Assembly (NCBI GenBank): GCA_002840155.1
Contig: PGZH01000001.1
Location: forward strand, 1-64,000
Source: Gammaproteobacteria bacterium HGW-Gammaproteobacteria-13
GTDB lineage: Bacteria; Pseudomonadota; Gammaproteobacteria; Pseudomonadales; Pseudomonadaceae
Direction of reading: 5' to 3'
DNA: 64,000 nucleotides
In this document: piece by piece, positions 1 to 64,000 of the stretch
Layout: every line of letters begins with the position of its first letter
How positions within the stretch are numbered: position 1 is the first letter of the stretch
The notes under the pieces: generated by a model
The model's input: only the letters and a program-made list of their open reading frames with translations
What the model was told of the DNA's origin: nothing
Databases searched by the model: none
Program-made: the position numbers and the translations under genes

Positions 1-1
1 C

Positions 2-295
2 CGTATTCGGTTGAAGGCTTTTGACCATCGCCTGATCGATCAATCAACCCAGGAAATCGTGGAAACCGCGAAACGTACTGGTGCTCAGGTGCGTGGTCCT
101 ATTCCTCTGCCTACCCGCAAAGAGCGGTTCACCGTACTGACCTCGCCACACGTCAACAAAGACGCGCGTGATCAGTTCGAGATCCGTACTCATAAGCGTG
201 TTCTGGACATCGTCCAGCCAACGGATAAAACCGTTGACGCGCTGATGAAGCTTGATCTTGCGGCTGGTGTGGAAGTGCAGATCAGCCTCGGCTAA
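2..295 (+). CDS. rpsJ: 30S ribosomal protein S10 (partial, 5' end outside window)
   Basis: S10 is a head protein of the 30S subunit and, with NusB, part of the antitermination complex. The frame is open from base 2 (R-I-R-L-K-A-F-D-H) to the stop at 293-295. Known Pseudomonas S10 has 103 residues beginning MQNQQIRIRL, so only about five N-terminal residues lie upstream. The TTG at base 11 is therefore an internal Leu codon, not a start. This is the first gene of the S10 operon; rplC follows after an 84-base gap. Confidence 0.96.
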
Positions 296-379
296 GACCG
301 CTTTAGGTTTTAGTCGTGTAACGCTCTGAAATGGGCGGCCATAGCGGGTGAAAGCCCCGTACACTCATGAGGTTACAAC

Positions 380-1015
380 ATGACTATTGGTGTAGTCGGT
401 CGAAAGGCGGGTATGACCCGTATTTTCACCGAAGAAGGTGTCTCCATTCCGGTTACGGTCATTGAGATCGAGCCGAATCGCGTCACTCAGTTCAAAACTG
501 AAGAGTCCGATGGCTATCGTGCAGTGCAAGTCACTGTCGGCGAGCGTCGTGCTTCACGTGTCAGCAAGGCGCAAGCCGGTCACTTCGCTAAGGCGAATGT
601 CGCGGCAGGTCGTACTGTTATGGAATTCCGTCTTGAAGAAGGCGAGTACCAGGCAGGTGATCTGATCAACGCTGAAATATTCCAAGCTGGTCAGCTGGTG
701 GATGTCACCGGTCAGTCCAAAGGTAAAGGCTTTGCCGGTACCATCAAGCGTTGGAACTTCCGCGGCCAAGACAACACTCACGGTAACTCCGTGTCCCACC
801 GTGTTCCGGGTTCCATTGGCCAGTGCCAGACTCCGGGTCGCGTATTCAAGGGCAAAAAAATGTCCGGTCATATGGGCGCTGAGCGCGTGACCGTGCAGTC
901 CCTGGAAGTAGTGCGGGTTGACGCTGAACGCAATCTGTTGCTGGTCAAGGGTGCTGTTCCTGGCGCTACTGGCGGCAACCTGGTTGTACGTCCAGCGGCC
1001 AAGGCTCGCGGTTAA
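380..1015 (+). CDS. rplC: 50S ribosomal protein L3
   Basis: L3 is an early-assembly 50S protein whose long loop reaches the peptidyl-transferase centre. The frame encodes 211 residues, the usual Pseudomonas length, starting [16 protein letters not shown]. The conserved central loop ([14 protein letters not shown]) is present; its Gln is the site normally methylated by PrmB. The start ATG follows a GAGG sequence (368-373). It lies between rpsJ and rplD in the standard S10 operon order and shows no damage. Confidence 0.97.
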
Positions 1016-1027
1016 GGGGAAGCTGAC

Positions 1028-1630
1028 ATGCAATTAAATGTAAATGGCGCTCAAGCAATCGAAGTATCCGAAGCCACTTTTGGCGGCGCATACAACGAGA
1101 CCCTGGTTCACCAAGCAGTTGTGGCCTACATGGCCGGCGGCCGTCAGGGCAGCAAGCAGCAGAAGACTCGTTCCGACGTATCCGGTGGCGGTAAGCGCCC
1201 ATGGCGTCAGAAGGGTACCGGCCGTGCTCGTGCAGGTACCACTCGTGGTCCGATCTGGCGTGGCGGTGGTGTGACCTTCGCGGCTCGTCCGCAGAATCAC
1301 GATCAAAAGCTGAACAAGAAAATGTATCGCGCTGCATTGCGTTCGATTCTTGCCGAGCTGGTTCGTACTGATCGTTTGATCGTCGTCGAAGACTTCAGCG
1401 TTGAAGCTCCGAAGACCAAAGAACTGTTGGGCAAGTTGAATGGCATGGGTCTGACCGATGTGCTGATCGTGTCCGATGCTATTGATGAGAATCTGTACCT
1501 GGCTGCGCGCAACCTGCCACACGTCGATGTTCGTGACGTGCAAGGTTCCGACCCGGTCAGTCTGATCGCGTACGAAAAGGTGCTGGTCACCGTTTCTGCC
1601 GTGAAGAAATTCGAGGAGCTGCTGGGATGA
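1028..1630 (+). CDS. rplD: 50S ribosomal protein L4
   Basis: L4 binds 23S rRNA, lines the exit tunnel and in enterobacteria also represses its own operon. The product has 200 residues, full length for Pseudomonas, with the Gly/Arg-rich tunnel loop ([18 protein letters not shown]) near residues 53-70. The ATG at 1028 follows AGGGGAAGC. The stop overlaps the rplW start as ATGA (1627-1630), implying translational coupling. Confidence 0.97.
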
Positions 1631-1926
1631 ACCAGGAACGCGTATTTAAAGTGCTGCTTGGCCCGCACATCTCCGAGAAGGCCACGGTTCTCGCTGACAA
1701 GAAAAGTCAGTTCGTTTTCAAGGTTGCAACTGATGCAACCAAGCTGGAAATCAAGAAGGCCGTCGAAAGCCTGTTCAGCGTGAATGTTGCTGCTGTCAAT
1801 ACCGTGAATGTTCTCGGTAAGACCAAGCGCAACGCTCGTGGTCTGGGCAAGCGTAACGACTGGAAGAAAGCGATCATTTCGCTTGAGCCAGGCCAAGATC
1901 TCGATTTCGCCAGCAGTGCTGAGTAA
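1627..1926 (+). CDS. rplW: 50S ribosomal protein L23
   Basis: L23 sits at the peptide exit port and is the docking site for trigger factor and SRP. The 99-residue product ([20 protein letters not shown]) matches the family length and contains the conserved I-S-E-K-A motif near the N-terminus. It starts inside the rplD stop codon (ATGA overlap) and is followed by rplB after 14 bases, as in the standard S10 operon. Confidence 0.97.
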
Positions 1927-1940
1927 GGAAGGGGTGCATC

Positions 1941-2765
1941 ATGGCAATCGTTAAATGCAAACCGACTTCCCCTGGCCGCCGTTTTGTGGTCAAGGTGGTC
2001 AATCAGGAGCTGCATAAAGGCGCTCCTTACGCTCCGCTGCTTGAGAAGAAGTCGAAGACTGGCGGTCGTAACAACAATGGTCGTATCACCACTCGTCATA
2101 TCGGTGGTGGCCACAAGCAGCATTACCGTCTGGTCGATTTCCGTCGCAATGACAAAGATGGCATTCCAGCCACTGTCGAGCGCATTGAATACGATCCGAA
2201 CCGTACCGCACACATCGCTCTGTTGATGTATGCAGACGGCGAGCGTCGCTACATCATCGCCCCTAAAGGCGTGAGTGCTGGCGATCAGCTGGTAGCTGGC
2301 ATCATGGCTCCGATCAAGCCGGGCAACAGTCTGCAACTGCGCAACATTCCAGTTGGTAGCACTGTTCACGGTATCGAACTGAAGCCGGGCAAAGGTGCTC
2401 AGATCGCTCGTTCCGCTGGTGCTTCGGCTCAGCTGATTGCGCGTGAAGGCGTCTACGTGACCCTGCGTCTGCGTTCCGGTGAAATGCGTAAAGTCCTGGC
2501 TGAATGCCGTGCGACCCTGGGTGAAGTCTCGAACTCCGAGCACAGCCTGCGTTCGCTGGGTAAAGCTGGTGCCAAACGCTGGCGTGGCGTTCGCCCAACC
2601 GTTCGTGGTGTTGCCATGAACCCGGTTGACCACCCACACGGTGGTGGTGAAGGTCGTACCTCTGGTGGTCGTCATCCGGTGTCTCCATGGGGCTTCCCGA
2701 CGAAGGGCGCGAAGACTCGTGGTAACAAACGCACCGACAACATGATCGTCCGTCGTCGCAAGTAA
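1941..2765 (+). CDS. rplB: 50S ribosomal protein L2
   Basis: L2 is a primary 23S rRNA-binding protein needed for subunit association and peptidyl-transferase activity. The 274-residue product carries the conserved C-terminal [14 protein letters not shown] stretch (about residues 224-237), including the His long implicated in activity. The start has a good ribosome site (GGAAGGGG) ending 7 bases before ATG. Length and motifs are intact. Confidence 0.97.
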
Positions 2766-2781
2766 ATAGAGGGATACGACA

Positions 2782-3057
2782 GTGCCACGTTCTCTGAAAA
2801 AAGGTCCTTTTATTGATCTTCACCTACTGAAGAAGATCGAAGTGGCGGTGGAAAAGAACGATCGCAAGCCGGTGAAAACCTGGTCGCGTCGTTCGATGAT
2901 CCTGCCACAAATGGTCGGTCTGACCATCGCTGTACACAACGGTCGTCAACATGTCCCAGTTCTGGTGAACGAAGACATGGTCGGTCACAAACTGGGCGAA
3001 TTTGCCGGCACTCGTACCTATCGTGGGCACGTGGCTGACAAGAAAGCCAAGCGTTAA
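2782..3057 (+). CDS. rpsS: 30S ribosomal protein S19
   Basis: S19 forms a complex with S13 at the head of the 30S subunit near the A and P sites. The start is GTG (2782), which gives the canonical N-terminus [17 protein letters not shown]; no ATG fits better, and GAGGG lies 9 bases upstream. The 91-residue length is normal. It sits between rplB and rplV in the S10 operon. Confidence 0.96.
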
Positions 3058-3068
3058 GGGGTAAGGAA

Positions 3069-3401
3069 ATGGAAGTAGCCGCTAAGTTGTCGGGCGCTCG
3101 CATCTCCGCCCAGAAAGCCCGCTTGGTCGCCGACCAGATCCGCGGGAAGAAGGTGGGCGAAGCGCTCAACCTCCTGGCTTTCAGCAGTAAGAAAGCCGCC
3201 GAGATCATCAAGAAAGTGCTGGAGTCGGCTGTAGCCAACGCCGAGCACAACGAAGGCGCAGACGTTGATGACTTGAAGGTCAGCACCGTTTTCGTCAACG
3301 AAGGGCGTTCGCTGAAGCGCATCATGCCGCGTGCCAAAGGCCGCGCTGATCGCATCGTCAAGCGGTCTTGCCATATCACTGTCAAGGTTGCGGACAAGTA
3401 A
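3069..3401 (+). CDS. rplV: 50S ribosomal protein L22
   Basis: L22 lines the exit tunnel with its beta hairpin and is a macrolide-resistance locus. All 110 residues expected for Pseudomonas are present, ending H-I-T-V-K-V-A-D-K. The C-terminal hairpin (P-R-A-K-G-R-A-D-R) is intact. The start ATG at 3069 follows AAGGGGTAAGGAA. The gene itself is undamaged, but the sequence changes abruptly 9 bases after its stop, where the 5' end of rpsC should be. Confidence 0.96.
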
Positions 3402-3415
3402 CGGAGTCGATCAAG

Positions 3416-3988
3416 GTGCGTGAGTATCTCCAAGACAAACTAAAAAGCGCGTCCGTAAGCCGTATCGACATTGCTCGTCCGGCTCAAACTGCACGTATCA
3501 CCATCCACACCGCTCGTCCCGGTATCGTTATCGGTAAGAAAGGTGAAGATGTTGAGAAACTGCGTCAGGACCTGACCAAGCAAATGGGTGTGCCTGTGCA
3601 CATCAATATCGAAGAGATCCGCAAGCCGGAACTCGACGGTATGCTGGTTGCGCAGAGCGTAGCTCAGCAGCTGGAGCGTCGTGTGATGTTCCGTCGCGCC
3701 ATGAAGCGCGCTGTACAGAACGCCATGCGTATTGGTGCCAAGGGCATCAAAATCCAAGTGAGCGGTCGTCTCGGCGGTGCTGAAATTGCACGTACCGAAT
3801 GGTATCGCGAAGGTCGTGTGCCGTTGCACACCCTGCGTGCCGATATCGACTATGCCACGTACGAAGCGCACACCACTTACGGTGTGATCGGTGTCAAGGT
3901 TTGGATCTTCAAAGGCGAAGTAATCGGTGGCCTTAAAGAAGAACTGAAACCTCAAGCGCCTGCGCCTCGTAAAAAAGCTGCTAAGTAA
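3416..3988 (+). CDS. rpsC: 30S ribosomal protein S3, 5'-truncated
   Basis: S3 lies at the mRNA entry tunnel and contributes to helicase activity. Pseudomonas S3 has 228 residues starting MGQKVHPTGIRLG. Here the sequence runs from the rplV stop (3399-3401) through CGGAGTCGA straight into codons equivalent to K38-V39-R40, so about 37 N-terminal codons including the ATG are missing. The type-2 KH domain (V-I-G-K-K-G-E-D) and the C-terminal domain remain. GTG at 3416 is the first plausible start; it lies 9 bases after the retained GGAG and would give 190 residues. Loss of the N-terminal domain should disable an essential protein, so this is either an artefact or a broken copy. The identity is certain; the start is not. 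Confidence 0.85.
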
Positions 3989-4000
3989 GGAGTACGCAAA

Positions 4001-4414
4001 ATGTTGCAACCAAAGCGTACGAAGTTCCGTAAGCAGATGACCGGCCACAACCGTGGTCTGGCTCAGCGCGGTAGCAAAGTCAGCTTCGGCGAGTTTGCGC
4101 TGAAGTCTGTTGCCCGTGGTCGTCTCACCGCCCGTCAGATTGAGTCCGCTCGTCGTGCTCTGACTCGTCACGTTAAGCGTGGCGGGAAAATCTGGATTCG
4201 CGTCTTCCCGGACAAGCCGATCTCCAAGAAGCCTCTTGAAGTGCGGATGGGTAAAGGGAAGGGTAGCGTTGAATATTGGGTAGCCCAGATCCAGCCAGGC
4301 AAAGTCCTGTATGAGATCGAAGGCGTTTCCGAAGAGTTGGCGCGTGAGGCTTTTGCCCTGGCTGCTGCAAAGCTGCCGCTCGCCACCACTTTTGTTAAGC
4401 GGACGGTGATGTGA
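4001..4414 (+). CDS. rplP: 50S ribosomal protein L16
   Basis: L16 binds 23S rRNA close to the A-site tRNA elbow and is needed late in 50S assembly. The 137-residue product is full length, beginning [25 protein letters not shown] lies 8 bases upstream of ATG. Its TGA (4412-4414) shares one base with the rpmC ATG at 4414, so the two genes are translationally coupled. Confidence 0.97.
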
Positions 4415-4629
4415 TGAAGGCGAATGAACTTCGTGAAAAATCAGCACAGCAGCTGAACGAGCAACTGCTCGGCCTGCTGCGCGACCAGTTCAATCTGCGT
4501 ATGCAGAAAGCAACTGGCCAGTTGGGGCAGTCTCACCTGCTCTCGCAAGTTAAGCGCGACATCGCTCGTGTGAAAACTGTGCTCAACCAGCAGGCAGGTC
4601 ATCACCGTATTGATCGAGCGTCGCGTTAA
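4414..4629 (+). CDS. rpmC: 50S ribosomal protein L29 with aberrant C-terminus
   Basis: L29 is a small exit-port protein that contacts L23. Residues 1-62 ([10 protein letters not shown] ... TVLNQQAG) match Pseudomonas L29, which normally ends one residue later with Lys and a stop. After the GGT codon at 4597-4599 the normal AAG-stop is missing and the frame runs into rpsQ sequence out of frame, adding nine foreign residues (H-H-R-I-D-R-A-S-R) before TAA at 4627-4629. The join deletes the rpmC stop, the intergenic spacer and the rpsQ start. L29 itself could still function; the damage falls mainly on rpsQ. Confidence 0.88.
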
Positions 4630-4798
4630 GCACCCGATCTACGGCAAATATGTCAAGCGTTCGACCAAGCTGCACGCACACGACGAAACCAACCAGAGCA
4701 AGATCGGTGACAAAGTTTCCATTCGCGAAACTCGTCCCGTTGCCAAGACCAAGTCTTGGGCGCTGGTTGAGATCCTCGAACGCGCAGTGGACGTCTAA
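4610..4798 (+). CDS. rpsQ: 30S ribosomal protein S17, 5'-truncated
   Basis: S17 is a primary 16S rRNA-binding protein with an OB fold. Sequence homologous to S17 starts at about 4601 ([12 protein letters not shown]) and continues to the normal C-terminus, but the first 23 or so residues (family start MAEAEKTVRTLTGRVVSDK) are absent. The only in-frame start is a weak TTG at 4610, equivalent to codon 27, with no ribosome site. The missing part is the first strand of the OB fold. It lies between rpmC and rplN as expected. It is probably not functional as written. Confidence 0.8.
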
Positions 4799-4821
4799 GG
4801 GCTAAGGGTCGGAGAAATTAT

Positions 4822-5190
4822 ATGATTCAGACTCAATCCATGCTCGACGTCGCTGACAACAGCGGTGCTCGTCGCGTTATGTGTATCAAGGTGCTGGGCG
4901 GTTCGCACCGCCGTTATGCTGGCATCGGCGACATCATCAAAGTCACCGTTAAGGAAGCAATTCCGCGCGGTAAAGTGAAGAAAGGCCAAGTGATGACTGC
5001 TGTTGTAGTCCGCACTCGTCACGGCGTTCGTCGCCCTGATGGCTCGATCATTCGCTTTGATGGCAACGCTGCTGTTCTGCTGAACAACAAGCAAGAGCCA
5101 ATTGGCACTCGTATTTTTGGGCCAGTGACTCGTGAGCTTCGTACTGAGAAGTTCATGAAGATCGTCTCGCTCGCCCCTGAAGTGCTCTAA
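4822..5190 (+). CDS. rplN: 50S ribosomal protein L14
   Basis: L14 forms part of the subunit interface and binds release and silencing factors. The frame gives 122 residues, the universal bacterial length, beginning [20 protein letters not shown]. The conserved [12 protein letters not shown] motif lies at about residues 31-42. GGAG is 9 bases upstream of ATG. In E. coli rplN is the first gene of the spc operon; no promoter stands out in the 23-base gap here. Confidence 0.97.
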
Positions 5191-5201
5191 GGAGATCCGA
5201 C

Positions 5202-5516
5202 ATGCAAAAGATTCGTCGTGACGACGAGATCATCGTGATCGCCGGTAAAGACAAAGGTAAGCGTGGCAAGGTGCTCAAGGTTCTCGCTGACGACCGTTTG
5301 GTCGTTGGTGGGATCAACCTGGTGAAGCGCCATACCAAGCCGAACCCGATGTCGGGCGTTCAGGGCGGTATCGTCGAGAAAGAAGCGCCATTGCACGCTT
5401 CTAACGTGGCCATCTTCAATGGCGAAACCAACAAGGCTGACCGCGTTGGTTTCAAAGTAGAAGAAGGTAAAAAAATTCGTGTCTTCAAGTCGACCCAAAA
5501 AGCGGTTGATGCTTGA
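5202..5516 (+). CDS. rplX: 50S ribosomal protein L24
   Basis: L24 initiates 50S assembly and carries a KOW RNA-binding motif, visible here as [13 protein letters not shown] near residues 11-23. The 104-residue length is typical. The ATG at 5202 is preceded by AAGGAG with 8-base spacing. It sits 11 bases after rplN and 20 before rplE in spc-operon order. Confidence 0.97.
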
Positions 5517-5536
5517 ACACTGCTAGGTAGAAGACC

Positions 5537-6076
5537 ATGGCACGACTAAAAGAGATTTATCGGAAAGAAATCGCTCCCAAGCTAAAGGAAGAACTTAAGC
5601 TTGATAACGTGATGGAAGTTCCGCGCATCACCAAGATCACCCTTAACATGGGCCTGGGCGAAGCAATCGGTGACAAGAAAATCATCGAGCACGCTGTTGC
5701 CGACCTGGAAAAGATTACCGGTCAGAAAGTCGTTGTGACTCATGCCCGTAAGTCGATTGCAGGCTTCAAGGTTCGTGAGGGCTGGCCGATCGGCGTTAAA
5801 GTAACTCTGCGCCGTGAGCGTATGTACGAGTTCCTGGATCGTCTGCTGTCTATCTCCCTGCCGCGCGTGCGTGACTTCCGCGGCCTGAATGCCAAGTCCT
5901 TCGATGGTCGTGGCAACTACAGCATGGGCGTTAAAGAGCAGATCATCTTCCCGGAAATCGACTACGACAAGATCGATGCTCTGCGTGGTCTGGATATTAC
6001 CCTGACCACCACTGCCCGTACGGATGATGAAGGTCGCGCCTTGCTGCGTGCTTTCAAATTCCCGTTCCGCAACTGA
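5537..6076 (+). CDS. rplE: 50S ribosomal protein L5
   Basis: L5 anchors 5S rRNA in the central protuberance and forms intersubunit bridge B1b with S13. All 179 residues of the family are present, with the conserved N-M-G-L-G-E motif near residue 36 and R-D-F-R-G-L-N near residues 112-118. It is preceded by rplX and followed by rpsN after 13 bases. No anomaly is seen. Confidence 0.97.
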
Positions 6077-6089
6077 TTGGAGTTGGATC

Positions 6090-6395
6090 ATGGCCAAAAC
6101 CAGCATGAAAAACCGCGAGCTGAAGCGTCAGCAAACGGTAGCCAAGTACGCTAAGAAGCGTGCCGAGCTGAAAGCTACCATCGCCGATCTGAACGCCAGT
6201 CCAGAAGCGCGTTGGGCAGCACAAGTTGCACTGCAGAAGCAGCCGCGTGACGCCAGCGCTTCGCGCCTGCGTAATCGCTGCCGCATTACCGGTCGTCCGC
6301 ACGGCGTTTATCGCAAGTTCGGTCTGTCGCGTATCAAGCTGCGTGAAGCCGCAATGCGTGGTGATGTACCAGGTCTGGTTAAAGCCAGCTGGTAA
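6090..6395 (+). CDS. rpsN: 30S ribosomal protein S14
   Basis: S14 is a late-assembling 30S head protein. I place the start at ATG 6090 ([15 protein letters not shown]), preceded by GGAG, giving 101 residues; a longer in-frame reading from 6024 would overlap rplE and is not supported. This is the long zinc-independent type: the CxxC pairs of the short S14 are absent and the typical [11 protein letters not shown] motif is present. Unusually, two strong hairpins follow directly, ahead of rpsH. Confidence 0.96.
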
Positions 6396-6398
6396 AAA

Positions 6399-6425
6399 AC
6401 AAAGCCGGCCTAGTGCCGGCTTTGT
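6399..6425 (+). terminator. Rho-independent terminator after rpsN
   Basis: An 11-bp perfect stem (ACAAAGCCGGC, 5-base loop, GCCGGCTTTGT) starts 4 bases after the rpsN stop and is followed by a short T-containing stretch (CTTAT). It can end or attenuate spc transcription before rpsH. Confidence 0.75.
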
Positions 6426-6434
6426 CTTATCTGT

Positions 6435-6466
6435 GAATCAGGCCCCTTTGGGGCTTGATTCATTTT
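6435..6466 (+). terminator. Second hairpin terminator between rpsN and rpsH
   Basis: GAATCAGGCCCC and GGGGCTTGATTC form a 12-bp stem (one G-T pair) with a TTT loop at 6435-6461, followed by CATTTTT. Together with the hairpin at 6399 this makes a tandem terminator inside what is usually a continuous spc operon. Its right arm overlaps the -35 element of the promoter that follows. Confidence 0.7.
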
Positions 6467-6483
6467 TGATCAGTCTCTAGAAT
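6455..6483 (+). promoter_or_regulatory. Putative sigma-70 promoter for rpsH onward
   Basis: TTGATT (6455-6460) and TAGAAT (6478-6483) are separated by exactly 17 bases and lie about 95 bases upstream of rpsH. The -35 box sits in the descending arm of the preceding terminator hairpin. The same arrangement occurs before rpsM, which supports both. Confidence 0.6.
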
Positions 6484-6578
6484 GCTCGGCTCGCCTGAGC
6501 CTGGGTTCAATTTTTCTCAGAATTCTCAGCGACTGTAGCCGCAAGGCTAATTCTTTTTGTATCAGGAGCGTCTAGCCC

Positions 6579-6933
6579 ATGAGTATGCAGGACCCGTTAG
6601 CGGACATGCTAACTCGTATCCGTAATGCCCAGATGGCTGAAAAGTCCGTCCAAAGTTTTGAAAGACGAAGGTTATATTGCGGGTTATCAGATCAGCGGTG
6701 AAGTTAAGCCGCAGCTGTCCATCGAGCTGAAATACTTCGAAGGCCGTCCGGTTATCGAAGAAGTTAAGCGCGTGAGCCGTCCAGGCCTTCGCCAATACAA
6801 ATCCGTCGATGATCTGCCGAAAGTTCGTGGCGGTCTCGGTGTATCCATCGTCTCCACCAACAAGGGTGTGATGACGGACCGCGCTGCGCGCGCTGCCGGT
6901 GTCGGCGGCGAAGTGCTTTGCACAGTGTTCTAA
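6579..6933 (+). pseudogene. rpsH: 30S ribosomal protein S8, internally deleted and frameshifted
   Basis: S8 organises the central domain of 16S rRNA and represses spc translation in E. coli. The ATG at 6579 begins normally ([24 protein letters not shown]), then at 6650/6651 the sequence jumps to codons equivalent to K38-V39-L40. About 38 bases encoding residues 25-37 are missing and the frame shifts. From 6652 the second frame reads normally to the end (L-C-T-V-F, stop 6931-6933). Neither half makes a complete protein; the upstream frame meets a stop shortly after the join. Gene identity and position are secure. Confidence 0.88.
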
Positions 6934-6945
6934 GGGGGGATAAGC

Positions 6946-7479
6946 ATGTCTCGCGTTGCTAAGAACCCCGTAAAGCTGCCCGCTGGTGTTGAGATCAAAC
7001 TCGCCGGCCAACAGCTTTCGGTAAAGGGTGCCAAGGGCACTCTCGAACTGAACGTTCACTCGTCCGTTGAAGTTCTGCAAGAAGCTGGTGAGCTGCGTTT
7101 CGCTGCTCGCAATGGCGATCAGCAGACTCGTGCAATGGCCGGTACCACTCGCGCCCTGGTCAACAATATGGTGATCGGTGTTAGCACTGGCTTCGAGCGT
7201 AAGCTGCAGCTGGTTGGTGTTGGTTACAAAGCGCAAGCCAAAGGTCAGGTGCTGAACCTCGCTCTCGGCTTCTCCCATCCGATCGACTATGAGTTGCCGG
7301 ACGGTGTAGTTGCTGAAACCCCGAACCAGACCGAGATCCTGATCAAGGGTGTCGACAAACAACTGGTTGGTCAGGTCGCTGCGGAGATTCGTGACTTCCG
7401 TCGTCCTGAACCTTACAAGGGCAAAGGTGTTCGTTACGCTGACGAAGTCGTCCGCCGTAAAGAAGCCAAGAAGAAGTAG
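6946..7479 (+). CDS. rplF: 50S ribosomal protein L6
   Basis: L6 lies near the sarcin-ricin loop and the factor-binding site. The 177-residue product has two tandem L6 folds and the conserved C-terminal signature [11 protein letters not shown] near residues 155-165. GGGGG lies 8 bases upstream of ATG. It is undamaged between the broken rpsH and rplR. Confidence 0.97.
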
Positions 7480-7489
7480 GGCATAGCAA

Positions 7490-7840
7490 ATGACCGACAA
7501 AAAAGTTACTCGACTGCGTCGCGCTCGCAAAGCACGCCTGAAAATGCACGAGCTCGAAGCCGTGCGTCTCTGCGTGTATCGCTCTTCGCAGCACATCTAT
7601 GCCCAGGTCATTTCGGCCGACGGCAGCAAGGTTCTGGCCAGCGCCTCTACCTTGGACAAAGCACTGCGTGACGGCGCCACTGGCAACGTCGACGCGGCCA
7701 AGAAAGTTGGCGAGCTGGTTGCCGAGCGTGCGAAAGCCGCTGGTGTAACTCAGGTTGCATTCGACCGTTCTGGCTTCAAGTACCACGGCCGCGTCAAGGC
7801 GCTGGCTGATGCTGCTCGTGAAGGCGGGCTGGAGTTCTAA
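7490..7840 (+). CDS. rplR: 50S ribosomal protein L18
   Basis: L18 binds 5S rRNA together with L5 and L25. The product is 116 residues, full length, with the basic N-terminus ([21 protein letters not shown]) and the conserved [26 protein letters not shown] ending. Only three bases separate its stop from the rpsE ATG. Confidence 0.97.
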
Positions 7841-7843
7841 GTT

Positions 7844-8249
7844 ATGGCAAATAACGTTGACCGTGGTGGGTGATGGTAAGGGTCGCGTCGGTTTCGGCCG
7901 TGGCAAATCCCGTGAAGTGCCTGCTGCCATCCAGAAAGCGATGGAAGCTGCTCGTCGCAACATGATCCAGGTTGATCTGAACGGCACCACTCTGCAGTAC
8001 GCAATGAAGTCTGCTCATGGCGCCTCCAAGGTGTACATGCAGCCTGCTTCTGAAGGTACCGGCATCATCGCCGGCGGCGCTATGCGTGCCGTTCTGGAAG
8101 TGGCTGGCGTGCAGAACGTTCTGGCTAAGTGCTACGGCTCGACTAACCCAGTGAACGTGGTGTACGCCACTTTCAAAGGTTTGAAAGCTATGCAGTCGCC
8201 AGGTTCTGTTGCGGCTAAGCGTGGCAAGAGCGTCGAGGAGATTCTCTAA
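7844..8249 (+). pseudogene. rpsE: 30S ribosomal protein S5, 5' deletion with frameshift
   Basis: S5 governs decoding accuracy and mRNA entry. The true start ATG (7844, M-A-N-N) is present just after rplR, but four codons later the sequence jumps to codons equivalent to L37-T38-V39 (frame from 7857). Around 95 bases encoding residues 5-36 are gone and the frame shifts, so initiation at 7844 gives only M-A-N-N-V-D-R-G-G before a stop. From 7857 to the stop at 8247-8249 the rest of S5, including the second domain, is intact. The missing part covers much of the N-terminal double-stranded RNA-binding domain. Confidence 0.87.
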
Positions 8250-8251
8250 TC

Positions 8252-8431
8252 ATGGCTAATACCGTAAAAGTCACGCTGATCAAAAGCATGACCGGCCGTA
8301 TCCCCAACCATAAGCTCTGCGTTAAGGGTCTGGGTCTGCGTCGCATCGGTCACACCGTAGAAGTGCTGGATACTCCCGAGAATCGCGGGATGATCAACAA
8401 GGCTTACTACATGCTGCGAGTCGAGGGTTAA
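8252..8431 (+). CDS. rpmD: 50S ribosomal protein L30
   Basis: L30 is a small 50S protein with a ferredoxin-like fold. The frame from ATG 8252 gives 59 residues ([20 protein letters not shown] ... YYMLRVEG), the usual length, with the conserved T-L-I-K-S and G-L-G-L-R-R motifs. It starts two bases after the rpsE stop and ends three bases before rplO, the standard spc order. Confidence 0.95.
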
Positions 8432-8434
8432 TTC

Positions 8435-8869
8435 ATGTACCTGAACGATTTGAGTCCTGCGCCGGGTTCCCGTCGCGAGAAGCACCGTCCGGGCCGTGGT
8501 ATCGGTAGCGGTTTGGGTAAGACTGGTGGCCGCGGCCACAAAGGTCAGACCTCCCGCTCCGGTGGCACCATTGCTCCGGGTTTCGAAGGCGGCCAGCAGC
8601 CTCTGCACCGCCGTCTGCCTAAGTTCGGTTTCGTTTCTTTGAAGGCTATGGACCGCGCGCAAGTGCGTACCTCCGAGCTGAATAAAATCGAAGGCGGCAT
8701 TGTTACTCTGCAGTCGCTGAAGGATGCCAACCTGATCAACCAAAACGTACAGCGTGTGAAAGTCATGCTGAGCGGTGAAGTTACTCAGGCAGTCACCCTT
8801 AAAGGTATCGCCGTCACCAAAGGTGCGCGCGCGGCTATCGAAGCAGCTGGCGGTAAGTTCGAGGAATAA
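8435..8869 (+). CDS. rplO: 50S ribosomal protein L15
   Basis: L15 is a late-assembly 50S protein with an extended Gly/Arg-rich N-terminus, seen here as [19 protein letters not shown] near residues 21-40. The 144-residue length is normal. The stop TAA (8867-8869) directly abuts the secY ATG at 8870, coupling synthesis of L15 and the translocon channel. Confidence 0.97.
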
Positions 8870-10198
8870 ATGGCTAAGCAAGGTGCTCTCTCAGCGCTCA
8901 GCAATGGCGGGTTGTCCGAACTCTGGGCTCGTTTGCGCTTTCTGTTCATGGCGATCATCGTCTATCGGATAGGTGCACACATCCCAGTTCCAGGCATCAA
9001 CCCGGACCGGCTGGCGGACCTGTTTCGACAGAATGAGGGGACCATTCTTAGCTTGTTCAACATGTTTTCCGGCGGCGCGCTGGAGCGGATGAGCATTTTT
9101 GCACTGGGGATCATGCCGTACATCTCGGCATCGATCATCATGCAGCTCATGACCGCTGTCAGCCCGCAGCTGGAGCAGTTGAAGAAGGAAGGTGAAGCTG
9201 GCCGTCGCAAGATTAGCCAGTACACCCGCTACGGCACCCTCGTCCTGGCATTTGTCCAAGCCATCGGCATGTCCGTTGGTCTGGCCAGTCAGGGCGTAGC
9301 GTTTACGGTTGATTTCGGCTTCCACTTCGTTGCAGTCACCACCTTTGTGGCGGGTGCAATGTTCATGATGTGGCTGGGCGAGCAAATCACTGAGCGTGGT
9401 GTTGGCAACGGTATTTCGATGCTGATCTTTGCAGGCATCGTAGCCGGTCTGCCGTCGGCGATTGGGCAGTCTTTCGAGTCTGCTCGGCAGGGTGATATCA
9501 ATATCTTTGCCCTGATCGCCATCGGTTTGCTGGCAGTAGCGATTATCGGTTTCGTGGTGTTCATTGAGCGTGGTCAGCGTCGCATTGCGGTGCACTACGC
9601 CAAGCGTCAGCAGGGCCGTAAGGTCTTCGCTGCGCAGACCAGCCACTTGCCGTTGAAGGTGAACATGGCGGGGGTTATCCCGGCTATTTTCGCCAGCAGC
9701 CTTCTGTTATTCCCGGCTTCGCTGGGTGCCTGGTTCGGTCAGTCTGAAGGTATGGGCTGGCTGCAGGATATTTCACAGGCTATCGCTCCTGGTCAGCCGT
9801 TGAACATTTTGCTGTTTAGTGCAGGGATCGTTTTCTTCTGCTTCTTCTACACAGCGCTGATGTTCAACCCGAAAGACGTAGCGGAGAACCTGAAGAAGTC
9901 CGGTGCCTTTATTCCGGGTATCCGTCCCGGTGAGCAATCGGCGCGCTATATCGATGGCGTGTTGACTCGCTTGACCATGTTCGGTGCTCTGTACATGACG
10001 GCCGTATGCTTGTTGCCCCAGTTCCTGGTGGTGGCTGCCAACGTACCGTTCTATCTTGGCGGGACCTCGTTGCTGATCGTGGTAGTGGTTGTGATGGACT
10101 TTATGTCGCAAGTACAATCGCACCTCGTTTCGCACCAGTACGAATCCCTGATGAAGAAAGCCAACCTGAAGGGCTACGGCAGCGGCATGCTGCGCTGA
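8870..10198 (+). CDS. secY: Protein translocase subunit SecY
   Basis: SecY is the channel of the SecYEG translocon for export and membrane insertion. The 442-residue product shows ten hydrophobic segments; the first follows [11 protein letters not shown], and the plug and second segment include the [10 protein letters not shown] motif near residues 61-70. The cytoplasmic loop with E-R-G-Q-R-R-I (around residues 230-236) and the conserved [15 protein letters not shown] stretch are present. It is full length with no damage, unlike several neighbours, and is followed by rpmJ after 26 bases. Confidence 0.97.
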
Positions 10199-10224
10199 AG
10201 TCCATAAGGTTCGAGGAGTTGGTG

Positions 10225-10341
10225 ATGAAAGTTCGTGCATCGGTGAAAAAGCTGTGCCGTAACTGCAAGATTATCCGTCGCGAAGGTGTTGTTCGCGTGA
10301 TTTGCAGCTCGGAACCGCGTCACAAACAGCGCCAAGGCTGA
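10225..10341 (+). CDS. rpmJ: 50S ribosomal protein L36
   Basis: L36 is the smallest 50S protein. ATG 10225, preceded by GAGGAG, gives 38 residues ([20 protein letters not shown] ... RHKQRQG). The C-R-N-C pair, a third Cys and a His (P-R-H-K) form the zinc site of the zinc-binding type; zinc-starved bacteria often replace this form with a Cys-free paralogue. A reading that extends upstream into secY is not supported. It ends the spc operon here. Confidence 0.95.
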
Positions 10342-10360
10342 GTGTGAGTGAAGTTACAAG

Positions 10361-10400
10361 CCCGGCAGCTAGTGCGCTGCCGGGTTGATTATTTGTTTTT
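10361..10400 (+). terminator. Terminator between rpmJ and rpsM
   Basis: CCCGGCAGC and GCTGCCGGG form a 9-bp stem with a 6-base loop (10361-10384), followed by an AT-rich stretch ending GTTTTT (to 10400). It marks the spc/alpha operon boundary. Confidence 0.75.
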
Positions 10401-10413
10401 ACAGCGTTAATAT
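10385..10413 (+). promoter_or_regulatory. Putative sigma-70 promoter of the alpha operon
   Basis: TTGATT (10385-10390), a 17-base spacer and TAATAT (10408-10413) lie immediately after the terminator stem and about 60 bases upstream of rpsM. The -35 hexamer is identical to that of the promoter before rpsH. Confidence 0.6.
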
Positions 10414-10472
10414 CTCGCGCCCTATTTCTTGGCTTCCGGGGCGTAGGTAGCTGTCAATTGGAGTTCCACTGA

Positions 10473-10820
10473 ATGGCCCGTATTGCAGGCGTTAACAACA
10501 AGCACACTGTTATCTCGTTGACCTACATCTATGGTGTTGGTCGCACAACTGCACAGAAAGTCTGTGCTGCCGCCGGCGTTAATCCGGCTGCAAAGATCAA
10601 AGATCTCTCTGACGAGCAGATCGAGCAGCTGCGTGGCGAAGTAGCCAAGGTGAATACCGAAGGCGACCTGCGTCGTGAAGTGAACATGAAAATCAAGCGC
10701 TTGATGGACCTGGGTTGCTACCGCGGCCTGCGTCATCGTCGTGGTCTGCCGGTTCGCGGTCAGCGTACCAAGACCAACGCGCGTACCCGTAAGGGCCCGC
10801 GTAAGCCGATCCGCAAGTAA
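10473..10820 (+). CDS. rpsM: 30S ribosomal protein S13 with a 3-residue deletion
   Basis: S13 contacts the P-site tRNA and makes bridges to L5 and 23S rRNA. The product has 115 residues against 118 in Pseudomonas relatives. The N-terminus reads [12 protein letters not shown] where the family has [15 protein letters not shown], so nine bases encoding I-P-D are missing in frame at 10496/10497. The rest, including the basic C-terminal tail [12 protein letters not shown], is intact. GGAG lies well upstream of ATG. The I-P motif is conserved across bacteria, so the deletion is suspicious though less destructive than those in rpsH, rpsE and rpoA. Confidence 0.94.
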
Positions 10821-10850
10821 TCGCATTCGCGCATCGACAGGAATCTAGTC

Positions 10851-11240
10851 ATGGCAAAACCTGCTGCTCGTACTCGTAAGAAAGTCAAAAAGACGGTGGT
10901 TGATGGCATCGCCCACATCCACGCCTCTTTCAACAACACAATCGTGACCATTACTGACCGTCAGGGCAACGCCCTGTCCTGGGCTACCTCTGGTGGTTCG
11001 GGTTTCCGCGGCTCGCGTAAAAGCACCCCGTTCGCCGCCCAGGTGGCTGCAGAACGTGCTGGTCAAGCTGCGCTGGAATACGGTCTGAAGAACCTCGACG
11101 TAAACGTCAAGGGTCCAGGTCCGGGTCGTGAGTCCGCTGTCCGTGCATTGAACGGCTGTGGCTATAAGATCGCCAGCATCACCGATGTGACGCCCATCCC
11201 GCATAACGGGTGCCGTCCTTCGAAGAAGCGTCGCGTGTAA
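10851..11240 (+). CDS. rpsK: 30S ribosomal protein S11
   Basis: S11 forms the 30S platform and contacts the Shine-Dalgarno helix. The 129-residue product is complete, with the conserved [11 protein letters not shown] near residues 25-35 and [11 protein letters not shown] at the end. It sits between rpsM and rpsD, the alpha-operon order. Confidence 0.97.
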
Positions 11241-11257
11241 TCAGGAGACAGTGAGAA

Positions 11258-11878
11258 ATGGCTCGTTACATTGGTCCCAAATGCAAACTGTCTCGTCGTG
11301 AAGGCACAGATCTTTTCCTGAAAAGCGGTGTACGCGCTCTGGAATCGAAGTGCAACATCGAAGCAGCCCCAGGTATTCACGGTCAGCGCCGTGGCCGTCA
11401 GTCCGACTACGGCACCCAGCTGCGTGAGAAGCAAAAAGTTCGTCGTATCTACGGTGTGCTTGAGCGTCAATTCAGCGGTTATTACAAAGAAGCTGCCGGC
11501 AAGAAAGGCGCTACTGGTGAGAACCTGCTGCAACTGCTCGAGTGCCGTCTGGATAACGTGGTTTACCGCATGGGCTACGGCGCTACTCGCGCTGAATCCC
11601 GTCAGCTGGTATCGCACAAGTCGATCAGCGTAAACGGTAAAACTGTCAACGTACCGTCCTACCAGGTTAAAGCTGGTGACGTTGTTGCAGTCCGCGAGAA
11701 ATCGAAGAATCAGCTGCGCATTGTTCAAGCTCTTGAGCTGTGTGCCCAGCGTGGCCGCGTTGAATGGGTAGAAGTAGACACTGAGAAGAAGTCTGGCGTG
11801 TTCAAAAACGTCCCGGCGCGCAGTGATCTCTCCGCTGACATCAACGAAAGCCTGATTGTCGAGCTCTACTCCAAGTAA
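11258..11878 (+). CDS. rpsD: 30S ribosomal protein S4
   Basis: S4 initiates 16S 5'-domain assembly and in E. coli represses the alpha operon by binding its leader pseudoknot. The 206-residue product is full length, beginning [19 protein letters not shown]. The S4 RNA-binding domain ([13 protein letters not shown]) spans about residues 95-160. AGGAG lies 9 bases upstream of ATG. rpoA follows after 22 bases. Confidence 0.97.
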
Positions 11879-11900
11879 GGGCTAGAAAATAGGTGCATCC

Positions 11901-12832
11901 ATGCAGATTTCGGTAAATGAGTTCCTGACCCCCCGTCACATTGATGTCATACCCTGGGCAACGCGCTGCGTCGCATCCTGTTGTCCTCCATGCCTGGCTG
12001 TGCAGTAGTCGAGGCCGAGATTGACGGTGTACTCCATGAGTACAGCGCCATCGAAGGTGTTCAGGAAGACGTCATTGAAATCCTGCTCAACCTGAAAGGT
12101 CTGGCTGTCAAACTGCACGGTCGTGACGAAGTGACGTTGACTCTGGCGAAGAAGGGCTCGGGCGTAGTTACCGCTGCCGATATTCAGCTGGATCACGATG
12201 TCGAAATCGTCAATGGCGACCACGTAATCGCCAACCTGGCTTCCACTGGCGCGCTGAACATGAAGCTCACCATAGCTCGTGGTCGCGGCTATGAGCCGGC
12301 TGATGCTCGTCAGAGCGATGAAGACGAAAGCCGCAGCATTGGTCGCTTGCAGCTGGATGCTTCGTTCAGCCCGGTACGCCGTGTGTCGTACGTGGTGGAA
12401 AACGCTCGTGTTGAGCAGCGTACTAACCTGGACAAACTGGTCATTGACCTGGAGACCAACGGTACTCTGGACCCTGAAGAGGCTATTCGCCGCGCTGCAA
12501 CCATTCTGCAACAGCAGTTGGCTGCGTTCGTCGACCTTAAAGGTGACAGTGAGCCTGTTGTTATCGAGCAGGAAGATGAGATCGATCCGATCCTCCTCCG
12601 TCCGGTTGATGACCTGGAGCTGACTGTACGTTCGGCTAACTGCCTCAAGGCAGAGAACATTTACTACATCGGCGATCTGATTCAGCGCACCGAAGTAGAA
12701 CTGTTGAAAACGCCGAACCTGGGCAAGAAATCCCTGACCGAAATCAAGGATGTTCTGGCTTCTCGCGGTCTGTCCCTCGGTATGCGCCTCGACAACTGGC
12801 CGCCGGCAAGTCGTCATCATCACCGAACGTGA
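11901..12832 (+). pseudogene. rpoA: RNA polymerase alpha subunit, deletions at both ends
   Basis: Alpha dimerises to nucleate RNA polymerase and its C-terminal domain binds UP elements and activators. ATG 11901 starts normally ([16 protein letters not shown]), but at 11947/11948 the sequence jumps to codons for H37-T-L-G-N-A-L-R-R. About 61 bases are lost and the frame shifts, so translation from 11901 stops soon after. The second frame from 11948 carries the rest of the N-terminal domain and an intact C-terminal domain (helix-hairpin motif [12 protein letters not shown]). At the 3' end D-N-W-P-P-A-S runs into R-H-H-H-R-T and a stop, where Pseudomonas alpha has L-K-K-D-D-K-A-T-A. Two separate deletions in one essential gene point to an artefact. 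Confidence 0.9.
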
Positions 12833-12852
12833 GTTTGGTAAGGAATTGAACC

Positions 12853-13239
12853 ATGCGTCATCGTAAAAGTGGCCGTCACCTCAGCCGCACCAGCGCACAC
12901 CGCAAGGCCATGTTCCAGAACATGGCGGTATCGCTGTTCGAGCATGAGCTGATCAAAACTACTCTGCCGAAAGCCAAAGAGCTGCGTCGCGTTGCTGAGC
13001 CGCTGATTACTCTGGCTAAAGAAGACAGCGTTGCTAACCGTCGTCTGGCCTTCGACCGTACTCGTTCGAAAGCCATCGTCGGCAAGCTGTTCAACGACCT
13101 GGGCAAGCGCTACGCCACCCGTCAGGGCGGTTACCTGCGTATTCTCAAGTGCGGTTTCCGCACTGGCGACAATGCTCCAATGGCTTATGTTGAGCTGGTT
13201 GACCGTCCGGTCGCTGGTGCAGCTGTAGACGCTGAGTAA
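12853..13239 (+). CDS. rplQ: 50S ribosomal protein L17
   Basis: L17 lies at the exit port on the bottom of the 50S subunit. The 128-residue product begins [20 protein letters not shown], full length for Pseudomonas. AAGGA precedes the ATG. It is the last gene of the alpha operon and is followed by a strong terminator. In P. aeruginosa a catalase gene (katA) comes next; here the ferritin gene follows directly. Confidence 0.97.
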
Positions 13240-13256
13240 GTCGTCGGTTGTATAAG

Positions 13257-13284
13257 AAACCGGGCCTTGGCCCGGTTTTTTTAT
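13257..13284 (+). terminator. Terminator of the alpha operon
   Basis: AAACCGGGCC and GGCCCGGTTT pair over 10 bp with a TT loop (13257-13278), followed by a run of T. This is a textbook intrinsic terminator just after rplQ. Confidence 0.9.
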
Positions 13285-13400
13285 GGCTGGAATAAGCCCC
13301 GTCGCGGCGTTGTCATGCGCCGCCTATGCGTCGTGCTTGACCCGCCGGCTGTGGGCGGCCAGCATTAGTCGATGTTTGCCGCTTGTTAAGGAAAGTACCC

Positions 13401-13865
13401 ATGAAAGGCCATATAGAAGTCATCGATTACCTGAAGGTGCTGCTCAAGGGCGAGCTGGCGGCCCGTGATCAGTACTTCGTGCATTCGCGTCTGTATGAGG
13501 ATTGGGGTTTCAGCAAGCTGTACGAGCGGATCAACCATGAAATGGAAGAGGAGACTCAGCACGCTGATGCCATCCTCAAGCGCATTCTGTTTCTTGAGGG
13601 CTCGCCGGATATGGTTCCTGACAGCTTCCGCTTCGGCCAGAGCGTGCCAGAGATGCTCAAACTTGACCTCGCATTGGAATATCAGGTGCGCGCAGCCCTG
13701 AGCAAAGGTATCGCCCTGTGTGAGCAGCATCAGGATTACCAGACCCGCGATATCTTGCTGGTACAACTCAAGGACACCGAGGAAGATCACGCGTACTGGC
13801 TGGAAGTTCAGCTCGGTTTGATTGACCGCATCGGCCTGGAAAATTACCTGCAGACGCAGATGTAA
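13401..13865 (+). CDS. ftnA: Bacterial ferritin (FtnA/BfrA type)
   Basis: This is an iron-storage four-helix protein that assembles 24-mer cages and oxidises Fe(II) at a di-iron site. ATG 13401 ([20 protein letters not shown]) gives 154 residues and matches the protein beside uvrA in P. aeruginosa, named BfrA in older annotations but shown to be a ferritin. The E-x-x-H ferroxidase motifs are visible ([11 protein letters not shown] near residues 44-56; D-T-E-E-D-H-A-Y-W near 125-133). The Met that ligates haem in bacterioferritin (D-E-M-K-H-A-D) is replaced by Thr here, supporting the ferritin call. A shared bidirectional terminator separates it from convergent uvrA. Confidence 0.92.
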
Positions 13866-13871
13866 GATTCT

Positions 13872-13917
13872 GCAGCCAACAAAAAGCCCCGCATGTGCGG
13901 GGCTTTTTGTTGGCTGC
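13872..13917. terminator. Bidirectional terminator between ftnA and uvrA
   Basis: A perfect 22-bp inverted repeat with a 2-base loop. Its arms contain AAAAAGCCCCGCA and TGCGGGGCTTTTT, so it offers a T-rich 3' side in both directions. It serves both convergent genes. Confidence 0.9.
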
Positions 13918-13921
13918 GAGC

Positions 13922-16756
<2,835 letters not shown>

Positions 16757-16891
16757 AAACAACGGCCTCGCATGGCGGGCGGAAAACCACCGAGTATACG
16801 GGCCCGAAGGCGGGCGCGGCAAAGCGTCACTGCTGTGCCGCGCTCATTCAGTGCTGCTAGAATCGCCGCCTATTTCGACAGGGCATTTTCC

Positions 16892-18280
16892 ATGCATGAT
16901 CCGCACAGCGAGCGCATGAGCGGCAGTGAAACCCGCGCGGCCGGTGGCCTGGCGCTGGTGTTCGCGTTCCGCATGCTCGGTATGTTTATGGTGCTGCCGG
17001 TACTGGCGACCTATGGCATGGAGTTGCAGGGCAGTACGCCGGCGCTGATCGGCCTGGCCATTGGTGCCTACGGGCTGACTCAGGCGTTTCTGCAGATTCC
17101 CTTCGGCATGCTCAGTGACCGCATCGGTCGACGGCCGGTGATCTATGTCGGTCTGCTGATCTTTGCCGCCGGCAGCCTGCTGGCGGCCAATGCCGATTCG
17201 ATTTATGGGGTGATTGCCGGACGCATTCTGCAGGGCGCAGGGGCGATTTCCGCCGCGGTGATGGCGCTGCTCTCCGACCTGACTCGCGAGCAGCACCGCA
17301 CCAAGGCCATGGCCATGATTGGCATGAGCATCGGCCTGTCGTTTGCCGTGGCGATGGTGGTCGGTCCGTTGCTGACCCGTGCCTTTGGCCTGTCCGGTCT
17401 GTTTCTCGCCACAGCGGCCATGGCCCTGCTCGGTATTGTTATCGTCGCCGGGCTGGTGCCGGGCTCTGCCGGGCCGTTGCAGCATCGCGAGTCCGGGGTG
17501 AACAAGCAGGCGTTGCTGCCGACGCTCAAGCATGCTGACTTGCTGCGTCTGGATTTCGGCATTCTGGTGCTGCACGCGATTCTGATGGCCAGCTTTATTG
17601 CCTTGCCGTTGGCGCTGGTGGAGCAGGGCGGCCTAGCCAAGGAGGAGCACTGGTGGGTCTACCTGACCGCGCTGCTGGTGGGCTTCTTCGGCATGGTGCC
17701 GTTCATTATTTATGGCGAGAAAAAACGCCGGATGAAGCATGTGCTGCTCGGCGCGGTGACGGTGCTGTTGCTGTGTGAGCTGTTTTTCTGGTGGTTCGGC
17801 ACCAGCCTGCGCGCGCTGGTGCTAGGCACTGTAGTGTTCTTTACCGCATTCAACCTGCTGGAAGCCTCGCTGCCGTCGCTGATCAGCAAGGTCGCTCCGG
17901 CTGGTGGCAAAGGCACGGCGATGGGCGTGTATTCCACCAGCCAGTTCCTCGGCGCGGCCATCGGCGGCATTCTCGGCGGCTGGCTGTATCAGCACTACAG
18001 CCTGTCGGGAGTGTTTGCCGGCTGCGCAGTGCTGGCTCTTTTTTGGCTGGCCTTTGCTGTTACTATGCGCGAACCGCCGTATGTCACCAGCCTGCGTCTG
18101 CCGCTTTCAGCTGCGGCCTTGCAAGAGGCGGGGCTGGCCGAGCGTTTACAGGCTGTGCCCGGAGTGGCGGATGCCGTAGTGGTGCGCGACGAAGCGGCCA
18201 TCTATATCAAAGTGGATACCCAACAATTGGACCGCACGTCCCTTGAGCGCCTCATAGAGCCGGCGCCGGTGGCGTGCTGA
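16892..18280 (+). CDS. MFS transporter, YajR-like with C-terminal YAM-type domain
   Basis: This is a major facilitator superfamily transporter with about 12 hydrophobic segments in the inner membrane. ATG 16892 ([16 protein letters not shown]) gives 462 residues. The MFS motif A loop between helices 2 and 3 is clear ([12 protein letters not shown]). After the last helix an extra soluble segment of about 65 residues follows ([12 protein letters not shown] ... [18 protein letters not shown]), resembling the ferredoxin-like YAM domain of E. coli YajR. It occupies the usual Pseudomonas position between uvrA and ssb. The substrate is unknown; a drug-proton antiporter role is only family inference. 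Confidence 0.85.
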
Positions 18281-18297
18281 AAGCCTAGGAGAACGTT

Positions 18298-18792
18298 ATG
18301 GCCCGTGGGGTTAACAAAGTCATTCTGGTCGGTACCTGCGGACAGGACCCGGAAACCCGCTACCTGCCGAGCGGCAACGCGGTCACCAACCTGAGCCTGG
18401 CGACCAGCGAGCAGTGGACCGACAAGCAGACCGGTCAGAAGGTCGAGAAAACCGAGTGGCACCGTGTGTCGCTGTTCGGCAAGGTCGCCGAGATCGCCGG
18501 CGAATACCTGCGCAAAGGTTCGCAGGTGTATATCGAGGGCAAGCTGCAAACCCGCGAGTGGGAAAAAGACGGCGTTAAGCGCTACACCACCGAGATTATC
18601 GTCGACATGCAGGGCACCATGCAGCTGCTTGGCGGCCGTCCGGACAATGCCGGTGGCGGTGATTCCGCTCCACGTCAACAGCGCCCTGCGCCGCAGCGCG
18701 AACCACAGCAGTCGGCACCACGCCCGGCGCCGCAACAAGCGCCTCAGCCAGCGGCGGATTTCGACAGTTTTGATGACGATATCCCGTTCTGA
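18298..18792 (+). CDS. ssb: Single-stranded DNA-binding protein
   Basis: SSB coats single-stranded DNA during replication, repair and recombination. The 164-residue product has the N-terminal OB fold ([11 protein letters not shown] to about residue 110). A Gln/Pro-rich linker follows, then the acidic partner-binding tip D-D-D-I-P-F at the C-terminus. GGAG is 7 bases upstream of ATG. It stands 17 bases after the MFS stop, probably in the same transcript, and near uvrA as in other pseudomonads. Confidence 0.97.
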
Positions 18793-18814
18793 TCTGCTGA
18801 GTTAGCACTCGATC

Positions 18815-19699
18815 ATGCGTATGCGGCTGATGCTGCTGGGTGGCGGTAATGCGCTGGGGCAGGCCTTGATCCGCCTTGGCGCCGAGGAAGACATTGGCTT
18901 TCTCGCACCGAAACCTCCGGAGTCGGGCTGGGACCCTGCTAGTCTGACCCAATTGCTCGATGACACCCGTCCCGATGCCCTGATCAACCTTGCTTACTAC
19001 TTCGACTGGTTCCAGGCCGAAGCGGTAAGCGAGGCGCATTTTGCTGCCCAGGAACGTTCCGTCGAGCGTCTGGCAGAGCTCTGTCAGCACCATGAAATTC
19101 GTCTGCTGCAGCCCTCCAGCTACCGCGTCTTCGATGGCTCGCGGGCGACTGCCTACAGCGAGAAGGAAGAGCCGGTGCCGCTGGGCGTGCGTGGGCAAGC
19201 GCTGTGGCGTTTCGAGCAGCGCGTGCGTGCGATCTGTCCACGGCATGTGTTGCTGCGCTTCGGCTGGCTGCTGGATGACAGCGCCAATGGCCTGCTCGGG
19301 CGTTTTCTCACCCGCGCCGCGCATGATGAACCGCTGCTGCTGGCCGATGATCGGCGCGGCAATCCGACCCCGGTCGATGATGCCGCGCGGGTGATTCTCG
19401 CCGTGCTCAAGCAGCTGGATTGCCAGACACCGCTGTGGGGCACCTATCACTATGGTGGCCATGAGGCGACCACTTCGCTGGCGCTGGGCCAGGCGGTGCT
19501 CAGTGAAGCGCGCAACTTCCGCAGCAATCTGGTCGATGAAGTGAGTCCGCAGGCGCACAGCGCGCGTCCGGATGCTGCTGAAGAACCGCAGCATGCGGTG
19601 CTGTCGTGCAAGAAAATCCTTCACACTTTTGGCATCAAGCCGCGTGCCTGGCGCTCGGGGTTGCCGAGCCTACTGGATAGTTATTACCGCCATGTCTGA
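18815..19699 (+). CDS. RmlD-like SDR-fold protein, probably catalytically inactive
   Basis: A 294-residue protein of the extended SDR / sugar-nucleotide-binding (RmlD-like) class. The N-terminal Rossmann motif is L-L-G-G-G-N-A-L-G-Q-A-L, where family members have G-x-x-G-x-L-G; the third glycine is replaced by Asn. At the place of the catalytic Y-x-x-x-K (around residue 125) it reads G-V-R-G-Q-A-L-W-R-F-E, so both Tyr and Lys are missing. The later motif R-G-N-P-T-P-V-D-D-A-A-R is typical of RmlD proteins. It may be a binding or regulatory subunit rather than an enzyme. A second in-frame ATG at 18821 is possible; neither has a strong ribosome site. It overlaps the next SDR gene by 8 bases, implying joint function. 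Confidence 0.75.
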   Translation: MRMRLMLLGGGNALGQALIRLGAEEDIGFLAPKPPESGWDPASLTQLLDDTRPDALINLAYYFDWFQAEAVSEAHFAAQERSVERLAELCQHHEIRLLQPSSYRVFDGSRATAYSEKEEPVPLGVRGQALWRFEQRVRAICPRHVLLRFGWLLDDSANGLLGRFLTRAAHDEPLLLADDRRGNPTPVDDAARVILAVLKQLDCQTPLWGTYHYGGHEATTSLALGQAVLSEARNFRSNLVDEVSPQAHSARPDAAEEPQHAVLSCKKILHTFGIKPRAWRSGLPSLLDSYYRHV

Positions 19700-20627
19700 T
19701 TCGCGCCCTGTTCTGGTTACCGGCGGTGCCGGTTTTATCGGCTCGCACCTGGTCGATGCGCTGTTGGCGCAGGGCCATAGCGTACGGGTGTTGGACAACC
19801 TGTCGATGGGCAAGCTGACCAACTTGCCGCTGGATAATCCGCGGTTGCAGTTTATTCAGGGTGATGTGGCCGACTCAGCCGCAGTGACGCAAGCGGTGGC
19901 CGGTTGCGCGGCGGTGGCGCACCTGGCCGCAGTAGCCTCGGTGCAGGCCTCGGTGGATGATCCGGTGTCCACCCACCAGAGCAATTTTGTCGGCACTTTG
20001 AATGTCTGTGAGGCGATGCGTCTGCATGGCGTCAAGCGCGTGCTGTTCGCCTCCAGTGCGGCGGTGTATGGCAACAATGGCGAAGGCCTGGCGATTGATG
20101 AAGACACGACCAAAGCGCCGCTGACGCCCTATGCGGCGGACAAGCTGGCCAGCGAGCACTACCTGGACTTCTATCGTCGCCAGCATGCTCTGGAGCCGGC
20201 GATCTTTCGCTTCTTCAATATCTTCGGGCCGCGCCAGGACCCATCCTCGCCGTACTCCGGGGTGATCAGCATCTTTACCCAGCGCGTCCAGCAGAGCCTG
20301 CCGATCAGCGTGTTCGGTGATGGCGAGCAGACTCGTGACTTCTTCTATATCGAGGACTTGCTGGTGCTGTTGACCCAGGCGCTGACTGCGCCGCAGGTAG
20401 TGGAGGGCGCGGTGAATGTGGGTTGGAGCCAGGCCGTCAGCCTGAATCAATTGCTCGCGCAGATTGGTGAGCTGTGTGGCGGCCTGCCTGCGGTCAATTA
20501 CCAGGCTGCGCGTGCCGGCGATATTCGCCATTCGCGCGCGGATAACCAGCGCTTGCAGGCGCATTATCAACTGCCCGTGGCAACGCCGATGCGTGAAGGT
20601 TTGCGCCGCCTGCTGGCGCAGCCTTGA
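19692..20627 (+). CDS. NAD-dependent epimerase/dehydratase (GalE/WbpP-like SDR)
   Basis: An extended SDR of 311 residues from ATG 19692 (MSDSRPVLVTGGAGFIGSHL). The NAD motif T-G-G-A-G-F-I-G is perfect, the acidic residue D-N-L-S-M-G-K follows the second strand, and the catalytic Y-A-A-D-K (T-P-Y-A-A-D-K-L-A-S-E) is intact. The family acts on nucleotide sugars, most often as UDP-sugar 4-epimerases; the exact substrate cannot be read from sequence. The start lies inside the upstream SDR gene, so the two are co-translated. A bidirectional terminator follows. Confidence 0.85.
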   Translation: MSDSRPVLVTGGAGFIGSHLVDALLAQGHSVRVLDNLSMGKLTNLPLDNPRLQFIQGDVADSAAVTQAVAGCAAVAHLAAVASVQASVDDPVSTHQSNFVGTLNVCEAMRLHGVKRVLFASSAAVYGNNGEGLAIDEDTTKAPLTPYAADKLASEHYLDFYRRQHALEPAIFRFFNIFGPRQDPSSPYSGVISIFTQRVQQSLPISVFGDGEQTRDFFYIEDLLVLLTQALTAPQVVEGAVNVGWSQAVSLNQLLAQIGELCGGLPAVNYQAARAGDIRHSRADNQRLQAHYQLPVATPMREGLRRLLAQP

Positions 20628-20641
20628 GCTTGCGCTAGACG

Positions 20642-20674
20642 ACAAAAAACCGGCCATTTAGGCCGGTTTTTTTA
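20642..20674. terminator. Bidirectional terminator between the SDR gene and oprG
   Basis: AACCGGCC and GGCCGGTT form an 8-bp stem with a 5-base loop (20648-20668), flanked by A-run and T-run, so it can terminate the convergent SDR and oprG transcripts. Confidence 0.88.
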
Positions 20675-20685
20675 TTGCTGCGTTC

Positions 20686-21372
20686 TTAGAACTTGTAACC
20701 CAGGCCAACCATATATACGAACGGGTCTACGTCCACATCGACTTTGACCTTGTCGCCGAGAATGTGGGTGGTGCCGGTGGTGTCGATGTCGATATACCGC
20801 ACCTGAGCGTTGAGCATGATGTTGTCAGTCAGCATGTAGTCCATGCCGACCTGCGCCGCCAGGCCCCAGGAGTCTTTCATGTCCAGGCCGCTGAAGCCTT
20901 TACCTTCGGCTTCGCTGCTCAGTTTGGTGTCGAAAAACCAGGTGTAGTTGATGCCGGCGCCAACATAGGGCTGGAAGGCCGAGCTGGCATCCAGCGGGTA
21001 ATACAGCACGCTCAGGGTCGGCGGCAGGTGCTTGAGCTCACCCAGTTTGCCATTGAGGCCAGCAAAGCCGCCAGGCATGCCTTTGACGCCGACGTTATGG
21101 CTGAACGGGGTGGCCGCCAGCAGTTCGATGCCGATGTTGTTGGTCAGCATATACGCGAAGTTCAGGCCCAGCTGGGTGTCGCTGTCCAGGGTTGCCTTGG
21201 TGCCGGCTACGTCGGTGCCGAGGGCGCCAACCCAGATGTCGCTGCTGCTTTCCTGCGGGTCAACGGTGATCGCGCCGGCGCGCACGATGATGTCGCCAGC
21301 CTGGTGCGCGTGCGCCAGGGGGGCGGCAATAGCCAGGGCCAGCAGTGAGGCGGTAAACAGTGAAGTACGCAT
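20686..21372 (-). CDS. oprG: OmpW/OprG family outer membrane protein
   Basis: An eight-stranded beta-barrel porin of the OmpW family; in P. aeruginosa OprG is linked to small hydrophobic molecule uptake and anaerobic growth with iron. The 228-residue product has a signal peptide (MRTSLFTASLLALAIAAPLAHAHQAGD), repeated amphipathic strands, and an aromatic C-terminus (V-G-L-G-Y-K-F) recognised by the BAM machine. An ANR-type box lies 70 bases upstream of the start. P. aeruginosa oprG lies next to the zinc operon homologous to the one at 26.7-30.0 kb; here a TonB module separates them. Confidence 0.92.
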   Translation of the reverse strand: MRTSLFTASLLALAIAAPLAHAHQAGDIIVRAGAITVDPQESSSDIWVGALGTDVAGTKATLDSDTQLGLNFAYMLTNNIGIELLAATPFSHNVGVKGMPGGFAGLNGKLGELKHLPPTLSVLYYPLDASSAFQPYVGAGINYTWFFDTKLSSEAEGKGFSGLDMKDSWGLAAQVGMDYMLTDNIMLNAQVRYIDIDTTGTTHILGDKVKVDVDVDPFVYMVGLGYKF

Positions 21373-21441
21373 GATGTGCTCCCATAAAGCATCGGTTCGT
21401 ATTGGCTGGGTACGATGTTAGGGGCGCGGAAAAAGCGGCTG

Positions 21442-21455
21442 TTGATCCAGCTCAA
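21442..21455. promoter_or_regulatory. ANR/FNR-type box upstream of oprG
   Basis: TTGAT-CCAG-CTCAA matches the consensus TTGAT-N4-ATCAA at nine of ten defined positions. It is centred about 76 bases upstream of the oprG start, suitable for activation by the oxygen sensor ANR, which is known to regulate oprG in P. aeruginosa. Confidence 0.6.
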
Positions 21456-21493
21456 TAAAAGTAGCTGGCTATCTAATTTATGCATGGTTGTGT

Positions 21494-21526
21494 TTGCGAG
21501 CATGTCGCAAGCAATATGTTATATTG
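21494..21526. promoter_or_regulatory. Two adjacent perfect inverted repeats in the oprG/TonB-module intergenic region
   Basis: TTGCGA-GCATG-TCGCAA (21494-21510) and CAATAT-GTT-ATATTG (21512-21526) are separated by one base. They sit between the divergent oprG and DUF3450 genes and are candidate operators. No regulator is recognised. Confidence 0.4.
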
Positions 21527-21592
21527 TTTCTTTTTGCGCGTGTCTAAGTGAATAAGTGTCGCTGCTGGTTGCTCGAAAGGCTGGATGCAGTT

Positions 21593-21611
21593 GATAATAT
21601 TTCTCTTTATT
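21593..21611. promoter_or_regulatory. Weak Fur-box-like sequence before the TonB module
   Basis: GATAATATTTCTCTTTATT matches about 13 of 19 positions of the Fur consensus GATAATGATAATCATTATC and lies 28-46 bases before the DUF3450 start. Iron control would suit a TonB system, but AT-rich promoter DNA can give such a score by chance. Confidence 0.3.
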
Positions 21612-21638
21612 GCGCCCCCTCAGTTCAAGGAATATTCC

Positions 21639-22409
21639 ATGATCCCTCTGCCGAAGCGCCTGCTGGCAGTCGCTCTGGTTCTGGCCAGTGCGCCGCTCGC
21701 GGCGACCCCTCTGGATGCCGCGTTGGATGAAAGTCAGCAACTGGCCGCCGATGCCAAGGCCTCGCAGGCGCGCATCGAGCAACTCGATGACGCCAGCCGG
21801 GAGATGCTCACCGAGTACCGCAACGCATTGCAGCAGGCCGAAGCCTTGCAAGGTTATAACGCCCAACTACGCGAGCTGGTGGCGGCGCAGCGCAAGGAGC
21901 TGACCGGCTATCAGCAGCAGCTCGATGGCATCGAGCGCACTCAGGAGGCGGTAACGCCACAGATGCGCCGCATGGTCGAGGTGCTGGGTGAATTTATCGC
22001 TGCAGACCTGCCCTTCCTGCCGGATGAGCGCAGTGATCGCCTGGCTCAGCTGCAGGACTTGCTGCCGCGTGCAGATGTCAGCCTGGCCGAGAAATACCGG
22101 CGCATTCTTGAGGCCTACCAGGTAGAGAGCGACTACGGCCGCACCCTGGAAGCCTGGCGTGGTGAGCTGCCGAGTGAAGGTACGTCGCGCAGCGTCGAGT
22201 TCCTTCGGTTGGGCCGCGTGATGCTGTATTTCCAGACCCTTGATGGCCATGAAAGTGGCTGGTGGAACCCGCAAACCCGTAGCTGGCAGATCCTCGACGG
22301 CAGCGCTCGCCGCCCGTTGCGCCAAGCTATTGCGATTGCCCGCCAGGAGCAGGCCCCGGCCGTGCTTGACCTGCCGGTGAAGACCCTGGCGCTGGAGGCC
22401 AAGCCATGA
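21639..22409 (+). CDS. DUF3450 family periplasmic protein of a TonB module
   Basis: ATG 21639 (MIPLPKRLLAVALVLASAPLAAT) gives a 256-residue protein with a Sec signal peptide; AAGGAAT lies 7 bases before the start. A longer frame from 21585 would hide the signal peptide. Residues 25-110 are rich in Gln, Glu and Ala in a heptad-like pattern, predicting a coiled coil, followed by a compact domain with R-Y-R-R/K-Y-R-R-I-L-E-A-Y. DUF3450 proteins of unknown function are the usual first gene of TtpC-ExbB-ExbD-TonB operons in gammaproteobacteria. It overlaps the next gene as ATGA. Confidence 0.85.
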   Translation: MIPLPKRLLAVALVLASAPLAATPLDAALDESQQLAADAKASQARIEQLDDASREMLTEYRNALQQAEALQGYNAQLRELVAAQRKELTGYQQQLDGIERTQEAVTPQMRRMVEVLGEFIAADLPFLPDERSDRLAQLQDLLPRADVSLAEKYRRILEAYQVESDYGRTLEAWRGELPSEGTSRSVEFLRLGRVMLYFQTLDGHESGWWNPQTRSWQILDGSARRPLRQAIAIARQEQAPAVLDLPVKTLALEAKP

Positions 22410-23752
22410 ATCGTCGCGTTCTCGCTTTTACCCTGGCCCTGCTGCCTGCCCTGGCTGGCGCCGCCGAACCCCTGAGCCCGGATCAACTGCTGCAGCGTAT
22501 TCGCAGCGAACGCGCGGCTGAAGTCAGCGCCATGCAAAGTCGCGAGCAGGCCTTTATTGCCGAGCGCGGTGAGCGTGCCCAACTGCTGGCGACTGCGCGC
22601 AGCGCCCTGGCCACGCAAAAGGCCGAGGCCGAACGGCTGAAGGCCGAATTCGACCGCCAGGAAGCCGAATTGGCCGAGCAGGAAAAACTCCTCAGCCAGC
22701 GTGCCGGTCACCTCGGCGAATTGTTTGGCGTGGTCCGCCAGAGTGCCGGTGATGTCGCCGGTCAGTGGCAGGACAGCCTGCTCAATGCCCAGTACCCCGA
22801 GCGCCTGGCGCGCCTCAAGGCCCTGGCCGAAAGCCGCACGCTGCCCTCGGCCGCCGACCTTGATGGCTACTGGATGCTGCTGCTCGAAGACCTGACCGCC
22901 AGCGGCCGGGTTGAGCAACTGCAAGTGCCGGTGGTGGCTGCCGACGGCACGCGTAATGCGCAGGATGTGCTGCGGGTCGGCGCGTTCTCCGCCTACGGCG
23001 CCGATGCCTTCCTGCGTTATGACGCCGATGCCGGCGAGCTGCTGGCGCCGCCGCGTCAGCCGTCCGGTTTGGGCAAAGTCGCGGATTATCTGGACAGCAG
23101 CGACGCAGTCGCCAGTCTGCCGGTTGACCCAAGCCGCGGCACTTTGCTGGCGCAGTTGCAGCGCGAACCCAGCTTGTGGGATCGCGTACAGCAGGGTGGT
23201 CTGGTCGGCTGGGTGATTCTGCTACTCGGTGCCTTCGGTCTGCTGCTGGCCGTCTGGCGCATGGTCTACCTGACCCGCGTAGGCCGTGGCGTCAGTGCGC
23301 AGATGCATAACCTCAGTGCCCCGCGTGGCGACAACCCGCTGGGTCGGATCATTGGTGTGCTGGGTCCCAAGCCACAGTTGGCGGATCTGGAAACCCTGGA
23401 GCTGAAGCTCGACGAGGCGATCCTGCAGGAAACCCCGCCGCTGGAAAAAGGCCAGGGCCTGCTCAAGCTGCTCAGCGCTGTGGCGCCGCTGCTCGGTCTG
23501 CTTGGCACCGTGACTGGCATGATCGTCACCTTCCAGGCGATTACTCAGGGCGGTGGCGGCGATTCGCGACTGATGGCCGATGGCATCTCGCAAGCGCTGG
23601 TGACCACGGTGTTGGGCCTGGTGGTGGCGATTCCGCTGCTGTTCCTGCACACCCTGCTGGCCAGCCGCAGCAAGGGCCTGATTCAGCTGCTCGAGCAGCA
23701 AAGCGCAGGGCTGATTGCCCTGCACCTGTCCGGGGCGCCGCGCCGTGACTGA
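22406..23752 (+). CDS. TtpC-like MotA/TolQ/ExbB proton channel protein with periplasmic coiled coil
   Basis: A 448-residue protein: signal peptide (MNRRVLAFTLALLPALAGAAE), a Gln/Glu-rich coiled-coil region at about residues 25-115, and a periplasmic domain. A membrane segment follows at about 262-285 (G-W-V-I-L-L-L-G-A-F-G-L-L-L), then the MotA/ExbB core with helices near 352-376 (S-A-V-A-P-L-L-G-L-L-G-T-V-T-G-M) and 396-420. This architecture matches TtpC of the Vibrio TonB2 system, an accessory ExbB-like subunit required for energy transfer to TonB-dependent receptors. The start overlaps the DUF3450 stop; the end overlaps the following exbB. Confidence 0.88.
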   Translation: MNRRVLAFTLALLPALAGAAEPLSPDQLLQRIRSERAAEVSAMQSREQAFIAERGERAQLLATARSALATQKAEAERLKAEFDRQEAELAEQEKLLSQRAGHLGELFGVVRQSAGDVAGQWQDSLLNAQYPERLARLKALAESRTLPSAADLDGYWMLLLEDLTASGRVEQLQVPVVAADGTRNAQDVLRVGAFSAYGADAFLRYDADAGELLAPPRQPSGLGKVADYLDSSDAVASLPVDPSRGTLLAQLQREPSLWDRVQQGGLVGWVILLLGAFGLLLAVWRMVYLTRVGRGVSAQMHNLSAPRGDNPLGRIIGVLGPKPQLADLETLELKLDEAILQETPPLEKGQGLLKLLSAVAPLLGLLGTVTGMIVTFQAITQGGGGDSRLMADGISQALVTTVLGLVVAIPLLFLHTLLASRSKGLIQLLEQQSAGLIALHLSGAPRRD

Positions 23753-24293
23753 TTGGCTGGCGCTATGGTTGCGCCTGGTTGACAGCGGCCATGCCTTGCT
23801 CGACTTCATGAGCGCCGGTGGCGTGGTGATGTGGGCGTTGGCCGGGCTGTGCGTGGTGTTCTGGACCCTGGTGTTCGAGCGCTTCTGGTACATGCGCCGG
23901 GTGTTTCCGGAGTGGGTGGCCGAGCGCCGTCAGGCCTGGCAGCAGGTGCTGAGCGACGACACCGGTAACTGGCAGCGCGCAGTGCGCAGTGCCTGGTTGG
24001 CCCAGGCGCAACAGCACCTGCTCGGCCCGCTGCGCCTGAGCAAGACCCTGGTGGCGATGTATCCGCTGCTGGGCTTGCTCGGCACGGTCAGTGGCATGGT
24101 CGCGGTGTTCGACGTGCTGGCCATCAACGGCACCGGTAACCCGCGCGGCATGGCGGCCGGGGTCTGGCAGGCAACTCTGCCGACCATGGCCGGCATGGTC
24201 TTGGCGATTAGTGGATTGTTCAGCCTGGCGCGCCTCGAACGCGATGCACGCCGGGCTCTAGAGCGGCTGGCTGACCAGCTGCGTCACGACTGA
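23745..24293 (+). CDS. exbB: ExbB-like biopolymer transport protein
   Basis: A 182-residue inner-membrane protein with three hydrophobic segments near residues 22-45, 100-125 and 142-165, containing the family core M-Y-P-L-L-G-L-L-G-T-V-S-G-M. I choose GTG 23745 (MTDWLALWLRLVDSG), which overlaps the ttpC-like stop by 8 bases; upstream starts would add sequence inside the previous gene. With ExbD it forms the proton-driven stator that energises TonB. Confidence 0.9.
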   Translation: MTDWLALWLRLVDSGHALLDFMSAGGVVMWALAGLCVVFWTLVFERFWYMRRVFPEWVAERRQAWQQVLSDDTGNWQRAVRSAWLAQAQQHLLGPLRLSKTLVAMYPLLGLLGTVSGMVAVFDVLAINGTGNPRGMAAGVWQATLPTMAGMVLAISGLFSLARLERDARRALERLADQLRHD

Positions 24294-24303
24294 GATTCGA
24301 CAC

Positions 24304-24714
24304 ATGAGAATGCGCCGTCACCACCAGCAAGACGAAGACACCGGCATCGACCTGACGCCGATGCTCGACGTGGTCTTTATCATGCTGATCTTCTTTATCG
24401 TCACCAGCTCCTTTATCAAGGAAGCCGGCGTCGAAGTGCAGCGGCCCCAGGCGGAAACCGCCAGCCCGCAGGACAAAGGCAATATCCTTATCGCCATCAC
24501 CGCCGACGGGCAGGTGTGGATGGATAAGAAAGTCGTCGATGTACGCAGTGTGCGCGCCCATGTCGAGCGCATGCGCGTCGACCAGCCGGACGGTGCCGTG
24601 GTGGTGCAGGCCGATCAGGACGCGCGCACCGGCCTGGTGGTACAGGTGATGGATCAGGCGCGCCTAGCCGGTGTGCAGGACGTGGCCCTGGCGGCTACGG
24701 CGGGAGCGCGCTGA
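24304..24714 (+). CDS. exbD: ExbD-like biopolymer transport protein
   Basis: A 136-residue protein with a basic cytoplasmic N-terminus, one transmembrane helix (L-T-P-M-L-D-V-V-F-I-M-L-I-F-F-I-V, about residues 17-36) and a periplasmic domain. D22 in the helix corresponds to the essential proton-carrying Asp of ExbD/TolR. Its TGA shares a base with the tonB ATG at 24714, a tight translational coupling. Confidence 0.92.
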   Translation: MRMRRHHQQDEDTGIDLTPMLDVVFIMLIFFIVTSSFIKEAGVEVQRPQAETASPQDKGNILIAITADGQVWMDKKVVDVRSVRAHVERMRVDQPDGAVVVQADQDARTGLVVQVMDQARLAGVQDVALAATAGAR

Positions 24715-25397
24715 TGCGTTTGCCACTGTCCTTTGTCGCGGCCTGCGTGATGGCGCTGGCGCTGTTCGGCCTGATGCTCTACATGGTCGCGCCGCCCAGC
24801 AGCAAGCCGAGTGAGGAGCCGCTGACGGTGGCCAATTTCGTCCGTCTCGACGGCGATTCCAACGACACCGCGACGCGCACCCGCCAGCAGGCACCGCAGC
24901 CGCCGCAAGCACAAACGCCGCAAACCCCGACACCGCCAACGCCGATGGCGGCTACGCCGAGCGCCAACCTGCCGGCACTGGATCTACCGGTGCCAAGCCT
25001 GAGCAGCGGCATTGCCGTGAATAGCGCGCCGACCCCGAGTTTGACTGGCCTGGCGGCGGGTGCCTCGGCGCCTAGCGCACCAGCCCCCAGTGATGCCGGT
25101 GGTCAGCCGGGCGGTCCGGAAAGTGAAGTGATGCCGCTCAACGATGTCAGCCCGGATTACCCGCGCTACGCCTTGCAGCGCGGCATCGAAGGCCACGTGA
25201 AACTGGCGTTCACCATCAACCGCGCAGGTGCCGTAGAAAACGTGCGGGTTATCGAAGCCAGCCCGCAGAACGTGTTTGAACGCGAAGCGCGCCGCGCCGC
25301 CGTGCGCTGGCGATTTGCGCCGCGTACCGAGAGCGGTTTGGCAGTGGCCCGTGAAGCGGTGAAAACCCTGTACTTCCGTTTGGAAGGAGCTCGCTGA
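24714..25397 (+). CDS. tonB: TonB family energy transducer
   Basis: A 227-residue protein with an N-terminal signal anchor (about residues 5-26), a Pro/Thr-rich spacer (residues 60-110, many P-P-Q and T-P repeats) and a C-terminal TonB domain from about residue 140. The domain contains P-D-Y-P-R-Y-A-L-Q-R-G-I-E-G-H-V, the hallmark Y-P and G-x-V motif that contacts TonB boxes of receptors. It is the fifth gene of the module; the TPR gene begins one base after its stop. Confidence 0.92.
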   Translation: MRLPLSFVAACVMALALFGLMLYMVAPPSSKPSEEPLTVANFVRLDGDSNDTATRTRQQAPQPPQAQTPQTPTPPTPMAATPSANLPALDLPVPSLSSGIAVNSAPTPSLTGLAAGASAPSAPAPSDAGGQPGGPESEVMPLNDVSPDYPRYALQRGIEGHVKLAFTINRAGAVENVRVIEASPQNVFEREARRAAVRWRFAPRTESGLAVAREAVKTLYFRLEGAR

Positions 25398-25398
25398 T

Positions 25399-26496
25399 AT
25401 GTATCGTCTACTGTTGCTGATCGCGCTGTGTGGCGCTGGTGCCGCGCAGGCGGCTGGGCAGAGTGTTGATCCGGGCGTGTTTCGCGCGCTGGATACGGCG
25501 CAGACCGCACAGAAGAAGGGCGACTACGCCGCCGCGCGCCGCGCTCTGGATGCTGCCAAGGGCACGCCGGGTAGCCTGGAAGAAGCGTTGCTGTGGCGCA
25601 GCCGCGGTTATCTGGCCTGGGCCGAAGGGCAGAATGCTCAGGCCATCGAGCTGCTGGAAAAGGTACTGAAGAGCGGCAAGCTGGACGCCGAGCTGCAAAC
25701 CGCTGAAGAGCTGAACCTGGCCCGCCTGAACCTGCTCGAGCGCCGCTACGCCCGCGTCGTCACCTTGCTCGCGCCGAGTCAGGCGAATGCCAATGAAGAG
25801 GTGCTGCAGATGCTGGTGCAGGCCTATCAGGGCCTCGGTCAGCCGGCCAAGGCACTGCCGCTGGCCGAGCGCTATGTGCAGGCCAATTCGCAGGCCGCCG
25901 ATAGCTGGCTGCAGTTTTTAGTCGCAATGAATGCTGACCTGAAGAAATACGCCGCCGCCGAACGTTGGCAGCGCCAGTTGCTCGCACGCCAGCCGAATAA
26001 CGCCCAGGGTTGGCGTCAGCTGGCGGCGCTGCAGCAGTTGAGCGGCAGCCATGACAAGTCGTTGGCCACCTTGCGCGTGGCGTACCAGAAGGGCCTGCGC
26101 TTCAGCGAAAGCGAGCTGGATAACCTGGTGCTGCTGGCGGGTGCGGCCGATCAACCCTGGCAAGGGGCCAAGCTGCTCGCCGGGATGCTCGACCAGGGCC
26201 TGTTGCCACGCACCAGTGCCCGTGAAGAGCGGCTGGGGCTGCTCTGGTGGCAGGCGCGTGAGCGCAGCAAGTCGGCGCAGATATTCCGCGAGCTGGCGCA
26301 GCGCTCGGGCAGTGCCAAGCACTGGCTGCACCTGGCCCAGCTGGAGTTGGAACAGGCGCGCTGGCAAGCCGGGCTCGACGCCCTGGCCAAGGCCGAACGG
26401 GCTGGTGCCGAACGCAGCAAAGTGCGCGCCTGGCGCCAGTGGGCGGAGAGTGAGTTGAGTTATCAGCGGGAAAAGCGCCTGGCCAGTCGTAGCTGA
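25399..26496 (+). CDS. TPR-repeat periplasmic protein of the TonB module
   Basis: A 365-residue protein with a signal peptide (MYRLLLLIALCGAGAAQAAG) and helical repeats typical of tetratricopeptide motifs, for example A-L-L-W-R-S-R-G-Y-L-A-W-A-E-G-Q-N-A and L-V-Q-A-Y-Q-G-L-G-Q-P-A-K-A-L-P-L. In the Vibrio TonB2 cluster a TPR protein also closes the operon and assists transport. Its partner here is unknown. No clear terminator follows; repeat DNA occupies the next 250 bases. Confidence 0.85.
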   Translation: MYRLLLLIALCGAGAAQAAGQSVDPGVFRALDTAQTAQKKGDYAAARRALDAAKGTPGSLEEALLWRSRGYLAWAEGQNAQAIELLEKVLKSGKLDAELQTAEELNLARLNLLERRYARVVTLLAPSQANANEEVLQMLVQAYQGLGQPAKALPLAERYVQANSQAADSWLQFLVAMNADLKKYAAAERWQRQLLARQPNNAQGWRQLAALQQLSGSHDKSLATLRVAYQKGLRFSESELDNLVLLAGAADQPWQGAKLLAGMLDQGLLPRTSAREERLGLLWWQARERSKSAQIFRELAQRSGSAKHWLHLAQLELEQARWQAGLDALAKAERAGAERSKVRAWRQWAESELSYQREKRLASRS

Positions 26497-26548
26497 GCAC
26501 AGCACAGACGCTTTGGTAGATCCTATGTTTATTCGCAGGCCGCGATTT

Positions 26549-26615
26549 CGTAGGGTGGATGACGCTTCACCCATCCACCAGCTGCGATGGTGGATGAAAA
26601 AGGCGTCATCCACCC
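26549..26615. repeat. Palindromic intergenic repeat, GTAGGGTGGATGACGC family (copy 1)
   Basis: CGTAGGGTGGATGACGCTT and the matching arm GCGTCATCCACCC flank an inner inverted pair (CATCCACCA / TGGTGGATG). A second copy lies at 29284-29373, between two genes of the zinc operon. Confidence 0.75.
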
Positions 26616-26626
26616 ACACAGCTTCC

Positions 26627-26650
26627 GTAGCCCGGATGCAATCCGGGGCG
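26627..26650. repeat. GTAGCCCGGATGCAATCCGGG repeat (single arm)
   Basis: GTAGCCCGGATGCAATCC followed by GGGGCG; the same motif with both arms is found at 50425-50490. The second arm here appears degraded (CCTGGATTATCCGAG near 26675). Confidence 0.6.
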
Positions 26651-26696
26651 CGGTGTCGGCCGCACAACCTTTCCCTGGATTATCCGAGCAACAAAA

Positions 26697-26727
26697 ATGC
26701 CGTTCACCTGGCTTGAATGAACGGCAT
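26697..26727 (-). terminator. Terminator of the zinc operon
   Basis: ATGCCGTTCA and TGAACGGCAT form a perfect 10-bp stem. On the minus strand it is followed by TTTTTG, so it ends transcription after the DUF3299 gene. Confidence 0.75.
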
Positions 26728-26744
26728 CGGTGTTAAGGCGTTAC

Positions 26745-27278
26745 TCAGCTATCCGGTAGCTCATAGGCATAAATCTTTTCCGCCTCCATCTGATAACCGG
26801 CTTCGGCCAGCTCGCTGCTGGTCTGCTCGACCTTGAGCGGCCCTTCGATCCAGAACGGCTGATACAGCGCATCGAGCAGCACACCCAGCTCGCTGGTGAC
26901 ATGCACGATCTGGTTCGACGGCGGTGGCGGCACATGGATGCATGCGCCGAAGTACGGCACCAACAGAAACTCGGTCACCCGGCCTTCCTCGGTGACATCC
27001 AGCGGCACGATATAGCCCGGCAGTTTGACTGATTGGCCGTCCAGCTCTTCTACCACGGGTGCGGCGGGCGATTGCTGCATGGCCGCCGGGCCTGCTTCAT
27101 TCTGTGAGCCGGCGAGGGCGTCGGCCAGCTGCGAGAGGTCGTGGATCGGCGCCGGTTCAACGACTTGTGGTGGGGCGTCGGCCGGGACCATTTCCGACCA
27201 GGTCAGCTCGCGCACCTCGGCAGCCGCCAGCGGCAGGGCCAGGGTGAACAGCAGGGTGGCGAGCAGAGAGCGGTGCAT
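26745..27278 (-). CDS. DUF3299 domain periplasmic protein of the zinc operon
   Basis: A 177-residue protein with a Sec signal peptide (MHRSLLATLLFTLALPLAAAE, no lipobox). The DUF3299 core runs from about residue 75 (V-K-L-P-G-Y-I-V-P-L) to F-G-A-C-I-H-V-P-P-P-P-S-N-Q-I, with a conserved Cys and His that could bind metal. It is the last gene of a four-gene cluster homologous to P. aeruginosa PA4063-PA4066, which responds to zinc starvation. The biochemical role is unknown. It lies 9 bases after the permease. Confidence 0.82.
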   Translation of the reverse strand: MHRSLLATLLFTLALPLAAAEVRELTWSEMVPADAPPQVVEPAPIHDLSQLADALAGSQNEAGPAAMQQSPAAPVVEELDGQSVKLPGYIVPLDVTEEGRVTEFLLVPYFGACIHVPPPPSNQIVHVTSELGVLLDALYQPFWIEGPLKVEQTSSELAEAGYQMEAEKIYAYELPDS

Positions 27279-27287
27279 GCAAAAGCC

Positions 27288-28553
27288 TCATAAGCGGATC
27301 GATAAGCCATCGGCCAGGGATTGGCGGTACGCGCGCCAGGCCGGTACACAACCCATCAACAGGGCGGCGCTCAGGATAGCGCCGAGCAGCGTCCACTCAT
27401 AGCGGCTTGGCAGATTCAGTGGCAGGTACAGGCCGTAATTCGCCTGTACGTAGCCCTGCGCCCCGGCGATACCCAGGTACAGCAACAGCAAGCCGAGCAG
27501 CACGCCGGCCAGGGCCAGGGCAAAGGCCTCGACGATCAGCAGGCTGGCGATATGCCAGGGCCGCGCGCCGACCGAGCGCAGAATAGCCATCTCGCGGCGG
27601 CGCTCGTTCAGGCTGGTGAGAATCGCCGTGAGCATGCCGATCAGTCCGGTCAGCACCACGAACAGCGAGACCACGAACAGCGCCTTCTCGGCCGTGCCCA
27701 TCAGGCTCCACAGCTCCTGCAGCGCCACACCTGGGAGGATCGCTAGCAGCGGCTCACCGCGAAACTCGTTGATTTCGCGCTGCAGGCTAAAGGTGGCGAT
27801 CTTGCTGTTCAGGCCCAGCAGAAAGGCGGTGATCTGCTTGGGTTGCAGGTCCATGGCCCGCGCCTGTTCGGCACTGACCTTGGCCGCGCCGCGCGCTGGC
27901 ATGCCGTTTTGCCAGTCAACATGCAGGGCTTCCATCCCGGCTAGCGAGATGTGCAGGGTGCGGTCCACCGGCGTGCCGGTGCGTTTGAGGATGCCGACCA
28001 CCTTGAACGGCTTGTCGTCATGCTTGACCAGGCTGATGGTGGCCACGCCATGGGCCAGCACCAGCTCCTGATCGAGCTGGTAGTTGAGCGCTTGCGCCAC
28101 TTCCGCGCCGAGCACCACTTCAAACGGATCATCGGCAAAGGCGCGGCCGCTGCTCAGCTGCAGCGGTTGGCTGCGGGCATAACGGTAGTGTTCGAAATAC
28201 GCCGGGCTGGTGCCCATCACCCGATAGCCACGGTGTGAGTCACCCAACGAGATCGGGATCGCCCATTTGACCTGACGATGCTGGGCAAACTGCTCGAAGC
28301 TTTCCCAGCGAATATTGTTGGTCGCATTACCGATGCGGAATACCGAGTACAGCAACAGGTTCACACTGCCCGAGCGCGCGCCGACGATCAGGTCGGTGCC
28401 GCTGATGGTGTTGGCAAAGCTGGCGCGGGCCTCGGTGCGTACTCGCTCGACCGCGAGCAACAAACACACCGAGAGGGCGATGGCGAACACCGTGAGCCAG
28501 GCAGTAAAGCGGCGGTTGCCCAGGCTGGCGAGGGCGAGGCGCAGTAGGTACAT
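27288..28553 (-). CDS. FtsX/MacB-family ABC transporter permease
   Basis: A 421-residue permease with the FtsX-like layout: an N-terminal helix (L-T-V-F-A-I-A-L-S-V-C-L-L-L-A-V), a periplasmic domain of about 230 residues, then three helices in the last 150 residues, including S-L-N-E-R-R-R-E-M-A-I-L-R-S-V-G-A, the loop that contacts the ATPase. This class acts by mechanotransmission rather than classical import. With the upstream ATPase (2-base gap) and the His-rich protein it probably helps zinc handling in the envelope. Confidence 0.88.
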   Translation of the reverse strand: MYLLRLALASLGNRRFTAWLTVFAIALSVCLLLAVERVRTEARASFANTISGTDLIVGARSGSVNLLLYSVFRIGNATNNIRWESFEQFAQHRQVKWAIPISLGDSHRGYRVMGTSPAYFEHYRYARSQPLQLSSGRAFADDPFEVVLGAEVAQALNYQLDQELVLAHGVATISLVKHDDKPFKVVGILKRTGTPVDRTLHISLAGMEALHVDWQNGMPARGAAKVSAEQARAMDLQPKQITAFLLGLNSKIATFSLQREINEFRGEPLLAILPGVALQELWSLMGTAEKALFVVSLFVVLTGLIGMLTAILTSLNERRREMAILRSVGARPWHIASLLIVEAFALALAGVLLGLLLLYLGIAGAQGYVQANYGLYLPLNLPSRYEWTLLGAILSAALLMGCVPAWRAYRQSLADGLSIRL

Positions 28554-28555
28554 CG

Positions 28556-29266
28556 TTAAATCTCCGCCAGACGAGTGGCTTTGTTCAGCTCCGCGAGCGA
28601 CAGGCTGCGGTCAAACAGCCGTGCCAGGCTCTGGTCGTGGCTGACAAATAGCAGGCTGGAGCCGGCCTCGCGGCACTCGGCGAACAGCAATTCAAGAAAG
28701 GCTTCGCGGGCATCGGCATCCAGGGCCGAGGTGGGTTCGTCGGCGATCACCAGCTCCGGCTGGCCGATCAGCGCACGGGCAGCCGCCACGCGTTGTTGCT
28801 GGCCAATCGATAGATCTCCAGCGCGGCGTTGCAGCAGTTCCGGCTGGTGCAAGCCGAGGTGGGCGAGCAGGGCGCTGGTGGCCTTGGCCACGCTGCCATG
28901 GCGTTGTACTGCGCGGCTGGCGCGCAGTTTAGAGAAATGGCAGGGCAGTTCGACGTTCTCGCGCACCGAGAGAAACGGCAGCAGGTTGAACTGCTGGAAG
29001 ATGTAGCCAGTGTGATCGACGCGGAAACGGTCGCGGGCGCTGGCGGACAGCGTGCTGAGATCCTGGTCGAGCAGCTGGATACTGCCGCGGTTGGGCTTCT
29101 GCACGCCGCCAAGCAGGCCCAGCAAGGTGGTCTTGCCGCTGCCGCTGGGGCCTTTGAGAAACAGGCTTTCGCCGCGTTGTAGGGTGAAGGTGTCGATGTC
29201 CAGCAACTCGGGCTGGCCGGGCCAGGCAAAGCCGAGGTTGGACAGTTGGATCAGGGCTGAACTCAT
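28556..29266 (-). CDS. ABC transporter ATP-binding protein (LolD/MacB-like)
   Basis: A 236-residue ATPase with Walker A G-P-S-G-S-G-K-T-T (about residues 38-46), signature L-S-I-G-Q-Q-Q-R-V and Walker B L-V-I-A-D-E-P-T-S-A-L-D. The D-loop and H-loop (F-V-S-H-D-Q-S) are intact. It drives the adjacent FtsX-type permease. A palindromic repeat of about 90 bases separates it from the zrgA-like gene, but orientation and content support one operon. Confidence 0.9.
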   Translation of the reverse strand: MSSALIQLSNLGFAWPGQPELLDIDTFTLQRGESLFLKGPSGSGKTTLLGLLGGVQKPNRGSIQLLDQDLSTLSASARDRFRVDHTGYIFQQFNLLPFLSVRENVELPCHFSKLRASRAVQRHGSVAKATSALLAHLGLHQPELLQRRAGDLSIGQQQRVAAARALIGQPELVIADEPTSALDADAREAFLELLFAECREAGSSLLFVSHDQSLARLFDRSLSLAELNKATRLAEI

Positions 29267-29283
29267 GGGGGAACTCGTTTGGC

Positions 29284-29373
29284 GCGTAGGGTGGATCGGG
29301 GTGCGTAGCTGACGCTCTTTTCATCCACCGCAAAATTGCAATGGTGGATGGGTGAAGCGTCATCCACCCTACG
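29284..29373. repeat. Palindromic intergenic repeat, GTAGGGTGGATGACGC family (copy 2)
   Basis: Outer arms CGTAGGGTGGAT and ATCCACCCTACG with inner arms CATCCACCG / TGGTGGATG. It is inserted between two genes of the zinc operon, where it may act as an attenuating or stabilising RNA hairpin. Confidence 0.75.
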
Positions 29374-29386
29374 TTAAATCGGCAAA

Positions 29387-29962
29387 TCAGAAACTCAGGG
29401 TTGGCTGCGCGGGCGTCAGTTCCAGGCCCTGCTGGCCATTCGGGCCGATCAGTTGTACCTGAATTTTCTCGGTGGCGGGGAAGCGCTTGAACAGTTCGCC
29501 CAGGTTAAGTTGTTTCAATTCTTCAGGCTTTTGGCAGTCGAGGCTGTAGTGCGCGTGGATATCGCTGTGCTCGCTGTCATGGTCGTGGTGTTCTTCGTGC
29601 TTATGCTCAGCAAACAGCGGGCTTTCCAGCTCCTGTTTACTGAGCGTGCAGTCGCCCGCGCTCAGGCCGAACAGCGCCTGCGGTTGTTCCAGCTGGCTGC
29701 GCGCAGCCGCAACCTTGGCTTTGTCGGCGTCGCTCTTAGCGGCATGCTCGAAGCCCACCAGGTTCATCGCCGGGCTGTCCAGTTGCAGGTGCAGCATCTT
29801 GCCGTCGAGCACCACATTGAGTTGCGCTGAGCCGTGCTCATGGGCATCCAGGCTGCCGTGCTCGGCGTGATCATGCGCGTGGTCGTGTTCATGGCTGTGT
29901 GCGGCAACGCCAGTGGCGAGGGGCAGCAGGGTAAACGGCAGGGCAAGTAGCAGGCGGCGCAT
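29387..29962 (-). CDS. His-rich periplasmic DUF2796 / ZrgA-like zinc protein
   Basis: A 191-residue protein with a signal peptide (MRRLLLALPFTLLPLATGVA) followed at once by a His/Asp/Glu tract (H-S-H-E-H-D-H-A-H-D-H-A-E-H) and a second one near residues 118-135 (H-K-H-E-E-H-H-D-H-D). The family (DUF2796) includes ZrgA, a zinc-binding protein that feeds zinc importers in Vibrio. It is the first gene of the operon, and a Zur-like palindrome sits 29 bases upstream of its start. Confidence 0.87.
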   Translation of the reverse strand: MRRLLLALPFTLLPLATGVAAHSHEHDHAHDHAEHGSLDAHEHGSAQLNVVLDGKMLHLQLDSPAMNLVGFEHAAKSDADKAKVAAARSQLEQPQALFGLSAGDCTLSKQELESPLFAEHKHEEHHDHDSEHSDIHAHYSLDCQKPEELKQLNLGELFKRFPATEKIQVQLIGPNGQQGLELTPAQPTLSF

Positions 29963-29990
29963 AGCGGTCTCCGGTCAGAAATAATCTAGC

Positions 29991-30003
29991 GTTACGTTAT
30001 AAC
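29991..30003. promoter_or_regulatory. Zur-like operator of the zinc operon
   Basis: On the minus strand the site reads GTTATAACGTAAC, matching 11 of 13 positions of the palindrome GTTATAATATAAC typical of Zur sites. It ends 28 bases before the zrgA-like ATG, where it would overlap the promoter. Confidence 0.55.
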
Positions 30004-30085
30004 AACTTTTTGGTGGGCATGGCCAGCCTTGCTTGGCGGCCCGTTGCGGACGTGGGAGCATGGCGGCTGATCAGTTGAGGGCAGA

Positions 30086-30427
30086 ATGATGGTGCGAATT
30101 CGTGGGCAGATTGGCGCCTGGCCGGTGGACCTGACGGTAGAGCTGGATGCGCAGGATTGGGCGCAGCTGGCCCAGCACGTGCCCCTTGAAGTACCCGCTG
30201 CGCCGGCAGCAGCTGCTGCGCCTGTGGCCAACGATGCCCTGTGGCAGACCACCTTGGAGTTGCTGCGTCAGGCTGGGCAGATCGAGGGGCCGCAGTTGCT
30301 TGGGCAACTGGCCGGGCTGGCGGGCGGGGAGGCGGCGGGCAAGCGCCTGCTGGTGCGCCTGCGCCATTGCGCACAGGTGCGCATGGAAACCGGCGCAGAT
30401 GCGCCTATCTATCACTGGATTGGTTAA
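30086..30427 (+). CDS. Conserved hypothetical protein
   Basis: A 113-residue protein starting MMVRIRGQIGAWPVDLTVEL; the second ATG (30089) is equally possible. The N-terminal half looks like a short beta-rich segment (V-R-I-R-G-Q-I-G-A-W-P-V-D-L-T-V-E-L-D). An Ala/Pro linker and a helical C-terminal part follow. No catalytic motif, signal peptide or membrane segment is visible. Similar small genes lie at this place in P. aeruginosa, between the zinc operon and the thioredoxin-like gene. I do not recognise a function. Confidence 0.7.
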   Translation: MMVRIRGQIGAWPVDLTVELDAQDWAQLAQHVPLEVPAAPAAAAAPVANDALWQTTLELLRQAGQIEGPQLLGQLAGLAGGEAAGKRLLVRLRHCAQVRMETGADAPIYHWIG

Positions 30428-30473
30428 GTAGGTGTCGACGCAGCACAGGGGCGGGTGATCGATCACCTGACCT

Positions 30474-30535
30474 GTCGCGGCTAAAGCCCCTCCCACAGGA
30501 CTTGCTGTTCTCGTGGGAGGGGCTTTAGCCGCGAG
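30474..30535. repeat. Long perfect palindrome, GGCTAAAGCCCCTCCCAC family
   Basis: TCGCGGCTAAAGCCCCTCCCA and its inverted copy flank about 20 bases. Located between convergent genes, it can also serve as a transcription terminator. Related copies lie at 50511 and 51841. Confidence 0.8.
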
Positions 30536-30555
30536 GGCCGACAGGCCATTTCTGT

Positions 30556-31428
30556 CTAGTAAATCGCCTGGTACAGCTTGCGCCGGTAGGCGGTGACCAG
30601 CGGGTGGTCATTGCCCAGCAGGTCGAAAACTTGCAACAGGGTTTTGTGCGGCAGGCCGTCGGCGTAGCTGCGGTTGCGGATAAACAGCTTGAGCAGGGCG
30701 TCCAGCGCCGGCTCGTAGTGCTGGCGCGCCAGTTGTTGGATGGCGAGCTGGTAGCTCGCTTCATCGTCTTCGGCGTTCTGCGCCAGGCGGGTTTTCAGGC
30801 TGGCGGCATCTGGCAGTTCGGCTGCTTGGCGTAGAAAGGTCAGCTGCGCGCGGGCACCGGCCAGGGCCTGTTTATGTTCATCGCCTTTTACCGCGCCCAG
30901 CACGGCTTCTGCCTCACCCAGCTCACCACGCTCAGCCAGGCAACGCGCGTAGAGAATCAGCGCGGCAGCATGTTCGTTGTTTTCCGTCAGCAGTACCTTG
31001 AGCACTGCTTCGGCCTCACTGAAGCGGCCTTCGCTGAATAGCGCCTGCGCCGCTTCCATCGGGTCGGCGGCGGCTGGCGCCGGTTCGGCGACATGCGGCT
31101 TGAGCATCTCGCGAATCGCCGACTCGGGCTGTGCGCCGGCAAAACCGTCCACTGGTTGGCCATCCTTGAACAGCACCACGGTGGGCAGGCTGCGGATGCC
31201 GAAGCGCGCAACGATGTCTTGTTCGATATCGCAGTTGACCTTGGCCAGCAGCAGCTCGCCGTTGTATTCCTCGGTGATCTTCGCCAGCAGCGGCATCAGT
31301 GCCTTGCACGGCGCGCACCACTCGGCCCAGAAGTCCACCAGCACCGGCTTCTGGAAGGAGTTCTCGATTACCAGCTGTTCGAAGCTGGCGCTGCCTGCGA
31401 TATCAACGATGTAAGGGGAGTTGCTCAT
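30556..31428 (-). CDS. CnoX/YbbN-type thioredoxin-fold co-chaperone
   Basis: A 290-residue cytoplasmic protein: an N-terminal thioredoxin domain with redox motif W-C-A-P-C-K (about residues 37-42) and a C-terminal TPR region (A-Q-A-L-F-S-E-G-R-F-S-E-A-E-A-V-L-K...). E. coli CnoX (YbbN) has this layout but lacks the first Cys of the pair; here C-x-x-C is complete, so thiol-disulfide activity is likely as well as holdase activity. The start at 31428 has GAGCGACC upstream. It lies convergent to the small hypothetical gene and upstream of nothing co-directional at short distance. Confidence 0.88.
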   Translation of the reverse strand: MSNSPYIVDIAGSASFEQLVIENSFQKPVLVDFWAEWCAPCKALMPLLAKITEEYNGELLLAKVNCDIEQDIVARFGIRSLPTVVLFKDGQPVDGFAGAQPESAIREMLKPHVAEPAPAAADPMEAAQALFSEGRFSEAEAVLKVLLTENNEHAAALILYARCLAERGELGEAEAVLGAVKGDEHKQALAGARAQLTFLRQAAELPDAASLKTRLAQNAEDDEASYQLAIQQLARQHYEPALDALLKLFIRNRSYADGLPHKTLLQVFDLLGNDHPLVTAYRRKLYQAIY

Positions 31429-31499
31429 GGTCGCTCTCGGTGGTGCGAAAAATGGGATGGACTATAAATGCGGTCGCGGTACGGCGGATACAAGGGGCT

Positions 31500-32156
31500 T
31501 CAGCCGCGTTCGGCGTGGTACAGGCTGACATGACGGAACTCGGCCGGCTCGGCCAGATCCGGCCAGGTGCAGGCTTCGAGGATGCCCAGGCGCTGATATA
31601 GCGGGTGTTGGAAATCGCGCACTCGCGAGTCGGCCACCAGCGCTTCACGACCACGGCTGAGAAACTGGTCGAGCAGCGGTAAGTTGGCGCGGTCGTAGAG
31701 TACGTCGGCGACGATGATCAGGTCGAAGCGGTCGGCCTCTTGAAAGAAGTCTGTCGAGTAGCTCAGCGCCACACCATTCAATGCGGCATTGGCCTGACAG
31801 GACGCAATCGCCAGCGGGTCGAGGTCGCAGGCCACCACTTCCAGCGCGCCGGCTTTGGCCGCAGCAATCGCCGCCACGCCTGAGCCTGCGCCGAAATCCA
31901 GCACGCGCTTGCCGCGCACCCACTCGGGATGCTCGGCCAACCAGCGTGCCAGCACCAGGCCGCTGGCCCAGCAGAAGCACCAGTAGGGCGGATCTTCGAG
32001 GATCAGGCGGGTTTCTTCCGGGCTGAAACAGCGATCCATATTGGCCGGGTCGATCAGCCACAGCTTGATCGCGGTGCCGGGCAGCGTCTGCGCGCTGAGC
32101 TGGGCATCGCCCAGTAGTTCACTGAGCGCAGCCTGCAGGGCGGCAGGCGCTGTCAT
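31500..32156 (-). CDS. Class I SAM-dependent methyltransferase (Nnt1/ETFB-type)
   Basis: A 218-residue protein with the SAM-binding motif V-L-D-F-G-A-G-S-G-V-A-A-I-A-A (about residues 84-98), motif II A-C-D-L-D-P-L-A and the post-motif D-L-I-I-V-A-D-V-L-Y-D. This resembles the ETF-beta lysine methyltransferase and nicotinamide N-methyltransferase-like group. The substrate is not determinable. It overlaps the lipoprotein stop by ATGA, so both are co-translated. Confidence 0.83.
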   Translation of the reverse strand: MTAPAALQAALSELLGDAQLSAQTLPGTAIKLWLIDPANMDRCFSPEETRLILEDPPYWCFCWASGLVLARWLAEHPEWVRGKRVLDFGAGSGVAAIAAAKAGALEVVACDLDPLAIASCQANAALNGVALSYSTDFFQEADRFDLIIVADVLYDRANLPLLDQFLSRGREALVADSRVRDFQHPLYQRLGILEACTWPDLAEPAEFRHVSLYHAERG

Positions 32157-32617
32157 GGCGCAGGCACCAGGCGCAATTCACCGAGGGCCTGGGTCTCGCC
32201 ACGGGCGATAGGTTGCGCGGGCAGACGCAGAATCAGCCGGCCGGCCTGGTTGGCGCGGCCATGCAGCTCGATGCGGCTGTGCTTGTTAAAGGTGTCCGGG
32301 TTGAACGGCAGACGAAATGCCAGCGGGCTGCCGGTGCCGCGTAGCTGGATATTGCCCAGCAGCGCCTGTGGCCGGCCGCGTTGATCGACCGCTAGCAAGG
32401 CCAGCTCGACATCCGCTTCATTGGGCACATTCAACAAGCTGCCGCTCAGCTCGCGCTGATAGGCCGGCAAAGGCGCAGCTTCTGCCGGGGCCTGTGTCGA
32501 CGCAGGTGTTGTGGGTTTTGCGGGCGCTGGGTTGTCGCTGGCGCAGGCCGTCAGTAGGGCAATCAGGCTCACTAGAATCAGCGGTTGCAATGGCTTAGGG
32601 GCTTTCATGGTAGGCAT
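32153..32617 (-). CDS. YbaY-family lipoprotein
   Basis: A 154-residue lipoprotein with signal peptide and lipobox L-L-T-A-C (Cys near residue 25), a Pro/Ala-rich linker and a beta-sandwich domain ([19 protein letters not shown]). This fits the type III secretion pilotin-like YbaY/YscW domain. I choose ATG 32617 ([12 protein letters not shown]), with CGGAG 4 bases upstream; ATG 32608 is an alternative. The function of YbaY proteins is unclear. It diverges from nrdR. Confidence 0.82.
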
Positions 32618-32724
32618 CAACTCCGCTGGTTTGCATGGGCGCCTGTATACCGCAAACCCCTCGGCTTGTCTTGCCTGCGGGATGCGCTACCATGGCTACC
32701 TTCGTTCTAAGGCTGGCCTTATTT

Positions 32725-33189
32725 ATGCACTGTCCCTTCTGCGGTGCCAATGACACCAAAGTGATCGACTCGCGCCTGGTTGCCGAGGGTGAGCAGGTGC
32801 GTCGTCGGCGTGAATGCCTGGCCTGTGAGGAACGCTTCACCACCTTCGAGACCGCCGAGTTGGTGATGCCGCGCCTGATCAAGCAGGACGGCAGCCGCCA
32901 GCCCTTCGATGAAGACAAGCTGCGCGCCGGCATGCAGCGTGCGCTGGAGAAGCGCCCGGTAAGCATCGAGCGCCTGGAAGCGGCCATCGCCCATATCAAG
33001 CACAAGCTGCGCGCCACCGGCGAGCGCGAGATCAAGTCATTGGTGCTCGGTGAGCTGGTGATGGCCGAGCTGCAGAAGCTCGATGAAGTGGCCTATATCC
33101 GCTTTGCCTCGGTGTACAAACGCTTTCAAGACCTCAACGAGTTCCGTGAGGAAATCGACCGCCTGTCCCGCGAACCTGCCAAAGGTTGA
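32725..33189 (+). CDS. nrdR: Transcriptional repressor NrdR
   Basis: NrdR represses ribonucleotide reductase genes by sensing ATP/dATP. ATG 32725 ([20 protein letters not shown]) gives the standard 154 residues; an upstream in-frame start would break the family N-terminus. The zinc ribbon C-P-F-C ... C-L-A-C is at residues 3-34, and the ATP-cone follows (about 49-139). Adjacency to ribD is the common gammaproteobacterial arrangement. Confidence 0.95.
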
Positions 33190-33191
33190 CG

Positions 33192-34307
33192 ATGAATTCA
33201 GATCACGCCTTTATGGCTCGCGCGCTGGAGCTGGCCCGTAAAGGCCTGTACTCCACCCACCCTAATCCGCGCGTTGGCTGCGTGATCGTTCGTGATGGAC
33301 GCATCGTCGGCGAAGGCTGGCATGCCCGTGCAGGCGAACCCCATGCCGAAGTGCACGCGCTGCGCCAGGCCGGTGAAAAGGCCCGTGGCGCGACGGCTTA
33401 CGTCACCTTGGAGCCCTGCAGCCACCACGGGCGCACGCCGCCGTGCGCCGATGCGCTGATCAGTGCCGGTATTAGCCGCGTCGTAGCCGCCATGCAGGAC
33501 CCTAATCCGCAGGTCGGTGGTGATGGCCTGCTGCGCTTGATGCACGCGGGTATCGCGGTGCAGAGCGGCGTGCTTGAGACCGAAGCGCGGGCGCTGAATG
33601 CCGGCTTTATCAAACGAATGGAGCAAGGCCTGCCGTTTGTGCGGGTCAAGCTGGCGATGAGTCTGGATGGCCGTACCGCCATGGCCAGTGGCGAAAGCCA
33701 GTGGATCACGGGGCCGGCTGCGCGCGCTGCGGTGCAGCGCCTGCGTGCGCGCTCCAGTGTGGTGTTGACCGGTGCCGACACAGTGCTGGCTGATGATGCA
33801 CGCCTGACCGTGCGCGCCGACGAGCTCGGTCTGGGCGCTGAGTTGAGTGCCCTGGCGCAGACTCGGCCGCCGCTGCGGGTGCTGGTGGATGGGCGCTTGC
33901 GGGTGCCGCTCAGCGTACCGTTCTTCCAGGCCGGAGCCGCCATGGTGGCGACCTGCGCGGCAGCATCGGCACGTGATCGCTATCTGGACGATGGACATGA
34001 ACTATTGGCCGTGCCCGGCAGCAACGGGCATGTTGACCTGCGTCGGCTGCTGATTGAGCTGGCCAGCCGTGGCGCCAATGAGGTGCTGGTGGAAGCCGGG
34101 CCGCGTCTGGCCGGAGCGTTTGCCCGTCTGGGCCTGGTGGATGAGTACCAGCTGTTTGTGGCGCCCAAGCTGCTGGGTTCCAGCGCGCGGCCGTTGCTCG
34201 ACCTGCCGTTGGCGCGGATGGCCGATGCGCCAGCGCTGAAAATTGTCGAAATGCGCGCAGTCGGCGATGACTGGCGGATTATCGCGGTGCCACAGCCAGC
34301 GGCTTGA
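33192..34307 (+). CDS. ribD: Bifunctional riboflavin biosynthesis deaminase/reductase RibD
   Basis: RibD deaminates and then reduces the pyrimidine intermediate of riboflavin synthesis. ATG 33192 (MNSDHAFMARALELARKGLY) is preceded by AAAGG at 7-base spacing; the TTG six bases upstream is unlikely. The 371-residue protein has the zinc deaminase motifs H-A-E-V-H and P-C-S-H-H-G-R-T-P-P-C (residues about 50-85). The C-terminal NADPH reductase domain starts at V-R-V-K-L-A-M-S-L-D-G-R-T. It sits two bases after nrdR. Confidence 0.95.
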   Translation: MNSDHAFMARALELARKGLYSTHPNPRVGCVIVRDGRIVGEGWHARAGEPHAEVHALRQAGEKARGATAYVTLEPCSHHGRTPPCADALISAGISRVVAAMQDPNPQVGGDGLLRLMHAGIAVQSGVLETEARALNAGFIKRMEQGLPFVRVKLAMSLDGRTAMASGESQWITGPAARAAVQRLRARSSVVLTGADTVLADDARLTVRADELGLGAELSALAQTRPPLRVLVDGRLRVPLSVPFFQAGAAMVATCAAASARDRYLDDGHELLAVPGSNGHVDLRRLLIELASRGANEVLVEAGPRLAGAFARLGLVDEYQLFVAPKLLGSSARPLLDLPLARMADAPALKIVEMRAVGDDWRIIAVPQPAA

Positions 34308-34391
34308 TGGGCGCTTATTCAGGCTGTCGCTTGGCCATGCAGGGCGGCAGCAATTGTGGTAAAACGCGTCTCGGCTGCGCAAGTGGCCGTA

Positions 34392-34545
34392 ACGTTCTCA
34401 GGGCGGGGTGTAATTCCCCACCGGCGGTAATGGCTGCAAGGCCTAGCCCGCGAGCGCTTGCCAGGTGGTGTAAACCGCTGGGCAAGGTCAGCAGACCCGG
34501 TGTGATTCCGGGGCCGACGGTTAGAGTCCGGATAAAGAGAGAGCG
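34392..34545 (+). ncRNA. FMN riboswitch (RFN element)
   Basis: All hallmark blocks are present in order: TTCTCAGGGCGGGGTG, ATTCCCCACCGGCGGTAA, AGCCCGCGAGCG, GGTCAGCAGACCCGGTG, ATTCCGGGGCCGACGGTTAG and AGTCCGGATAAAGAGAG. It senses FMN and sits between ribD and ribE, so it should control ribE, ribBA, ribH and nusB downstream. The 3' expression platform appears to be the hairpin at 34605-34624. Confidence 0.95.
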
Positions 34546-34604
34546 GGATTGCCTCAACAAGGCGCGTTCAGGCGTGCCTCGAAATCCCTATCGATCAATC
34601 ACGC

Positions 34605-34624
34605 CCTGTTTTTTATAAAACAGG
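34605..34624 (+). promoter_or_regulatory. Shine-Dalgarno-masking hairpin downstream of the FMN riboswitch
   Basis: CCTGTTTT and AAAACAGG pair over 8 bp with a 4-base loop, burying the AGG of the AGGAG at 34622-34626. There is no T tract, so translational rather than transcriptional control is suggested. Confidence 0.5.
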
Positions 34625-34635
34625 AGTTGGTCTAG

Positions 34636-34731
34636 ATGTCTGATTTTTATTCCGTGTTCCAGGCTTCTGGCGTTGTTCGCCAGTGCTTTGCCGTGGGCGC
34701 GTCGCAGGGGGTGGCATGTTTACCGGAATAG
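34636..34731 (+). CDS. Candidate 31-residue leader peptide ahead of ribE
   Basis: ATG 34636 follows a strong AGGAG by 9 bases and opens a frame of 31 codons (MSDFYSVFQASGVVRQCFAV..., stop TAG 34729-34731) that ends 16 bases inside ribE in a different frame. The better ribosome site belongs to this frame, not to ribE, so ribE may be translated by coupling. It could be chance; no homologue is known to me. It is of interest because its Shine-Dalgarno is the one masked by the riboswitch hairpin. Confidence 0.35.
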   Translation: MSDFYSVFQASGVVRQCFAVGASQGVACLPE

Positions 34732-35378
34732 TCGAAGCCATAGGCAGTATTCGTGCGCTGACACCCAAGGGCGGTGACGTGCGGGTGTATGTGGAGACCG
34801 GCAAGCTGGACCTCGCCGACGTCAAACTCGGCGACAGCATTGCGGTCAACGGCGTATGCCTGACGGCCGTGGAGCTGCCGGGCGATGGTTTCTGGGCCGA
34901 TGTCAGCCGCGAAACCCTGGCGCATACCGCCTTTATCAGCCTGAAAGCTGGCAGTAAGGTCAACCTGGAAAAGGCCCTGACGCCGACCAGTCGACTCGGC
35001 GGCCACTTGGTCAGCGGCCATGTCGATGGCGTCGGTGAAGTCATCGCCCGCGCCGATAACGCCCGTGCCGTGCAGTTCACCATTCGCGCACCGCGCGAGC
35101 TGGCCAAGTACATCGCCCATAAAGGTTCGATCACCGTCGATGGCACCAGCCTGACCGTCAATGCGGTCAACGGCGCCGAATTCGAGCTGACCATCGTGCC
35201 GCACACCCTGGCCGAGACCATCATGGCCGACTATCGCCCTGGCAGTCAGATCAACCTCGAAGTGGACCTGCTGGCCCGTTACCTGGAGCGTCTGCTGCTC
35301 GGTGACAAGGCCGCCGAGCCGAAAGCCTCGGGCATGACCGCAAGTTTTCTCGCCGAACACGGCTACCTGAACAAATAA
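34716..35378 (+). CDS. ribE: Riboflavin synthase alpha chain
   Basis: Riboflavin synthase dismutates two lumazines into riboflavin. ATG 34716 ([17 protein letters not shown]) gives 220 residues with the two tandem lumazine-binding repeats. The first has the conserved N-terminal M-F-T-G-I-V and [12 protein letters not shown]; the second has H-L-V-S-G-H-V-D-G and [12 protein letters not shown]. Named ribC in P. aeruginosa. It is followed by ribBA after 12 bases. Confidence 0.94.
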
Positions 35379-35390
35379 GGAATCGCCAGC

Positions 35391-36485
35391 ATGGCTCTTA
35401 ACAGTATCGAAGAACTGGTCGAAGACATCCGCGCCGGCAAGATGGTCATCCTGATGGATGACGAGGATCGCGAGAACGAAGGCGATCTGATCATCGCCTC
35501 CGAGTGCGTGACTGCCGAGCACATCAATTTCATGGCGCGCTTCGCCCGTGGCCTGATCTGCATGCCGATGACCCGCGAGCGCTGCGAAACCCTCAAGCTG
35601 CCGCTGATGGCGCCGCGCAACGGTTCCGGTTTCGGCACCAAGTTCACCGTCTCCATCGAGGCGGCAGAAGGCGTGACCACCGGTATCTCTGCTGCCGACC
35701 GCGCGCGTACCGTGCAGGCTGCTGCTGCGAAAAACGCCAAAGCCGACGATATCGTCAGTCCTGGGCATATCTTCCCGCTGATGGCCCAGCCTGGCGGCGT
35801 GCTGGCGCGTGCCGGCCACACCGAAGCGGCCTGCGACTTGGCGCGCATGGGCGGTTTCGAGCCGAGTGGGGTGATCTGCGAAATCATGAACGACGACGGC
35901 ACCATGTCGCGTCGTCCTGAACTGGAAGTGTTCGCCGCCGAGCACGGCATCAAGATCGGCACCATCGCCGACCTGATCCACTACCGCTTGATCCACGAAC
36001 GCACTGTTGAGCGCGTCAGCGAGCAGGTGCTCGACAGCGAACTGGGCCAGTTCAATCTGGTCACCTACCGTGATTCGGTAGAAAACGACGTGCACATGGC
36101 GCTGACTCTGGGCGAAATCTGCGCCGAGGAACCGACTCTGGTGCGGGTGCACAACATGGACCCGCTGCGTGACCTGTTTATGGTCAACCAGCCGGGCCGT
36201 TGGAGCCTGCGCGCAGCCATGGCCGAAGTGGCCAAGGATGGCAGCGGCGTGGTGCTGCTGCTGGGTAACCCGCTGACCGGCCCGGACTTGCTGGCGCATC
36301 TGGAGCGTCAGTTGGGCGGTGAGGCGAAAGTCGCCAACCCGACCACCTACAGCACCGTCGGTGCCGGTTCGCAGATTCTCCGCGACCTCGGCGTGCGCAA
36401 GATGCGCCTGATGAGTTCGCCAATGAAGTTCAATGCAATATCCGGTTTCGACCTGGAAGTTGTAGAATACCTGCCCTCCAAATAA
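35391..36485 (+). CDS. ribBA: 3,4-dihydroxy-2-butanone 4-phosphate synthase with degenerate GTP cyclohydrolase II-like domain
   Basis: The N-terminal domain (residues 1-205) makes the four-carbon precursor of the riboflavin ring from ribulose 5-phosphate; its acidic motif [11 protein letters not shown] and the P-G-H-I-F-P-L and R-x-G-H-T-E-A motifs are intact. The C-terminal domain (about 210-364) has the fold of GTP cyclohydrolase II but lacks the C-x10-C-x-C zinc cysteines. Those are present in the separate RibA encoded at 40674. The second domain is therefore probably not a cyclohydrolase. The gene lies between ribE and ribH. Confidence 0.92.
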
Positions 36486-36536
36486 TCCCAAGGGTCGCCA
36501 CTGGCGGCCCGGCTCTTTAAATAGACGAGACGCGTT

Positions 36537-37013
36537 ATGACCCTGAAGACCATCGAAGGTACTTTTATCGCCCCCAAGGGCCGCTTTGCACTGGTCGTCG
36601 GCCGCTTTAACAGCTTCGTTGTTGAAAGCCTGGTAAGCGGCGCAGTTGACGCCCTGGTTCGCCACGGCGTGAGCGAAAGCGACATCACCATCATCCGCGC
36701 GCCGGGTGCCTTCGAAATCCCGCTGGTCGCGCAGAAAGTCGCCCAGCGTGGCGATTTCGACGCCATCATCGCCCTCGGTGCGGTGATCCGCGGCGGCACT
36801 CCGCACTTCGAATACGTGGCTGGCGAATGCACCAAGGGCCTGGCCCAAGTGTCCATGGAGTTCGGCGTACCGGTTGCGTTTGGCGTGCTGACTGTCGATT
36901 CCATCGAGCAAGCCATTGAGCGTTCCGGCACCAAGGCCGGCAACAAAGGCGCGGAAGCTGCATTGTCCGCCCTGGAAATGGTCAGCCTGCTGGCGCAGTT
37001 GGAGGCCAAGTGA
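36537..37013 (+). CDS. ribH: 6,7-dimethyl-8-ribityllumazine synthase
   Basis: Lumazine synthase condenses the RibBA and RibD products and usually forms large capsids. The 158-residue product has [10 protein letters not shown], the catalytic loop G-A-F-E-I-P-L and the [13 protein letters not shown] motif with active-site His. Its stop overlaps the nusB GTG by four bases. A 51-base gap precedes it. Confidence 0.96.
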
Positions 37014-37501
37014 GCCAGAACGACGGTAACGGGCAGCAGCCACAAGCGCCGAAGAAAGGCCCGAGCAGCAAGACCCTCGCGCGCCGTCAGGCGCGCACCC
37101 TGGCCATGCAGGCGCTGTACTCCTGGCATATGGCAGGGCAGCAGCTGAACGAAATCGAAGCGCAGTTCCGCGTTGATAACGATTTCACGGCGGTAGACGG
37201 TGCCTACTTCCACGAAATTCTGCACGGCGTGCCGCGGCAGAAGACCGAGATCGATGGCGCGTTCGAGTCGCTGCTCGACCGTCCGCTGGACGAGATCGAC
37301 CCGGTTGAGCTGTCGATCCTGCGTCTGTCGACCTACGAGCTGAAAAACCGCATCGATATCCCCTATCGCGTGGTGATCAACGAAGGCATCGAACTGGCCA
37401 AAGTGTTTGGCGCCACCGACGGACACAAGTTCGTCAACGGCGTGCTGGACAAGCTGGCACCGCGTCTGCGCGCGGACGAAGTTCGCGCCAACAAGCGTTA
37501 A
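37010..37501 (+). CDS. nusB: Transcription antitermination factor NusB
   Basis: NusB pairs with S10 to bind boxA in rRNA leader transcripts. The start is GTG 37010 in a GTGA overlap with ribH, giving 163 residues. After a hydrophilic N-terminus ([14 protein letters not shown]) the helical NusB fold begins at [14 protein letters not shown]. The motif [11 protein letters not shown] near residue 125 is typical. ribH-nusB-thiL is a common arrangement. Confidence 0.95.
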
Positions 37502-37523
37502 GGTCTTTTGGATGCTTGATTTA

Positions 37524-37643
37524 CGATCTTGCGAGCTAGAGTCCTGCAAGGCAAAAGCAGGCGAGGACGCGGAGTGTGCTGTAGCACATGAGCATTCCGA
37601 GTCTGCTTTTAACGCAGCAGGGCCGACGCGCAGCAGATCGTTG
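37524..37643. repeat. MITE-like intergenic element, divergent copy between nusB and thiL
   Basis: Short terminal inverted repeats (ACGATCT at about 37530 and AGATCGT at about 37635) enclose a core GCGGAGTGTGCTGTAGCACA-TGAGCATT and CTGCTTTTAACGCAG. The same core layout (GCGGAGTTTACTG-N-GTAAATGAGCATT ... TTTTAACGCAG) is seen in the copies at 41706 and 52416. It ends only a few bases before the thiL start. Confidence 0.55.
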
Positions 37644-37650
37644 CCATCTC

Positions 37651-38619
37651 ATGGGTGAGTTCGAGCTTATCCGTCAGTTTTTCGCCGCTGCGTCCTGTGC
37701 GCAGGCTGGCGAAGGCGTGGCATTGGGTATCGGCGACGACTGCGCCCTGCTGCAAATGCCGGCTGGCGAACAGCTGGCCATTTCTACCGACACCCTGGTT
37801 GCCGGGGTGCATTTCCCTGAATCGCCTGACCCGTTTCTGCTGGCGCAACGTGCGCTGGGTGTTTCGGTCAGTGATTTGGCCGCCATGGGCGCTGCGCCTG
37901 TCGGCTTTACCCTGGCCTTGACCTTGCCCAGTGCCGAGCCGGATTGGCTGCAGGCCTTCGCCCGAGGCCTGGATCTGATGGCGCAGCATTGCGCGATTCG
38001 CCTGATCGGCGGCGATACCACCCGTGGCCCTCTGAGTCTGACCCTGACCGTGTTCGGCCGCGTGCCGGTTGGTATGGCGTTGACCCGCAAAGGTGCGCAA
38101 GTCGGTGATCTGCTCTGTGTCGGCGGTGAGTTGGGTGATGCCGCCGGCGCTTTGCCGTTGGTGCTCGGGCAACGCCAGGCCGAGCCAGCAGTGGCCGATG
38201 CGTTGCTGGCGCGCTACTGGTCGCCAATCCCGCAGCTTGAACTGGGCCTGGCGCTGCGCGGCAAGGCCACGGCCGCGCTGGATATCTCCGATGGCTTGCT
38301 GGCTGACTGCGGGCATATCGCCGCAGCGTCCGGCGTTGAGTTGGTGGTTGAGCTGGCGCAGGTGCCGGTGTCCGCTGCTTTGCTGGCGTTTGCCGGGGAG
38401 TCGGCGGCGCGTCAGTGCGCATTAAGTGGTGGTGATGATTACCGCCTGGCCTTTACCCTGCCGGCGGCTCACCTGGCGGATTTGCAGCAGGCGGGTTGGC
38501 CTGTGCGAGTTATTGGTCGTGTTATGGCCGGCCAGGGCGTTACTCTGCTGGACTCGCAAGGCCAGCCCGTGCAGCTGCCCCGCAGCGGCTATCAACATTT
38601 TGGAAGTGCCAGTGACTGA
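37651..38619 (+). CDS. thiL: Thiamine-monophosphate kinase
   Basis: ThiL makes thiamine pyrophosphate from thiamine monophosphate. ATG 37651 (MGEFELIRQFFAAAS) matches the family N-terminus and gives 322 residues. Metal/ATP motifs G-I-G-D-D-C-A-L-L, S-D-L-A-A-M-G-A and G-G-D-T-T-R-G are present. No ribosome site is visible before the start because a repeat element directly precedes it; the frame is open upstream to 37588, giving a 21-residue extension that I consider spurious. The stop overlaps pgpA by 8 bases. Confidence 0.93.
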   Translation: MGEFELIRQFFAAASCAQAGEGVALGIGDDCALLQMPAGEQLAISTDTLVAGVHFPESPDPFLLAQRALGVSVSDLAAMGAAPVGFTLALTLPSAEPDWLQAFARGLDLMAQHCAIRLIGGDTTRGPLSLTLTVFGRVPVGMALTRKGAQVGDLLCVGGELGDAAGALPLVLGQRQAEPAVADALLARYWSPIPQLELGLALRGKATAALDISDGLLADCGHIAAASGVELVVELAQVPVSAALLAFAGESAARQCALSGGDDYRLAFTLPAAHLADLQQAGWPVRVIGRVMAGQGVTLLDSQGQPVQLPRSGYQHFGSASD

Positions 38620-39142
38620 TCATCCCAAGCAAGTCCCCGCCGAGTTCGTGCCGCCTTCGGTCTGGCGCAACCCCTGGCACTTCCTGGCCTTTGGCTTTGG
38701 TGCCGGCACCTTGCCGAAAGCTCCGGGCACCTGGGGTTCGCTGGTGGCGCTGCCGTTTATTCCACTGTTGCAGATGCTGCCGGACTGGGGCTACTGGCTG
38801 ATGCTCGGTATCACCATGCTGTTTGGCTTCTGGCTGTGCGGCAAGGTGGCCGATGACCTGCGGGTGCACGACCATGAAGGCATCGTCTGGGACGAAATGG
38901 TCGGCATGTGGATCACCCTCTGGCTGGTGCCGGACGGCTGGGGCTGGCTGCTGCTAGGCTTTCTATTGTTCCGTGTGTTCGACATCCTCAAGCCTTGGCC
39001 GATTCGCTGGATTGATCGGCATGTGCATGGCGGGGTCGGCATCATGCTCGATGACGTACTCGCCGGCGTATTCGCCTGGATGGCCCTGCAACTGATTGTC
39101 TGGGGCTGGGCCAACGGGCTGGCTGCGGCGCTGGGCTGGTAA
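38612..39142 (+). CDS. pgpA: Phosphatidylglycerophosphatase A
   Basis: PgpA dephosphorylates phosphatidylglycerol phosphate in the inner membrane. GTG 38612 (MTDHPKQVPAEFVPP) gives 176 residues and lies inside the end of thiL. The conserved F-G-A-G-T-L-P-K-A-P-G-T-W-G-S motif, D-D-E/W-D-E-M-V-G-M-W and D-D-V-L-A-G-V are present with three to four hydrophobic helices. thiL-pgpA coupling is typical of gammaproteobacteria. Confidence 0.92.
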   Translation: MTDHPKQVPAEFVPPSVWRNPWHFLAFGFGAGTLPKAPGTWGSLVALPFIPLLQMLPDWGYWLMLGITMLFGFWLCGKVADDLRVHDHEGIVWDEMVGMWITLWLVPDGWGWLLLGFLLFRVFDILKPWPIRWIDRHVHGGVGIMLDDVLAGVFAWMALQLIVWGWANGLAAALGW

Positions 39143-39159
39143 TCAGAAAAGGATCGCGA

Positions 39160-39888
39160 ATGGGCCGCTGCTGTCGGTGGTTGCTGTGGTTGGTCATCAG
39201 CGTTGCCAGTGGGCTGGTGTACGCCGCTGAGCCCGCGCAGATCCGTATTGCCAGCGAAACCTGGGAAGGCCACACCCATGCCGATGGCAGCGGTATGGCT
39301 TGGGAGATTTTCCGCGCTGTATTTGAGCCTGCCGGCGTGCAGCTGGATATCCAGAGCGTGCCTTACACCCGCTCCATCGGTCTGGTGCAGCGCGGCGCTG
39401 CTGATGCCTGGGCTGGCTCCTACCTGAATGAAGTCACCCAGGGCGTGTTTTATCCGCACTGGAACTACGACGCCGACCAGATTGCTGCCCTGGGCTTGCG
39501 GGATAAGCCCATCCCCACTCAGGACTCCCTCGGCGAGTACCGCCTGGCCTGGATGCGCGGCTATGAATACCAGCGTTATCTGCCAAATTTGCGCCAGTAC
39601 CGCGAAGTGCTGCGCCGTAGCGGTATCCTCGGCATGCTGGACATGGGCCATGTGGATTTCTATCTCGATGCCCTGACCGAAGTCGAGGATGTGCTGAGCA
39701 CGGCCAGTCAGCCCGAACGCTACCGTGTTACCCAACTGACCAAGCTGCCGATCTACCTGGGCTTTGCCGATACCCCGCGCGGCCGAACCCTGGCCGAGCT
39801 GTTCGACACGCGCATGGATAGCCTGGTGGCGGACGGCAGCCTACGACCGATTTTCCAGCGTTGGCAGCAACCTTACCCGTTTGACTAA
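39160..39888 (+). CDS. Periplasmic solute-binding protein (SBP family 3-like)
   Basis: A 242-residue protein with a signal peptide (MGRCCRWLLWLVISVASGLVYA) and the bilobed fold pattern of family 3 binding proteins: I-R-I-A-S-E-T-W-E-G-H-T at the start of the mature part, then G-M-A-W-E-I-F-R-A-V-F and the hinge R-G-A-A-D-A-W-A-G-S-Y. No ABC permease or ATPase gene is nearby, so it may be an orphan sensor-type protein. The ligand is unknown. Confidence 0.75.
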   Translation: MGRCCRWLLWLVISVASGLVYAAEPAQIRIASETWEGHTHADGSGMAWEIFRAVFEPAGVQLDIQSVPYTRSIGLVQRGAADAWAGSYLNEVTQGVFYPHWNYDADQIAALGLRDKPIPTQDSLGEYRLAWMRGYEYQRYLPNLRQYREVLRRSGILGMLDMGHVDFYLDALTEVEDVLSTASQPERYRVTQLTKLPIYLGFADTPRGRTLAELFDTRMDSLVADGSLRPIFQRWQQPYPFD

Positions 39889-39905
39889 CCTGTGCGAGAC
39901 GTTCC

Positions 39906-40553
39906 ATGTACGCCTTGAAAGTACTGATATTGAGTCTGCCACTGCTAATTAGCAGTGGGGCAATGGCGGCCACCCAGGTGCGGGTTGTCGGCCTGTTTCC
40001 TGGCGCTGCGGTGTTGAATGTTGACGGTCAGCGCAAGCTGGTCAAAGTCGGCCAGGTTGGCCCAGGCGGCGTAGTGGTGGTCAGCGCCGACAGCCGTGGT
40101 GCGGTATTGCGTGTTGATGGTGTGGAGCGCAGCTACAGCCTGAGTCGTGAGTACAGCGAAGGCTTTGCCGAAGCGCAGAAGAAGCAACTCAGTGTGGCCA
40201 AGGGCATCGGTGGCCATTACTGGGTGGCGGGCTCGGTTAATGGTCAGTCCATCCAGTTTCTGGTGGATACCGGCGCCACCTCGGTGGCCTTGAATGACGA
40301 GCATGCGCGCCGTCTGGGCATCGATTACCGAGTGATCGGCGCACCCTTGCAGGTCAATACGGCCAGCGGTACTGCACGCGGCTGGCGCGTAACCCTGGAC
40401 CGGGTGAAGCTCGGCGAACTGGAAGTGCTGGGTGTCGAAGCCGTGGTGCTGGAAGGTGGCTCGCCTACCGAGGCGCTGCTTGGCATGAGCTTCCTCAGTC
40501 GCGTCGGCTGGAAGGTTGAACAGGATGTGCTGGTGCTGGAGTCCAAGTACTAG
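39906..40553 (+). CDS. Retropepsin-like aspartic protease, periplasmic
   Basis: A 215-residue protein with a signal peptide (MYALKVLILSLPLLISSGAMA) and the retropepsin active-site motif F-L-V-D-T-G-A-T-S-V-A-L near residue 120, followed by L-L-G-M-S-F-L near the C-terminus. This matches the TIGR02281 clan AA aspartic protease family; such enzymes work as homodimers with one Asp each. An N-terminal beta-rich domain precedes the protease. Substrate unknown. Confidence 0.85.
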   Translation: MYALKVLILSLPLLISSGAMAATQVRVVGLFPGAAVLNVDGQRKLVKVGQVGPGGVVVVSADSRGAVLRVDGVERSYSLSREYSEGFAEAQKKQLSVAKGIGGHYWVAGSVNGQSIQFLVDTGATSVALNDEHARRLGIDYRVIGAPLQVNTASGTARGWRVTLDRVKLGELEVLGVEAVVLEGGSPTEALLGMSFLSRVGWKVEQDVLVLESKY

Positions 40554-40673
40554 CGCTGGTCATCTTGCGTTGGCTCGATCCTTATCATCAGTAATTCAGG
40601 CTAAGCGGCTGCCAAGGCCTGCTGTTACAATGCCGGCCTGATTATTCCTGCCCATTTTCTTTAGGAGCATCCG

Positions 40674-41294
40674 GTGTCCGTCGTGTTTGTCGCCGCCTCC
40701 CAGCTGCCTACGCCCTTTGGCGTGTTCACCATGCATGGCTTCCTCGAAGAGGCCACAGGCAAGGAACATGTAGCCCTGACCTTTGGTGATGTGGCCGATG
40801 GCGCGCCCGTACTGGGCCGTTTGCACTCCGAATGCCTGACTGGCGATGCGCTGTTCAGCCTGCGCTGCGATTGCGGTTTCCAGCTCGAAGCGGCGCTGCG
40901 TGCGATTGCCCATGAAGGCCGTGGCGTATTGCTCTACCTGCGTCAGGAGGGCCGTGGCATTGGCCTGCTGAACAAGATCCGCGCCTACGAGTTGCAGGAT
41001 GGCGGCGCCGATACCGTGGAAGCCAATGAGCGCCTGGGCTTTGGTGCCGATCAGCGTGACTACGCGATCTGCCTGCCGATGCTTGATCACCTGGGTATCA
41101 GCCAGCTTAAACTGATGACCAACAACCCGCGCAAGGTCAAGGCGCTGGGCGATATGGGCATCAATGTGGCGACCCGCGTGCCGCTGCAGATCGACCACAA
41201 CCCGCACAACAAAAAATACCTCGCGACCAAGGCCGGCAAGCTTGGGCATATGCTCGGCAGCCTGCACCAGGGCGAGGTTGAGGAAAGCCTGTGA
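40674..41294 (+). CDS. ribA: GTP cyclohydrolase II
   Basis: RibA opens GTP to begin riboflavin synthesis. The start is GTG 40674 ([20 protein letters not shown]), with TAGGAG upstream, giving 206 residues. The zinc ligands are clear in [17 protein letters not shown], and [11 protein letters not shown] holds the catalytic residues. It supplies the activity missing from the RibBA C-terminal domain. It ends in an overlap with the next gene. Confidence 0.95.
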
Positions 41295-41707
41295 CGCGCG
41301 GTGAAGTGCGCCGGCGACTGGCGCTGGAGTGGTGGCGGCAACTGGCCGTGACCCTGGCCCCGTTGTTTGTGCTCAACCTGCTGTTTGGTGCCGAGCAGAA
41401 ACCCGGCCTGTTGACCATGCCGCTGTTTATCGCCGGCCTGGCCTCGATGTTTGTCAGCCTGCCGTTGTTCAGCGCCTACAAGCGCGCGCTGGTGGCCACG
41501 GAAAAAGCCCTCGATACAGCAGATGAGCACGATGCCTGGCTGGAGCTGGCGCGGGTGCGTCGTCTGGCCTTTCTCGGCGCGGCACTGCCGGCCTGGATTG
41601 CCGCCACTGCGGTATTCGCCGGCCTGGAAGCGATTCCGCTGATCCTCCTGGCGATTTCCAGCATCGTTCTGCTGTACCTCTACCGCATTCCTCGCCAACT
41701 CGGCTAA
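41291..41707 (+). CDS. Small conserved membrane protein
   Basis: A 138-residue protein starting at GTG 41291 inside the ribA stop. Hydrophobic segments are visible near residues 18-35, 39-60, 95-112 and 115-132, with charged loops between ([15 protein letters not shown]). I recognise no family motif. It occupies the same place after ribA as a hypothetical gene of P. aeruginosa. The MITE-like element at 41706 begins in its stop codon. Confidence 0.7.
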
Positions 41708-41848
41708 CAGGCCGCTGAAGAACTACCTGCGTAGCCGATACTGCGTTGAAAACGGTCTCGAAATGCTCATTTACAGCAGTAAACTCCGCTTTCTCGACCG
41801 TTTTCGCCTTGCCTCGGCGTCCTCGGTAACGTTCTTAAGTGGCCTGCT
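41706..41848. repeat. MITE-like element, copy A (inverted orientation)
   Basis: A 143-base element with imperfect terminal inverted repeats (ACAGGCCGCTGAAGAAC and, reversed, AGCAGGCCACTTAAGAAC). The reversed core reads GCGGAGTTTACTGCTGTAAA-TGAGCATT then CCGTTTTCAACGCAGTAT, matching copy B at 52416. It fills exactly the gap between the small membrane gene stop and the btuF-like ATG. No transposase is encoded. Confidence 0.75.
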
Positions 41849-41849
41849 G

Positions 41850-42647
41850 ATGCGCGCCATCACGTTCTGCTTGCTGTTGTTGCTGGCATTGCCTGCCGCA
41901 GCAGTCGAGCGGGTAGTGACCCTGGCACCTTCCCTGACTGAAATCATGCTGGAGCTGGATGCGGGCGACTTGCTGGTCGGCCTGCTCGATGGCGGTGAGC
42001 GCCCGGCAGCGGTCGCGCAGCTACCTTCGGTTGGCCGTTACGGCCAGCTTGAATTGGAAAGCCTGCTCGAGCTGCAGCCCGATCTGGTGCTGCTCTGGCC
42101 CGATAGCATCAGCAGTGCGCAACGCCAGCAGTTGCAGCGTATGGGGATTCCCCTGCTGATCGTGGAGCCACGCAAGCTGGCTGATCTGTCAGAGAACTTC
42201 GTCGAAATTGGCGCGCGTATCGGCCGCGCCGAGCAAGGCAGGCAACTGCATCGGCAATTCAACAGCGGCCTGGTGGCGTTGCGTCAGCGCTATCAGCGTG
42301 AACAGCCATTGCGCCTGTTCTATCAGGTCTGGGATGCGCCGCTGTACACCATCGGCGGCCAGCAGATCATCAGCGATGCCCTGCGTATCTGCGGGGCCGA
42401 GAATATCTTTGCCGAACTCACCTTGCCGGCGCCGCAGGTCAGCGTCGAGGCGGTGCTGCAGCGCAATCCCGAAGTGATTCTGGCGGGTGTGCAGGGGCAA
42501 CTGGATGCCTGGCGCATTTGGCTGGGCGTGGCTGCGGTTGAGCGTAAGCAGCTGTGGCTGGTGCCGGATGCGGGTCTGGAACGGCCGAGCTTTCAGATGT
42601 TGGGGGCGGTGGAGGCGTTGTGCAGACGTTTGAGCGAGGCGCACTGA
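41850..42647 (+). CDS. BtuF-like cobalamin-binding periplasmic protein
   Basis: ATG 41850 (MRAITFCLLLLLALPAAAVE) gives 265 residues with a signal peptide. The mature part begins R-V-V-T-L-A-P-S-L-T-E-I-M, the class III (BtuF/FhuD) solute-binding signature, with S-V-G-R-Y-G-Q-L-E-L-E-S-L-L-E-L-Q-P-D-L-V-L typical of BtuF. A convergent btuB under a B12 riboswitch supports corrinoid uptake. No btuCD genes are present in the window. The frame is open upstream to 41763 inside the repeat, but that lacks a signal peptide. Confidence 0.83.
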   Translation: MRAITFCLLLLLALPAAAVERVVTLAPSLTEIMLELDAGDLLVGLLDGGERPAAVAQLPSVGRYGQLELESLLELQPDLVLLWPDSISSAQRQQLQRMGIPLLIVEPRKLADLSENFVEIGARIGRAEQGRQLHRQFNSGLVALRQRYQREQPLRLFYQVWDAPLYTIGGQQIISDALRICGAENIFAELTLPAPQVSVEAVLQRNPEVILAGVQGQLDAWRIWLGVAAVERKQLWLVPDAGLERPSFQMLGAVEALCRRLSEAH

Positions 42648-42650
42648 GGC

Positions 42651-42676
42651 GGCCCTGGGGCTAAAGCCCCAGGGCC
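42651..42676. terminator. Hairpin between convergent btuF-like and btuB genes
   Basis: GGCCCTGGGGCT and AGCCCCAGGGCC form a 12-bp perfect stem with a two-base loop, lying in the 35-base gap between two convergent stops. There is little T tract, so its strength as an intrinsic terminator is uncertain. Confidence 0.55.
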
Positions 42677-42682
42677 GATATT

Positions 42683-44590
42683 TCAGAACCGGTAACCGAC
42701 GCTGAGCTGTACCTGCTCTTCTGCTGCGGGATAACTGCTGGTTGCGCTGGCAAACGCGTCGTAATGTTTGCCTGTGAGGTTGTTGAGGCGCAACTTGCTG
42801 CTGAACTGCTGGTATTCGTAGCTCAGTGCAGCGTTAAGCAGGGTGTAGCCGCCAGCCTTGTGCTGATTGTTGGCATCGTCTCCCGAGTAATAGCGGCTGC
42901 CGGTGTGCACGGCTTCTAGATAGCCGCGCAGGCCTGGCACGATCAGGTAGCTGAGGTGCGTGCTGGCCGTATTGCGCGCGACCCACGGAACCTGGTTGCC
43001 TTGAAAAGAACCCGCGCGAAACTCCGCATCGGTAAAACTGTATTGGCCGCCGATGCTCAGGCGTTCGCTCAACTGGCGCTCTGCTTCCAGCAGCAGGCCA
43101 TCACGGCGGGTTTTATCCAGGTTGATATTGGCCCCGCGACCATTCCAGCTGTTGGGGTTGGCAATCAGTGCGTCGTAGAGCAGTTCGTCCTGCAAATCCA
43201 GTCGATACAGCGTCGCCTGATAACGCTGCACGCCGTCTTGCCACTCGATGCCGCTTTCCCAGGACACGCCTGTTTGCGGTTTGAGGAACGCGACCCCTGG
43301 CAGGACAAACGCATTGTCGTCCACGTTGGCCCAGCGCAGCACATCCTCGCGCTTGATAAACAGACGCGTCTCTTGGTTGGCTTGCCAGCTCAGACCGATG
43401 CTGGTGCTGTCTTCGCGATCTTTATGGTGTTTGCGGATCGCCTTGTTATTGTCGTCCGCTTCGCTGCTGCGATAGCCGACAGTAACGGTCACGTCGCGGC
43501 CTAGCCCCTGGCTTAACTGGCTGTACCAGTCGCGTTGGGTCTGCTGGAAGTCGGTGCCCCAGGATGATTGGGCATCGCTGCTTATGTGGTCGTGGCCAAG
43601 TAGCCATTCTCCAATCCCAAGGGTGTTGTCGTAGCGTGCACTCAGTCTGGGACTGATGCTTTCAGTGCGGGTGTCCTGGGTGAAACGATCCGGTGCAGCA
43701 AAGCTGCCGACACTGTCCTGATCGCTATGGCTGTAGTCGAGGTTGGTCGTCCAGATGTCATTCAGTTGCTGCTCCAAAGCAAAGCGATGTACCTGCGTCT
43801 TGCTGTCGTTCCAGGCGGTTGAGTCGCTTTGCTTGCGGTCTGTACGGCGCTGCGTCCTGCTAAGTGCATTCGGGTAGAGCAGTTCATCGTCGACCGTTTG
43901 GTACTCATACAGCGCATGGCCATTGTCATGGTCATAGCGCAGGCGGGCGAAGGCGTTGCTGTAGCTGGCGTTGTTATGGTCGCGGTAGTTGTCAGTCGTG
44001 CGCGATTCGCCGCTCAGGTAGGTCGAAAATCCACCGCCGAGTTGCTGGTAGATATGCCCGCGAAAGGCCTCCAGATCATGGCTGCCGCGACTGGCTTCGA
44101 GATAGCCCTCATTGCTGCTTGGGGTGCGGGTGACAATATTGATAACGCCACCCACTGCCTGGTCGCCATAGAGGACGGTGCCGGCGCCGCGGATGATCTC
44201 GATGCGTTCGATATTGCCCAGTGGCACGCTGTTGAGGTCGGCTCCGGCCTGGCTGGGTTGGTTGAGGCGGCGGCCATCGACCAGGATCAGGGTGTTGTTT
44301 ACCGCGTTCTCGCCAAAGCCACGTAGGCTGAAGGTGGCTCGGCTGCCATCGCCAATGGTGTCGCGTATCTGCACGCCGGCCTGACTGCGCAGTACGTCCA
44401 AGAGTGATGAGGCTGCAGTTGCTTCAATCTGCTGGCGGTCAATCACTTTGACGCTGGCTGGCGCCGGGGCTTTGAGCGGCGTGGCGCGGGTAATGACCAG
44501 TGGTGGCAGCTCGTGGCTGCTGGTATCGCTGGCAGCAAAGCTGATGCTGGGGGCAAGCGCCACAGCCAGGGCAAGACGGGACAATTTCAC
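42683..44590 (-). CDS. btuB: TonB-dependent vitamin B12 receptor BtuB
   Basis: A TonB-dependent outer-membrane receptor of 635 residues from GTG 44590 (MKLSRLALAVALAPSISFA), with GAGGA 8 bases upstream; a longer frame would run into the riboswitch. After the signal peptide comes a TonB-box-like P-P-L-V-I-T-R, then a plug domain (I-E-A-T-A-A-S-S-L-L-D-V-L-R-S-Q-A-G-V-Q-I-R; I-E-R-I-E-I-I-R-G). The 22-strand barrel ends in V-G-Y-R-F. The cobalamin riboswitch upstream and the BtuF-like gene downstream specify the substrate as a corrinoid. Energy could come from the TonB module at 21.6-26.5 kb. Confidence 0.9.
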   Translation of the reverse strand: MKLSRLALAVALAPSISFAASDTSSHELPPLVITRATPLKAPAPASVKVIDRQQIEATAASSLLDVLRSQAGVQIRDTIGDGSRATFSLRGFGENAVNNTLILVDGRRLNQPSQAGADLNSVPLGNIERIEIIRGAGTVLYGDQAVGGVINIVTRTPSSNEGYLEASRGSHDLEAFRGHIYQQLGGGFSTYLSGESRTTDNYRDHNNASYSNAFARLRYDHDNGHALYEYQTVDDELLYPNALSRTQRRTDRKQSDSTAWNDSKTQVHRFALEQQLNDIWTTNLDYSHSDQDSVGSFAAPDRFTQDTRTESISPRLSARYDNTLGIGEWLLGHDHISSDAQSSWGTDFQQTQRDWYSQLSQGLGRDVTVTVGYRSSEADDNNKAIRKHHKDREDSTSIGLSWQANQETRLFIKREDVLRWANVDDNAFVLPGVAFLKPQTGVSWESGIEWQDGVQRYQATLYRLDLQDELLYDALIANPNSWNGRGANINLDKTRRDGLLLEAERQLSERLSIGGQYSFTDAEFRAGSFQGNQVPWVARNTASTHLSYLIVPGLRGYLEAVHTGSRYYSGDDANNQHKAGGYTLLNAALSYEYQQFSSKLRLNNLTGKHYDAFASATSSYPAAEEQVQLSVGYRF

Positions 44591-44704
44591 GTAGAGAATC
44601 CTCAAAAGGTCGAACGACTTTTGAGAAGGGCAGGTGCAAGAACGGGCGCGCGGGCGCAGCCTGAGCTTGACGGTGATGCCCTCCGCAACACCAGTCACAT
44701 CCAG

Positions 44705-44890
44705 CAAGGCCGGTCTCCGGGCTCTCGACGTGCGCCGCCTCGCCTTCCCGGGATAACCCAGTGGCGTTGAGGCGACGTGCAGAACGGCTCTGCGGTCGAT
44801 TACCGTTGCGGGGGCAGCGCCGGGATGGTTCGTAAAGAACGCACCGGCTTCCCGTTTAACGCCGCTTCACTATGGAAGGGGCGCACCTTG
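44705..44890 (-). ncRNA. Cobalamin riboswitch
   Basis: On the minus strand the B12 box AGCCCGGAGACCGGCC is at 44724-44709. Upstream of it are G-C-T-G-C-C-C-C-G-C-A-A-C-G-G-T-A-A, a C-C-A-C-T-G block and GGGAAGGCG, in the right order for the adenosylcobalamin element. The aptamer starts near GGTGCGCCCCTTCC (about 44887). It lies about 115 bases upstream of the btuB start and should shut off btuB when B12 is plentiful. Confidence 0.93.
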
Positions 44891-44971
44891 GCGGAAGTAA
44901 AACGCCGCGCACCTTAATGCGCGGTTGAATGAATTACAAGCAAGCCTGGCTCAGCTCTGGATGAGCGGTAT

Positions 44972-46867
44972 TCATGCAGAAAGGCTGGCGAGGCGCGCGC
45001 GGATGGCGGCTTCGATTCCTGCGCCATCCAGCCCACATTCGGCAAGCATTTGCGCCGGTTTGGCGTGCTCGACGTAATAGTCCGGCAGGCCCAGATGCAG
45101 CACCGGCTTGAGGATGCCGGCGTGGGCTAGGAACTCGCTGACCGCACTGCCAGCACCGCCCATCACGCTGTTCTCTTCGATAGTCACCAGCAGCTCGTGG
45201 CTGGCGGCCAGCTGGCGCACCAGGGCTTCGTCCAGTGGTTTGACAAAGCGCATATCGACCACAGTGGCGTCGAGTGCTTCGCCAACCTTGAGCGCTTCGT
45301 TCAGCTGTACGCCGAATACCAGCAGGGCCGCTTTGCTGCCTTGGCGACGGACGATGCCCTTGCCGATTTCCAGTGGCTCCATGCCAGGCTCGATGGCGGC
45401 GTTCGGGCCGCTGCCGCGCGGATAACGCACCGCCGCAGGGCCGTTGAACAGGTGGCCGGTGGTGAGCATACGGCGCAGCTCGTTTTCATCGCTCGGGGTC
45501 ATCACCAGCATGCCGGGGATGCAGCGCAGGTAGGAAATATCGAAGCTGCCGGCGTGGGTCGGGCCGTCTTCGCCGACCAGGCCGGCGCGGTCGATGGCGA
45601 ACAGCACGTCGAGGTGCTGCACGGCCACGTCGTGGATCAACTGATCGTAGGCGCGCTGCAGAAAGGTCGAGTAGATCGCCACCACCGGCTTGGCGCCGTC
45701 GCAGGCCATGCCAGCGGCCAGGGTCACCGCATGCTGTTCGGCTATGGCAACGTCGAAATAGCGCTCGGGGTAGCGTTCGCTGAACGCCACCAGATCGGAG
45801 CCTTCCTTCATCGCCGGGGTAATGCCGACCAGGCGCGGATCGGTCGCCGCCATATCGCATAGCCACTGGCCAAATACGCTGGAGTATTTCGGGCCGCTGG
45901 CTTGCTTGGGTGCGGCTGGCGCGTTGATCGGCTCCAGCTTGGTGATGGCGTGATAGCCAATCGGGTCAGCTTCGGCTGGGGCGAAGCCCTTGCCCTTCTT
46001 GGTCACCACATGCAGAAACTGCGGGCCGTCGAGGTCGCGCATATTGCGCAGGGTGGCAAGCAGGGTCGGCAGGTCGTGGCCGTCGATGGGGCCGATATAG
46101 TTCCAGCCCAGCTCCTCAAACAGGGTGCCGGGCACCAGCATGCCCTTGGCGTGTTCTTCGGTCTTGCGCGCGATTTCCCAGGCGCCCGGCAGGCGCGAGA
46201 GGATCTTTTTGCTGCCCTCGCGCATGCTGGCGTAGGTGCGGCTGGAGAGAATCTTGGCCAGGTAATTGGACAGCCCGCCGACGTTCTTCGAGATCGACAT
46301 ATCGTTGTCGTTGAGGATCACCAGCATATTGGCGTTGACGTCGCTGGCGTGGTTCAGCGCTTCAAAGGCCATGCCGGCGGTCAGGGCGCCGTCGCCGATC
46401 ACCGCTACAGCCTTGCGCCGCGAACCCTGAATGCGCGCCGCAATCGCCATGCCCAATGCTGCGCTGATACTGGTGCTGGAGTGGCCGACGCCAAAGGTGT
46501 CGTACTCACTTTCCGAACGGCGCGGGAAGGCGGCGATGCCGTCCTTCTGCCGTAGGCTGCCCATCTGTTCGCGGCGGCCGGTGAGAATCTTGTGTGGGTA
46601 GGCTTGATGGCCGACGTCCCACACCAGGCGATCATCCGGGGTGTCGAAGACGTAATGCAGGGCCACGGTCAGCTCAATTACGCCGAGGCCCGCGCCGAAA
46701 TGCCCGCCGGTCTGCCCGACCGTATACAACAGGTACTGGCGCAGCTCGTCGGCCAAGGTTTCCAGCTCGGCTTCGCCCAGACGGCGCAGCTCGTCCGGCG
46801 TATTGGCGCGGTCTAGAAGGGGCGTCAGCGGGCGCTCACGGGGAATCTCGTGGAAGGTCGTCGGCAT
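44972..46867 (-). CDS. dxs: 1-deoxy-D-xylulose-5-phosphate synthase
   Basis: Dxs joins pyruvate and glyceraldehyde 3-phosphate with thiamine pyrophosphate in the first step of the MEP isoprenoid pathway. The 631-residue product has the TPP motif [16 protein letters not shown] ... N-D-N-D-M-S-I, the [10 protein letters not shown] stretch and the pyrimidine-binding domain with [13 protein letters not shown]. In P. aeruginosa xseB-ispA-dxs are adjacent; here a carboxylase gene lies between ispA and dxs. Confidence 0.95.
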
Positions 46868-46964
46868 CAGGCAGATCGTTATAGGTGTAAAAGATGCGGC
46901 AGTTTACCCGAAGCGCCGGAAACTGCCCAAACATGGTTCGGCTCAGCTCGGCGGTCAATAAATC

Positions 46965-47019
46965 CGTAGGATGGGTGGCAACCCATCACCGCGATTGATG
47001 GGTTGCCACCCATCCTACG
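46965..47019. repeat. Perfect 24-bp palindrome, GTAGGATGGGTGGCAACCC family
   Basis: CGTAGGATGGGTGGCAACCC-ATCA and its exact inverse flank a six-base loop, ending two bases before the carboxylase stop codon. It could act as a terminator or mRNA 3' stabiliser for the carboxylase and marks one edge of its insertion. Confidence 0.8.
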
Positions 47020-47021
47020 TT

Positions 47022-50000
47022 CTACCAAGTATCGACTGTGCGCTTTTTGCCCTCGCGGGTTGCCGGCTTGGGCGCGGCGTTGAGGCCACGCAGCAGCCAG
47101 GCGCGGGTTTCCAGCGGATCAATCACCGCGTCTATCTCAAGAAAGCTGGCCATATTGATGCCTTTGCCGTTCTGGTAGGCCTTGGCCACCAGTTTGTCGA
47201 ACAGTTGCTGGCGCGCGGCGGGCTCTTGCTCCGCCGCCAGTTCCTTGGCAAAGCCCAGGCGCACCGCGCCTTCCAGGCCCATGGCGCCAAACTCGGCGCT
47301 GGGCCAGGCGATGATAAACAGCGGCGAATGGAAACTGCCGGCGGCCATGGCCTGGGCGCCGAGGCCGTAGCCCTTGCGTAGCACCACGGTGAAAAACGGC
47401 ACCGTCAGGCTGGCGGCGGCGACAAACATGCGCGACACATGGCGCACCGTGGCCTGTTTCTCTGCCTCCGGGCCGACCATAAAGCCGGGGGTGTCGCACA
47501 GCGACAGCAGCGGAATATCGAAGGCATCGCACAGCTGCATAAAGCGCGCGGCTTTGTCGCCGGCCACCGCATCGATGGCGCCGCCGAGGTGCGCAGGGTT
47601 ATTCGCCAGCAGGCCGAACGGCTTGCCTTCGATGCGGATAAACGCGGTGATCAGGCCCGGCGCGAACTCTCGGCGCAGTTCTAGCACGCTGCCCGTGTCG
47701 GCGAGGGTGGCGATCACCTGGCGGATGTCATACACGCGCAGGCGGTTTTCCGGAATCAGCTGGCGCAACTCGCGTTGATCGGCGCAGCTCCACTCGCTGA
47801 GCGCGCCCTGGAAGTAGCTCAGGTACTGCTTGGCCACCTGCACCGCCTCGGCTTCATCGGCAACCCGTATATCTATGACCCCATTGGGACCCTGCACGCC
47901 GACCGGGCCAACTTCTTCCGGCTTGAAGCTGCCCAGGCCGCCGCCTTCGATCATCGCTGGGCCGGCCATGCCGATGGTGGCGTTGTCGGTGGCGATAATC
48001 ACATCGCAGCAGCCAAGCAGGGCGGCGTTGCCGGCAAAGCAGCGCCCGGACACCACGCCCACCAGCGGCACCAGGCCGGAGAGCTTGGCCATGCTGACAA
48101 AGGTGTGGCAGTCCAGCCCGGCTACGCCGACGAAATCGGTGTCGCCTGGGCGGCCGCCACCACCCTCGGCAAACAGCACCAGCGGCAAGCGCCACTGCGC
48201 GGCGAGGCCGAGCATGCGGTCGGTCTTTTTGTGGTTCATCACGCCTTGGGTGCCGGCGAATACCGTGTAGTCGTAGGCGATGGCCATGCAGCGTGCCGCC
48301 TCACTGCCGAACGTCTCGGCATTGACTGTGCCAATACCCGCCACCAGGCCATCAGCCGGGCTTTGTTCGATCAGCTCTTCCAGCGAACGCCGGCGCCGTT
48401 GCGCGGCAATCGCCAGGGCGCCGTATTCGTTAAAGCTGCCGTTATCGAGCAGGTCCGCCAGGTTCTCGCGTACCGTGCGTTGGCCAGTTTTGCGTCGTTT
48501 GGTCACGGCGGCAGGACGACGTACATCGGTGAGGAGCGCGTGGCGTTCGAGCACTTCGGCCAGATCCGCGCGGATATGATCGAGGTCCAGACTCTGTTCG
48601 CTCTGGCTGGCTGCTGCGTCGACTTCGGCAGGCTCGATAAACAGCAGTGGCTGGCCTTCATTGAGCGCGTTGCCGACCTGCACCGCCAGTTGGCGGACGA
48701 TGCCGCTATGGCTGGCGGTGACGACAAACTCCATCTTCATCGCTTCCAGCACGGCGATGCTCTGGCCGATGGCCACGGCATCGCCTTCTGCCACCTCCAG
48801 GCTGACCACCACCCCGGTGCTGTGAGTTAGCAGCGGCAGACAACCCGGCGGCGCGTCCGCTATCTGCTCGGCGTTTTGGCTGGCGGTCTGGGCAGCAGCA
48901 AAGAAGTGATGTGGATGGGCCTTGGCCTGGGCGGCCAGCAGCGTGCCGAGCTGGCTTTCGACAAAGCGCGTGGTCAGCTGGTAGCTCGCCACTTGCGGCA
49001 GGCGCAGCAGGTTCTGCAGCAGGTGCAGATTGCTCGCCACGCCTTCCAGGCGAAATTCGCACAGCGCGCGGTAGGCGCGGCGCAGGGCGCTGGGGTAGTC
49101 CGGCGCATGGGCGATCAGCTTGGCCAGCAGCGAATCGTAGCTGGGGCTGACCGGGTAGCCGGCGTAGCCATAGCCGTCCACGCGCAGGCCGGGGCCGCTG
49201 GGCGGTTGGTAGGCCGTCAGGGTGCCGACGGCTGGGCGGGTGCCGCCATCGCTGCTCATGCTTTCCAGATTGATCCGCAGCTGTACGGCGCAGCCATTAA
49301 GCGGCGGTGGTTGCAGCAGGCCAAGTTGTTCCAGCGACTGGCCGGCTGCCAGCTTGAGCTGGGTATGCAGTAGGTCGACGCCGGTAATCTGTTCCGTGAC
49401 CGTGTGCTCGACCTGAATGCGCGGGTTGGCTTCCATAAAGTAGAAGCGCTCGGGCTGCTCGGCATCCAGCAGAAACTCGAAGGTGCCCAGGCCCTGGTAG
49501 CGGGCGGCGCGCGCCAGTTGCAGTGCGGCGTCGATCATCCGTGTGCGAGTAGCAGCGGGCAGGTCCGGGCTGGGGGCGATTTCCACCAGCTTCTGCTGGC
49601 GGCGCTGCAGGCTGCAGTCGCGTTCCCATAGATGACTGACCGCGCCTGTGCTGTCGCCCAGCACCTGAATTTCGATATGCCGGGCTTGGTTTACCAGCTG
49701 CTCGATATACAGCGCGTTATTGCCAAAGGCGCTGTGCGCTTCGGACTGGCAGCGGGCAAAGGCTTCATCCAGCTCAGTGGTCGCGAATACCGGGCGCATG
49801 CCGCGTCCGCCACCACCAGCCAGGGCCTTGAGCATGACTGCGCCATGTTCAGCGAGAAAGCCATGGGCTTCATCCAGGCTGATCGCTCGATTGATCCCGG
49901 CCACCAGCGGCACGGCGCAGCGCTCGGCCAGCTCGCGCGCTGCGGCCTTGTCGCCAAACAGTTGCAGTACCTCGGCGCTGGGGCCGACAAAGCACAGCCC

Positions 50001-50309
50001 GGCGGCCTGGCAGCGGCGGGCGAACTCGGCGTTTTCTGCGAGAAAGCCATAGCCGGGGTGCACGGCATCGCAGCCCTGCGCCTGGGCAATGGCGATCAGC
50101 TGATCCATATCCAGGTAGGCCGGCACGCCCCGCCCCTTGAGGGCGACGGCGCTGTCGGCCTGGCGCACATGCAGCGAGGCCGCATCGTCTTCGGCGTATA
50201 CGGCGACCGAGCGGATGCCCAGTTCATTGGCGGCGCGGGCGATGCGGATGGCGATTTCGCCGCGGTTGGCGATCAGCAGGGCGGCGAAGGGCACGGTGGT
50301 AACGGGCAT
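47022..50309 (-). CDS. Single-chain biotin-dependent acyl-CoA carboxylase (BC-BCCP-CT fusion)
   Basis: A 1095-residue polypeptide that joins all carboxylase functions. Residues 8-455 are the biotin carboxylase (I-A-N-R-G-E-I-A-I-R; ATP-grasp loop K-A-L-A-G-G-G-G-R-G-M; M-E-A-N-P-R-I-Q-V-E-H). A biotinyl domain with E-A-M-K-M-E follows (biotin Lys about 525). Residues 600-1090 are both halves of the carboxyltransferase (G-C-C-D-V-I-I-A-T; L-C-D-T-P-G-F-M-V-G). Bacterial long-chain acyl-CoA carboxylases (LCC) have this single-chain layout and form hexamers. The acyl-CoA preference is not readable here. ATG 50309 follows CTGGAGCC. The gene splits the usual ispA-dxs pair and is bordered by palindromic repeats on both sides. 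Confidence 0.9.
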   Translation of the reverse strand: MPVTTVPFAALLIANRGEIAIRIARAANELGIRSVAVYAEDDAASLHVRQADSAVALKGRGVPAYLDMDQLIAIAQAQGCDAVHPGYGFLAENAEFARRCQAAGLCFVGPSAEVLQLFGDKAAARELAERCAVPLVAGINRAISLDEAHGFLAEHGAVMLKALAGGGGRGMRPVFATTELDEAFARCQSEAHSAFGNNALYIEQLVNQARHIEIQVLGDSTGAVSHLWERDCSLQRRQQKLVEIAPSPDLPAATRTRMIDAALQLARAARYQGLGTFEFLLDAEQPERFYFMEANPRIQVEHTVTEQITGVDLLHTQLKLAAGQSLEQLGLLQPPPLNGCAVQLRINLESMSSDGGTRPAVGTLTAYQPPSGPGLRVDGYGYAGYPVSPSYDSLLAKLIAHAPDYPSALRRAYRALCEFRLEGVASNLHLLQNLLRLPQVASYQLTTRFVESQLGTLLAAQAKAHPHHFFAAAQTASQNAEQIADAPPGCLPLLTHSTGVVVSLEVAEGDAVAIGQSIAVLEAMKMEFVVTASHSGIVRQLAVQVGNALNEGQPLLFIEPAEVDAAASQSEQSLDLDHIRADLAEVLERHALLTDVRRPAAVTKRRKTGQRTVRENLADLLDNGSFNEYGALAIAAQRRRRSLEELIEQSPADGLVAGIGTVNAETFGSEAARCMAIAYDYTVFAGTQGVMNHKKTDRMLGLAAQWRLPLVLFAEGGGGRPGDTDFVGVAGLDCHTFVSMAKLSGLVPLVGVVSGRCFAGNAALLGCCDVIIATDNATIGMAGPAMIEGGGLGSFKPEEVGPVGVQGPNGVIDIRVADEAEAVQVAKQYLSYFQGALSEWSCADQRELRQLIPENRLRVYDIRQVIATLADTGSVLELRREFAPGLITAFIRIEGKPFGLLANNPAHLGGAIDAVAGDKAARFMQLCDAFDIPLLSLCDTPGFMVGPEAEKQATVRHVSRMFVAAASLTVPFFTVVLRKGYGLGAQAMAAGSFHSPLFIIAWPSAEFGAMGLEGAVRLGFAKELAAEQEPAARQQLFDKLVAKAYQNGKGINMASFLEIDAVIDPLETRAWLLRGLNAAPKPATREGKKRTVDTW

Positions 50310-50424
50310 GGTGGCTCCAGATTTTTATTCTGCAGCCATCTTAGGCGCTCTGCGGCTCAGGTAAACCAAGGCCTAGTGGACGTAAGTCGGGGTATTTATC
50401 TGGGTGATGATCGCCGGGGCCGGG

Positions 50425-50490
50425 GTAGCCCGGATGCAATCCGGGAGCTGTTTCCGGGGCTGGATTTTCCCGGATTACATCCGGGCTACG
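50425..50490. repeat. GTAGCCCGGAT inverted repeat
   Basis: GTAGCCCGGATGCAATCCGG and CCGGATTACATCCGGGCTAC surround about 25 bases. It is a full-length version of the motif at 26627 and lies upstream of the carboxylase gene. Confidence 0.75.
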
Positions 50491-50510
50491 GGCTGGCAGA
50501 CGCATAAGCC

Positions 50511-50586
50511 GTAGGAGGGGCCGGGCGGCGATCCGCTTTAGCCGCGACAATAGCGGTAAAACTCGCCGCTAAAGCGCCTCCCACTC
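50511..50586. repeat. GGAGGGGC...TTTAGCCGCG repeat downstream of ispA
   Basis: TAGGAGGGG ... CGCTTTAGCCGCGA and CGCCGCTAAAGCGCCTCCCA are inverted arms of the family seen at 30474 and 51841. It ends 17 bases before the ispA stop and may terminate the xseB-ispA transcript. Confidence 0.7.
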
Positions 50587-50602
50587 CGGTGCGTGGAACG
50601 GT

Positions 50603-51490
50603 TTAGCTGCGCCGTTCGACGATATACCGCGCCAGATCACGCAGTGGCTCGGCCGCCTGATCGAACGGCCGTAGGGCATGCAGGGCCTGGTCGCGCAGTT
50701 CCAGGGCGTAGGCCTTGGCCGCATCGAGGCCAAGCAGGGCCGGGTAGGTCGGCTTGTCGTGGGCCTGGTCCTTGCCCTGGGTCTTGCCCAGGGTGGCGGT
50801 ATCGCTTTCCACGTCGAGGATGTCGTCCTGCACCTGGAACGCCAGGCCGATGGCGCGGGCGTAGGTGTGCAGAGCTTTTAGCGCGTGGTCATCGGCCTGG
50901 CCGCTGGCCAAGGCGCCGAGCTGCACGCTGGCTTCGATCAGCGCGCCGGTCTTGTGCCGATGCATGATTTCCAGGGCGTTCTGGTCGAGGGTTTGGCCGA
51001 CTGAGCCGAGATCGATGGCTTGGCCTCCGACCATGCCGGCCGGGCCAGCCGCGCGGGCCAGGGCACTGAGCATGGCCAGGCGCAGCTCGGCGTTATGCGG
51101 GTTGTGCGTGGCATCGGCGAGCACTTCGAAGGCCAGGCTCTGCAGGCCATCACCGGCGAGAATCGCGCAGGCTTCATCGAAGGCTTTGTGGGTGGTCGGC
51201 TGGCCACGGCGCAGGTCGTCATCGTCCATCGCCGGCAGGTCGTCATGCACCAGCGAGTAGGCGTGGATCAGCTCCACTGCGCAGGCCGCCGCGTTGGCGC
51301 GCTCCGGCTCGCCGCCGAGGGCTTCGCAGGCGGCGTAGGCGAGCAGCGGGCGCACGCGTTTGCCGCCATTGAACAGGCTGTAGCGCATGGCGGCGTAGAG
51401 GCGTTCCAGCTCCGGGCGTGGGCTGCTAAGGAGGGCTTCCAGGGCTGCATCTACGCGGCTTTGGCAGCTGCTCTGGTAGGCCGCAATCAT
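50603..51490 (-). CDS. ispA: (2E,6E)-farnesyl diphosphate synthase
   Basis: IspA elongates dimethylallyl diphosphate to farnesyl diphosphate. The 295-residue product has the first Asp-rich motif [10 protein letters not shown] (about residues 84-93) and the second D-D-I-L-D near residue 224, both needed to bind Mg-diphosphate. ATG 51490 overlaps the xseB stop as ATGA. Isoprenoid precursors come from the Dxs pathway encoded downstream. Confidence 0.95.
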
Positions 51491-51732
51491 GCCTGCTGGT
51501 CCGCGTCGAAGGGGGCTTCCTCCAGCTCACCGTCGCGCTCCATCAGGATCTGCACTTTCTGCTCGGCCTGGGCCAGGGCAGTCTGGCAATCGCGGGTCAG
51601 GCGCACGCCCTGTTCGAAGGCGGTTAGCGAGTCTTCCAGCGACAGCTCGCCGTTTTCCAGACGTTCGACCAGGTTCTGCAGATCGGTCAGGGATTGCTCG
51701 AAGTCGAGCGCGGCTTTTTTGCGGGCGGCCAT
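51487..51732 (-). CDS. xseB: Exodeoxyribonuclease VII small subunit
   Basis: XseB is the small helical subunit of exonuclease VII, which degrades single-stranded DNA with XseA. The 81-residue product ([20 protein letters not shown]) shows the conserved [22 protein letters not shown] pattern. It is translationally coupled to ispA. xseA is not in the window. Confidence 0.94.
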
Positions 51733-51840
51733 GGCGGATATCTCGGGGTAGATCGGGGAATTGGAACCGGCGCGACACTAGCAGAGCCATGCCGTGCGGG
51801 CAAATCAGCGGGCTGTTTGTACTGGCTGTTGGTGTTGGAT

Positions 51841-51902
51841 TGTGGGAGGGGCTTTAGCCGCGATAGCCACTCGACCGTTCGCCGCTAAAGCGCCTCCCAC
51901 AG
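51841..51902. repeat. GGGAGGGGCTTTAGCCGCG palindrome upstream of xseB
   Basis: TGTGGGAGGGGCTTTAGCCG and CGCCGCTAAAGCGCCTCCCA are inverted arms, the third member of the family at 30474 and 50511. It lies between the DUF2214 stop and the xseB promoter region and may end transcription of the DUF2214 gene. Confidence 0.78.
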
Positions 51903-51923
51903 GATTGGTGGTCTGGTCGGTTG

Positions 51924-52379
51924 TCAGCCGATTACGCCGTGACCGCGCGCCATCAGCACCGCTAGTAATGGGATGGTCAGCAGCGCCAACAGTTCCAGGC
52001 GAATCACCGTGATCACCAGGCGCGCCTTGGCTGCGCTGACCTGCGGTACTTCGCCGGCCTTGAGGCTGTTGCGCCAGTTGAGGAAGACAAAGGTCGGCAC
52101 CACGGAAATCAGCCCGACCAGGATAAACAGGCCGACTTTGGCGTGAAACAGGCTATTGCCCAGGTAGTAGTCCAGGCCCTTGCCGTACCACAACACCCGC
52201 GCCAGACCGGTAAACAGCACCACGCCGGCGCAGATGCCGTAGGCGATGTCGGTGATGATCAGGCTGCGTGCGCGGCGCAGGTCCAGCGGCAGTTTGAATT
52301 GCACATGCTCGATGCTGAGCAGGGCGAACAGCAGGAAGATCGACAGGTAATGCAAGTAGGCGGCAATGGCTTGGCCCAT
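51924..52379 (-). CDS. DUF2214 family membrane protein
   Basis: A 151-residue inner-membrane protein with four hydrophobic segments near residues 8-27, 42-65, 77-100 and 125-147. The conserved N-terminal H-Y-L-S-I-F-L-L-F-A-L-L-S-I-E-H and the A-Y-G-I-C-A-G-V-V-L-F-T-G-L-A-R stretch match DUF2214. The His residues inside helices hint at cofactor binding, but no function is established. It is probably transcribed alone; repeat elements border it on both sides. Confidence 0.82.
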   Translation of the reverse strand: MGQAIAAYLHYLSIFLLFALLSIEHVQFKLPLDLRRARSLIITDIAYGICAGVVLFTGLARVLWYGKGLDYYLGNSLFHAKVGLFILVGLISVVPTFVFLNWRNSLKAGEVPQVSAAKARLVITVIRLELLALLTIPLLAVLMARGHGVIG

Positions 52380-52415
52380 GGTGGCGTCCCTTCTCTGGAT
52401 TGGCGGATCAGCTGG

Positions 52416-52616
52416 CTAGCAGGCCGTTGAAAATGTAGGCGAGGCAGGCAAGACAAGGCAAAAACGGCCGAAAAAGCGGAGTTTACTGCTGTAAATGAGC
52501 ATTACTCGCTTCGCTCGCCCTTCGGGTCGCGCTGAAGCGCGTTAGCCGCAAGCGGCTTGCTGAGGCCGTTTTTAACGCAGTATTGCTAACGCAGGTAGTT
52601 TTCAACGGACTGCTAG
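52416..52616. repeat. MITE-like element, copy B
   Basis: A 201-base element with near-perfect 18-bp terminal inverted repeats (CTAGCAGGCCGTTGAAAA and TTTTCAACGGACTGCTAG, one mismatch). The core GCGGAGTTTACTGCTGTAAA-TGAGCATT and CCGTTTTTAACGCAGTAT match copy A; about 50 extra bases with inner inverted repeats (CGCTGAAGCGCG, CCGCAAGCGG) are inserted. The right terminus overlaps the 3' end of the GGDEF gene by 15 bases. Confidence 0.8.
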
Positions 52617-53633
52617 CTCGACTCGATTGCGACCATTGCCCTTGGCCTGATACAGCGCCTGGTCGGCGCGGTTCATGGTGGCGCTTGGTGGCTCCTGAGG
52701 GGCGCGCAGGGCTGCGCCGATGCTGATGGTCAGGTTGAGTTGCAGTTCGTCGATGCTCACCGGCTCCTTGTTCAGGGCCGTGCGAATGCGCTCGGCAATC
52801 TGCAGCAGTTCATGCTCATCATGCACCTGCAGCAGCACCACGAACTCCTCGCCGCCGCTGCGCGTTACTACATCCTGCGGGCGCACGGCGGCGCTGATGC
52901 GCCGTGCGGTTTCCCAGAGCACCTGATCGCCCGCAGCGTGGCCGTGGTTGTCGTTGACCTTCTTGAAGTAATCCAAGTCGCAGAACAGCACGCCAAGCTG
53001 CAGGCCCAGATCGTCGGCCTGCTCCTGCTGCCGAGGCAGAAAGTGGTTAAGACCGGCGCGGTTCCACAGTTGGGTCAGTGGGTTGAGCATGGTCTTGCGC
53101 TGTTCACGGCTTAGCGCCGCGCGCAGCTGCGCGGTCTGCTCGCTGACGTGGCGCAGCTTCAGGTAGCCCTCGACCAGGGTCGCCATGTCGATAAATAGGC
53201 GCACCTGTTTGTCCGTCAGCTGCCGTGGTGCCGGGTCGATCAGGCACAGGGTGCCCAGCGGTTGGCCTTCCTGGGAAAACAGCGGTTGCCCGGCGTAGAA
53301 GCGGATCTGCGGGTTGTTGACCACCACCGGGTTGTCGTGAAAACGCAGGTCGTTGTAGGTGTCTTCAACGATCAGTGGCTGGGTGCCGAGAATCGCGTGG
53401 GCGCAGAAGGAGATGGTCCGTGGGGTTTCGGTGATCTCCAGACCGATGCGCGACTTGAACCACTGGCGGTCATGGTCGATCAGGCTGATCAGCACGGTTT
53501 TTACCGCGAATACTTCGCGTACCACCCGCACCAAGGTGTCCAGATAAGGGTCGGCGGGGGTGTCGAGCAATTCGTTGTCATCGAGAATCTGCTGGCGCAG
53601 GACTTCATCGCAGGGCATTTCAGGGCTGAGCAT
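52602..53633 (-). CDS. GAF-GGDEF diguanylate cyclase
   Basis: A predicted cyclic-di-GMP synthase of 343 residues from ATG 53633 (MLSPEMPCDEVLRQQILDDN), chosen because AGGAG lies 6 bases upstream; a longer frame reads back into the MATE gene. Residues 15-160 form a GAF domain (V-L-I-S-L-I-D-H-D-R-Q-W-F-K-S; Y-A-G-Q-P-L). The GGDEF domain follows with active site S-G-G-E-E-F. A complete inhibitory site R-P-Q-D lies five residues before it, so product inhibition is likely. The last codons (L-A-V-R-stop) come from the terminus of a MITE-like element. The start overlaps the MATE stop by 14 bases. Confidence 0.9.
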   Translation of the reverse strand: MLSPEMPCDEVLRQQILDDNELLDTPADPYLDTLVRVVREVFAVKTVLISLIDHDRQWFKSRIGLEITETPRTISFCAHAILGTQPLIVEDTYNDLRFHDNPVVVNNPQIRFYAGQPLFSQEGQPLGTLCLIDPAPRQLTDKQVRLFIDMATLVEGYLKLRHVSEQTAQLRAALSREQRKTMLNPLTQLWNRAGLNHFLPRQQEQADDLGLQLGVLFCDLDYFKKVNDNHGHAAGDQVLWETARRISAAVRPQDVVTRSGGEEFVVLLQVHDEHELLQIAERIRTALNKEPVSIDELQLNLTISIGAALRAPQEPPSATMNRADQALYQAKGNGRNRVELAVR

Positions 53634-55110
53634 AAGGGGCTCCTGATTGGCTGGGGGCGAACCATTGGTCGGCACGGGTCAGGCGGTAAGCATAGCCAGC
53701 CAGGCACAGGCTGCGCAGCCCCATAAAACTCAGAAAGGCCAGCCACAAGCCCTGGTTGCCCAGCGGTTGCAGGGCCCAGGCCAGCGGCAGGCTGAGCAGC
53801 AGCGCCAGAAGCATGGCATCGCGCATCTCGCGGGCACGGGTGGCGCCGATAAACAGGCCGTCGAGCAGGTAGCTCCACACCGCGATCAGCGGCAACAGGG
53901 CGAGGTACGGCAGGTAGGCGAACGCCGCCTCGCGCACCACCGCAATATTGGTCTGCAGGCTGATAAACCAGTGCCCGCCGAGGAGAAAGAACAGCGCAAA
54001 ACCCAGGCTGGCGAGCAGCGACCAGCCGCCGGCGACGATCAGCGTACGCTTTAGTGCACTGCGATCTCGGGCGCCCAACGCATGCCCGCATAGCGCTTCC
54101 AGCGCATGGGCTAGGCCATCGAGGGCATGAGCGGCGAGCAGCAGGCCGTTGAGCAGCAGCGCGTTGGCCGCCACTGTGGCATCGCCCAGACGGGTGCCCT
54201 GCACGGTGATCAGAAAGAACACCGCCTGCAGCGCCAGGGTGCGAATAAAGATGTCGCGGTTTACCGCCAGCAACGGCCGCCAGTTCAGCCAGCGGCGCAG
54301 TGCTGCCCAGTCCAGCGTGCCGGCATAGGCCCGCAGAGCGCGGCGGGCCAGGTACAGGCCGAGCAGAGCGCCGCTCCATTCGGCAATCACCGAGGCCCAT
54401 GCCGCGCCGGCCACGCCCCAGTGCAGGCCGAGGACAAACAGCAGATCGAGGGCGACATTCAGCAGGTTGGTGGTCAGCAAAATGGCCAGCGGCCCGCGTG
54501 CGTTCTGCGTGCCCAGCAGCCAGCCAACCAGGGCATAGGTGGCCAGCGCGGCGGGCAGGCCGAGCAGGCGGATATACAGGTAGCTACGCGCCAACTCATC
54601 GAGCTGCGCCGAAGGCTGCATCAGCGCCAGTGCGGCGCTGCTCAAGGGGATGGCCAGGCTGATCAGCACTATCGCCAGCAGCACGCCGAGCAGCAAACCC
54701 TGCAGCAGCACCTGACGCAGCGCGCTGCCATCACCGCGCCCCGCCGCCTGGGCACTGAAACCGGTGGTGCCCATCCGCAGAAAACCCACTGCCCAGGTCA
54801 GCAGGGTGTACAGGCTACCGCCGACGGCCACCGCAGCCAGTTGATGGGCATGCGGCAGATGGCCGATCACTGCGCTGTCGACCAGTGCCACCAGCGGCAC
54901 CGAGAGGTTGCAGAGGATCATCGGCGCAGCCAGCGCCCAGACCCGTTTGTGGGTCGGCGTATGCTGCCAGGCGTCGCGTACGGCGTTTATCAAATGCGTT
55001 CTCAAACTTGCTTGGGGATAGCTGCAACGAAATGCGCGGGTGCGTGTCACAGGCGGGTTATTAAACACTGATCGACTGGCGTGCGCTGCCAAGCAATTTT
55101 GCGTGTGCAC
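53620..55110 (-). CDS. MATE family efflux transporter (DinF-like)
   Basis: A multidrug/toxin extrusion protein with twelve hydrophobic segments. Conserved MATE stretches include A-L-A-A-P-M-I-L-C-N-L-S-V-P-L-V-A-L-V-D-S near the first helix and G-T-T-G-F-S-A-Q-A-A-G. The frame is open from GTG 55110, but the first 35-40 residues are atypical; the true start is more likely a TTG near L36-L40 (L-R-T-H-L-I-N-A-V-R-D-A-W), giving about 457 residues. The substrate is unknown. It is translationally coupled to the diguanylate cyclase gene. Confidence 0.85.
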   Translation of the reverse strand: MHTQNCLAAHASRSVFNNPPVTRTRAFRCSYPQASLRTHLINAVRDAWQHTPTHKRVWALAAPMILCNLSVPLVALVDSAVIGHLPHAHQLAAVAVGGSLYTLLTWAVGFLRMGTTGFSAQAAGRGDGSALRQVLLQGLLLGVLLAIVLISLAIPLSSAALALMQPSAQLDELARSYLYIRLLGLPAALATYALVGWLLGTQNARGPLAILLTTNLLNVALDLLFVLGLHWGVAGAAWASVIAEWSGALLGLYLARRALRAYAGTLDWAALRRWLNWRPLLAVNRDIFIRTLALQAVFFLITVQGTRLGDATVAANALLLNGLLLAAHALDGLAHALEALCGHALGARDRSALKRTLIVAGGWSLLASLGFALFFLLGGHWFISLQTNIAVVREAAFAYLPYLALLPLIAVWSYLLDGLFIGATRAREMRDAMLLALLLSLPLAWALQPLGNQGLWLAFLSFMGLRSLCLAGYAYRLTRADQWFAPSQSGAPYAQP

Positions 55111-55178
55111 ACTTAGTGGTCGGTTAGCGCCTCGACTATAGTGTCAGGCCTCTGCACCTACCCTTGTTGGAGCCCGCA

Positions 55179-58100
55179 ATGCCGAAGAATGGACTGCTTC
55201 TGGCACTTGTCCTGAGCCTGCTCAGCGCCTGTGATTCATCCACCCCTGGGCCCGCCGAAGTGACGGCCACCCAATCCTCCCCCGTGAGCAGCGAGGCTAC
55301 CAAGCCGGCGGTCGACCGCAAGGCGCTGGCCGAGCGTTACGCCGGCCGCGAACTGACCGTGGTGGATGTCTCGGAAGTGCAGCTCGATGGCGCCAGCACG
55401 CTGTCGATCAGCTTCTCGGTGCCGCTCGACCCCGAGCAGAAGCTCGCCGAACGCCTGCATCTGGTCGATAGCAAAAGCGGCAAGGTCGATGGCGCCTGGG
55501 AGCTGACCGACAACTTAATGGAGGTGCGCCTGCGTCATCTGGAGCCGCAGCGCAAACTGGTGCTGACCGTGGATGCCGGCCTGCTCGGGCTGAATGGCAA
55601 GAGCCTTGCCGCCGAGCAGGTGACCCGCCTGGAAACCCGCGACCTGCAAGCCAGTGTCGGCTTTGCCAGCCGTGGCTCCTTGCTGCCCACGCGCCTCGCC
55701 GAAGGCCTGCCGGTGATTGCGCTGAACGTCGACAAGGTGAATGTCGAGTTCTTCCGCATAAAATCCGAGTCGCTACCGGCCTTCCTCAACCGCTGGGGCC
55801 GCGCGAGCAATCTGGATAACTGGGAAGCCCGCAGCCTGCTGCCGATGGCCGATCTGGTCTATGGCGGCCGTTTCGATCTGAACCCTGCGCGCAATACCCG
55901 CGAAACCCTGCTGCTGCCGATTGCCGGCCTGGAGCCGTTCAAGCAGCCCGGCGTGTACCTGGCGGTGATGCGTGAAGCCGGCAGTTACAACTACTCACAG
56001 CCGGCCACGCTGTTCACCCTGAGTGATATCGGCCTGTCTGCGCGGCGCTACCAGAACCGTATTGATGTCTTCACCCAGGCTCTGGCCGGCGGTGATGCCC
56101 TGGGCGGTGTACGCCTGGAAATCCTCGATGCCGAAGGCAAGGTACTGGCCGAAGGTAAGACCGATGGTGCCGGCCATGGCGAACTACCGCTGCCGCCCAA
56201 GGCCGAAGTGCTGCTGGCCCATCAGGGTGAACAGACCAGCCTGCTGCGCCTGAATACTGCGGCGCTGGACCTGGCCGAGTTTGATATCGCCGGCCCCGTC
56301 GCCCACCCGTTGCAGTTCTTTGTGTTCGGCCCGCGTGATCTTTATCGCCCCGGCGAAACCGTGTTGCTCAATGGTCTGCTGCGCGACGCCGATGGCCGCG
56401 CGGTAAAAGCCCAGCCGGTAAATGTGGAAGTGCGCCGCCCGGATGAGCAGGTCAGCCGCAAATTCGTCTGGCAGGCCGATGACGCCGGCTTGTATCAGTA
56501 CCAGCTGCAACTGGCAGATGAGGCGCCGACTGGGCGCTGGCAACTGCTGTTCGACCTCGGCGATGGCCGCCAGCAGCTGTATGAGTTCTCCGTGGAAGAC
56601 TTCCTGCCGGAGCGCATGGCCCTGGAACTCAAGGGCAGCGACGTGCCTTACAGCCCGGCAGAAAATGCCCAGTTCGAGGTGACCGGACGCTACCTTTACG
56701 GCGCGCCGGCGGCGGGCAATCGTCTCAGTGGCCAGCTCTATGTGCGGCCGCTGCGTGAGGCGGTGGCGAGTTTGCCGGGTTATCAGTTCGGTTCGGTTAC
56801 CGAAGAAGAACTGAGCGAAGACATCGAGCTGGATGAAACCAGCCTGGACGAACAGGGCAAGGCCAGCCTGGATATCGAAAGCCGTTGGAGCGATGCCAAA
56901 TCGCCGCTGCGTTTGATCCTGCAAGCCAGCCTGCAGGAGTCCGGCGGCCGGGCGATTACTCGGCGGGTTATCCAGCCGGTCTGGCCAGCCGAGCGTCTGC
57001 CGGGTGTGCGCGGGCTGTTCGATGGCGAGGAAGTCGACGCCGACAGCCTGGCCGAGTTCGACGTGCTAGTGGCCGATGCCGAGGGCAACAAGCTGGCGGC
57101 TGATCAGCTCAGCGTGCGCCTGATCCGTGAGCGCCGTGACTACTTCTGGAACTTCTCCGAAAGCGATGGCTGGAGCCATAACTACACCGAGAAATTCCTT
57201 ACCCTCAACGAAGAAACCCTCAAGGTCGCTGCCGGCAGCACTGCCAAGATCAGCTTCCCGGTGGAGTGGGGCCCGTACCGCGTTGAGGTCATCGACGGTC
57301 AGACTGGCATGCTCAGCAGCATGCGCTTCTGGGCCGGCTACCGCTGGCAGGACAACGCCGACGGCGGCGCGGTGCGCCCGGATCAGGTCAAGCTGGCGCT
57401 GGATAAACCGGCGTACGTCGATGGCGACACCGCCCAGGTCACCGTCACCCCGCCTTCCGCGGGCAAGGGTTACCTGATGGTGGAGTCCAGCGAGGGGCCG
57501 TTGTGGTGGGAAGAGATCGAGGTGCCGGCTGAGGGCAAGACCTTCGACATCCCGATTGCCGAGGACTGGACGCGGCATGATCTGTATGTCAGCGCCCTGG
57601 TGATCCGTCCCGGCGAGCGCAAGAGCAACGCCACGCCTAAGCGTGCGGTCGGCCTGCTGCATCTGCCGCTGGACCGTGCGCCGCGCAAACTGGCGCTGAC
57701 CCTGACTGCTGCGGAAAAGATGCGGCCCAACCAGCCGCTGAAGGTCAAGGTGCAGGCGCGCAACGCCGACGGCAGTATCCCAAAACAGGCGCAGGTGCTG
57801 GTGGCCGCGGTGGATGTCGGCATCCTCAATATCACCGAGTACGCCACGCCCGATCCATTCGCCAACTTCTTCGGCCGCAAGGCCTATGGTGCGGATCAGT
57901 TGGATATCTACGGGCAACTGATTGAAGCCGGGCAAGGCCGGGTGGCCAAACTGGCCTTCGGTGGTGACGCGGCGCTGGCCGGTGGCGGCAAGCGCCCGGA
58001 TACCAGCGTGCTGATCGTCGCACTGCAGAGCCAACCGCTGGCGCTGAACGAGCAGGGTGAAGGCGAAGTCAGCCTGAATATCCCCGATTTCAACGGCGAG

Positions 58101-60101
58101 CTGCGCCTGATGGCGCAAGCCTGGACCGATGAGCATTACGGCATGGACGAAGGCAAAACGGTGGTCGCTGCGCCGCTGATCGCCGAGCTGTCCGCGCCGC
58201 GCTTCCTCGCTGGCGGTGATGAAACCACTCTGGCTCTGGACCTGAGCAACCTGTCCGGGCGCGAGCAGAAACTCGATGTACAACTTAGCGCCGAAGGTCA
58301 GCTGCGCCTGGCGCAGAACCCGGGTGCGGCAGTGGCGCCAATCACCCTGGTGGATGGTCAGCGCACCATTCTGCGCATCCCGGTCACCGCTCTGGGCGGT
58401 TATGGGCAAGGGCGTTTCAAGGTCAGCGTTAACGGCTTGGCCCTGCCCGGTGAGGATCTGCCGCCGTTCAGCCGTGAGTGGACGCTGGGCATTCGTCCGG
58501 CCTACCCGGCGCAGCTGCAGCACTTCCGTGCGGTGCTGAAAGACGAACCCTGGCTGCTACCGGCCAATGCCCTGAGTGCCTTCGAGACGGCAGGGCTGGA
58601 AGCACGGCTGGCGATTTCCAGTCGGCCGCCGCTGAACCTTGGCGAGCAGATTCGCGCGCTTAAAGCCTATCCATACGGCTGTCTGGAGCAGACCACCAGC
58701 GGTCTGTACCCGTCGCTGTATGCCGATGCCGCCACGCTGAAACGCCTGGGCGTGGAAGCCGAGCCGGATGAGCAGCGCAAGCGCTCCATCGAACTGGGCA
58801 TCGAGCGTCTGCTGAGCATGCAGCGTTACAACGGCAGCTTCGGCCTGTGGGGCGCCGACAGCGATGAGGAATACTGGTTGACCGCCTATGTCAGCGACTT
58901 CCTCCTGCGTGCCCGCGAGCAAGGCTTCGGCGTGCCGGAAGAGGCGCTGAAAAAGGCCAACGAACGCCTGCTGCGCTACCTGCAGGAGCGTCACCTGATC
59001 GAGGTCAACTACAGCGACAATGCCGAGCACAGCCGCTTTGCCGTGCAGGCCTACGCCGGTTACGTGCTGGCGCGCAGCCAGCAGGCGCCGCTGGGCGCCC
59101 TGCGCAGCCTGTACGAGCGGCGCAGCGATGCCCGCTCCGGCTTGCCGCTGGTGCACCTGGCCGTGGCCCTGCAGAAAATGGGCGACCAACCGCGTGCCGA
59201 CGAGCTGCTGACCGCTGGCCTGGCCCGTGGTCGTGAGAGCAACAACTGGCTGGCCGACTACGGCAGCCCGCTGCGTGATCAGGCGCTGATTCTGGCGCTG
59301 CTGGAAGAGCACGACCTGGCCGGCAACCGCCGTGAAGAGCGGCTGTTCAACTTGGCCGATGAAGTCTCCGGGCAACAGTGGTTGTCGACCCAGGAACGCA
59401 ACTCGCTGTACCTGGCCGGGCGCAACCTGTTGAGCAAGCCGGAACCGAGCTGGAGCGCAGCTCTGCAAAGCGGCAGCCTGGCCTTTGAGCTGAGCAATTC
59501 CCAGCCGGGCCTCAAGCTCGATGGCAGTGATCTGGCGGCGCCGCTGACTATCCGCAATGCAACAAGTAAACCGGGCGATACGCCGCTGTATCAGCAGCTG
59601 ACCCTCTCCGGCTACCCAAGCCAGGCCCCGGCGGCGGGAGGTGAAAACCTCAGCATCTACCGCGAATACTTAGGCATGGACGGTAAGGCGCTGGACCTGA
59701 GCAACTTGCAAAGCGGCGAGCTGGTGCTGGTGCACCTGGCCGTGGCGGCCAAGCAGCGGGTGCCTGATGCCCTGGTGGTCGACCTGCTGCCGGCGGGCCT
59801 GGAACTGGAAAACCAGAACCTGGCACAAAGCTCGGCCAGCCTGGACGACGCCAGCAGTGCGGTGAAGGAATGGCGTAAGTCGATGCAGAACGCGGCGATC
59901 AAGCACCAGGAGTTCCGTGGTGATCGCTACGTCGCCGCGCTGGATGTCAGCGGCTACGACACCACCCACCTGCTGTACCTGGCCCGCGCCGTCACCCCCG
60001 GCAGCTACCGCGTGCCGCCACCACAAGTGGAGTCGATGTACCGGCCGAACTGGCAGGCGCTGGGCGAAAGCCCAGGACGCTTAATCGTTAAAGAGCGCTA
60101 G
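55179..60101 (+). CDS. Bacterial alpha-2-macroglobulin lipoprotein
   Basis: A 1640-residue protease-trapping protein of the YfhM/MagD type. ATG 55179 (MPKNGLLLALVLSLLSACDS) gives a lipoprotein signal with lipobox L-S-A-C (Cys18, Asp at +2). Several macroglobulin domains follow (for example F-G-P-R-D-L-Y-R-P-G-E-T-V). The thioester motif C-L-E-Q is at about residue 1168 within Y-G-C-L-E-Q-T, so covalent trapping is possible, and the C-terminal domain ends near V-M-Y/S-M-Y-R-P-N-W. In many proteobacteria it pairs with pbpC for periplasmic defence; here two other genes lie between them. Confidence 0.94.
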   Translation: MPKNGLLLALVLSLLSACDSSTPGPAEVTATQSSPVSSEATKPAVDRKALAERYAGRELTVVDVSEVQLDGASTLSISFSVPLDPEQKLAERLHLVDSKSGKVDGAWELTDNLMEVRLRHLEPQRKLVLTVDAGLLGLNGKSLAAEQVTRLETRDLQASVGFASRGSLLPTRLAEGLPVIALNVDKVNVEFFRIKSESLPAFLNRWGRASNLDNWEARSLLPMADLVYGGRFDLNPARNTRETLLLPIAGLEPFKQPGVYLAVMREAGSYNYSQPATLFTLSDIGLSARRYQNRIDVFTQALAGGDALGGVRLEILDAEGKVLAEGKTDGAGHGELPLPPKAEVLLAHQGEQTSLLRLNTAALDLAEFDIAGPVAHPLQFFVFGPRDLYRPGETVLLNGLLRDADGRAVKAQPVNVEVRRPDEQVSRKFVWQADDAGLYQYQLQLADEAPTGRWQLLFDLGDGRQQLYEFSVEDFLPERMALELKGSDVPYSPAENAQFEVTGRYLYGAPAAGNRLSGQLYVRPLREAVASLPGYQFGSVTEEELSEDIELDETSLDEQGKASLDIESRWSDAKSPLRLILQASLQESGGRAITRRVIQPVWPAERLPGVRGLFDGEEVDADSLAEFDVLVADAEGNKLAADQLSVRLIRERRDYFWNFSESDGWSHNYTEKFLTLNEETLKVAAGSTAKISFPVEWGPYRVEVIDGQTGMLSSMRFWAGYRWQDNADGGAVRPDQVKLALDKPAYVDGDTAQVTVTPPSAGKGYLMVESSEGPLWWEEIEVPAEGKTFDIPIAEDWTRHDLYVSALVIRPGERKSNATPKRAVGLLHLPLDRAPRKLALTLTAAEKMRPNQPLKVKVQARNADGSIPKQAQVLVAAVDVGILNITEYATPDPFANFFGRKAYGADQLDIYGQLIEAGQGRVAKLAFGGDAALAGGGKRPDTSVLIVALQSQPLALNEQGEGEVSLNIPDFNGELRLMAQAWTDEHYGMDEGKTVVAAPLIAELSAPRFLAGGDETTLALDLSNLSGREQKLDVQLSAEGQLRLAQNPGAAVAPITLVDGQRTILRIPVTALGGYGQGRFKVSVNGLALPGEDLPPFSREWTLGIRPAYPAQLQHFRAVLKDEPWLLPANALSAFETAGLEARLAISSRPPLNLGEQIRALKAYPYGCLEQTTSGLYPSLYADAATLKRLGVEAEPDEQRKRSIELGIERLLSMQRYNGSFGLWGADSDEEYWLTAYVSDFLLRAREQGFGVPEEALKKANERLLRYLQERHLIEVNYSDNAEHSRFAVQAYAGYVLARSQQAPLGALRSLYERRSDARSGLPLVHLAVALQKMGDQPRADELLTAGLARGRESNNWLADYGSPLRDQALILALLEEHDLAGNRREERLFNLADEVSGQQWLSTQERNSLYLAGRNLLSKPEPSWSAALQSGSLAFELSNSQPGLKLDGSDLAAPLTIRNATSKPGDTPLYQQLTLSGYPSQAPAAGGENLSIYREYLGMDGKALDLSNLQSGELVLVHLAVAAKQRVPDALVVDLLPAGLELENQNLAQSSASLDDASSAVKEWRKSMQNAAIKHQEFRGDRYVAALDVSGYDTTHLLYLARAVTPGSYRVPPPQVESMYRPNWQALGESPGRLIVKER

Positions 60102-60104
60102 AAC

Positions 60105-60140
60105 GCACAAGGCCCGCCAAATTGGCGGGCCTTGTTGTTT
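60105..60140. terminator. Terminator after the macroglobulin gene
   Basis: AAGGCCCGCCA and TGGCGGGCCTT pair over 11 bp with a 3-base loop (60109-60133), followed by GTTGTTT. It separates the macroglobulin gene from the convergent small membrane gene. Confidence 0.85.
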
Positions 60141-60152
60141 AGTTGATGTGAT

Positions 60153-60446
60153 TTAACTGATCAGTCCACTGAGCAACCACAACCCCAGCACCAGCCAGAT
60201 CACCCCGGCAATGATCGAGCGGCGGATAAAGGCGCGTACCGCCAGGTACAGCAGCCAGAGACCGGCCAGCAGAATCACGATGCTGAGCAGTGATGGCGTC
60301 ACTCCCAATGCCTTGGACATGCCCGCGATAAAGCTGCTGACCGCGCCGCCGAGCATGCCGAAAAAGCCGCTCAAGCCTTCGACGATAAAGCGGATCACCG
60401 AGCCGACCGCCTCGCCCAGGGATTCAAAAAAACCTTCTACACCCAT
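60153..60446 (-). CDS. Small hypothetical membrane protein
   Basis: A 97-residue protein (MGVEGFFESLGEAVGSVIRF). The first half is amphipathic and Gly/Phe-rich with a possible membrane segment (F-F-G-M-L-G-G-A-V-S-S-F-I-A-G-M); two clear helices follow (S-I-V-I-L-L-A-G-L-W-L-L-Y-L-A-V and I-A-G-V-I-W-L-V-L-G-L-W-L-L-S-G). No known family is recognised. It lies between the macroglobulin and the M4 protease genes. Confidence 0.65.
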   Translation of the reverse strand: MGVEGFFESLGEAVGSVIRFIVEGLSGFFGMLGGAVSSFIAGMSKALGVTPSLLSIVILLAGLWLLYLAVRAFIRRSIIAGVIWLVLGLWLLSGLIS

Positions 60447-60554
60447 AGTTCTCGTTCCACTCGACTCTGCATTGATGGCTGCCGCGCGTCAGTGTGCCAG
60501 TCATTGGGCAGATTGGCAGCGTTACAGAGCATGAGCCGCCAGCGCTGGACATAG

Positions 60555-60588
60555 AAAAGCCCCTGCCTCAGCGAGGCAGGGGCTTGTG
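60555..60588 (-). terminator. Terminator of the M4 protease gene
   Basis: AAGCCCCTGCCTC and GAGGCAGGGGCTT form a 13-bp perfect stem with a 3-base loop (60557-60585). On the minus strand it is followed by TTTT, fitting a terminator 16 bases after the protease stop. Confidence 0.88.
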
Positions 60589-60600
60589 GTGTAGCGCGTT

Positions 60601-62438
<1,838 letters not shown>

Positions 62439-64000
62439 ATGCGTTCTGGGGCGGGTCGGTTGGTGGCAGCGCGCGCTGTTGTGCTGAGGTGTTTACGCCG
62501 TCCCTGGCTGGTTATTGCGCTGTGCCTGCTGCTGATTCTGGCGCTGGCCGACCGGCTATTTCCGTTGCCGTTACCAGGCGATGACCTGGCCCGTGTGGTG
62601 CTGGCCGAGGACGGTGCGCCGCTGTGGCGCTTTGCCGACCATGATGGCGTATGGCGCTATCCGGTCAGCCCCAGTGAGGTGTCGCCCTATTACCTGGACG
62701 CGCTGCTGACCTACGAGGACCGCTGGTTCTATCAGCACCCCGGAGTCAACCCGCTGGCCCTGGGCCGCGCGGCCTGGCAGAACCTCAGTGGCGGGCGTGT
62801 GCTGTCGGGTGGCAGCACGCTGTCGATGCAGGTGGCGCGCCTGCTGGATCCGCATGCGCGCAGCTATAGCGGCAAGCTCAAGCAACTGTGGCGCACGCTG
62901 CAGCTGGAGTGGCACCTGTCCAAGGATGAAATCCTTACCCTCTACCTCAATCGCGCGCCCTTTGGCGGCACGCTGCAAGGCGTGGCGGCGGCCAGCTGGG
63001 CCTATCTGGGCAAGTCGCCGAGCCAGCTGACCCGCGCCGAGGCGGCATTGCTGGCGGTACTGCCACAAGCGCCCAGCCGTTTGCGCCCGGATCGTCACCC
63101 TGAACGTGCCCAGGCAGCTCGTGACAAAGTGCTCAACCGCCTGGCCAGTTTCGAGGTATGGCCGCAGTCGGCGATCAACGATGCGCTGGAGGAACCGGTT
63201 TTGCTGGCTCCACGGCAGGAGCCACGCCTGGCGCCGCTGCTGGCGCGGCGCCTTAACACCCGCGGCAGTCCGCCACTGATTCGTACGACTATCGATGCCG
63301 CCTTGCAGCGCCGTCTGGAAGACCTGCTGCTGGGTTGGCGTGCGCGGCTACCGGAGCGTACCTCGGCGGCGATTCTGGTGGTCGAGCAGCCAAGCATGGC
63401 GGTGCGTGCCTACCTGGGCTCGGTGGATATCGGCGACGCCAAGCGCTTTGGCCATGTCGACATGATCAACGCCGTGCGCTCGCCCGGCTCGACCCTGAAG
63501 CCCTTTCTTTACGGCATGGCGCTGGATGAAGGGCTGATCCATTCCGAGTCGCTGCTGCAGGACGTGCCACGGCGTTATGGCGATTATCGACCGGGCAACT
63601 TTGCCGCCGGCTTCAGCGGGGCAGTGTCCGCCAGTGAGGCGCTGGCTACGTCCTTGAATCTGCCGGCTGTGCAACTGTTGGAGGCTTACGGGCCGAAGCG
63701 TTTTGCCGGTGAGCTGCGCAGCGCCGGGGTGCCCTTGCTGCTGCCGCCGTTGGCCGAGCCTAACCTGGCGCTGATTCTCGGCGGCGCCGGCAGCCGCCTG
63801 GAGGAACTGGTCAGCGGTTACAGCGCCTTTGCCCGTGGCGGCATGGCCGCGCGTCTGCGGTTTCAGCCGCAGGATGGGCTGCATGAGCGGCGCTTGCTGT
63901 CGCCCGGTTCGGCGTGGATTGTGCGGCGTATTCTCAGCGGCTAGGCGCGCCCGGATCGCGATCCGCGTGCGCAGTTGGTGCAGCGCCCGACCCTCGCCTG
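62439..64000 (+). pseudogene. pbpC: Penicillin-binding protein 1C, interrupted by an amber codon (3' end outside window)
   Basis: PbpC is a class A peptidoglycan synthase often encoded with alpha-2-macroglobulin. ATG 62439 (MRSGAGRLVAARAVVLRCLR) has GAGAGAGG upstream. After a membrane anchor (about residues 27-45) comes the transglycosylase (E-D-R-W-F-Y-Q-H-P-G-V; G-G-S-T-L-S-M-Q). The transpeptidase starts with S-T-L-K (S-P-G-S-T-L-K-P-F) and S-L-N. TAG at 63942-63944 stops the frame at 501 residues, yet the same frame continues beyond it with family-like sequence (A-R-P-D-R-D-P-R-A) to the window end. The K-T-G motif lies further on. A single change or a sequencing error at this codon would explain it; full-length PbpC has about 770 residues. 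Confidence 0.85.

Follow-up and report, generated by a model that had tools for sequence, protein, structure and literature searches.

Duplicated and reduced bacterial genomes undergo pseudogene decay, with frameshifts and truncations in genes that are normally essential. Misassembled gaps usually sit at repeats, such as rRNA genes or mobile elements. In assemblies of mixed DNA, related species contribute homologous genes that behave as repeats and give rise to gene fragments, as described in the available part of PMC3436815.

The window analysed here comprises the first 64,000 nucleotides of its contig (C3). Its S10-spc-alpha cluster shows seven deletions in genes for ribosomal proteins and an RNA polymerase subunit. 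We are highly confident that these deletions are assembly artefacts and not features of the cell's DNA.

Deletions in the ribosomal protein cluster

We aligned the window to six genomes of the same genus and to the sister genome G264. The deletions total 423 bases and fall in rpsC, rpmC/rpsQ, rpsH, rpsE, rpsM and, twice, in rpoA (Table 1). Their sizes are constant, and all seven aligned genomes (6/6 of the genus and the sister) are intact at each of the seven sites. The preliminary description, made from the window alone, had reported seven short deletions in these genes, within a single-copy locus of normal gene order. Both statements were borne out: the deletions span 9-113 bases with the same size against 7/7 genomes, the gene order is normal, and one copy is readable. 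The gene names of the cluster are those that we presume from the proteins and from the order in E. coli. From the S3 protein of the cluster, we presume that the genus is Pseudomonas.

Table 1. Position and extent of the deletions in the window and on other contigs. Positions on C3 are those of the window.
Feature	Contig	Position	Strand	Description
S10-spc-alpha cluster (rpsJ 3' part to rplQ)	C3	1..13239	+	One readable copy, bears all seven joins
rpsC join	C3	3412..3413	+	Blunt, 113 bases gone; 2 spacer bases, start codon and remainder of first 37 codons
rpmC/rpsQ join	C3	4599..4600	+	Blunt, 76 bases gone; rpmC end and rpsQ start
rpsH join	C3	6649..6650	+	Blunt, 38 bases gone; frameshift
rpsE join	C3	7854..7855	+	Blunt, 95 bases gone close to gene start; frameshift
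rpsM join	C3	10496..10497	+	Blunt, 9 bases gone; in frame, three residues
rpoA first join	C3	11947..11948	+	Blunt, 61 bases gone close to gene start; frameshift
rpoA second join	C3	12810..12811	+	Blunt, 31 bases gone; final codons and stop
rpoB	C15			Two deletions, 61 and 70 bases
rpoC	C15			One deletion, 73 bases
atpG (presumed name)	C22			One deletion, 38 bases
atpD	C22			One deletion, 28 bases
sucC	C16			One deletion, 207 bases, in frame

The sister genome is 98.75% identical to the window (141 substitutions in 11,290 columns). Over these 11.3 kb, the only indels are the seven deletions and one single-base gap. Because the alignment holds no further indels bar this single base, ordinary divergence does not explain the deletions. 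Against the six less close genomes, small spacer differences also appear, at 299, 372, 6396, 10199 and 12831. The rpsC junction was the sole junction searched genus-wide. Allowing at most 2 mismatches, it is present in one of 398 same-genus genomes, which is its own.

Beyond the cluster, parts of the region from 14.5 to 51.8 kb could be aligned to two relatives, with 67-84% identity. The aligned pieces contain gaps of 4-39 bases; the largest of them, near 16763, 27279 and 36486, fall at the ends of long open frames or past them. The gene pbpC (window 62403-63944, continuing to C3:64808) lies near a bacterial alpha-2-macroglobulin gene. The stop previously noted in it was confirmed as a single in-frame TAG at 63942-63944, after which the frame runs on for 287 codons. 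This lesion differs in kind from the deletions, and it could be either a real nonsense change or a base error.

The contig of the window begins inside rpsJ. Contigs C15 and C25 share the same terminal 60 bases, inside tuf. From these ends, the duplicated tuf gene seems to be where the contigs break.

Lesions on other contigs and form of the joins

Six further deletions of the same type were found on three other contigs (C15, C22 and C16). The genome thus carries at least 13 lesions on four contigs, which amount to 900 bases with sizes of 9-207. All 13 affect slowly evolving, essential or central genes. One of these genes, on C22, we take to be atpG from its place between atpA and atpD. The deletions had been described as confined to the ribosomal protein cluster. 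Genome-wide this fails, with rpoB (two), rpoC, atpG, atpD and sucC also hit. Because clean holes of the same kind cut vital genes elsewhere in the assembly, those of the window are almost certainly assembly mistakes.

Some indels of the sister comparison were left out of the 13, on the ground of type mismatch or edge position. On C3 this concerns the single-base gap; on C22, a gap of 2 bases together with extra stretches of 6, 4 and 1 bases; and on C16, extra stretches of 15 and 1 bases, as well as a gap of 68 bases at the extreme alignment end (reverse-strand position 8903 of 9000).

The scan for conserved genes used 455 mechanically called E. coli K-12 open frames, some of them antisense or spurious. 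It covered 2,080,686 of the 4,545,609 bases, 12,755 of them N. At a threshold of at least 45% identity and at least 40 residues, 94 frames matched. Ninety did so in one piece and four were split: rpoB, rpoC and two antisense frames inside the ribosomal cluster. A one-piece match is compatible with truncation, and rpoA, rpsC, rpsE, rpsQ and sucC are among those that stop short. The atpG and atpD lesions came from a separate search. The remaining half of the genome may hold further lesions.

A different observation concerns recA, which is split at C23:17206-18472. After ~70 codons, the gene gives way to other sequence with a stop. Next come 48 N, followed by a recA part of higher divergence that starts at codon ~47. 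This looks like an inserted element that brought its own 3' part and is mostly absent from the assembly.

The 13 joins are blunt. They share 0-2 bases, with a mean of 0.77 against 0.65 for random blunt cuts, so breakpoint homology was rejected as a cause. Base composition was also rejected, since the missing pieces have an unremarkable GC content. Only 2 of the 13 lengths are multiples of three and keep the frame, and the other 11 break it. Across the 13 joins, then, neither lesion length nor frame was under selection, and no breakpoint was driven by homology.

Elsewhere, the assembly holds N runs of 6, 48, 73, 89 and 140 bases, which represent scaffold gaps or masked stretches. Stripping of N from scaffold gaps was rejected as a simple general cause, because these runs survive. 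For the same reason, a blunt join free of N needs its own reason. That parts of the genome read as N might also suggest that the holes arose later than the assembly itself, at submission or when a copy was prepared. We consider this very unlikely, as masked stretches read as N, whereas the holes are blunt and N-free. The N runs at C16:284544, C17:390674 and C17:396460 adjoin repeats, which presumably resemble integron attC sites. The two on C17 have identical 60-base flanks.

Gene decay and copy number

Compared with the sister, the lesioned genes of the window show 23 silent differences, 1 amino-acid-changing difference and no new stops. The 15 intact open reading frames show 95 silent and 6 changed (rplV and rpmJ were left out, and rplB was counted in part). 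Outside the holes, the lesioned window genes are under strong purifying selection. Against the sister, there were no signs of pseudogene decay, whether relaxed selection, extra stops, or indels above 1 base besides the holes.

We searched the intact cluster of a relative against the 26 contigs of the assembly. Within the readable assembly it matched this locus only, with no second cluster; the sixth match, on C11, concerns sequence beyond the cluster. Likewise, the missing pieces were not found elsewhere in the readable assembly, and no second intact match was obtained for rpoC or atpD. Eight contigs of 1.0-2.6 kb (C1, C2, C5, C6, C10, C12, C13 and C14; 12,399 bases) read wholly as N.

These results bear on the possibility that the deletions are real, in a decaying cluster whose proteins are supplied by an intact second set. 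The deletions are present in the sequence as given, and the eight unreadable contigs leave some room for such a set. Nevertheless, none of these contigs is nearly long enough for a 13-kb cluster, and neither a second cluster nor any missing piece appears in what can be read. The 23 silent against 1 changed difference, with no new stop and no other indel above 1 base, also argues against decay, and for rpoC and atpD, too, no second intact match turned up. We therefore regard this explanation as highly improbable. Both a second ribosomal cluster and extreme decay had been named as what real deletions would imply. The search for another rpsJ-rplQ cluster that had been proposed gave no second copy in the readable assembly, and the sister comparison gave no sign of decay.

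Real and recent deletions might, in principle, be survived by bypass, by assembly of proteins in trans, or by restoring the sequence in RNA. We found nothing positive in favour of this. Together, RpoA, RpoB, RpoC, S3, S5, S8 and S17 lose start codons, frames and core regions, all but 2 of the 13 lengths disrupt the frame, and the rpsC junction is absent from 397 of the 398 same-genus genomes. This explanation is hardly conceivable. Damage to RpoA, RpoB, RpoC and several ribosomal proteins all at once is known to be lethal, and no cell would survive the losses seen here. More generally, it is extremely improbable that the DNA is truly short and that ribosomes and RNA polymerase are made by restoration after the DNA level or from unseen second copies.

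In sum, wrong joins in a conserved, strain-variable region, which the preliminary description had preferred over biology, are supported by the one readable copy, the blunt and frame-blind joins, the purifying selection and the same type of lesion in further slowly evolving essential genes on other contigs. The graph bubbles or contig ends that it named would be one candidate form of these joins.

Shared flanks and the origin of the holes

How the pieces were lost is less certain than the artefact itself. We give an about even chance to a collapse within sequence blocks that the genome has in common with related DNA among the reads. In this view, related strains or species would also have contributed DNA to the reads. 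Wherever related genomes are identical over long distances, the assembly graph would tangle or unique read support would vanish. The contigs on the two sides would then be abutted directly, and the middle of the common stretch would disappear without any N being written.

The flanks of the joins were compared with those of relatives. Against the six relatives, the longest exact flank averages 75.9 over the seven window joins, compared with 30.4 (sd 8.9) at random places of the cluster, and none of 2000 draws was as high. Against the sister, the left flanks of the 13 joins reach a mean percentile of 0.80 (p = 0.0007) and are unusually well shared. On the right, the mean percentile of 0.54 (p = 0.59) is not unusual, which counts against the collapse. 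So does the both-flank sharing over 20 genomes, most of them partial, where 83.9 lies only slightly above the 59.9 of random places (p = 0.16). At all seven window joins, some relative is identical over 47 or more bases both to the left and to the right, although random places come close (p = 0.16). For rpsC, both flanks (62 and 51 bases) are exact around the 113-base middle in 8 of the 398 genus genomes. Judged from sequence, these flank results would fit a loss inside stretches shared with related DNA, without proving it. The whole state of other conserved genes, which we take to be fusA, typA, lepA, infB and atpA from their size, also counts against this route.

Further points against the collapse are the N runs elsewhere in the assembly and the conservation of the missing pieces themselves. 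Within the genus, these pieces are only weakly more conserved than the clusters around them. Random draws were as high in a fraction of 0.06-0.16 for C3 and 0.13-0.40 for C15. Toward E. coli, they are not more conserved (mean percentile 0.59, p = 0.34, a value in which 2 of the 13 intervals are unsound: one rpoB interval was placed as 268 and not 70 bases, and the uncovered rpoA end was counted as 0). On this same result, a taxonomy-based read filter that loses the pieces most conserved across genera is unsupported. The lesioned genes as a whole evolve slowly at the DNA level.

Another artefact route would not require a tangled graph. Positions without unique or accepted reads may have been dropped, with a mapping-quality filter, read decontamination or consensus calling as candidate steps. 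Blunt ends free of overlap are what this route would produce, and the lesions sit in genes easily common to other organisms. However, it is not evident that the most conserved parts of the clusters are the ones missing. We consider dropped positions possible but rather unlikely. Under either route the deletions would remain errors of the assembly.

The holes are an ordinary artefact, not a real feature, and have no biological importance. Their value is as a warning. The assembly is listed as 99.95% complete with 0.13% contamination, and this completeness score hides holes without N in rpoA, rpoB, rpoC and a number of ribosomal protein genes. Phylogenetic trees, typing and completeness scores commonly rely on the affected genes, and such holes would be mistaken for frameshifts, gene loss or fast evolution.

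In a literature search, the available parts of the sources contained nothing that we recognised as this pattern beyond general misassembly. The locus resembles pseudogene decay in its frameshifts and truncations of normally essential genes. It differs in having no new stops, no relaxed selection and no readable second copy. The misassembled gap regions of bacterial drafts, as treated in the available part of PMC6841979, are similar in that draft gaps can mislead on gene content. Here, in contrast, the lesions fall in genes with one readable copy. Our proposed collapse is similar in kind to gene fragmentation in mixed DNA, where, according to the accessible text of PMC3436815, conserved genes are broken at sequence that related genomes share. 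Instead of remaining as small contigs, the flanks of this locus are blunt-joined within one long contig, and the mixing of reads is what we infer.
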